From positions 1 through 31,927 of the IMG/VR virus record IMGVR_UViG_3300042691_033222: a DNA stretch of 31,927 nucleotides; one strand, written 5' to 3'. Positions 1 to 31,927 of this stretch are shown in pieces; position 1 is the first letter of the stretch, and every line of letters starts with the position of its first letter. Source of the stretch: a virus. The notes under the pieces are model-generated. The model saw nothing but the letters and a program-made list of their open reading frames with translations. It searched no databases and had not been told where the DNA came from. Position numbers and translations under genes: made by a program.

Positions 1-410
1 AACCAGAAAGTGCCATTGTCAGGATCGCCAGTGGGGCGTACCAGTGTAGCAGTGAGTTCTGCTAGGTCAACGTCAGCACGCTGAACATAAGCACGGTTAC
101 TGATACCCAGGCATGAATATGCAGCCATTAGGCCATATTCATTGAGTTCGTATCCATTGATTGGTGTTCCAGCTGATGTTTGATAGAAGAATGGTACACC
201 AAAAGTAGCGGCTAAGTCACGCTGACTTGTGATAGTGTACACACGGTTAGCGTTTGCCGCTAGTGTTCCAGGTGCTACGCCGACGCCAGTGCCAGAAATT
301 TTGTTCTGGGCAGTGGCTATCATGATAAACGGTACGGTATTGGTGGCTGCAGGGATGTAGTTACTTTCGTCAATAACGGTAACTTCTACGCCAGGTGATG
401 TAAGTGCCAT
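1..410 (-). CDS. Tail sheath protein, N-terminal part (gp18-like)
   Basis: Partial gene running off the left edge; about 136 residues are visible on the minus strand. The start MALTSPGVEVTVIDESN, followed by a stretch in which the protein reads PAATNTVPFIMIATAQNK, is characteristic of the N-terminus of contractile-tail sheath subunits of T4-like phages. The sheath polymerises around the tail tube and contracts to drive the tube through the host envelope. The ATG at 410 has an AAGGAA ribosome binding site ten or so bases upstream and a GATAAATA late-promoter-like box at 439-446. The C-terminal polymerisation domain lies outside the window, so completeness cannot be judged. Confidence 0.88.
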   Translation of the reverse strand, partial: MALTSPGVEVTVIDESNYIPAATNTVPFIMIATAQNKISGTGVGVAPGTLAANANRVYTITSQRDLAATFGVPFFYQTSAGTPINGYELNEYGLMAAYSCLGISNRAYVQRADVDLAELTATLVRPTGDPDNGTFW

Positions 411-438
411 GTTGATGGTTCCTTTTACAAGTTATTGA

Positions 439-446
439 TATTTATC
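439..446 (-). promoter_or_regulatory. Late promoter box for the sheath gene
   Basis: The minus strand reads GATAAATA, one base from the T4 late promoter consensus TATAAATA, about 29 bases upstream of the sheath ATG. The same octamer precedes the giant fibre gene (25024-25031). No -35 element is expected for this promoter class, and none was needed to make the call. Confidence 0.6.
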
Positions 447-477
447 GGAAACACCAAAAACTGCTGAGATACGTTGC

Positions 478-489
478 CCTTTGCAAAGG
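478..489. other. Perfect 12-bp palindrome between divergent genes
   Basis: CCTTTGCAAAGG is a perfect palindrome in the intergenic space between the sheath gene (minus) and the HNH-like gene (plus). It could be an operator or a small hairpin. It has no T-run on either side, so it does not look like a terminator. One such palindrome can arise by chance. Confidence 0.35.
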
Positions 490-495
490 TCCGCT

Positions 496-505
496 AGTAA
501 ATACT
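496..505 (+). promoter_or_regulatory. TAAATACT late-type box ahead of the HNH-like gene
   Basis: AGTAAATACT lies directly upstream of the ATG at 509 and matches the TAAATACT core seen upstream of the gp14-like (4111-4120), gp13-like and 30761 genes. It is so close to the ATG that a transcript starting 5-7 bases downstream would have almost no leader, and no Shine-Dalgarno sequence is visible. Confidence 0.4.
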
Positions 506-508
506 CAC

Positions 509-856
509 ATGAAACGTCCTATATGCACTGTGTGCCAACAAAGACCTTGTGCCGTGAATTATCATAGTCAAGACACAGTACACTATCGTAGCAAGTGTGA
601 TACTTGTTCGAGAAAACACAAGAAACTCAAGCCAAGAGAGCCCAAGTGGAAAAAGCAGGGATACAAAAAGAAATCAATCTGCGACTTGTGCGGATTCAAA
701 GCCCGCATAGCCAGCCAGATCCTAGTGTATCACATAGACGGGGATCTAAACAACGTAGAACACCGCAACCTTCGCAGTGTGTGTAGAAACTGTGTAGAGG
801 ATATCAAACGGCAAGACCGTCCTTGGCGGCGTGGTGATCTTGAACCAGACTTTTAA
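509..856 (+). CDS. Small HNH/zinc-finger phage protein
   Basis: A basic 115-residue protein with two pairs of CxxC motifs that could form zinc sites: C6/C9 with C30/C33, and C58/C61 with C92/C95. Between the second pair lies HIDGDLNN (H75 to N82), followed by H85 and N87. This is the layout of a treble-clef HNH fold, so the protein may be a small HNH endonuclease or a zinc-dependent DNA-binding protein. Very similar small proteins occur in T4-like cyanophages, from memory. The last 53 bases overlap the 3' end of the dNMP kinase gene on the other strand. The start is the first ATG, without a recognisable ribosome binding site. Nuclease activity is not established by the sequence. Confidence 0.75.
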   Translation: MKRPICTVCQQRPCAVNYHSQDTVHYRSKCDTCSRKHKKLKPREPKWKKQGYKKKSICDLCGFKARIASQILVYHIDGDLNNVEHRNLRSVCRNCVEDIKRQDRPWRRGDLEPDF

Positions 857-1478
857 GCTGCTGGTAAAGATCTTGTATAGAACCATTGTTGTCAAGCTCA
901 GCATCAAACCGCTGTCCTATCCAGGCCCACTCGCTGTGATGTACGTCTGGAAAACGCTGCGCCATGAGTTCATGGGCGTCTTCCAGTAACCACTGATCGT
1001 CTTCTCCAGTGGTATTTTCCTTGAGCGCACACTGGTACCATTTGGGCAGGTCGCCGCGTTTGATCCAATAGATGCGTCCACCGGCCCTGCGAATTGCAGC
1101 TATTTCATTAGGAAAACGCACGTCAGAAATCACCACGTGATCACTGCTGGTGTGAAGTTTGTTTTCTAAACTGGCTATCCAGATGTCATCATGAAATCCC
1201 TGGCGGCACACTTCTGTGCCCCAGTTTTGCAATATCCAACGAGGAGTTAGATCCGGCATGCCTAATCTCTGGCTCCACCAGGGATCAACTTTTTCTCTCC
1301 AGGCTCGACTTTCTGCTGTGCGTCCTTCCAACATCACTCGATCCCAGCCAAACACCGCACTCACAGCATCTTTGAGTGTGTTTGCAAAACTGTCACGTCT
1401 AAAACCATGAAAGTTTACCAAATAATCAGCAGCAGTGTCTTTACCTGACCCAATTAATCCCACGAACCCTACTATCAT
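804..1478 (-). CDS. Deoxynucleoside monophosphate kinase (T4 gp1-like)
   Basis: A 224-residue P-loop kinase. GLIGSGKDT at residues 7-15 is the Walker A loop, and the motif's aspartate followed by threonine is typical of the T4 gene 1 dNMP kinase family. Later, WILQNWGTEVCR and HVVISDVRFPNE match the substrate-binding and Walker B-like regions. The enzyme would convert dNMPs to dNDPs to supply phage DNA synthesis in the host cytoplasm. Its ATG overlaps the stop of the upstream exonuclease gene by four bases (ATGA), so the two are likely translated together from the sigma70-type promoter at 2048-2075. Its 3' end overlaps the convergent HNH-like gene. Confidence 0.9.
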   Translation of the reverse strand: MIVGFVGLIGSGKDTAADYLVNFHGFRRDSFANTLKDAVSAVFGWDRVMLEGRTAESRAWREKVDPWWSQRLGMPDLTPRWILQNWGTEVCRQGFHDDIWIASLENKLHTSSDHVVISDVRFPNEIAAIRRAGGRIYWIKRGDLPKWYQCALKENTTGEDDQWLLEDAHELMAQRFPDVHHSEWAWIGQRFDAELDNNGSIQDLYQQLKSLVQDHHAAKDGLAV

Positions 1479-2041
1479 GCCATGTCCTTTATACCAATAC
1501 GCCGGAGTGTTTCTTGCAGTAAATCAATCTGTCTGCGACAGTCGTCAAGAGCATGGTGGCTTGCGGGCCGGTGCGCTTGATTATTAATCAACATTGGAGC
1601 AACTGGTGTGTCGTTAAATTTTTCATTGGGCCACAGCATATACACAGTACGGCAGTCTCGTACCTTGTAGTACTGCCAGGGCAAGGGCTTTTGATAGCTC
1701 TTGTACGCATGCTCCAAAATAGTCATGTCAAAGGTTGGCCCATTGGCCCAGATAGCACTGCTTTTCCAAATAAGTTTGCCCAGTTCGTCCAGCACTTGGT
1801 CCAGAGGCTTACGATTGTCTTCAGCAAAGGCTTCTTCTCTAGCAAAGTCACTTTGCTTGGCCCACCAATCCAGTGTTCCTTGTTCTATGCTACGATTGGA
1901 TTGACTTTCAAGATCCACCCTGGCATAGTAGTTAGAGTCGTAGTAACCCTGTCCTAGGGGGTCAAAGGCCTGTGCTGCCACAGTAAGGATTGTGGCTTCT
2001 GGAGCGGTGGCTAGAGTTTCTATGTCAATCATGAGATGCAT
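1475..2041 (-). CDS. DEDDh 3'-5' exonuclease (Rv2179c/DexA-like)
   Basis: A 188-residue exonuclease with all DEDDh elements: DIET at residues 6-9 (D6, E8), NGPTFD with D105, and HHALDD with H162 and D167 near the C-terminus. This matches the small Rv2179c-like exoribonuclease/DexA-type family found in T-even and cyanophage genomes. It could degrade host nucleic acid or process RNA or DNA ends; the substrate cannot be told from sequence. It is first in an operon with the dNMP kinase. Two starts are possible, ATG at 2041 and the in-frame ATG at 2032 just before the IDIET motif. Neither has a good ribosome binding site, and the promoter position would put the 5' end of the mRNA at or near 2041. 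Confidence 0.88.
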   Translation of the reverse strand: MHLMIDIETLATAPEATILTVAAQAFDPLGQGYYDSNYYARVDLESQSNRSIEQGTLDWWAKQSDFAREEAFAEDNRKPLDQVLDELGKLIWKSSAIWANGPTFDMTILEHAYKSYQKPLPWQYYKVRDCRTVYMLWPNEKFNDTPVAPMLINNQAHRPASHHALDDCRRQIDLLQETLRRIGIKDMA

Positions 2042-2047
2042 AGAAGT

Positions 2048-2075
2048 ATTATAACAGAAGTTGTGGTAAAGTCAA
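2048..2075 (-). promoter_or_regulatory. Sigma70-type promoter for exonuclease-dNMP kinase
   Basis: On the minus strand a TTGACT -35 box (2070-2075) and a perfect TATAAT -10 box (2048-2053) are separated by 16 bases. Transcription would start around 2039-2042. This is a host-polymerase early promoter and differs from the TAAATA boxes of the structural genes. Confidence 0.8.
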
Positions 2076-2083
2076 AGACTAGA

Positions 2084-2845
2084 TCAACCAATCACCCAGG
2101 TCAAGGGCTGTGATCCGTCTACGTAGTTTTTGAGCTGTTCGACCAAAGCATCCATTTGTGTCTGTGCTTCGGCTTTCATTGCTGTACCGTTGAGTGTGGT
2201 GCCGCCACCGGGTCCTGCTATGGTGGCAAATTTTTCACGAGCCTCGCCTACCATCATTTTGCTGGCAGCTACCATATAGTCCCTAATCCATTGACTGATT
2301 TGATAGTCTGACAACAGTTGCACCTCGGGCTTGAGTTGATACACCCACAGCAACACCTGTTCTCCGGAGCCTTTGGGATCACGTATCAGTTGCAACTTCT
2401 TGGTCACAGGATTCCAGGTAAAGTTGATAAAGCCACCAAACATACGTGCTGCTAGCTCAACATACTGAGTGTAAAAATCGTATGTGGCTAGGCCGCCGCT
2501 TTGGTTGAAGTTCATGAGATAAACCTGCATCTGAGCCTGGCTAAAAGGATCAAAAGCCGAACTAAAAGGTCCAGTGGCAATACCAAATGTTCTACGAAAG
2601 ATCTGCTTGACCTGTATCACTTCTTGGGGCAAGAAATACTCGTTTTGATCTGTGATCAACTCCATGAAGATGTAACATTCTTCATAGGCATTTTGCGCAC
2701 GTTGTCTGTAGGTTCCTATGGTTCGCTGATAAGCAGCCTCATAATGTGCTGGATCAAGCTCAACATCAATCATGAAATTGCCCAGCTGAAGCTGTGTATA
2801 CTCAATTAGTTCTTGTTTTTTGGTTTCTAGGCTACCCTCGTGCAT
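2084..2845 (-). CDS. Neck protein, gp13-like
   Basis: A 253-residue protein. The N-terminal part (TKKQELIEYTQLQLG, then a long helical stretch rich in Q, A, E and Y, then FLPQEVIQVKQIFRR) resembles the head-completion/neck protein family typified by T4 gp13 in marine T4-like phages. Such proteins act with gp14 at the head-tail junction after DNA packaging. The middle and end (YDFYTQYVELAARMFGG, a WNP turn, and a helical C-terminus) agree with the family by eye. A gp14-like gene lies 1.3 kb away on the other strand, which supports the call. The ATG has an AGGAG ribosome binding site five bases upstream and a late-type box just beyond it. Confidence 0.6.
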   Translation of the reverse strand: MHEGSLETKKQELIEYTQLQLGNFMIDVELDPAHYEAAYQRTIGTYRQRAQNAYEECYIFMELITDQNEYFLPQEVIQVKQIFRRTFGIATGPFSSAFDPFSQAQMQVYLMNFNQSGGLATYDFYTQYVELAARMFGGFINFTWNPVTKKLQLIRDPKGSGEQVLLWVYQLKPEVQLLSDYQISQWIRDYMVAASKMMVGEAREKFATIAGPGGGTTLNGTAMKAEAQTQMDALVEQLKNYVDGSQPLTWVIG

Positions 2846-2860
2846 GATCGCTCCTGATCC

Positions 2861-2870
2861 AGTATTTACC
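2861..2870 (-). promoter_or_regulatory. Late promoter box for the gp13-like gene
   Basis: GGTAAATACT on the minus strand, identical to the ten bases upstream of the gp14-like gene on the plus strand (4111-4120). It is followed by the AGGAG ribosome binding site and the ATG at 2845. The box overlaps the stop codon of the upstream 384-residue gene. Confidence 0.55.
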
Positions 2871-4020
2871 GGATTCGCAGCAGCAGCAAGTTCTCGTTTC
2901 CACGCCCATTGAACTTGGTTTCAGTGCTCTTGATATCTTTGAAATACTTTCTAGCAGCAGGAGCACCACCGCTCATCAGCGCCTTGATTTGCTCAGCTGG
3001 TTTACGCAGAGTTTTCTGTATGCTGTTTGTGGCATCATAGCCCAGTATAGCACTGTTCTTGACCGACAAGCTTTGTACATGACTGTCGGCCACAACATGA
3101 ATCAGCTTGCGTTTTTTGCTGTCATACAACCAAGCTTCAGTGGCGCCAACTAACTTGGTCACAGGTTCCGAAGTAAGCTTGAGCTCTGGAAACTCTTTGA
3201 GGTACTTGAACTTGGCAGTGAGTTTTTCTGCACTCACTGGCTTTTTCTTGCGTGGTTTTCGCTCTACTTTTTTAATCTGCACATAACTGTCGCAGTCTGC
3301 TAGTACCTGCTCCGCAAACTTGACTAGATTGCGTAGTTGTATTTTGCCAAAGCGACCGTAACCTTCGGCTAGTTGTGCATCTTTGCCTAGCACAGCTTCT
3401 GCAAATTCATCACGATGCTTGATCCAACTGTCTCGCACCACGCTGATATGCTGTGGACTGATGTTCATGCCGCGCAGTAGGTTTATGGGTTTGTGTTCTG
3501 CTGTGATCTTAACATCATTGGCAATCACTGCATCTAGCATGCCTTCTAGTTCGCCTGCTACTTCCGCGGCTTTTTCGCGCAGCCTGTCTTGAATGTTGGG
3601 CTTGCTCACAGACTCTTCCACTTCTTCTACTACCTGTTTGACAGATTTAGCAGCAGCGATCAAATCAGCAATGTGAGTGTCTAGTTTTGCTCGTTCATCG
3701 GCCAAGAGTTCTAGCCCACGTAGATTCATTCGGCTCAGCCAACCTATGGTGCAGCTAACAGATTGTTCGGGCACTCGCCCCAAGGCCTTAGCATCAGCTG
3801 ATCTATCATTGCGTGCCAGCCAATCAATCAAGAGTTCTTTGGCTTCTTTTTTGCCAAAGCTATAGTGATACCATCCAAATGCCCGACTCAAGCTACTAAC
3901 TCTGTTGTCGCTGTCCGGCTGCACTTTCCATTCTGGTTCTGACCCAGTGTACTTGACATCAGATTTTGAAGTCATTGCTTTGAGTGGGCGGTTTGTTTTC
4001 ACAGATTTTGTAGCGTTCAT
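2866..4020 (-). CDS. Conserved phage protein of unknown function, lysine-rich
   Basis: A 384-residue protein not assigned to a family. Residues about 40-80 contain AFGWYHYSFGKKEAKELL, then a long helical region with a likely coiled coil (about residues 100-170), a basic stretch with KKVERKPRKKKP around residues 250-260, and a C-terminal domain that includes WLYDSKKRKLIHVV. The basic patch suggests nucleic-acid contact, but this is inference. Similar proteins are found in marine T4-like phages, from memory. It has a GGAG ribosome binding site and a strong sigma70-type promoter (4047-4075), so it is probably expressed early, unlike the neck genes on either side. The stop is 20 bases before the gp13-like ATG. 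Confidence 0.7.
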   Translation of the reverse strand: MNATKSVKTNRPLKAMTSKSDVKYTGSEPEWKVQPDSDNRVSSLSRAFGWYHYSFGKKEAKELLIDWLARNDRSADAKALGRVPEQSVSCTIGWLSRMNLRGLELLADERAKLDTHIADLIAAAKSVKQVVEEVEESVSKPNIQDRLREKAAEVAGELEGMLDAVIANDVKITAEHKPINLLRGMNISPQHISVVRDSWIKHRDEFAEAVLGKDAQLAEGYGRFGKIQLRNLVKFAEQVLADCDSYVQIKKVERKPRKKKPVSAEKLTAKFKYLKEFPELKLTSEPVTKLVGATEAWLYDSKKRKLIHVVADSHVQSLSVKNSAILGYDATNSIQKTLRKPAEQIKALMSGGAPAARKYFKDIKSTETKFNGRGNENLLLLRIR

Positions 4021-4046
4021 AGTAGCTCCGTATTCAACACCTAGTA

Positions 4047-4075
4047 ATTATAGCATTCCAAGCTTATTTGGTCAA
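4047..4075 (-). promoter_or_regulatory. Sigma70-type promoter with extended -10
   Basis: TTGACC (4070-4075), a 17-base spacer, and TATAAT (4047-4052) preceded by TGC, giving an extended -10, all on the minus strand. It would start transcription about 20 bases upstream of the 384-residue gene's ATG. The -35 box sits inside a short inverted repeat (TTTGGT and ACCAAA, 4067-4080) that could be an operator. Confidence 0.82.
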
Positions 4076-4110
4076 CCAAATTGATAGGTGCTCTACACCT
4101 GGGCTTGTCC

Positions 4111-4120
4111 GGTAAATACT
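4111..4120 (+). promoter_or_regulatory. Late promoter box for the gp14-gp15-Nudix operon
   Basis: GGTAAATACT followed by a GAGGAA ribosome binding site and the ATG at 4137. It is divergent from the sigma70-type promoter at 4047-4075, so the 116-base gap holds an early-type promoter on one strand and a late-type one on the other. Confidence 0.6.
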
Positions 4121-4136
4121 ACGAGGAACAGCCAAA

Positions 4137-5513
4137 ATGCCCAGATTAAGCCTATACCGCCCAAATCGCACCCGCGACTATCAGTTTTTGGACCGAACCA
4201 TTTCGGAACAATACACCGTGGGCGGACTAGATATCTACCTACACAAGTATCTAGGCCCCAAGGTTACGGGCGATAGTTCAACAGACACTCAGCACGATGC
4301 TACCATGCCAAACTACGCAGGGGAAAGCCCGCTGTTTATTCAAGATCTGCTGTTGTTGGAAAACCGCGACAGAGCCTATGATCCAGATGTGTATGTGATG
4401 CGAGGAGTCTATCGCGCTCAAGACATTGATTTTGATCTAACCCAGTTTGGTTTGTTTTTAAACAATGACACACTGTTTGTGACTTTTCATTACAATGACA
4501 TGATTGACAGTTTGGGTCGCAAGATCATGAACGGTGACGTACTGGAAGTGCCAAATCTACGTGATTACCATCCACTGGATTCAAACATTCCACGAGCACT
4601 GCCCAAGTTCTACGTGGTACAGGATGCTGCTTTTGCCAGCGAAGGTTTCAGTCAAACTTGGTTGCCACACCTTTGGCGTGTAAAAGCCACACCCATGGTC
4701 AATGCTCAAGAGTATCAAGACATACTACAACAGCCATTTGAACCAGAAAACGTCTGGGATCCAGGTAATTTTTATCCAGCCGGCAGTATTGTGAACTATG
4801 ACAATGTTTACTATGTGGCTCTTAAAAACACACCTGCGGACATAGACATCACAAATACTGAATACTGGGCTGAAAAGAGTCGTATCAACACACTGGCGGA
4901 TAGTGCTTCAACTCGCAACAAAGATCTTGAGATTAATGATGCTATCTTGGTACAGGCCGAAGAAGAAGTACCAAAGAGTGGTTACGATACAGTAAAATTC
5001 TACATTCTGCCTACTAACCCTGATGGATCGCCTGCTGATCCTAGCACTTATACTGCTGACTACACACAGACTGACGCCAGTCGTACTGTGAGCAATGAAA
5101 ATCTAACACCAAGAGCAGATGGTTATACATCAGGTTATCTCACTGGTGATGGTATCGCGCCCAATGGTTTGCCTGTTACGCCCGGAGTTCGTTTTCCTTT
5201 ACAGGCTGAAGTTGGACAGTATTGCCTACGTCTAGATTACTTCCCTAATAGATTGTTTAGATTCAACGGCAGTCGTTGGGTAAAGATCGAAGAGGTTGTA
5301 CGCACCAACCTTACACCTGGTGCGGACAACAATACCTTGCGTTCAGGCTTTGTGAACAATACATACACTGTGAACAGCACTGATCTTGGTCCAATACCCA
5401 GTAGACAAAGTCTTAGTCAAGCCCTTAAACCTAGAGCTGATAATGGAGATCAAGGTGGTAATAAAACGCCTAAGCCATATCCGCCTACCAAGCCCGGACA
5501 ACCATCAAGTTAA
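4137..5513 (+). CDS. Neck protein, gp14-like, with carbohydrate-binding-like insert
   Basis: A 458-residue protein, longer than T4 gp14 (about 256). Residues about 14-200 match the T4-like neck protein pattern by eye: QYTVGGLDIYLHKY, DVYVMRGVYRAQDIDF, then GDVLEVPNLRDYHPL, and KFYVVQDAAFASEGFSQTW ending in a PHLWRVK motif. gp14 with gp13 completes the head so that the tail can join. Residues about 205-248 (W207, an FYPAG turn, NVYYVAL, W244) look like the small chitin/cellulose-binding module of the CBM5/12 type, and residues about 350-385 hold another aromatic-rich module (FRFNGSRWVKIE). The C-terminus is proline-, glycine- and lysine-rich. The start is supported by a GAGGAA site eight bases upstream. 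The gp15-like gene follows after three bases. Confidence 0.8.
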   Translation: MPRLSLYRPNRTRDYQFLDRTISEQYTVGGLDIYLHKYLGPKVTGDSSTDTQHDATMPNYAGESPLFIQDLLLLENRDRAYDPDVYVMRGVYRAQDIDFDLTQFGLFLNNDTLFVTFHYNDMIDSLGRKIMNGDVLEVPNLRDYHPLDSNIPRALPKFYVVQDAAFASEGFSQTWLPHLWRVKATPMVNAQEYQDILQQPFEPENVWDPGNFYPAGSIVNYDNVYYVALKNTPADIDITNTEYWAEKSRINTLADSASTRNKDLEINDAILVQAEEEVPKSGYDTVKFYILPTNPDGSPADPSTYTADYTQTDASRTVSNENLTPRADGYTSGYLTGDGIAPNGLPVTPGVRFPLQAEVGQYCLRLDYFPNRLFRFNGSRWVKIEEVVRTNLTPGADNNTLRSGFVNNTYTVNSTDLGPIPSRQSLSQALKPRADNGDQGGNKTPKPYPPTKPGQPSS

Positions 5514-5516
5514 CCT

Positions 5517-6965
5517 ATGCAACAGTTCTTTTATGACGGTCAAATACGCAGATTCTTGTTGCAGTTCACAAGAATTTTTTCAAACTTCCAAGTGGAGTTT
5601 GGACAGAATCTAGCAGGAGTATCACCACCAGATACCTTGTATCGTGTGCCTGTGCGTTATGGTGATTCTAGTCGTAATGCGCAGACCATTATTCAGCAGA
5701 ACTCTGCAAACAGCATGCCCAGCACGCCAATCATGACGTTTTACATTTCTAGTCTTGATTATGATCGTGGCAGAATCCAAGAACCAACCTTTGTTGACAA
5801 AATCAATGTAAGACAGCGTTACTACGACACAGACAGTGACACCTATGAGGTCACCCAAGGCAATGCGTTTACGATTGAACGTCTAATGCCTGTGCCCTAC
5901 AAACTTACTATTACTCTGGATATCTGGACCAGTAATACCAACCAAAAAATGCAGATACTTGAACAAATACTGACCTTGTTCAATCCTGCTCTAGAAATAC
6001 AAAGTACAGACAACTATATTGATTGGACCAGTTTGAGTGTGGTTGAACTTGAGTCAGTGTCCTGGAGTTCGCGTACCATTCCCATGGGCACTGAAGATCC
6101 TATTGATATCTGTAGTCTTAGATTTGGTTTGCCAATTTGGATTTCAAGCCCAGCAAAGATCAAAAAACTTGGTGTTGTGGAACGTGTTATTGCCAGCATC
6201 TACGATTCACAAGGCGATGCTTCCAATGCAGTTATTGACAGCGATCTACTGTTAGGCACTAGAGTCAAGGTCACACCATATAGCTATCAGGTACTGCTGT
6301 TGAATGGACAGTTGCAGATACTACAACCTCAAGATGTGATATCACAACCTATTACCAGTTTGACCCCACCCGACTCACCAGTGGACGATGAACTAGTATG
6401 GCCCAGCGTGATCAACTTGTATGGCGTACTGCGTCCGGGTATCAGTTATGTAACCTTGGACAATCCTTGGGATCCAGACAGTTACATTGTTGGCACTGTG
6501 GCACTTAATCCAGCTGATGATAGATTTTTGCTGTTTAACATTGATCCAGATACAGTGCCACAAAACACACTGCCACCAATTGATGCAGTGATCAATCCTT
6601 TGAAAAGTGCGCCTGGAGACGGACTAGATTCCAGCATGACTGGACAACGTTACTTGTTTACCGAGGCCACTGGCAGTGCGGAGAACTACACCACCCGCAC
6701 GGATCCCTTTGGTGATCCATATAGTTTTGATGCTAACCCAACTGCCTGGAGAGGTATAAACGGTCAGCCTTTGATTGCCAATGCCAATGATATCGTTGAA
6801 TTTGATGGTCAACGCTGGCGTGTGGTATTTGACAGCCAAAGCCTGGCGGATGTACAATACGTGACAAATATCACTACTGGAATACAGTACAAATGGACAG
6901 GCGAAGACTGGGTAAAAAGCTATGATGGATTGTATCCGGGGGGATCGTGGAATCTAATTCTCTAA
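5517..6965 (+). CDS. Tail sheath stabilizer/completion protein, gp15-like, extended
   Basis: A 482-residue protein. Its first about 240 residues fit T4 gp15: FYDGQIRRFLLQF, YRVPVRYGD, a long stretch including PIMTFYISSLDYDRGR, then RLMPVPYKLTITLDIWT and QKMQILEQILTLFNPALEI, ending near LRFGLPIWISSPAKIKKLG. gp15 caps the contractile tail and binds the neck. T4 gp15 is about 270 residues, so some 210 residues are extra. The extension contains VINLYGVLRPG and ends in aromatic small repeats (VEFDGQRWRVVFD and IQYKWTGEDW) like those of the neighbour gp14-like protein. The ATG is three bases after the upstream stop; the 3' end overlaps the Nudix gene by 19 bases. Confidence 0.8.
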   Translation: MQQFFYDGQIRRFLLQFTRIFSNFQVEFGQNLAGVSPPDTLYRVPVRYGDSSRNAQTIIQQNSANSMPSTPIMTFYISSLDYDRGRIQEPTFVDKINVRQRYYDTDSDTYEVTQGNAFTIERLMPVPYKLTITLDIWTSNTNQKMQILEQILTLFNPALEIQSTDNYIDWTSLSVVELESVSWSSRTIPMGTEDPIDICSLRFGLPIWISSPAKIKKLGVVERVIASIYDSQGDASNAVIDSDLLLGTRVKVTPYSYQVLLLNGQLQILQPQDVISQPITSLTPPDSPVDDELVWPSVINLYGVLRPGISYVTLDNPWDPDSYIVGTVALNPADDRFLLFNIDPDTVPQNTLPPIDAVINPLKSAPGDGLDSSMTGQRYLFTEATGSAENYTTRTDPFGDPYSFDANPTAWRGINGQPLIANANDIVEFDGQRWRVVFDSQSLADVQYVTNITTGIQYKWTGEDWVKSYDGLYPGGSWNLIL

Positions 6966-7444
6966 ACGCAGTTGGTGTGTTGTTTTTCAGCGTACACACA
7001 CGCCGATATCTATATGTTATGCGTAATGATGTGCGCCATCCCAACACCTGGGGACTGCCTGGTGGCAAATGCGATGCAGGCGAAAGTCTGTTAGACACCA
7101 TACATCGTGAATGTAAAGAAGAACTTAATCTAGATTTTGTAAACGCAAAATTTTTACCGCTTGAGAAATGGACATCGGGGGATCAAAGTTTTAGCTATCA
7201 CACTTTTTTCTGTCAAGTTGATCAAGAATTTGTACCAGTGCTCAATGACGAGCATCTAGGTTATGCTTGGATAGATAGTGGAATATGGCCTAAGCCCATG
7301 CACCCAGGTCTTTGGAACACCATGCACATGCAGGCTATTCAAGAAAAAATTGCTACACTAGAAGAAAACTTAGAGTCTACCAACTACTACGTTGATGACT
7401 CCCGTCCCTCCCTGGGATTCCTCCAAAGCCTTGCCAATAACTGA
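6947..7444 (+). CDS. Nudix hydrolase
   Basis: A 165-residue Nudix protein. The Nudix box (Gx5Ex7REUxEExGU) runs from G40 through E46 and R54-E55 to E58-E59; the usual late glycine is asparagine (N61). The catalytic glutamates are present. Nudix enzymes hydrolyse nucleoside diphosphates linked to another moiety, such as damaged dNTPs, ADP-ribose, NADH or RNA caps; the substrate cannot be told here. The start is a GTG inside the gp15-like gene preceded by a run of six G, so translation is probably coupled. The last 75 bases overlap the convergent fibre gene. It is unusual as the last gene of a tail-completion operon. Confidence 0.88.
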   Translation: MESNSLNAVGVLFFSVHTRRYLYVMRNDVRHPNTWGLPGGKCDAGESLLDTIHRECKEELNLDFVNAKFLPLEKWTSGDQSFSYHTFFCQVDQEFVPVLNDEHLGYAWIDSGIWPKPMHPGLWNTMHMQAIQEKIATLEENLESTNYYVDDSRPSLGFLQSLANN

Positions 7445-8383
7445 TCCAATACTGGGATTGGCGTCGGCTCTAGCATAACCATTGCCTGCGCTGACCATTA
7501 GATCACCTTTGCTCACCGGACCAATGACCTTGGTTGGCACTTTGCCCATCAAGGCCACAGGAGTGGCATTTGGCGCATCCATAACAGAGTTCATGATATA
7601 AGCGGGATCAGTAGACACTACTCCTGCTACTCTACGATCACTGTCAACTACGCTGATAGTGACATCATTGGGTCCACCAAAACTCAAAACAGTACCAGGT
7701 TCGTAATATTCATCAGCTTGATACATCTCTGCCAAGTCAGCGTACTGTGCTGATGTGGCCTTGACAAACGCAGTGTTAAAGTAACCAGAACTGCTGCCAA
7801 TGTTTCCCACAGCATTACTGCCACCATTTATAATAGCAGATACAGCATTGTTAGAGTTCACTGTTAGAACTCCAGCTGTGGTTAGATTGCCGCCTGTGAT
7901 GTTGCCTGTGATCTCAGCAAGACCTCCAGCATAGATATTGCCCGCAATGCCAGCACCGCCTGAAACTCTCAAGGCGCCTGAAGTTGTGCTGGTGCTGTTT
8001 GTGGTTGCAGCTACCAGTGCTGAATTTACATTAGCCAACCCTGTCACAGTAATATTACCGCCTGTGATATTACCTGTCACACTGGCAATGCCAGTGGTTA
8101 TTAAGTTTCCACCTGTGACATTTGCAGTGGCAGTGACATTACCACCTGTAATATTACCTGTGATGCTGACCAAGCCCACGCCCTGTATAGTAGGGGATGT
8201 GAGTGTTTTGTTGGTCAAAGTTTGCGCACCATCTGTGCTGACCAACGCTGTCCCCCCTGCGGTGGTACCGTCATGTACCCGCACAGTGTTGATAGTTGTA
8301 TCAACTGTGATTTCGCCCACAGCACCTGTAAAAGCGTTGTTTTGCGAAGTTGTTCCACGTCTAAGTTGTACTTGTATGGCCAT
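7370..8383 (-). CDS. Tail fibre protein with Mtd_N-like start and autoprocessing-type C-terminus
   Basis: A 337-residue fibre. The start (VQLRRGTTSQNNAFTGAVGE, then TVRVHDG) is the short domain found at the N-terminus of the Bordetella phage Mtd protein and many phage fibres, probably a virion attachment module. Residues about 60-200 are GNITGGN-type repeats. From about residue 205 (QYADLAEMY, YEPGTVLSFGG, VAGVVSTDPAYIMN, VGRL end) the C-terminus resembles the Peptidase_G2-type intramolecular chaperone domain of phage fibres. It is a clear paralog of the end of the 28002-29372 protein. The ATG has an AGGAA site and a CTAAATA late box. It lies last in the fibre cluster and converges on the Nudix gene. 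Confidence 0.8.
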   Translation of the reverse strand: MAIQVQLRRGTTSQNNAFTGAVGEITVDTTINTVRVHDGTTAGGTALVSTDGAQTLTNKTLTSPTIQGVGLVSITGNITGGNVTATANVTGGNLITTGIASVTGNITGGNITVTGLANVNSALVAATTNSTSTTSGALRVSGGAGIAGNIYAGGLAEITGNITGGNLTTAGVLTVNSNNAVSAIINGGSNAVGNIGSSSGYFNTAFVKATSAQYADLAEMYQADEYYEPGTVLSFGGPNDVTISVVDSDRRVAGVVSTDPAYIMNSVMDAPNATPVALMGKVPTKVIGPVSKGDLMVSAGNGYARADANPSIGSVIGKALEESQGGTGVINVVVGRL

Positions 8384-8400
8384 TTGATCGTTCCTGTTAG

Positions 8401-8410
8401 ATATTTAGTT
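8401..8410 (-). promoter_or_regulatory. Late promoter box for the Mtd_N-type fibre gene
   Basis: AACTAAATAT on the minus strand, about 18 bases before the ATG at 8383 and followed by an AGGAA ribosome binding site. It overlaps the end of the gene upstream (stop at 8414) only by proximity. It would give this last fibre gene its own late transcript. Confidence 0.55.
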
Positions 8411-8413
8411 TGG

Positions 8414-8719
8414 TTAGGAATTATCAGGTTTTGGGTACTTGGCTTTGATAGCGGCTATCTGTGTGTGCCAAGCATCAAATCCACCGTGAAACAGGGTATC
8501 CAGCTGATCTTCTATTTTTGGGTATTCTGCTCGACGCTGTCTAGCATAGTTTTGGTCATCGTAGAGTTTTTTGAGTCTAGCCATTTCAGCTTCACACTCA
8601 GCGCGACTTGGGGCTGGGCTGGAATCTCGCCAGTCAAGTCCTACATAATCGTCCCCGGTTAGAGCCCACTGCGCTCCAGGACGCAAACTCAATAGAGCTG
8701 CTGCTAAATCATATGCCAT
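8414..8719 (-). CDS. XkdW-like / tail fibre assembly chaperone candidate
   Basis: A 101-residue protein. The middle (WALTGDDYVGLDW, then a charged helix with AECEAEMARL) and end (YPKIEDQLDTLFHGGFDAWH, then IAAIKAKYPKP) match the XkdW-type family and the C-terminal tail of many phage fibre-assembly chaperones. Small proteins of this kind lie beside fibre genes and are thought to help their folding or attachment. It is the only non-fibre-like small protein in this part of the cluster. AGGAG lies a few bases before the ATG, which follows the upstream stop after one base (TAAAATG). Confidence 0.7.
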   Translation of the reverse strand: MAYDLAAALLSLRPGAQWALTGDDYVGLDWRDSSPAPSRAECEAEMARLKKLYDDQNYARQRRAEYPKIEDQLDTLFHGGFDAWHTQIAAIKAKYPKPDNS

Positions 8720-8720
8720 T

Positions 8721-9293
8721 TTAATCTCCTAATCTTTCTACAAAATAATCAACCATGCGTCCAATGTCACCTGTGGTGTTGCCGCACAGTGCTGAATAGT
8801 TGGTCCATCCTGGATTACCACCACTAAAATCACTGGTAACAGTTTTACCAGCTGTTGACCATTGTTGCAGTTGATAGGTAGCGGAAGTGCTGTCAACTGT
8901 GTAAACAATACTGTAGTTTTCATTATGGCTGTCTTCGCTACCAGTTCTTGCACTGACTCCCACTGCCACACTGTTTCCTGCCTTGGTCACTGCTAACACT
9001 GTCCATACGTCTCCACCACTGGCTTGCCTATAAGCTGTGTACACTCTATAGGTACCAGTGTAGGCATGTGTCCAGGTTGATGTAGCAGTGTTTACTGTTA
9101 TATTTTGGCTTGGTCCAGCATTATTAAACAACATCTGTGTGCCTGTGCTACCAGTACTAGAAATAGTCAATGTAACTGCTGCATCATTCACAGCATAGTA
9201 CATACTGGCATAGGCGGTACGACCAATGTTTTGTGTTGGTATGGTAAAATTACCCGTTGTGGTAGCTAGGTTGTTTACTCTTAGTGTGCTCAT
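8721..9293 (-). CDS. Small fibre/adhesin protein
   Basis: A 190-residue protein starting MSTLRVNNLATTTG, a short start shared in form with the next two genes upstream (MSTLLLNQVQSLTG, MSTVAVNQIQG) and common in phage fibre-associated proteins. The rest is rich in T, S, N, Y and W, consistent with a beta-structured adhesin. The C-terminal part ends DYFVERLGD. No catalytic motif was seen. The ATG overlaps the upstream stop (ATGA). It probably forms part of the distal tail or a decoration on it, inferred from position. Confidence 0.65.
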   Translation of the reverse strand: MSTLRVNNLATTTGNFTIPTQNIGRTAYASMYYAVNDAAVTLTISSTGSTGTQMLFNNAGPSQNITVNTATSTWTHAYTGTYRVYTAYRQASGGDVWTVLAVTKAGNSVAVGVSARTGSEDSHNENYSIVYTVDSTSATYQLQQWSTAGKTVTSDFSGGNPGWTNYSALCGNTTGDIGRMVDYFVERLGD

Positions 9294-9811
9294 GCTACTA
9301 CCTCTATTAAAGTAACTGTGCTTATTCCTCTTTTACCTGTGGTGTTATCTGCATCACTTACACTGCGATTGATATAGATCGCATTGGTATTGTCATTGTT
9401 TACGTAAAACTGATAGGTCAGCTGACTGGTTGTGTTTGGGGAATCAAGGTATGAATAAACAAAGGTGTTTGATTGATTACTATCAGAAGCCAGTGCCATG
9501 CCCATGGAAACTCGCTGCCTGCTGCCTGCGCCATCACCTAGACCAATATTAGTCGTTCCTCTCTTGAACCAACCACCATATGTAGTGCCAGTAGATGAAT
9601 ACATTATGTGACCTAGAATTAAGATCTTGTTTGTAGATGCTGTGGGAGTTATATTAGCAGCCAAACCTGTTACCAGTAGTTCTGTGCCGTTAGCAGCAGC
9701 CACAAAAGTATCAGTTTTCACTGTTTGAACCACTTGTAGAATACTGCCGGTGGTTTGCAGTATGGTCTTGCCAGTTAAACTTTGCACTTGATTCAGCAGT
9801 AAAGTGCTCAT
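9290..9811 (-). CDS. Small fibre/adhesin protein
   Basis: A 173-residue protein with the MSTLLLNQVQSLTGKT start. Residues 15-60 are an ILQTTGSILQVVQ strand pair, and the remainder is T/S/N-rich with YGGWFKRGTTNIGLGDG near the middle and STVTLIEVVA at the end. A similar pattern (a line of hydrophobic strands, a short variable loop region and an MEI/IEV end) is seen in the paralogous proteins just upstream. Function is inferred only from family resemblance and position. Starts and stops overlap both neighbours by four bases. Confidence 0.62.
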   Translation of the reverse strand: MSTLLLNQVQSLTGKTILQTTGSILQVVQTVKTDTFVAAANGTELLVTGLAANITPTASTNKILILGHIMYSSTGTTYGGWFKRGTTNIGLGDGAGSRQRVSMGMALASDSNQSNTFVYSYLDSPNTTSQLTYQFYVNNDNTNAIYINRSVSDADNTTGKRGISTVTLIEVVA

Positions 9812-10383
9812 TGTTCTATCTCCATTATTGTTCCTGTGCTAACTTGATATTCATGCGAATCACCTTGGTTTAAACTTCTATTTAAGTTAAATGTGAACTG
9901 TGACCCGTTTGCGGATCTTATGGCAGGAGTATAGGTCCTAGCCGCAGTAGATCCTGAAATTTCGCTGTATAGAATATACCAGTTTTGCGGAGTGCTACCA
10001 TCATCACCGTCATACATAGACGGCACATATCCGCTCCAACGCTGATTACCTGCTTGACTGTTGTAACCCTGATAACCAGCGGTAGTGATCAAACTGTCAT
10101 TTTTGTGTATTACCCAAACATTATCGTTGTTTACTTCGCCGCATATCATCCATTCTATGATCAACAAACTATTTGCATATACAGGAGTAAACGGCATAGC
10201 CAATGGGCCAATTAGTGTGCCATCACCCGAGGGAAATGAGCTATAGGAACTTACAGCATCAGCCCGAGTCAGAGTAGTTTGAATTATTCTACCTGGAAAA
10301 CTAAACACCGAACCGTTGTTCATGGTAATAACGTTGCCGTTGTTAGCAGGGCCTTGAATTTGATTTACTGCCACTGTGCTCAT
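9808..10383 (-). CDS. Fibre adhesin, member of a tandem paralog set
   Basis: A 191-residue protein. After the MSTVAVNQIQG start come PGRIIQTTLTRAD, LLIIEWMICGEVNNDNVW, a YQGYNSQAGN segment, a YDGDDGSTPQNWYI segment, ARTYTPAIR and an end of GTIMEIEQ. The same succession occurs in the next gene upstream (10380-10964) and in the C-terminal third of the 512-residue glycine-rich protein. This looks like a small beta-sandwich receptor-binding domain, duplicated twice. The set has diverged a lot while keeping glycines, tryptophan and the RTY motif, as expected of surface-exposed variable proteins. Receptor binding is inferred. Confidence 0.65.
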   Translation of the reverse strand: MSTVAVNQIQGPANNGNVITMNNGSVFSFPGRIIQTTLTRADAVSSYSSFPSGDGTLIGPLAMPFTPVYANSLLIIEWMICGEVNNDNVWVIHKNDSLITTAGYQGYNSQAGNQRWSGYVPSMYDGDDGSTPQNWYILYSEISGSTAARTYTPAIRSANGSQFTFNLNRSLNQGDSHEYQVSTGTIMEIEQ

Positions 10384-10964
10384 GGTACTATCTCCATTAC
10401 TATACCGTTACTAACAGCGTTCTCTTGATTGTCTTGGCCGGCACTAGCAGCTACCCTGTTGAAGAAAAATGTATAGGCAGCCCCATTTTCACTGGATCTC
10501 ACCGCAGGTGCATAGGTTCTTGAATTAGTATTACTTGGCCTAATATAATATTGAATCCAATACATGGTGCCGGTACTGTCAGTGTTGTTGTCATACCAAG
10601 ATGTAACATATCCACTTTGCAGATTCACGTTGCCAACCACATTGTTAAATCCTTGATAGCCTGAATCTGTGATCAATGCACCGTCGCGATGGATCAAAAA
10701 GTTTACGTTATGATTGCTTTCACCTGCAATGCTCCAACGAAACAGCAGATAGTTGTTGGCACTTTTTGGAGCAATGGTTAGATTCAAATCAGTTATGGTT
10801 GTACCTATACCCGAGTTGGGAGCGGAGTAAGTGGTAATTACGTCCGACCGTGCCGTGCGCACTTGTATCACTGATCCACCGGGTCTAATGTTTGTAGCTG
10901 AAGGAACTGAGATGGCTGTCTGTCCGTACACAGGTGACACATTGCCTACAATAATCTTGCTCAC
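10380..10964 (-). CDS. Fibre adhesin, member of a tandem paralog set (GTG start)
   Basis: A 194-residue protein beginning at a GTG that overlaps the upstream stop (the stop lies at 10961). It carries GGSVIQVRTARSD, IAPKSANNYLLFRWSIAGE, NFLIHRDGALI, GYQGFNNVVGN, then RTYAPAVR and NGIVMEIVP. These blocks match those of the 9808-10383 protein and the end of the 10961-12499 protein in the same order, so all three share a domain of about 160 residues. The function as a receptor-binding unit is inferred. Confidence 0.65.
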   Translation of the reverse strand: MSKIIVGNVSPVYGQTAISVPSATNIRPGGSVIQVRTARSDVITTYSAPNSGIGTTITDLNLTIAPKSANNYLLFRWSIAGESNHNVNFLIHRDGALITDSGYQGFNNVVGNVNLQSGYVTSWYDNNTDSTGTMYWIQYYIRPSNTNSRTYAPAVRSSENGAAYTFFFNRVAASAGQDNQENAVSNGIVMEIVP

Positions 10965-12499
10965 TGTGCAATCTCCATTACGTAGCCTGCGCTGACTGAG
11001 ACTTCGTATGAATCTTGTCCGCTGCTACCATAGGTTCTGTTAAGACAAAAACTTGTGCTGCCGGCATTGGCTATTGCAATGGCAGGTTGATAGGTTCTAG
11101 TTTGAATACCATATGCTGGTATCAAATATTGAATACATAGGTTAGACATTGTAGAGTTATCGTCTCCTCGATCGTATCTTGACATAGCATAACCTGCAAA
11201 GTTAGCCAGTCCTTTTTGATTGTTAGTACCTTCAAAACCTGGTTGCACAATTACCTGTCCGTCTTGAAAAATTCGCCAGACCGTATCGTGATTTACTTCG
11301 CCGTTTATCATCCAACGACACAAAATCAAACTAGTAGGACTTTTAGGAGTAATAGTAAGGCCAAGTTCACCTATGGCAGTGCCAGGACCGGCCGGTACGG
11401 AATAAACTGTTCTATTGTCTGTTCTAATATACTTGACCTGTATGATAGTTCCCGGCACAGCCACCACACCACCGTTGTCTACAGGAATCTTCTGATCTTC
11501 AGCGGTTAAAGGATATCGTACAACCACAATACCGGAACCACCGTTACCACCTTGGTTGTTGGCATTGTAATGGCTTCCGCCACCACCACCTCCGCCGGTG
11601 TTTGTGCCTCCATTGCCGCCCGGAGTATTGGTCTGCGAGCCAGTGCTGCCTCCACCGCCCGGACTGCCATTGTTGTATCCCAGTCCGCCTGAAGTGGTTC
11701 CTACTGCTCCGCCGCCACCGCCGCCTATGCCACCGTTACCGCCATTGATACTGTATCCCGAACCACCTCCACCACCGCCCCAGTAGTAACCAACGCCAAG
11801 AATGTCACTGTATTTTCCAGGTCCACCATCGCTGAAAAAAGTGGAAGGAATACCAGCACCACCTGCACCACCACCGCCGCCACTGTAATACTGTCCGCCA
11901 CCTTGGCCACCTGCATAGCCTTGTCCAGCAGTACCAGCACCACCAGATCTTGTGCCACCGTCACTGTATCCGCTGGCGCCACCACCTGAACCACCACTGT
12001 TGCCTGTGGGTCCTGGTGTGTATTGATAGTAGCTGCTGCCGCCGGCTCCTCCGCCCACAGCGGTTAGACCAAAAATTGAAGAATTGCTGCCATTGTAGGC
12101 CGGTTGTGTGAATTGATGTGCGGTAGGCTGTCCTGATGTTCTTCCTGCAGGCCATTGACCTCCGCCAGGCGCACCTTGACCGCCTGCACCCACAACCACC
12201 ATGTAGTCGCCGCGACTCACGGTAAACTTGCCTGTGAGAACTCCGCCTCCTCCACCACCACCGCCCATGTCCATACCACCGCCACCACCACCACCAACAA
12301 TTAGGTAGTCAACTATGCCATTGGTTCCTGGACTGTTCACACTAAACCTACCATTAGCAGTAAAAATTTGAACTTGATACTGCACGCCATTTACAGTTAT
12401 GGTATTGGTAATATCACCGCCGTGAGCGTTTACAGGCACAAATGAGCTGGCTGCTGTGGTGTTTGCTTGTATGTTTCCAACTGTGAGTATGCTAGGCAT
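10961..12499 (-). CDS. Glycine-rich tail adhesin with paralogous C-terminal domain
   Basis: A 512-residue protein in two parts. The N-terminal about 340 residues are a glycine-rich phage domain: a short beta start (VNGVQYQVQIFTANGRFSV), VDYLIVGGGGGGG, then many GGGG runs ending with GGNGGSGIVVVRYP. Glycine-rich segments like this in phage adhesins are thought to pack as polyglycine helices with exposed loops. The C-terminal about 160 residues are the same domain as in the two genes that follow it in the operon (GTIIQVKYIRTD to GYVMEIAQ). The ATG abuts the upstream TAA stop (TAAATG). The GGG-rich part makes a long proline-rich antisense reading frame that should be ignored. Confidence 0.75.
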   Translation of the reverse strand: MPSILTVGNIQANTTAASSFVPVNAHGGDITNTITVNGVQYQVQIFTANGRFSVNSPGTNGIVDYLIVGGGGGGGMDMGGGGGGGGVLTGKFTVSRGDYMVVVGAGGQGAPGGGQWPAGRTSGQPTAHQFTQPAYNGSNSSIFGLTAVGGGAGGSSYYQYTPGPTGNSGGSGGGASGYSDGGTRSGGAGTAGQGYAGGQGGGQYYSGGGGGAGGAGIPSTFFSDGGPGKYSDILGVGYYWGGGGGGSGYSINGGNGGIGGGGGGAVGTTSGGLGYNNGSPGGGGSTGSQTNTPGGNGGTNTGGGGGGGSHYNANNQGGNGGSGIVVVRYPLTAEDQKIPVDNGGVVAVPGTIIQVKYIRTDNRTVYSVPAGPGTAIGELGLTITPKSPTSLILCRWMINGEVNHDTVWRIFQDGQVIVQPGFEGTNNQKGLANFAGYAMSRYDRGDDNSTMSNLCIQYLIPAYGIQTRTYQPAIAIANAGSTSFCLNRTYGSSGQDSYEVSVSAGYVMEIAQ

Positions 12500-13270
12500 T
12501 TAGGCTATGGTCCAAAAAGCTCCGCTGGCCACGGTCACAGTGACATTACTGTTAATAGTCACAGGCCCTGCACTGAAGTTGTTGTAGCTAGTGGGCAAGG
12601 TAGTGTTCACGGTGATATTAGCAGGATTCTGTTGATATCCAGATGTGTTTAAGAATTGTCCTGGAGTAGTGCCATCAGCACCATAAACGCCCATGGCGTT
12701 GCCCCCGGTATCTCTCAATACCACATTGCCAAGAATTATGGTATTGCCAGCCATCCAAAGATTAGCCCATCGCAACGAGCTACTGCCAAGACTGTAGACA
12801 TTGTCAGCGATGGGAACAAAATTAGCCTTGAGAGTGGTATCCCCGTTTGAAAACACCGCAACATTTGAATTACCTGCGACAGAAATAGCAATGTTGCCAT
12901 TGGCTGTGGTCACTGCCACGTTGGAATTTCCGCTGACTATGTTGCTTACAGTAACGGCCACTCCTGTAATACAGGCACCGTTTCCCAAGAGAAAATTAGC
13001 TGATACGTTGCCAGTGGCAGTAATATTACCAAGTGAGCTTACCTGATTAGCATTTAACCAATCACCTGTGACGTTGCCAGTGGCAGTTACTGTGCCGGAT
13101 GCAGTGATTGATGTAAACGCTCCGGTGTTGGCCTGTACATTACCGATTGGAGTGTTGTTGATTGATGATGTGGCCAACAATGCCCAGGCACTGCCGTTGT
13201 ACTGCCAGGTTCTGTTGTTATATGTATAAAGGTCACCAACTAAGGGCGAGCTAGGAAAATCTAATGGCAT
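12500..13270 (-). CDS. Tail fibre protein with GNITGGN-type repeats
   Basis: A 256-residue fibre. It starts MPLDFPSSPLVGDLYTYNN with RTWQYNGSAWAL, a short attachment-like module also seen near other phage fibre starts. It continues with 17-residue-type repeats (TATGNVTGDWLNAN, TATGNVSANFLLGNG), then NSNVAVTTANGNIAISVAG and the NVYSLGSSSLRWANLWMAG block that also occurs in the giant protein and marks where simple fibre repeats give way to a folded segment. No G2-type C-terminal domain is present. GGAG about 13 bases before the ATG is a weak ribosome binding site. Confidence 0.72.
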   Translation of the reverse strand: MPLDFPSSPLVGDLYTYNNRTWQYNGSAWALLATSSINNTPIGNVQANTGAFTSITASGTVTATGNVTGDWLNANQVSSLGNITATGNVSANFLLGNGACITGVAVTVSNIVSGNSNVAVTTANGNIAISVAGNSNVAVFSNGDTTLKANFVPIADNVYSLGSSSLRWANLWMAGNTIILGNVVLRDTGGNAMGVYGADGTTPGQFLNTSGYQQNPANITVNTTLPTSYNNFSAGPVTINSNVTVTVASGAFWTIA

Positions 13271-13295
13271 AGTTCTAGTCTTTCTCCGATGTAGT

Positions 13296-13535
13296 TCACA
13301 AAGAGTTTACCTCTTGTGCTTGCTGGGTTTCTTGTGATTTTTCATCAGGTCCCCATTTTCCAACTGGACAACTGGCTCTTGCCAAAGTGGTTTTCATTGG
13401 CATATAGCAACTGCATTTTTGACAGCGTTCTGATCCAAGCCAATTTAACTTTTTGTCAGGCATTCCATAGAACTCGCATGATTCACAAATGGTCATGCGT
13501 GCTGCGCTGACTGTTTTATCTACTAAGATATGCAT
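13296..13535 (-). CDS. Small zinc-ribbon-like protein (DUF6171-like)
   Basis: A 79-residue protein with ICESCEF (C17, C20), then CQKCSCY (C38, C41, C43) and ASCPVGKWG (C56). The spacing and the CPxGKW end match small phage proteins of the DUF6171 type, which probably bind zinc. Its role is unknown. It begins at an ATG inside the end of the upstream 13516-13908 gene (20-base overlap) with GAGG seven bases before it. It lies between fibre genes. Confidence 0.65.
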   Translation of the reverse strand: MHILVDKTVSAARMTICESCEFYGMPDKKLNWLGSERCQKCSCYMPMKTTLARASCPVGKWGPDEKSQETQQAQEVNSL

Positions 13536-13908
13536 TCAAAACCTCTTGATCGATTTCACCGTCCCCGGGCACTGCCATGGGTAACCATGTTGTCATTTGT
13601 TGTTCATTGTTAACAATTCTAGCGTTTCGTAACACCGTACCATCAATGCTGTCCTTGACATGGCGTAAAAACTCTGGATCAAGTCTGTCAAACAACCATT
13701 GAGTTAAGAGATCTTTGGTTACCTGTTCAACTGGCACAAAATTTGGTTGATTAGGATCATGTTCAAGAGGTGTGGTACCTGCCACCGATGCATAGACTCC
13801 ATTGGGATTTTTCCCCGTATAAACCCATGAAATATCACGAATCACCCATTTGGTGCCTTGATCAATCACAGTTAAATTAAAACCAGTTATGTTAAACTTG
13901 TAAATCAT
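13516..13908 (-). CDS. Conserved phage protein of unknown function
   Basis: A 130-residue protein that starts MIYKFNITGFNLTVIDQG and contains WVIRDISWVYTGKN, a negative run around VEQVTKDLLTQWLFDRLDPE, and the end EVLNAYLSR. No enzyme motif was seen. The mixed strand/helix pattern differs from the fibre genes, so it may be an accessory or assembly factor. It overlaps the glycine-rich gene upstream by four bases and the zinc-ribbon gene downstream by 20, so it is translated in the fibre operon. Similar proteins occur near fibre genes in other phages, from memory. Confidence 0.6.
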   Translation of the reverse strand: MIYKFNITGFNLTVIDQGTKWVIRDISWVYTGKNPNGVYASVAGTTPLEHDPNQPNFVPVEQVTKDLLTQWLFDRLDPEFLRHVKDSIDGTVLRNARIVNNEQQMTTWLPMAVPGDGEIDQEVLNAYLSR

Positions 13909-14834
13909 GATGGAACTCTATATCTAATTACAACTATACCTGCTGTACCTGCGCCTTGACTACCGCCAGTTGCTCCTGTGCCATATCCACTACCGGCCCA
14001 TCCAGCCCAGGTATAACTAGGTCCTGCTGCGGTGCCGCTTTGCCCGCCGTTGTTGCCATTGGCTGAATATACCACTGATACTCCTGATGCTACGTTGCTA
14101 CCACCGCCGCTGGTATTGCCGCCATTTTGTCCGTTGCCACCAAACCAACCACCGCCACCAGCTCCATATCCACCGCCATCACCGCCGCCATATCCAAAGC
14201 CGGCTTGGCCTGATAGTGTGCCTGTGTTGCCAATTCCTTGCACGTTGCCGCCGCACGCTGGCGAATCATTTGCTGGTCCTTCATTTGATCCACCACCTCC
14301 GGCACCGCCTCCTGCTACCACTCTAGCGCCGCTTAGATCCACTGTGGAGAAAAATAAACCGCTAAGGCCACCACTACCACCGCCACCTCCTGAACAACAG
14401 CTGGAGCCAGCAGCGCCGCCTGCTGCGCCAAAATTAGCACCTGCACTACCGTTGCAACCACCGCAGCAACAGCCAGTGCCACCACCTCCACCACCGCCTA
14501 CACTTGCATACCAAGTGCCTGCTACCGCAGTGACATTGGCTACCATGATTGCACCAGCTCCGCCACCTGCACCATTGGGACCATCATTTCCGCCAGCTCC
14601 GCCACCTGCACCCACACACAGCACTTCTAGAGTGTTGAAATCTGATGAACCTGTGCTGGAGATCGTAAAAGTTGTGTTGCCTGTGGAAGTAAAGGTATGC
14701 ACTTTGTAATTAAACCCGCCGCTGGACACTGTGCTTTCAGTGCCACCTGTGGCCACAATCGCGCTGATGTTGGTGGTCATTGTGGCGTTGGCCATTGTGT
14801 ATTTTTGCGATGTTCCAATCAATCCAACAGTCAT
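13905..14834 (-). CDS. Glycine-rich adhesin with cysteine clusters
   Basis: A 309-residue protein. Residues about 40-70 have the same start as the glycine-rich domain of the 10961-12499 protein (FNYKVHTFTSTGN, LEVLCVGAGGGAG), followed by G-rich runs and the end TAGIVVIRYRVPS. It differs by carrying cysteines inside glycine runs: GTGCCCGGCNG, SSCCSGGGG and SPACGG. These could bind a metal or form disulfides in the extracellular tail, both inferred. It is otherwise a receptor-binding adhesin candidate. It overlaps the genes on both sides by four bases. Confidence 0.72.
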   Translation of the reverse strand: MTVGLIGTSQKYTMANATMTTNISAIVATGGTESTVSSGGFNYKVHTFTSTGNTTFTISSTGSSDFNTLEVLCVGAGGGAGGNDGPNGAGGGAGAIMVANVTAVAGTWYASVGGGGGGGTGCCCGGCNGSAGANFGAAGGAAGSSCCSGGGGGSGGLSGLFFSTVDLSGARVVAGGGAGGGGSNEGPANDSPACGGNVQGIGNTGTLSGQAGFGYGGGDGGGYGAGGGGWFGGNGQNGGNTSGGGSNVASGVSVVYSANGNNGGQSGTAAGPSYTWAGWAGSGYGTGATGGSQGAGTAGIVVIRYRVPS

Positions 14835-15736
14835 CTTATGTACACCTCTACTCTGGCTGAACGATTAATACCAGTTGTGTCTTGACAACAATTAATTCTG
14901 TCCCCGGCACTAAAACTTCCAAAACTTGAATCCATGCCTATGCCACCGCTGACATCGTCAGAACCTGGGGCACCGCCTGACGCCAAAGTTGATGGTCCTG
15001 TGTAATTGCCTTCGCCGTTTTCATTCCATCCAAATCCCCACCTAACATTTGCTTGAGTGCCATAATTTTTATTGTTTTTAAAGTTGAATCCATAGAAATT
15101 GATATCTGCCTGACTTGAAAAAATACCATTGCCCCAGTTAGAAGAACTTTTTGCCAGACCTGTAAAATACCCGCCATAATTACCAGAATCATTTACTGTA
15201 CCAGTATTATAAGTACCTTGGGTATTAAAGAAGTTAACAAGTGTAGTAGCTGTGCCTGCAAAAAAATTGTTTTGTAACCAACTCCAACAACTGTAAGGAT
15301 TAGATCCTAGGCCACCACCATTGGTACCAATGTCCGGCCAAAGAGCCATGATGTCTTTAGCAGCAAAGTAATTCATGGTATTAAATTTAGCATCCCCATT
15401 GTTGCGATTATTTTCTGTGGGGTTGAGTGTGTTGATAGTGTTCCAATAGTTTGCGCTGTAATTAAATGTGGTTCCTGTTGTGGCTTTCATGGCCATCATC
15501 CAGCCTCCACCGTTAGCCGAAGAGTTCATCAAACAGTAAACTTCGGTGGGCCCAACAGTGGGCAAATTTATCCAGTAGACTCCGTCGGTGTTTGTTCCTG
15601 TAAGCGATTTGATAGCAGCAGCACTCACAGCGGCCTTGGCCGCTGATGAACCATCGTTTAATACTTGTCCAATAAAGTATGGTCCACCTTGAGCTCCAAT
15701 GGCTATGTTGGCATTACCTAGGAACTTCACTGACAT
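14831..15736 (-). CDS. Fibrinogen-like (FReD/intelectin-like) adhesin
   Basis: A 301-residue protein. DGVYWINLP (51-59), TEVYCLM (64-70) and NGGGWMMAM (75-83) match the opening of fibrinogen C-terminal and intelectin domains, which in animals bind sugars and acetylated groups. The C-terminal half has RWGFGWNENG and a GSDDVSGGIGMDSS segment followed by DRINCCQD, in the place where that fold carries its calcium and ligand loops. In phages such domains are found at fibre tips. Receptor sugar binding is inferred. The ATG overlaps the upstream stop by one base (TAATG). Confidence 0.7.
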   Translation of the reverse strand: MSVKFLGNANIAIGAQGGPYFIGQVLNDGSSAAKAAVSAAAIKSLTGTNTDGVYWINLPTVGPTEVYCLMNSSANGGGWMMAMKATTGTTFNYSANYWNTINTLNPTENNRNNGDAKFNTMNYFAAKDIMALWPDIGTNGGGLGSNPYSCWSWLQNNFFAGTATTLVNFFNTQGTYNTGTVNDSGNYGGYFTGLAKSSSNWGNGIFSSQADINFYGFNFKNNKNYGTQANVRWGFGWNENGEGNYTGPSTLASGGAPGSDDVSGGIGMDSSFGSFSAGDRINCCQDTTGINRSARVEVYIR

Positions 15737-16065
15737 TAGGTAATCTCCGACCCAAACACATTAACAGCAATGTTTGCAGTTGAGCAGTTTGCTCTTATGG
15801 TATCTCCTGCTCCCAAGGTCACACCAAGAGTCAACGCTAGACTATTTTGAGTACTCACAGCAATGTTGTTGGCAATCTGCTGACTGGCTGTCCAGGTAGC
15901 ATTACCTACATGCACAGACAATGACACGTTGCTTGTAGTGGCACCAAAATTTGCACAGGTAATCGTGCTGACCACTGCTTGGGTGTTAGCTGGCACGGTA
16001 TACACAGTGGTCAAAGTTGTTGCACTAGGGTTTGACTGTCCTAATATTTTATAGTTTGTTGGCAT
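15736..16065 (-). CDS. Small fibre-associated beta protein
   Basis: A 109-residue protein starting MPTNYKILGQSNPSATTLTT. The pattern of short hydrophobic strands with VVSTITCANFG, TSNVSLSVHVGNA and TLGAGDTIRANC is that of a small conserved protein found next to fibre genes in marine T4-like phages, from memory. It probably folds as a small beta sandwich. One base separates its ATG from the TAA of the giant fibre gene, so it is likely co-translated with it. Confidence 0.62.
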   Translation of the reverse strand: MPTNYKILGQSNPSATTLTTVYTVPANTQAVVSTITCANFGATTSNVSLSVHVGNATWTASQQIANNIAVSTQNSLALTLGVTLGAGDTIRANCSTANIAVNVFGSEIT

Positions 16066-16066
16066 T

Positions 16067-19000
16067 TTACATTCCTGCTAATAAAAATGGGTTGAGTATA
16101 CCAGCACCTGAAATGTTGCCAGTAATTGATACATTACTTACGGTCATTACAGAAGTATCAATAGAAATTGGGACACCTGTACTACCTGCTGCGTCTTGAT
16201 AGAACACACGGAAGCTATTTGCAGAGTTGACGTCAATATTCCAGGTTGAGTTGCCTTGCCCTGTAAGCCCTGAGACCCCTTTCCATCCTAGAACAACCTG
16301 TCCACCTTCTGGTGCCCCTGTGAAAGAATTTATTATGATGTTGTTGTTGGCGCTTACTAAACCAGTGGTGTAGATTCCATTGTCAGAAATCACCAAAACA
16401 TTTGCCGACGAACCAACATTTGCTGCGATGTTTCCGCTTGAAGTTGTGACTCTTAGGTTAGATGAGCCGCTGTTGATATTTGCTACGCTAGTAATCACAC
16501 CTGTGAGCAATGCGCCGTTACCAAAGATGTAGTTTCCTGTAACGTTGCCCGTAGCCGTTAATGCACCTGATGCGATAACATTGTTGGCATAGATATTGTT
16601 CCACTGTAGACTTGAACTACCAATGTCATAAGAAGCATTAGCTGCGGGCAACAAATTAGCACTAACGTTGCCAAAAGGATTACCGTTTTCAATACTGTAC
16701 ACAGAAGCCATCTGTGCCCACTGGCTACCAGATCCATCGTCAAAGTATAGATACAGAGTACCATCAACAACGTCAATCCATTGATCACCAATGCTGGGAT
16801 TAGGAGGTGCTGAAGCCCCAACTGTGAGTGTACCACCAGCTGCTAATCCATATTCAAACACCCCTAGATCGTATGCTGATGTCACTGCATCTGTGATCAA
16901 GCCATTGTCTGTGATGCTGGTGGTTCCTTGAGTAACCAAGCCGGCATCGCCACCTGCACCCCATAGTGTACCATCATTGGTGCTGCCAATGATACTGATC
17001 ACTATGTTACCAGTGACAGCATTGCCCAACATGTTGATACCGTTGCCACTTTGTAACTGTAGATTACCTGAGCTATTGCTGGCGATCAGTACTGCATTAC
17101 CTGTGCTGTTGCCTGTAACATTACCTTGTAAATTGATTATACTGTACACCGACGATGCTGTGGCGATGCCTGTCATGTTTACCGCATTACCAAAATAGTA
17201 ATTGGCAGTGATGTTACCGCTGGCCACAATACCCGATGTATCAATATTTCCTGTCACATTGGCGTTGGCAGCTTCAAGCATACCAACCTGAAAATTACCA
17301 TAACTGTTCACAGTGACCAGTTCATTGGTAATAGTAACATTGGTAGCTGCAATCAGTCGGTTGCCGCTGTTGTCATAGCCAACAAAGGCAGATTTTTCTG
17401 AGCCAGAGTAATACCAAAGCTGAGTTCCGCGATCTTTACCATCATCTACTGTGAGCGGCGTGTTATTAGCGCCACGTCCTAGGCCAATTATGGGATCTTC
17501 AACGTTTAGTTCAGTAACGTTTACATAGGTTGTGTTGCCAGATACTGTTAGGTTGCCACCAATCACAGCATCACCAGCAGTGACCAAATTGCCGCCTGTG
17601 ACATTGCCAGTGGCTGATACTGCGCCTGTGGTACTAATGTTTCCACCAGATAGGTTGCCAACCGCTGTGGCATTGCCTGTGGCCTCTAGTGTGGCCACAT
17701 TTGCCAAACCAGCTGTGGTAATGTTACCACCTGTAATGTTACCAGTGGCGTCAACTGCTCCTGTGGTGGTGATATTAGCTCCGCTGACATTGCCTGTGGC
17801 AATCACAGCAGCATTTGACAGCACATTTGCACCCGTTATATTACCATTGGCTGTGATGGCTGTGGTTGCACTCACAGCACCATTGGCAAAGAAGTTTAAT
17901 GCAGTAACATTGGCAGTGGCATTGATTGATCCACCTGTGGAAATATTACCAGCTGCCAAATTACCAGTAGCATCAACGTTGCCGCTGGTCACTAGATTTC
18001 CGCCTGACACATTGCCTGTGGCTAGAACCACACCAGTGGTGTTTAGATTACCACCGCTAACATTGCCAGTCGCAGATATTGTATTAGCTGTTACAGCATT
18101 TGATGCTGATACATTGTTGCCACTGACATTTGCGCTGGCCACTAGATTAGCAGCGTTTACACTGCCAGTTACATTGGCTTCTCCTGTGACATATAGACCT
18201 GTGTTGGCAAACACAGCCACATTGCTAGTGCCATCAATGTTGACTGTGGCATTGCCATTTGCAGACACAATTTTTACGTTGCTCGTACCATTTGCAATTA
18301 ATGTGGTGTCAATGCCAGTGAGCAGGGCACCGTTGCCAATAAAGTAGCTGGCATGCACGTTGCCAGTGACCACAACTTGTCCAGAAGAAATTAAGTTTGC
18401 ACCAGAAATATTAGCAGTGGCATTGATGTTGCCTAGACTGTTTACGTTGCCAGCACCTACATTGCCTGTGGCCTGTACTTCTTCAGTGGTTGAAATATTA
18501 CCGCTGACAATCAAAAATGACAGAGTACCAACTTGTGTAATGTTGCTTTGGACTCCGTCTGTGACTGTGTTAGCTGTGTTTGCATGACCAGTGATATCTA
18601 TACCATAGGTGCCAGACATTCTAGCACTTGGCACTGTGCCTGACGCTAGACTTGATGCATTTGCGTTACCAATGAATTCTGCTGCTGTGACTTTGTTGGT
18701 TACACCAAGGTTACCAGAAACATTGGCCCCGTCTGTAGTAATAGCAAACACATTGGCTACACCACCCACATTGGCAAGAATGTTACCGCCAGAGCTTTCA
18801 ATTCTTAGATTTGAAGAGCCATCGTTGATATTGGCCACACTGGTAATCACGCCAGTCAACAGAGCACCGTTGCCAAGAATATAGTTGCCGCTGACATTGC
18901 CCGATGCGGTGACATTAGCTATGGCATAAACATCAGTCCCTGATTCAATGTAGTTTGCATAGACATTGGCATTGGAAATCAAGTCATAAGAAGTTTCAAT

Positions 19001-22000
19001 TGCCCCGTTGGCTCTAAATATCCATGAATGCTGATTTCCTGCTTGTGTATTAGTCTCAATGTTCACGCCGGTATAATTCACATACAACCAGGCGTAGTCA
19101 TCATTACCAGCAGGATTCAAATTTGCAATATTGCTGGTCCAATACAACTGTGCATAATTGTTTGAATTGATGCTGACATATTGACCATCTGCCGGTGTGA
19201 TCCACAGTGGCGCAGACTCAGTTTTGATATTAGCAGTAACGTTATTACCAAGTATCAGACCTTGGTCAGTTATAGTAATGACATTAGCTGTGCCGTTGAC
19301 ATTGGCTTGAATGTTGCCGTTGGCAGTTTCAATTCTTACATTTGATGTGCCATTGTTTATGTTAGCAACTGATGTAATGATGCCTGTTAGATAGTAACCG
19401 TTGCCCAAGAAGTAATTGCCGCTGATGTTACCATTGGCTGTGAGATTACCACTCAAGGTCATGCCTTGAACATCAATGTTGCCTGTTAATGTTACTAGAT
19501 TGCTGGATTTATCAAACTGGAAAGCTGTGACTGAATTCGCAATACTGTCATCATTAAACACCACACCACGATTAGGACCTTGTACAGCAAGATTACCTGA
19601 AATGTTACCTATTAGGTTGCCAATAAAATATGGAGCAGTTACATTGCCTGTGGCATACACAGGCCCTGATACAGCAAATCCGTTACCATGTTGGAATCTA
19701 CCTATCTCATCACCGGTGTTTGCACCACCGGTTGAGAATATGATATCATTGTTTTCCAAGGTGCTGAGCACAAGATTACCGCCGCCGGTGGTGGTGTTTC
19801 CCGCAACATAAAGATAACCATCGTTAACACCCTGTAATGCAAACGCAGGCTGGTTATAACCAGAACTGTTGATACCCATGTCAATATAGGTATCGTTGTC
19901 AGTGCCATTGTCAGCAGTGGCTACAAAGTCTGTGCTGGCCGCGGATCCGTTGTCTTTGTTTTGTGCTACTAATTGTACATAATTGTTAGCACTGCCAGCA
20001 TATTGGAGGTTGGCATAGGCAGCACTAAAACTCAAATCTTGACCAACACGTACATTACCAATTGCACTTAGATTGCCTGAAATATTAGCAAATCCAGTTA
20101 CAGTGAGATTGCCAGTTGCCACAGTGCCCGCAATGTTGGCCAATCCATTGCTGTTAATGTTTCCACCTGTGATATTTCCTGTTGCGTTAATTGTTGTGGC
20201 TGCTAGAAAACTGTTGGCAGATATATTGTTGGCGGTGATGTTGCCATTGACAATCAAACTTGTACCAGTGGCTGCTCCAATATTGGGCGTTGTCAAATTT
20301 GCACTGGCCTTGACAACAATATTACCAGTGCCATCAAACGCTGTGGTATCGTTGTCTACCTTGGCTGTGATAATTGTGCCTGCTACATTTATGCCATTTC
20401 CACCAGTGTAAACCTGTGTGCTGCTAAACTGAGCAAATGCAATGTTGCTGGTACCAAAAGTAATTACACCGGTTGGCGAATCAACGATGTAGGCTGAGCC
20501 TTTGTTGACGTTACCTGATGACACATAGAAATAATCATTGATAGCAAGTGTATTAGCACTGGCTACCCCATAAGTATCAGTATCTGAACTACGAGTAATC
20601 ACTGTGGCGTTAGACCAAACATAGACACCGTTTAGTACCGCATTCGCTTCGTCTTTTACTAAGATTCTTGTGTTTGCTGTTTGTACATTTGCCGTATCAA
20701 TCAGGTTAAATGATCCGGTTGTGGTAATTGTAGCGCCTACTCCGTTACCTGCTCCGTTGGGCTGTGAATAGGTAATTGTGCCACCTGTGGTGGTAGCCAA
20801 GTTAGCAGTGGTAGCTGCTACTACTGCCTCGTGATATGAGATAGCAGTACTCACCAAGTTATCAACATAGATCTTGGTTGCTGCATCTTGATCTTGTATA
20901 GGATTTGCAACACTGTTAATATAGTTGTTATCTAAGACAATGTTGCCAGTGCCTCCTGGATTCAACTCAATGTTATTGTTGCCGCTTGTGGTAATTACAA
21001 TACCAGTAGAGCTGTTGATATTGGCTGTGACAATATTAGCAGCAATCACATTAGCGGTGGTGTTTATGTTACCAGTTGCAACAACTTGTCCACTGGTAAT
21101 TAGATTACCACCTGTGACATTGCCAGTAGCAACAACTTGCCCAGCAGTGTTTAAATTTCCGCCAGTGACATTACTGGTTGCTGTCACGGCACCACCAACT
21201 GTTAAATTGCTGGTTACATTGGCATAACCTGCCACATCAAGATTACCTTGGCCGTCTTTGCCAACTTGCAAATTATTCTCAATGCCTACACTGCCAATTT
21301 CACCGTTGTTGACCAATACAATAGCAGTGTCACCGTTTTGGCTGTAAATATAACCGCCATTAACAATGATGTTACCACTGATCAAACTAACATTACCTGG
21401 TTCAAACAACAAGCCAGTGGTAGTTCCGGTGGTTATTTTGTTGCCAAGAATCTCAACATTGGCAGCGGCAATGATGTTGTTGCCATAGATGTTGCCAGTG
21501 ACATTGGCTAAGCCGGCTGTGATCAAGTTACCACCAGTTATGTTACCTGTGGCTATTAGTTGTCCTGTGCTGCTGACATTGCCAGCATTGACATTGCCGC
21601 TAATATTAGCAGATGTAGCTGTGATTAGCTGTGTGGCAGATATGTTGTTGCCTGAAATATTAGCCGCACTTGTAATACTACCAGTAGCATCAATCAATCC
21701 AGCAGTGATTAAGTTGCCACCAGTAACATTGCCGGTAGCTGTGATCACGGCGTTTGAAACTAGATTTCCTCCAGTAACAGTGCCGTTGGCATTGATCAAC
21801 CCTGCTGTGGCAATATTACCGCCAGATAAGTTTCCTGTTACAGTTAAGGTTTGAGCAAAGGTCACAGGACCTGACACAGACATTGCACCAATGTTGGCGT
21901 TGCCTGCCCAGACATTTCTCCATTGGAAAGTGCTGGTTCCCAGTGTGTAGGTATTGCTGAATCTTGGATTTGCACTACCCCAAATAACCAAATTGTTTGT

Positions 22001-25000
22001 GGCAGGTGTAAGATTCAGGTCTGATCCACCAAGACTGCTGACATAACCAGTGATCAAGGTACCAGCAGCATTGGTCAAACTAATAGTAGGACCGGCTTTG
22101 TCAAACGTAAACAAAGCACTGCTTGATATTAGACCATTGTCATTGAACATGACCTGTCTATTTGCTCCTGCTGCAACAAAATTGCCAGATATGTTGGCAC
22201 TGCTTGTGATATTGCCTGTGGCTGACACTATGCCAGCCGTGATTAAATTGCCACCAGTGATGTTACTAGAGGCTGTGATCAAACCTGGTGTAGTGATATT
22301 ACCGCTGGCTATGTTGCCAGTAACATTTACATTGCTGGTGATGTTGCCTGTGAAACTTGTAGTACCGGTTACTGCTAGAGTACCAAGATTAGCAGTACCA
22401 GCGGTTGTGATATTTCCACCAATGATATTGCCAGACGCTGTGACCACATTGGACGATTTGTCAAAAGTAAACGCAGCACTACCTGCTAGAACATCGTTGT
22501 CATTGAACTGTATTTGGGTGTTCGCACCACCGGCATCAATGTTACCTTGGATATTTCCAATAAAGGTGTGCGCTGTAACATTACCAGTAAACGTGGCAGC
22601 AGTGGCTAGTACATTGTTAGCATTGACATTGCCGCTGGCTGTGACGTTTTCTGTGGTGACATTTTTAACAAAAGCGTTGCCAAAATAAGACGTAGCGTTA
22701 CCAATTGAACCAGTGGCATTGGTGCCAAAATTAACAATAGCCTGTGGTTGATTTCCAGTCACTGCCAGGCGGTATGCACCAGCTAGACCATTTTCGTTGT
22801 TGTAATTTAAAGTGAGATTTCTTGAGCCGTTTGGTCCCAATAGATATCCACTGCCGCCAATTTGCACACCACTCAAAGCATCATAGCCGGTATCAGGAAT
22901 CAGACTAATACTGCCATTGTTGGTTATACGAGAATTAGATCCTGTTCCTGTCCAGCCAAATTGAGCTGCTGTGATTACATTGCCGGCGCTGACGTTGCCT
23001 GTGGCTGTGGCAGTTTGAATTGATAGATTGCCTGCTTCAACGTTGCCAAAATTATTAACAGTGACTATCTCACCGGTGATTGATACATCTTTGGCCAACA
23101 GCAAGTTACCTGAACTGTTGTCATATCCAAAGAAAGCAGATTTCTCACTGCCAGAATAATACCAAAGCTGAGTGCCTCTATCTTTACCATCATTGTTGGT
23201 CAACGGAGTGTTGTTGACGCCTCGACCAAGAGCAATTATAGGATCTTCAACATTTAGGTCTTCAACGTTTACATAGACTAGATTGCCATTGACACTAAGA
23301 TTACCATCAATCTGTGCATCTGAAGTTACAGTTAGAATACCACCAACCAATAGGTTACCAGCTACATCAATTGAGTTGGCGGTGACCTTTCCTGTGGTGT
23401 TTATATTTGCGCCACTGACATTGCCAGTGGCCACAACCTGTCCTGTGGTGTTTATATTTCCGCCACTGACATTGCCTGTGGCTGATACCACACCTGTGGT
23501 GTTGATGTTTGCACCACTGATGTTGCTAGAACTAGTGATGGCACCCGTAGCAGCAACTTGACCTGGTGTACTGATGTTGCCGGCAGCAACATTGCCAGTG
23601 ATGTTTAGATTACTAGTGACATTTCCTGCGAAGCTTGAAGTATTGGCTACAATCAAAGTGCCAAGATTGGCAGTGCCAGCGGTAGTGATATTACCACCAG
23701 TGATGTTGCCTGTGGCTGATACAACACCCACGGTGTTAAGATTGCCACCAGTGATGTTACCTGTGGCTGATACAACACCCACGGTGTTTAAATTAGATCC
23801 TGTGACATTACCCAAAGCACTGACTAGACCAGTGGTGTTGATATTAGCGCCACTAACATTGCCTAGAGCACTTACAACTCCAGTGGTGTTAAAGTTGGCT
23901 CCGCCCACATTGCCTGAAGCTGATAGCACTCCAGCAGTGATCAAATTACCACCAGTGATGTTGCCAGTGACAGATGCCACGCCAGAGGCATTCAAAGACA
24001 CTGCTGATAGATTAGCAGATGCAATTAGATTGGCAGCTGATAGATTTCCAGACACAACTGCTGCATTGGTACTTTTGTCAAAGGTAAAACCATTGCTGCT
24101 GTTGGCCAAACCAGAATCATTAAACACCACACCTGTGTTGCTGCCAGGCACTGTGAGGTTGCCACTGATATTACCTGCGAAATTGCCTAGGAAATATGAA
24201 GCAGTGATATTGCCAGCAGCAGTGATGGTACTATCAGATACAGTGACATTGCCAGTTTTTAAAATGTTACCAGTGATATTGCCAGTGGCCAGCACAGTGA
24301 GTGATGACACTGTGTTACTTGCTGTTAAATTAGTGGTGTTAACTGTGACTGCATTAACGTTGCCAATGTTGGCAGTGCCATTGGCAGCTGAAATTGTACT
24401 GACTGTTAGCAGTGGAGTTGATACTAGACTTGACGCGGTAACAGTGTTAGCCTGAACATCAGTTGCCACCAAACTCTGTGACACATTGATATTGCCATTT
24501 AGATTTAGACCACTGGGAGTCACAGTAACTACATTGGTACCAGTGACTGTGAGAGTGATATTGCCGTTTACATTGGCAATGCTTAGATTGGTGTTTCCCC
24601 AGATCAATGCGCGAGGAGCTTCGGCAACAATACCTGTTAACAGACTACCATTACCAATAAAGTAGTTGCCAGTGATATTACCTACGCTATCAAATCCACC
24701 TGTGCCTAGATATAATGTGTTGTAACGTGCGCTGGGAGTGCCAAGATCATACACATTGTCCAGTCTTGGCATCACTGTGCTGTTGGTTTGTACTACCCCA
24801 ATTCCGCGAGGCGCAAGTATTATGTTGCCATTGAGCTGGGAAGTAGAAATCGTGTTGTTGGCAATCTGTATGTTGCTGCCAACAGGACCAGCCTGATAAA
24901 TTTCAGTGAAATTCTCGTTGGTCTTAATAAACGCAGTGCGTAATGGATCACCATCACCATTGTCTGGCTGCGATCCTACGTTGATTATTTGCTGTGCCAT
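16067..25000 (-). CDS. Giant repetitive tail fibre protein, 2977 residues
   Basis: The largest gene in the window. The first about 36 residues (INVGSQPDNGDGDPLRTAF, then NENFTEIYQ) are the N-terminal module common to fibre proteins of T4-like phages and probably attach it to the virion. Long stretches are tandem 17-residue repeats of the form SATGNVTGGNLNTTGVV, expected to form a long beta-solenoid or trimeric fibre shaft. Folded islands interrupt it: two copies of a YVNV..LNVEDPII.LGRG module (about residues 565-660 and 2485-2580), a segment around residues 1370-1570 with EAVVAATTANL, ILVKDEANAVLNGVYVW and FAQFSS, found in other phage fibres, and PSIGDQWIDVVDGTLYLYFDD near residue 2740. The AGGA site and GATAAATA late box precede the ATG. 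No cysteines or enzyme motifs were noticed. Confidence 0.9.
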   Translation of the reverse strand: MAQQIINVGSQPDNGDGDPLRTAFIKTNENFTEIYQAGPVGSNIQIANNTISTSQLNGNIILAPRGIGVVQTNSTVMPRLDNVYDLGTPSARYNTLYLGTGGFDSVGNITGNYFIGNGSLLTGIVAEAPRALIWGNTNLSIANVNGNITLTVTGTNVVTVTPSGLNLNGNINVSQSLVATDVQANTVTASSLVSTPLLTVSTISAANGTANIGNVNAVTVNTTNLTASNTVSSLTVLATGNITGNILKTGNVTVSDSTITAAGNITASYFLGNFAGNISGNLTVPGSNTGVVFNDSGLANSSNGFTFDKSTNAAVVSGNLSAANLIASANLSAVSLNASGVASVTGNITGGNLITAGVLSASGNVGGANFNTTGVVSALGNVSGANINTTGLVSALGNVTGSNLNTVGVVSATGNITGGNLNTVGVVSATGNITGGNITTAGTANLGTLIVANTSSFAGNVTSNLNITGNVAAGNISTPGQVAATGAITSSSNISGANINTTGVVSATGNVSGGNINTTGQVVATGNVSGANINTTGKVTANSIDVAGNLLVGGILTVTSDAQIDGNLSVNGNLVYVNVEDLNVEDPIIALGRGVNNTPLTNNDGKDRGTQLWYYSGSEKSAFFGYDNSSGNLLLAKDVSITGEIVTVNNFGNVEAGNLSIQTATATGNVSAGNVITAAQFGWTGTGSNSRITNNGSISLIPDTGYDALSGVQIGGSGYLLGPNGSRNLTLNYNNENGLAGAYRLAVTGNQPQAIVNFGTNATGSIGNATSYFGNAFVKNVTTENVTASGNVNANNVLATAATFTGNVTAHTFIGNIQGNIDAGGANTQIQFNDNDVLAGSAAFTFDKSSNVVTASGNIIGGNITTAGTANLGTLAVTGTTSFTGNITSNVNVTGNIASGNITTPGLITASSNITGGNLITAGIVSATGNITSSANISGNFVAAGANRQVMFNDNGLISSSALFTFDKAGPTISLTNAAGTLITGYVSSLGGSDLNLTPATNNLVIWGSANPRFSNTYTLGTSTFQWRNVWAGNANIGAMSVSGPVTFAQTLTVTGNLSGGNIATAGLINANGTVTGGNLVSNAVITATGNVTGGNLITAGLIDATGSITSAANISGNNISATQLITATSANISGNVNAGNVSSTGQLIATGNITGGNLITAGLANVTGNIYGNNIIAAANVEILGNKITTGTTTGLLFEPGNVSLISGNIIVNGGYIYSQNGDTAIVLVNNGEIGSVGIENNLQVGKDGQGNLDVAGYANVTSNLTVGGAVTATSNVTGGNLNTAGQVVATGNVTGGNLITSGQVVATGNINTTANVIAANIVTANINSSTGIVITTSGNNNIELNPGGTGNIVLDNNYINSVANPIQDQDAATKIYVDNLVSTAISYHEAVVAATTANLATTTGGTITYSQPNGAGNGVGATITTTGSFNLIDTANVQTANTRILVKDEANAVLNGVYVWSNATVITRSSDTDTYGVASANTLAINDYFYVSSGNVNKGSAYIVDSPTGVITFGTSNIAFAQFSSTQVYTGGNGINVAGTIITAKVDNDTTAFDGTGNIVVKASANLTTPNIGAATGTSLIVNGNITANNISANSFLAATTINATGNITGGNINSNGLANIAGTVATGNLTVTGFANISGNLSAIGNVRVGQDLSFSAAYANLQYAGSANNYVQLVAQNKDNGSAASTDFVATADNGTDNDTYIDMGINSSGYNQPAFALQGVNDGYLYVAGNTTTGGGNLVLSTLENNDIIFSTGGANTGDEIGRFQHGNGFAVSGPVYATGNVTAPYFIGNLIGNISGNLAVQGPNRGVVFNDDSIANSVTAFQFDKSSNLVTLTGNIDVQGMTLSGNLTANGNISGNYFLGNGYYLTGIITSVANINNGTSNVRIETANGNIQANVNGTANVITITDQGLILGNNVTANIKTESAPLWITPADGQYVSINSNNYAQLYWTSNIANLNPAGNDDYAWLYVNYTGVNIETNTQAGNQHSWIFRANGAIETSYDLISNANVYANYIESGTDVYAIANVTASGNVSGNYILGNGALLTGVITSVANINDGSSNLRIESSGGNILANVGGVANVFAITTDGANVSGNLGVTNKVTAAEFIGNANASSLASGTVPSARMSGTYGIDITGHANTANTVTDGVQSNITQVGTLSFLIVSGNISTTEEVQATGNVGAGNVNSLGNINATANISGANLISSGQVVVTGNVHASYFIGNGALLTGIDTTLIANGTSNVKIVSANGNATVNIDGTSNVAVFANTGLYVTGEANVTGSVNAANLVASANVSGNNVSASNAVTANTISATGNVSGGNLNTTGVVLATGNVSGGNLVTSGNVDATGNLAAGNISTGGSINATANVTALNFFANGAVSATTAITANGNITGANVLSNAAVIATGNVSGANITTTGAVDATGNITGGNITTAGLANVATLEATGNATAVGNLSGGNISTTGAVSATGNVTGGNLVTAGDAVIGGNLTVSGNTTYVNVTELNVEDPIIGLGRGANNTPLTVDDGKDRGTQLWYYSGSEKSAFVGYDNSGNRLIAATNVTITNELVTVNSYGNFQVGMLEAANANVTGNIDTSGIVASGNITANYYFGNAVNMTGIATASSVYSIINLQGNVTGNSTGNAVLIASNSSGNLQLQSGNGINMLGNAVTGNIVISIIGSTNDGTLWGAGGDAGLVTQGTTSITDNGLITDAVTSAYDLGVFEYGLAAGGTLTVGASAPPNPSIGDQWIDVVDGTLYLYFDDGSGSQWAQMASVYSIENGNPFGNVSANLLPAANASYDIGSSSLQWNNIYANNVIASGALTATGNVTGNYIFGNGALLTGVITSVANINSGSSNLRVTTSSGNIAANVGSSANVLVISDNGIYTTGLVSANNNIIINSFTGAPEGGQVVLGWKGVSGLTGQGNSTWNIDVNSANSFRVFYQDAAGSTGVPISIDTSVMTVSNVSITGNISGAGILNPFLLAGM
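23702..23803 (-). repeat. Two near-identical 51-base tandem units
   Basis: Units at 23702-23752 and 23753-23803 differ at only a few positions and encode consecutive 17-residue fibre repeats. They are the most alike of many 51-base-period units in the giant gene, most others having diverged. This shows the period at DNA level and suggests recent duplication or gene conversion. Confidence 0.8.
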
Positions 25001-25023
25001 CTCTGTCCTAGTTCCCGATTTAA

Positions 25024-25031
25024 TATTTATC
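25024..25031 (-). promoter_or_regulatory. Late promoter box for the giant fibre gene
   Basis: GATAAATA on the minus strand, followed by an AGGA ribosome binding site and the ATG at 25000. It sits in the 51-base gap after the protease stop, one of the few gaps in the cluster. Confidence 0.62.
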
Positions 25032-25051
25032 GTGAACAGAGATTTGGCATT

Positions 25052-26956
25052 TTAGCCGGTAGAATATCGGCGTATGATTTGCCTTGGATAAGCTAGACCT
25101 GCACTAGGGCGTAGCCACCAGCGTTTTTGAGGCCAAACGTTGCCATTTATGGGTCTATCGTTGTAGTAGCCCATGAACAGATTCTGAGCTCCTCGCAGGC
25201 CTCTTTCACTCACAGGACCCGGTGGCAGTGGGGTTCCAAAGTCTGGAATCACACCTTCTTGCGCATAGTATCGAGCCCAACGATAAGCGTCCATTTGGCT
25301 CATGTTGGGGTATATCTCGCACAGAGAAGCAATAATACCCATGACTTGTGGACTAGCCATGCTGGTACCAGTGAGTTTTGACATGAAAAAACTAGCATTT
25401 CTTGGGTCAGGTACTCCGCTGGTATATGGTGCCATGATACCAGTTCCTGGTGCCCAGACTGTGATTCCACGGCCTGCACTGGATGTTTGTTGTACCTGCT
25501 GATTGACAGTTTGATCAATGTTACCTGTAACTATTACACCTTTGAAGCTGTCTGTACCTGGAGTACCTGTTTCAGTTGAAGCTGGTACTGGAAATTGATT
25601 ATGATACCTTGCAGCGTAAAGCACAACAGTGCCAAAAGTAGCATAGGCCACATTTAAATTGTTGTTAAAATCAGGATCTCCGCTGAGTACACCTGCTTCG
25701 CCCCACTGGTTACCTGCTGCTGCTCCCCAGATTATACCCTCGTTCATGCCATCAATAATAGCAGCTGAAGCTGCTGCATCTTGCAGAGTATAGAAAAACA
25801 GAATAACACCATATACATTGGCATATTCAGCATAGACCTGAATACCGCCATTATAGAAGTTGGTTAAAGTCCAGTTCCCGTTGTAAGTGGCCTGCAACGA
25901 CGTTTGGCCCGCAGGGGGACTGGCAGGATGATTCTGTATCGTGCCCCGGTAATCAATTCGATTACACATCAAGATGTTGTTGCTTCTTGCGAATGTGTTG
26001 CCAAACAAACCAAAACTCATGTTTACCACAGTGGGATTTTTGATACCTGTGACAGGATTACGAGTTTTAACGCTGTTGTGCCAATAGCGAATATAGTTTA
26101 CCAGCTGTGTTAGGTTTGGAGTGCTAGTGCCATTGGTTTGTTCACCATAGGGCGAAATATTGTAAATGGTACTATCTCTGGCCCATCCACAGGTGTTACC
26201 TGCCATGATACCACCAACGTTATAACCATGTCCGTTGTTGCCTGCAGAACCTGCACCATAGTTATACACACCTGCTGGTTGTCCTGTCACAGCTGGGTTG
26301 TATGCCCACCAGTTAATCTGATTGATTCGTGATCCGCCCGACCCATCGGCATTTCTGGCATATTCTGGATGATTTCTATCCATGTTGCCATCAAATACCA
26401 CTACGTCAACATTTTTTCCTGTGCTGGTCAATGTGATAGTGGCACTTTTATTTGGCTCAGATCCGTCACTGCCCCAGTTTGGCAACGTGGTCCTGTTCCA
26501 ACAGCGCAGCAGACCCCAGTTTTTCATGTCGCTGGTTGTGGTACCACTTTTATCCCAAAACGCACTGAACTGTGATCCCAATGGTCTTGGTTTGATTCCC
26601 AAGAACTGTGGTTCAACTTCAACGGCTATCACTCTAGGATCTTGCTCAAGACGTGCTGCTTCAATTGGAGTGATAAGATAGGTTGTACTCCGGCACAGTG
26701 GCATTCGATCAATGCATTCTACCACTCGATCTGGTACATAGCCTCGACTACCTGGACTTTCCATTTCATCATAGAAATTGTCCTGTACGTCATAGCTGGC
26801 CAAGGTAATCACGTGAGGATATTCTGTAGTAGCATCCATCTGCAAGGGTTCAACATACCCCAAGGTTGCTTTGGCATGTTCCATGAGAGCTTCAGGGCTA
26901 GGATTCTCTCCTAGTTGTTTGACTAACTCTTCTTCGGATGCGGTTCTTTCAATCAT
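25052..26956 (-). CDS. Subtilisin-like serine protease (S8 family)
   Basis: A 634-residue protease with a complete triad: D189 in VDVVVFDGN, H243 in NGHGYNVGGIMAG, and S532 in LTGTSMASPQ. The oxyanion asparagine is N416 in GAAAGNQ. Residues about 93-116 (YLITPIEAARL, DPRVIAVEVE) resemble the end of an inhibitor I9-type propeptide, so it may be made as a self-inhibited precursor. There is no signal peptide or membrane segment. It sits between fibre genes and shares TAATG with the upstream fibre stop, so it is made with the tail fibres. It might cut fibre precursors or host surface proteins, inferred from context. The C-terminal about 70 residues lie beyond the catalytic domain. Confidence 0.9.
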   Translation of the reverse strand: MIERTASEEELVKQLGENPSPEALMEHAKATLGYVEPLQMDATTEYPHVITLASYDVQDNFYDEMESPGSRGYVPDRVVECIDRMPLCRSTTYLITPIEAARLEQDPRVIAVEVEPQFLGIKPRPLGSQFSAFWDKSGTTTSDMKNWGLLRCWNRTTLPNWGSDGSEPNKSATITLTSTGKNVDVVVFDGNMDRNHPEYARNADGSGGSRINQINWWAYNPAVTGQPAGVYNYGAGSAGNNGHGYNVGGIMAGNTCGWARDSTIYNISPYGEQTNGTSTPNLTQLVNYIRYWHNSVKTRNPVTGIKNPTVVNMSFGLFGNTFARSNNILMCNRIDYRGTIQNHPASPPAGQTSLQATYNGNWTLTNFYNGGIQVYAEYANVYGVILFFYTLQDAAASAAIIDGMNEGIIWGAAAGNQWGEAGVLSGDPDFNNNLNVAYATFGTVVLYAARYHNQFPVPASTETGTPGTDSFKGVIVTGNIDQTVNQQVQQTSSAGRGITVWAPGTGIMAPYTSGVPDPRNASFFMSKLTGTSMASPQVMGIIASLCEIYPNMSQMDAYRWARYYAQEGVIPDFGTPLPPGPVSERGLRGAQNLFMGYYNDRPINGNVWPQKRWWLRPSAGLAYPRQIIRRYSTG

Positions 26957-28002
26957 TATGTTTCCAGTTGCAACACAGTTAATGTAACTGTGAGTGTAGC
27001 AGGTGCACCACTTAGATTCGTGATAGTAATGGGCACAGCGTTTGAAACCGGATTGTCATCATTGAAGCCAATGGCCGCTGGGCTAACAGTCACAGTGTTT
27101 GCACCATTGGTAATAATTTCTGCTATGACGCCTGCACCTGGTTGAGGATCTGTATCCTGATCCCGTGTAGAGTCGGCTGTTCTAGCAGCAGTGCTGGTGT
27201 ATACTCTTACCCAACTAGCCGCACTAGTGGAAATTTTATAAATTGCGTAGCCTTTGTAACCAGTTAGATTAGCGTTTACACTCACAGCATTGGATACTGG
27301 ACCAACTGTGGTACTGATATTGGCACGATTTCCTGCGCCACCTCCGCCACCTGTTACCACACCAGTTAGAAAAGCACCATTGCCTAGAATAAATGTGCCG
27401 CTGACATTGCCTGTGGCATTTACATTGCCAACGTTGATATTGCCTGTGTGAGTGGCTGAACCAGAAGTTGAAATATTACCTGCTGTGATATTACCTGTCA
27501 CAGTTGCACTGGTCAAAGCCGCATTGCCAGCTAATAAAGTTGTGGTTGAAACATATGGTGATGTCACTGCATTACCAGCATTGACATTGTTAACCACTAA
27601 CTGCGAACCATCTAAATAGGCACTGCCAACTGCTACTTGTGTTGTTGCATTAACCAAACTTGCATTGAGAGTGGTCACATTGGCCGCACCTGCTGCGGTG
27701 ATATTACCACCCGACGTGATGTTGCCGCCTGCTGCAATGGTCTGGCTAGCGATCATGTGCGAACCTTGAACGTTGCCAGTTGCACTGATATTACCACCTG
27801 AACTTATTCTACCAGCAAAATTTTGTTGTCCAGTACCAGTTGCGTTGAGATTACCAGTGATGTTAACTGTGATACCATCAATGATATTGGTCACTGTGGT
27901 ACCAACGCGATTCCATGCACCGGTGGTACTGTTCCATTGATAGGTTATATTTCCTACATTGGCCTGCTGACCATTAACGGGACTAACGGGAAAGAATGAC
28001 AT
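26956..28002 (-). CDS. Tail fibre protein with GNITGGN-type repeats
   Basis: A 348-residue fibre. The start MSFFPVSPVNGQQANVGN with ITYQWNSTTGAWNRVG is the same kind of small aromatic module as at the head of the 12500-13270 protein. Residues 45-215 are GN-repeats ending in FILGNGAFLTGV, the recurring shaft-end motif. The C-terminal about 130 residues form a separate domain (GYKGYAIYKISTSAASWVRVY, then ARTADSTRDQDTDP, and TVTLTVLQLET at the end), probably a small beta domain at the tip. Its ATG and the previous gene's TAA share one base, as do its own TAA and the protease ATG. Confidence 0.75.
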   Translation of the reverse strand: MSFFPVSPVNGQQANVGNITYQWNSTTGAWNRVGTTVTNIIDGITVNITGNLNATGTGQQNFAGRISSGGNISATGNVQGSHMIASQTIAAGGNITSGGNITAAGAANVTTLNASLVNATTQVAVGSAYLDGSQLVVNNVNAGNAVTSPYVSTTTLLAGNAALTSATVTGNITAGNISTSGSATHTGNINVGNVNATGNVSGTFILGNGAFLTGVVTGGGGGAGNRANISTTVGPVSNAVSVNANLTGYKGYAIYKISTSAASWVRVYTSTAARTADSTRDQDTDPQPGAGVIAEIITNGANTVTVSPAAIGFNDDNPVSNAVPITITNLSGAPATLTVTLTVLQLET

Positions 28003-29372
28003 TAGAATCTCCCCACTGCAATTGTAATAGTCTGTATTGAATTATCAAGAATTGTCATCATGCTTTTACCCAGTACGCAGCCTGGTCTATATAAACTGTC
28101 ATTTACTCTTTCAGCCACCCCTGGTAAGTCACTTGTGGTCAGCAAAGTGCCTTTGTCCACCGGACCTCTCACTTTGCAGTTTACTTTGCCAGTGAGTGCA
28201 ACTGCTACTCCGTCAACACCAGAGTTCATTAGGTAACTGGGCTTTTCACTGACTACTCCTGCCACAGCAGTGTCATGTGTACGAGAACTAATTGTAATTT
28301 CCTGTTCACCACCAAAAATTACCACTGTACCCGGTTCATATTTGTTGTCTGATGTATAGTTTTCTGCTAAGTCAGCATAAAGTGCTGACGTTGAAGTAGC
28401 AAACACACGATTGAAATAATTGCTGGCCGAACCAATGTTGCCTGTGGAATTAGAACCAAGGTTAGTGATGTTGCCTACTGCTAGACCTAGATTGGTTATC
28501 TGCGCCATGTTAACGTTGTTTACATTGGCAAAAATGTTACCGCTGGTAGATGGAATGGTAACAGTTGATAGACCATTGATAATAGTGCTAGGATTAGTAC
28601 TGATGCCTGTTAGCAAACTACCATTGCCAATGAAGTAAGTGCCTGCGATATTGGCCGCGGCATTTAGATTTGTTACTGTAATGGTATTGGCTGTAAATGA
28701 TCCATTAACATCTCGTTGTACCACTGTGTTGGCCAGGGTGCTTGCTGATGCAGGAGGTGTAGCCACCCCACTGATATCCACCCACTGATCAGTATCACCA
28801 TCATCTACATATTGATACACAATACCGTTGACGGTGTTAAACCAAAAGTCACCAGCAGTGGGAGAACTTGGTGCTGTGCCCTGAGCATCCCATTTAACAG
28901 TTCCGCCGCTGACAAATGGCACTCCATTGGCAAAATAGTAGTTGTCTGTTAAGATATTGCCGGTTGTAACATTACCTGGTAAAATAGCACCAGTGGTGGT
29001 CAACAGCATTACATTAGCAACACCGCCCACGTCCATTTGAATGTTGCCAGATAGATTGGGCAAATCAACTTTAGATGTACCGTTTTGAATACGATTGCCA
29101 GACGCATTACCAGTGGGAATGTTGGTAAGTCCTGATCCGTCACCAATAAAAACACCAGTGGTAACAAAGTTACCAACTGACGTAATAGAGTTACTGGTGA
29201 TATTGTTTGCAGTGATGTTGGCAGTTGGGAAAGCAACAGTGCCCGTGGCAGTCAACCCTGAAGTGCGTATATTGCCTGCGACATTAACCGTGTTGGTTGT
29301 AATGTTGACGTTGTCCGTCGCTTGTATAGAGACAATATTATAGTCACCGTTGACACGTTTGTAAGTTGACAT
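28002..29372 (-). CDS. Tail fibre protein with autoprocessing-type C-terminus
   Basis: A 456-residue fibre. After a start with YNIVSIQATDNVNITTNTV come GN repeats, a GVFIGDGSGLTNI module, a SPTAGDFWFNTVNGIVYQY module and further repeats. From about residue 320 the C-terminus (ALYADLAENY, YEPGTVVIFGG, VAGVVSEKPSYLMN, GKVNCKVRGPVDKG, then AVGRF) is a close paralog of the 7370-8383 fibre's end and resembles Peptidase_G2-type fibre chaperone domains. The ATG follows directly and in frame after the TAG stop of the 29373-29960 gene, with an AAGGA site and an exact TATAAATA late box upstream. It starts the minus-strand fibre cluster. Confidence 0.78.
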   Translation of the reverse strand: MSTYKRVNGDYNIVSIQATDNVNITTNTVNVAGNIRTSGLTATGTVAFPTANITANNITSNSITSVGNFVTTGVFIGDGSGLTNIPTGNASGNRIQNGTSKVDLPNLSGNIQMDVGGVANVMLLTTTGAILPGNVTTGNILTDNYYFANGVPFVSGGTVKWDAQGTAPSSPTAGDFWFNTVNGIVYQYVDDGDTDQWVDISGVATPPASASTLANTVVQRDVNGSFTANTITVTNLNAAANIAGTYFIGNGSLLTGISTNPSTIINGLSTVTIPSTSGNIFANVNNVNMAQITNLGLAVGNITNLGSNSTGNIGSASNYFNRVFATSTSALYADLAENYTSDNKYEPGTVVIFGGEQEITISSRTHDTAVAGVVSEKPSYLMNSGVDGVAVALTGKVNCKVRGPVDKGTLLTTSDLPGVAERVNDSLYRPGCVLGKSMMTILDNSIQTITIAVGRF

Positions 29373-29375
29373 CTA
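29373..29375 (-). other. Only TAG stop in the window, in frame with the next ATG
   Basis: The codon following KQKDC is TAG and the next codon, at 29372, is the ATG of the 456-residue fibre gene. If TAG were read by the CTA-anticodon tRNA at 30904, the two reading frames would join into one protein of about 652 residues. Confidence 0.85.
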
Positions 29376-29960
29376 ACAATCCTTTTGCTTATTTATACGA
29401 GCCAGAAACAGCGACATTTCAAGGTGCTCAAGATTGCTCAAACGGTCTAATTCAGCGTGTTTCATTGTGGTTTCCCCGTATACCCTGGTCCAGCGCACAG
29501 TGGGAAAATCTGATATCACTGTGGTTATCTGCTTGATCCAGTTGCCCGTGAATGTGGGAGGAGTTCCACGTGCTTTGTAGAATTCGGTACCTGCATAAAC
29601 GTTGTTGAATTTGTTATCCGTTGTTGGTCCAAGATCATACCCCAGCAAATAGATCTGCGTGTGTCCGTCAATAGCTGCTAGTGCAGCGGCCACTGGTCCT
29701 GAGCTGTTTCCGTAGTATTTTTTGGGGATCTGCCTTGCTCCAGAATTTGGATAGCATCTACGAGTGTAGAATGTTTTACGCTGACTGTAGCCAGAATCTT
29801 GAATTCGTCCACTGATCGGAGCGTCAGTGGCCACCAGCACGTCTGGTTCGTAATCTTTGTAGAGTGCATTGCAGCCATAAATTGAGCCGTAGTGGTGTAA
29901 CCAGGCAAGATCAAGTCCTTGTCTACTAACACCATTTGCCAGTGCAAAAGCTATAGTCAT
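29373..29960 (-). CDS. Rossmann-like / DUF115-type phage protein
   Basis: A 195-residue protein. AFALANGVSRQGLDL, YGCNALYKDYEPDVLVATD, a SGPVAAALAAIDG segment and IYLLGYDLG form a pattern of alternating strands and helices like nucleotide-sugar-binding Rossmann proteins of the DUF115/MptE-like or sialyltransferase-like type. No catalytic residue can be assigned. It might modify sugars, but the family assignment is by eye. Translation should be controlled by the hairpin at 29961-29995, which hides the GGGAGGA ribosome binding site. It ends in the only TAG stop among the 29 intact genes, directly in front of the fibre gene's ATG. Confidence 0.6.
   Translation of the reverse strand: MTIAFALANGVSRQGLDLAWLHHYGSIYGCNALYKDYEPDVLVATDAPISGRIQDSGYSQRKTFYTRRCYPNSGARQIPKKYYGNSSGPVAAALAAIDGHTQIYLLGYDLGPTTDNKFNNVYAGTEFYKARGTPPTFTGNWIKQITTVISDFPTVRWTRVYGETTMKHAELDRLSNLEHLEMSLFLARINKQKDC
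29390..29397 (-). promoter_or_regulatory. Exact T4 late promoter box for the first fibre gene
   Basis: TATAAATA on the minus strand, the exact T4 late consensus, inside the last codons of the Rossmann-like gene and about 17 bases before the ATG at 29372, with AAGGA in between. It gives the fibre cluster its own late start, separate from read-through of the upstream gene. Confidence 0.75.
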
Positions 29961-29995
29961 AAAAAAATCCTCCCAGTATGTAGTTCTGGGAGGAT
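29961..29995 (-). terminator. Terminator hairpin that includes the next gene's ribosome binding site
   Basis: A perfect ten-base stem (29967-29976 with 29986-29995), a nine-base loop and a T7 run on the minus strand, 20 bases after the stop of the 30015-30761 gene: a classic intrinsic terminator. The 3' arm contains GGGAGGA (29968-29974), and after the seven T comes the ATG of the 195-residue gene at 29960. The stem therefore also hides that gene's ribosome binding site. Confidence 0.88.
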
Positions 29996-30014
29996 CCTAA
30001 CAGTATTAAAAGTG

Positions 30015-30761
30015 TTAGCTAGTCCACTTCTCAACTTGCCCTGGTATCACTGTGGTATTTGCAGTACCACTCTTGATCACAGTGCCTTCGTCAGTGAAGA
30101 AGTTTGATACATAACGCACATCATTTACCACGCTGGAGTAACCGTAGTCGTTACCTCCAGTCCAATCCAACAGCCACTTGTTGGTTAGCTTGCTGATGTA
30201 GGTAATTGTTGAATCTCCTACTGAGAAGCCAATGGCCATGCTGCCGCCAGGAGGAGTTGCATCATTGTCTAAAACGCACACACCGACTTCTTGACAGGTG
30301 CCTGTGGTACCAGCGCCTGCGGCTGCTGTAACTAAGAAAATAGTGCCTACTGCGGCACCCACTGGTGCACCCATAGCTACCCAATTGGTGTCCCCAAGGC
30401 TAGCAATGCGCACACTGACACCCACCACTGCGTTGGCAGGGTCAATAGCTGTGTTCGTGGCCACTAGAAATTTGTGAGCACCTTTTTGACGCAGGATAAC
30501 ACCATCATCTACACCTGTGTAGCTGTTGGCGATGTTTACAATACACTTGACCACAGGATTAGTAGCTGATGTGGCAGTGGTACGAAGTCCGCCAACCACG
30601 CCAAGATAATCGTTTGCACTTAGAGTTGTTGGGTTGACATTATACTCTGGATCTGTCAGTGAGCCAAAGTTTGGAAAACCAACATCAATGCCTACTGCTG
30701 CACCAGGTGCACCAATACCAGAATTAGTAGAATATTTTTGTATTTTGAGAGGACGCCCCAT
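30015..30761 (-). CDS. Probable virion structural protein, conserved in T4-like marine phages
   Basis: A 248-residue protein starting MGRPLKIQKYS with GIDVGFPNFGSLTD. It is rich in A, G, V and T, with no enzyme motif. Proteins with this MGRPLKI start are conserved as structural genes in marine T4-like phages, from memory. It has a strong AAGGAG site, a late-type box 80 bases upstream and its own terminator, so it is made as a single-gene late message, typical of abundant virion proteins. The exact position in the virion is not known. Confidence 0.6.
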   Translation of the reverse strand: MGRPLKIQKYSTNSGIGAPGAAVGIDVGFPNFGSLTDPEYNVNPTTLSANDYLGVVGGLRTTATSATNPVVKCIVNIANSYTGVDDGVILRQKGAHKFLVATNTAIDPANAVVGVSVRIASLGDTNWVAMGAPVGAAVGTIFLVTAAAGAGTTGTCQEVGVCVLDNDATPPGGSMAIGFSVGDSTITYISKLTNKWLLDWTGGNDYGYSSVVNDVRYVSNFFTDEGTVIKSGTANTTVIPGQVEKWTS

Positions 30762-30840
30762 TTGTTTTCTCCTTAAAGAAGTCCGATGTGGGTTCTAGCC
30801 ACTACGCGGTGGTTGCCGCATAAAACGCAGAGTGCGTTAA

Positions 30841-30850
30841 TAGTATTTAG
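30841..30850 (-). promoter_or_regulatory. Late promoter box for the 30761 gene
   Basis: CTAAATACTA on the minus strand, about 80 bases before the ATG at 30761. The leader between them holds a small hairpin (AACGCA at 30824-30829 with TGCGTT at 30833-30838, three-base loop), perhaps protecting the message's 5' end. It is divergent from the tRNA promoter at 30867-30895. Confidence 0.55.
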
Positions 30851-30866
30851 TGGTTTACCAAATTAA

Positions 30867-30895
30867 TTGACCTACTAGTTTAATTTTGGCATAAT
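30867..30895 (+). promoter_or_regulatory. Sigma70-type promoter for the tRNA
   Basis: TTGACC (30867-30872), a 17-base spacer and CATAAT (30890-30895) preceded by TGG as an extended -10. Transcription would start about 30902, two bases before the tRNA. No terminator is seen between the tRNA and the two genes that follow, so they may be on the same transcript. Confidence 0.75.
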
Positions 30896-30903
30896 TACGT
30901 TAT

Positions 30904-30977
30904 GCGCTGTGAGCCGGTGGACGGCAAGGAGATTCTAAACCTCCAATGAATGGGTTCGATTCCCATACGGCGCACCA
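30904..30977 (+). tRNA. tRNA with CTA anticodon (amber suppressor)
   Basis: A cloverleaf with CCA encoded. Acceptor stem 30904-30910 with 30967-30973 (one G-T pair), D arm GCCG-GTGGA-CGGC, anticodon stem GGAGA/CCTCC around loop TTCTAAA, T arm ATGGG-TTCGATT-CCCAT, then A and CCA. The anticodon at 30935-30937 is CTA, which reads TAG. The loop's A36-A37-A38 fits tRNAs that read codons starting with U. Odd points: position 8 is G rather than T, the D loop is short, two bases join the D and anticodon stems, and the last anticodon-stem pair is A-C. A TCT (Arg) reading would need a badly paired stem. The amino acid it carries is not known. Confidence 0.75.
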
Positions 30978-31052
30978 GAATCATCGGCGGACCCGTAACC
31001 ATATTCCGCCTCCGCTGACGCGAAAACGGGATGGGCTGCGCTCACGGGGTTT
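30978..31052 (+). other. GC-rich intergenic stretch of unknown function
   Basis: No gene is seen between the tRNA and the lipoprotein leader. This stretch is visibly richer in G and C than its surroundings and has possible stems: GGCGGA (30986-30991) with TCCGCC (31005-31010), and CCCGT (30992-30996) with ACGGG (31026-31030). It may be a structured RNA tail of the tRNA transcript or a trace of transferred DNA. No known RNA was recognised. Confidence 0.35.
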
Positions 31053-31093
31053 GGTAGTTTCCTGACACAAAAATAACTACCCATTAGGAAACT
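31053..31093 (+). promoter_or_regulatory. Two mutually exclusive hairpins over the lipoprotein ribosome binding site
   Basis: GGTAGTT (31053-31059) can pair with AACTACC (31075-31081). AGTTTCCT (31056-31063) can pair perfectly with AGGAAACT (31086-31093), which holds the AGGAAA ribosome binding site of the gene starting at 31097. The two 5' arms overlap by four bases, so only one stem can form at a time. This is the layout of a translational switch; the trigger is unknown and no folding energies were calculated. Confidence 0.45.
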
Positions 31094-31096
31094 GTT

Positions 31097-31282
31097 ATGC
31101 GCTACATTTTAATGGTTTTTGCTTTGATAGCAGCAGGTTGTTCTAACAAGTACGATGAGTGCATAGAACAACAAAAAGCAGAGTATAGAGAACGTAATCC
31201 TAAAGCAAGTTACGGACAAGTTCAAAGCAGGCAACATGATTTTGAACTAATGTGCAGTAAATTTAAAACAAAAGGAAAATAA
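31097..31282 (+). CDS. Small lipoprotein
   Basis: A 61-residue protein with a lipoprotein signal: MRYILMVFALIAAGC, with the lipobox cysteine at residue 15. The mature part is a charged 47 residues with two more cysteines (C20 and C53). It would be anchored in a membrane of the host. It could be an outer-membrane spanin part, a superinfection-exclusion protein or something else; no partner spanin gene is seen. AGGAAA lies five or so bases before the ATG and may be hidden by a hairpin. One base separates its TAA from the next ATG, at 31284. Confidence 0.75.
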   Translation: MRYILMVFALIAAGCSNKYDECIEQQKAEYRERNPKASYGQVQSRQHDFELMCSKFKTKGK

Positions 31283-31283
31283 A

Positions 31284-31316
31284 ATGTCATAGATTGAATA
31301 CGCATGCAAGGATCTA
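31284..31316 (+). other. Upstream start with in-frame TAG at codon 3
   Basis: An ATG at 31284 with AAGGAA eight bases upstream, one base after the lipoprotein stop, opens the same frame as the gene at 31317. Codon 2 is TCA and codon 3 (31290-31292) is TAG. The following codons read IEYACKDL and run without a break into FHFNKKHL. This looks like the original gene start interrupted by one amber codon. Confidence 0.7.
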
Positions 31317-31850
31317 GTGTTTCACTTCAACAAGAAACATCTAGAAGATAGTACCATCCCCATGTGGGTCGTAAAAACACACGGTGAAACTTTTTACGTA
31401 GACCACGTCACTGCTTCCATCCCATGGAGTACCAAAGAGACTCCGGACAATTACCATACCAAGGGCAGTATCAAATTCAAAGAGTGTTTGTTGGCCATCA
31501 ACGATGCCAACGAAGCTGAAATCTCAGTCTTGACCTTGATTGACAAAATTAGATTGCGAAATCAAAAGCTTGGTATCACAAGAATAATTTTTACATACGG
31601 TGGAGCATTTCACAAAGCATTACAGCATAATGAATACAAACACTCGCCATTCAAAAACATCAGCGGTGGTTGTGGCACTAGCTTTGTGGTTTGCGATTTG
31701 TTAAAAAAGGAAGAAGCAACCTTTGCTGCGCTGAAATATAAAGATGGATTTAGAATCATGCAGGCCAATGAACGTTACTATCAGGCCTACGATGATCCAA
31801 GTCAAAAATGGATAGACGAAGACGATTATCAAGACGATGACGAAGAATAA
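31317..31850 (+). CDS. Conserved phage protein of unknown function (possibly amber-gated)
   Basis: A 177-residue protein as counted from the GTG at 31317, which has AAGGA only a few bases before it. A better start (ATG at 31284) exists upstream but is separated by an in-frame TAG. The sequence (PMWVVKTHGETFYVDHV, WSTKETPDNYHTKGSIKFK, RLRNQKLGITRIIF, SGGCGTSFVVCDLL, RIMQANERYYQAYDDP, acidic end) resembles a conserved marine T4-like phage protein of unknown role, from memory. With the suppressor tRNA 300 bases upstream on the same strand, full-length protein may be made only when the amber codon is read. An internal ATG at 31359 is a further start possibility. Confidence 0.7.
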   Translation: MFHFNKKHLEDSTIPMWVVKTHGETFYVDHVTASIPWSTKETPDNYHTKGSIKFKECLLAINDANEAEISVLTLIDKIRLRNQKLGITRIIFTYGGAFHKALQHNEYKHSPFKNISGGCGTSFVVCDLLKKEEATFAALKYKDGFRIMQANERYYQAYDDPSQKWIDEDDYQDDDEE

Positions 31851-31863
31851 TCTGTCCAAGAAA

Positions 31864-31883
31864 AACCCCGCCGAAGCGGGGTT
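31864..31883 (-). terminator. Strong intrinsic terminator, minus strand
   Basis: An eight-base stem (31864-31871 with 31876-31883). On the minus strand it has a TTCG loop and is followed by a T5 run, an efficient terminator for a gene entering from the right. On the plus strand it has no T-run worth the name, so it would end the 31317-31850 message only weakly. Confidence 0.85.
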
Positions 31884-31907
31884 GATTCCCATCCCTGAGA
31901 GTTTTGA

Positions 31908-31927
31908 TTAGCTGAACGACAGGTTCG
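31908..31927 (-). CDS. Possible 3' end of a minus-strand gene
   Basis: On the minus strand the frame entering from the right edge reads NLSFS and then TAA (31908-31910), 24 bases before the strong terminator at 31864-31883. Only six codons are visible, so this is a guess from the terminator's position. A strong terminator of this kind often follows a highly expressed structural gene. Confidence 0.3.

Follow-up and report, generated by a model that had tools for sequence, protein, structure and literature searches.

The occurrence of a subtilisin-like protease gene among phage fibre genes raises the question of what the enzyme cuts, the fibres beside it or something on the host, and how it is connected with its neighbours. 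We addressed this for a gene in a 31,927-nucleotide viral stretch (IMG/VR record IMGVR_UViG_3300042691_033222, positions 1 to 31,927; hereafter the window). The gene occupies 25052..26956 on the minus strand, a strand that the first-pass annotation did not give. As the ORF list and translation show, ORF 26956..25052 is intact and encodes 634 aa from an ATG start, which together with a match to Pfam Peptidase_S8 bears out the original description of a complete subtilisin-like protease between fibre genes. Directly upstream lies the gene for a 348-aa fibre (26956..28002, minus strand), whose stop codon shares one base with the peptidase start (TAATG at 26956); a further upstream fibre gene of 456 aa (28002..29372, minus strand) likewise shows a one-base overlap. 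The coupled starts proposed for this cluster therefore hold for the upstream fibre but not for the large downstream fibre gene, an ORF call of 2977 aa (16067..25000, minus strand), from which the peptidase gene is separated by 51 bases. That gap contains an ATAAATA motif, whose frequency in the window is not above chance. The protein recurs at 100% identity in two other IMG/VR contigs (one of them 172 kb long), which makes an artefact of assembly unlikely.

Pfam assigns the product to family S8 (Peptidase_S8, PF00082; E=1.5e-13, 51 bits against a cut-off of 21.8, residues 180-555), and this is the sole Pfam family match that passes for it. An AlphaFold2 model built from a 49-sequence alignment (mean pLDDT 86.7) was compared with the PDB using Foldseek, which returned proteinase-K-like enzymes first (8c4z, E=4.9e-17; 2b6n, TM-score 0.83 on the target). 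This fold makes up the catalytic domain (residues 146-566; 25259..26521, minus strand), which has two variable insertions at about residues 331-395 and 421-470. The hallmarks of S8 enzymes, Asp, His and Ser in that order with an oxyanion Asn, are all present, and the four residues lie exactly where they had been placed: D189 (26390..26392), H243 (26228..26230), N416 (25709..25711) and S532 in the motif GTSMASP (25361..25363), all on the minus strand. Just before the catalytic domain, residues 46-118 (26603..26821, minus strand) form a predicted prodomain with the strand and helix order E-H-E-E-H-E, which is the I9 topology. The I9-like prodomain suggested earlier is thus supported by the modelled topology; Pfam I9 (PF05922) gives no match in the window protein and matches, weakly, only 2 of 49 members (best E=0.015). 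The N-terminal extension ahead of it (residues 1-45; 26822..26956, minus strand) comprises two predicted helices and is found in close relatives only. No hydrophobic stretch occurs at the N-terminus, in agreement with the claimed lack of a signal peptide.

Other identities were considered and rejected. The T4 prohead protease (gp21) was ruled out because S8 is the only family match and the gene lies within a fibre cluster, and a Peptidase S74 or intramolecular chaperone because no such Pfam match exists in the peptidase or its partner, and the peptidase is encoded by a separate gene. Pfam 2C_adapt also matched 17 of the 49 relatives (E=0.006 at best); these matches were set aside as probably spurious, since the core of that family resembles an NPxTGR stretch inside the S8 domain.

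We evaluated the conservation of the active site in an aligned set of 98 sequences, comprising the window protein and 97 loci, two of which (L007 and L008) are identical to it. The Asp and His are invariant in all 98, and the Asn and Ser in every sequence that covers the site (96/96 and 93/93, respectively). Retention of these residues in relatives down to about 27% identity is strong evidence of selection on catalysis, and sequence conservation indicates that the gene very probably encodes an active serine peptidase.

Relatives of the peptidase were found by tblastn at 25-35% identity in 37 phage records, every one a cyanophage or a marine single-virus genome, and at least 590 stretches in IMG/VR encode relatives. 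The window phage itself is a T4-type virus whose tail-sheath stabiliser is closest to those of jumbo phages like Atu_ph07 and PA5oct. A psbA-type gene was not found in the 172-kb contig; given this and the affinity of the tail-sheath stabiliser, a cyanobacterial host is not supported. The family also includes some unusual architectures. In L012 (7367-9877 and 9944-12514) and L014 (5447-7966), the main protease gene is followed immediately downstream by one or two additional S8 paralogues; they have the serine motif GTSAACPG and end in repeated beta domains without the C-terminal tag described below, and about 20 more contigs hold relatives of this type. In six S8 members (L246, L257, L266, L271, L255 and L268), the catalytic domain is interrupted or preceded by inserted domains of 300-400 aa, some of which include a plastocyanin-like stretch (YYxCxFHxSM).

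The fibre encoded directly upstream ends in a domain of ~128 aa (26959..27348, minus strand), modelled as all-beta with high confidence, which we term the partner domain. It lies at the exact fibre C-terminus and is conserved where the rest of the fibre is not; partner fibres span roughly 90 to 1000 aa, some of them being cut by contig ends. The association with the peptidase holds from both sides. Among loci picked by the peptidase only, 90 of the 92 with upstream context have the partner domain in the adjacent upstream gene, and copies picked by the partner domain only are followed by an S8 peptidase in 73 of 75 cases, one exception being followed by an S53 peptidase and the other (L172) by neither type. 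When 84,980 bacterial and archaeal genomes were scanned, the partner domain was confirmed five times, with S8 next in four. The domain has no match to a Pfam family. For the partner fibre the Foldseek matches, to the HFTV1 turret (E=0.0024) and to the beta domain at the C-terminus of the subtilase Tk-SP (E=0.005), were all weak, and these modelled likenesses serve as a lead only. The complete genomes of PSS2, S-CRES1 and Sf-CH1b contain the partner domain and give no hit to Peptidase_S8, a Pfam model that picks up the S53 type too. As a separate observation, the partner-domain fibre of S-BM3 (L178), Sf-CH1b (L181) and PSS2 (L180) is followed by an unrelated, untagged non-peptidase protein, and in S-BM3 an S8 domain occurs separately, within a frame of 2650 aa that lies further upstream.

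The peptidase carries a second conserved feature at its own C-terminus. Nearly all members end in RPxSGxx[YW]PRxxIRR, often in two copies, within the last ~30 residues. In the window protein these residues (605-634; 25055..25144, minus strand) form a conserved tail that is disordered and of low pLDDT in the AlphaFold2 model, and the tag is RPSAGLAYPR (616-625; 25082..25111, minus strand), a form of RPxSGxx[YW]PR and a candidate docking peptide. We tabulated tag and partner domain for distinct peptidases whose C-terminus is complete and whose upstream context is available: 129 have both, 22 have neither, six have the partner only and none has the tag only. L026 and L134, two of those six, terminate in a variant of YPR, three (L059, L073 and L185) have an added domain or extension, and L137 is without the tag. 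Because the main S8 group forms a single clade, its many loci are not independent; clustering at 50% identity, a guard against this along with the S53 case below, gave 18 clusters with both features, one with the partner only and six with neither. A DNA scan with one codon-degenerate form of the tag produced 48 matches, of which 45 are C-terminal, all in S8 proteins. Two of the matched loci (L086 and L096) were already known S8 members. In 43 of the 46 newly classified loci the tag lies 11-13 residues from the C-terminus; each of these 43 scores as S8, in some cases by the tail alone because contig ends cut the protein; the other three are chance matches elsewhere. The 172-kb contig that holds the locus has the tag in one ORF only. 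The tag and the partner domain are the informative features of this locus, and both had escaped the first-pass annotation.

Further evidence for a link between tag and fibre comes from loci in which the enzyme family differs. In L141 and L182-L191, the gene after the partner domain encodes a kumamolisin-like S53 peptidase (E=9e-31), without a prodomain, as the kumamolisin match begins at residue 31. These proteins end in the same tag as the S8 enzymes, for example RRPATGMVWPRTKTL, except that of L185, whose end is Gly-rich. None of the four catalytic positions varies among the 15 S53 loci. By contrast, the tag is absent from S53 relatives encoded after fibres that lack the partner domain (L192-L195; L196 is truncated). 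The tag therefore goes with the fibre rather than with the family of the enzyme. The tag-and-fibre pair is constant and the enzyme is exchangeable, since one fibre domain can be followed by an S8 or an S53 core with a common tag; this pattern across two families is the best evidence, at the level of sequence, for what would be a physical connection. The S53 proteins of L192-L195 terminate in W-x-Q-x-F, and the fibre upstream of each has a similar end (..GDIWYQTF), possibly a second matching pair of ends.

To place the enzyme on the virion we considered annotated relatives. The S8 relative of S-SCSM1 (SSCSM1_228, QFG06492.1) is labelled 'baseplate wedge subunit (virion protein)' in its record, a label that is record annotation, and the partner-domain protein of the same phage is likewise labelled a virion protein. 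In that record ORF213 and ORF214, which the S-SCSM1 paper names as detected by MS (PMC9602691), share the '(virion protein)' label, and several neighbouring structural genes are without it. The S8 relative of S-SCSM1 is fused to LamG domains (Laminin_G_3) and has no tag, and the partner domain is in another, non-adjacent gene. Another member (L073) is fused to a Gly-rich domain (Gly_rich_2) like those of phage adhesins, and four more (L058, L082, L266 and L271) have long extensions or insertions. Such fusions and extensions, together with the extra paralogues, would fit surface-exposed tail proteins. The gene lies in a tail and fibre cluster with a fixed structural partner, as would be expected of a virion tail enzyme. 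Together these data support the peptidase as a likely component of the virion. The tail role first proposed for it is thus well supported by the fibre-domain pairing, the LamG and Gly-rich fusions and the S-SCSM1 label, whereas the accompanying suggestion of fibre maturation is weakened by the three genomes with a partner domain and no S8 hit and by the S53 replacement.

These data allow us to propose a mechanism in which an S8 peptidase is a tail component, carried by one fibre as a detachable accessory. Given the observed gene overlap, peptidase and fibre may be made together by coupled translation. The I9-like prodomain would help folding and would then presumably be cleaved away and released, as happens in other subtilisins. 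The flexible C-terminal tag, judging from its linkage to the fibre domain, would bind the terminal ~128-aa beta domain so that the enzyme rides on the virion, and this docking step we regard as reasonably probable from sequence comparison. During adsorption the enzyme would most likely cut host surface-layer proteins, as tailspike depolymerases cut sugars. On balance we favour this overall reading, of an exchangeable protease docked on the tail fibre by its tag and most likely acting on host surface proteins; that such proteins are its main substrate, taken separately, has about an even chance. A broader version, in which the fibre-tip domain is a universal socket for the tag and in which phages fit it with one or another of several unrelated proteases (S8, S53, perhaps other enzymes) to match host surface proteins, is put forward tentatively, at a little under even chances.

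The principal alternative is a fibre-maturation protease that cuts the partner or the large downstream fibre during assembly, with the tag as a recruitment or assembly handle. Strict gene pairing and the overlapping start are what such an enzyme would predict, and the partner domain always occupies the exact C-terminus, where cleavable chaperone domains sit in other phage fibres. Maturation is nevertheless rather unlikely, as the domain persists in the complete genomes of PSS2, S-CRES1 and Sf-CH1b with no Peptidase_S8 hit, though the same model detects S53; a peptidase of different chemistry substitutes for S8 behind the same fibre domain; and fusions to LamG or Gly-rich adhesin domains are unexpected for an assembly enzyme. 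For these reasons, cleavage of host surface proteins fits better than fibre maturation.

A protease of the intracellular or lysis stage, merely co-expressed with late genes and sticking to particles, would account for the missing signal sequence. Cytoplasmic synthesis is common to all tail proteins, however, and two-way pairing with one fibre domain, a shared C-terminal tag and fusions to tail-adhesin domains make this explanation improbable. Less probable still, and hardly credible given a triad and oxyanion Asn that are invariant across 97 relatives where covered, is a catalytically dead structural protein for which the subtilase fold is a scaffold. The fold's large variable insertions would suit such a role, and some phage decoration proteins may have enzyme origins, but the S53 replacement retains all its catalytic residues as well.

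The docked protease that we favour can be compared with known systems. Phage-tail enzymes are mainly familiar as sugar-cutting tailspikes, which share with the window peptidase the proposed role of opening the host surface. Tailspike depolymerases cut polysaccharide and are themselves the spike, whereas the window peptidase would act on protein and be attached as a chain of its own. Proteinase K-like and pro-subtilisin enzymes (S8) have the fold, catalytic residues and prodomain topology in common with it; they are cellular, secreted proteins with signal peptides, in contrast to a protein of a phage fibre operon with a docking-type tail. The S53 kumamolisin/sedolisin enzymes of L141 and L182-L191 share its gene position and tag, and differ in family, in their Glu-Asp-Ser chemistry and in having no prodomain. 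Its nearest described counterparts are the proteases of S-H38 (QPB07966.1), Sf-FR1 (XYM58789.1) and S-CREM1 (UYA57622.1), members of the same family at 34-35% identity that directly follow a partner-domain fibre and carry the tag, as in the window; the window protein differs in 45 additional residues at its N-terminus. The S-SCSM1 protein (about 26% identity) also lies within a fibre cluster and differs from the window protein in the LamG fusion, missing tag and partner location noted above.

Some relatives' GenBank records already read 'subtilisin-like serine protease' or 'peptidase', and those of S-H38, Sf-FR1 and S-CREM1 give a name only, with no mention of function, partner or tag. Neither annotated subtilase genes in cyanophages nor tail-borne enzymes as such are new; what is new is the anatomy of the module. 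The literature searched, which covered few subscription journals, yielded no account of the tag or the peptidase-fibre pairing, nor of interchangeable proteases docked by a shared C-terminal tag. If the proposed mechanism is true, tail-docked proteases would be widespread, on hundreds of viral contigs, many aquatic phages would cut through protein layers, and the enzyme would be separable from its fibre. The tag and domain constitute a directly testable binding hypothesis, and a role is suggested for three families listed as of unknown function (phrog_9158, phrog_15343 and phrog_9627).

Other genes of the window were also noted. A 195-aa gene within the fibre operon (29373-29960, minus strand), kept in close relatives, has a weak match to alpha-2,3-sialyltransferase (phrog_4603, E=5e-4). 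Two glycine-rich proteins of the phage-adhesin type with a GIVVxRY motif are encoded at 10961-12499 and 13905-14834 (minus strand), and their domain type is also the one fused to the protease in L073.
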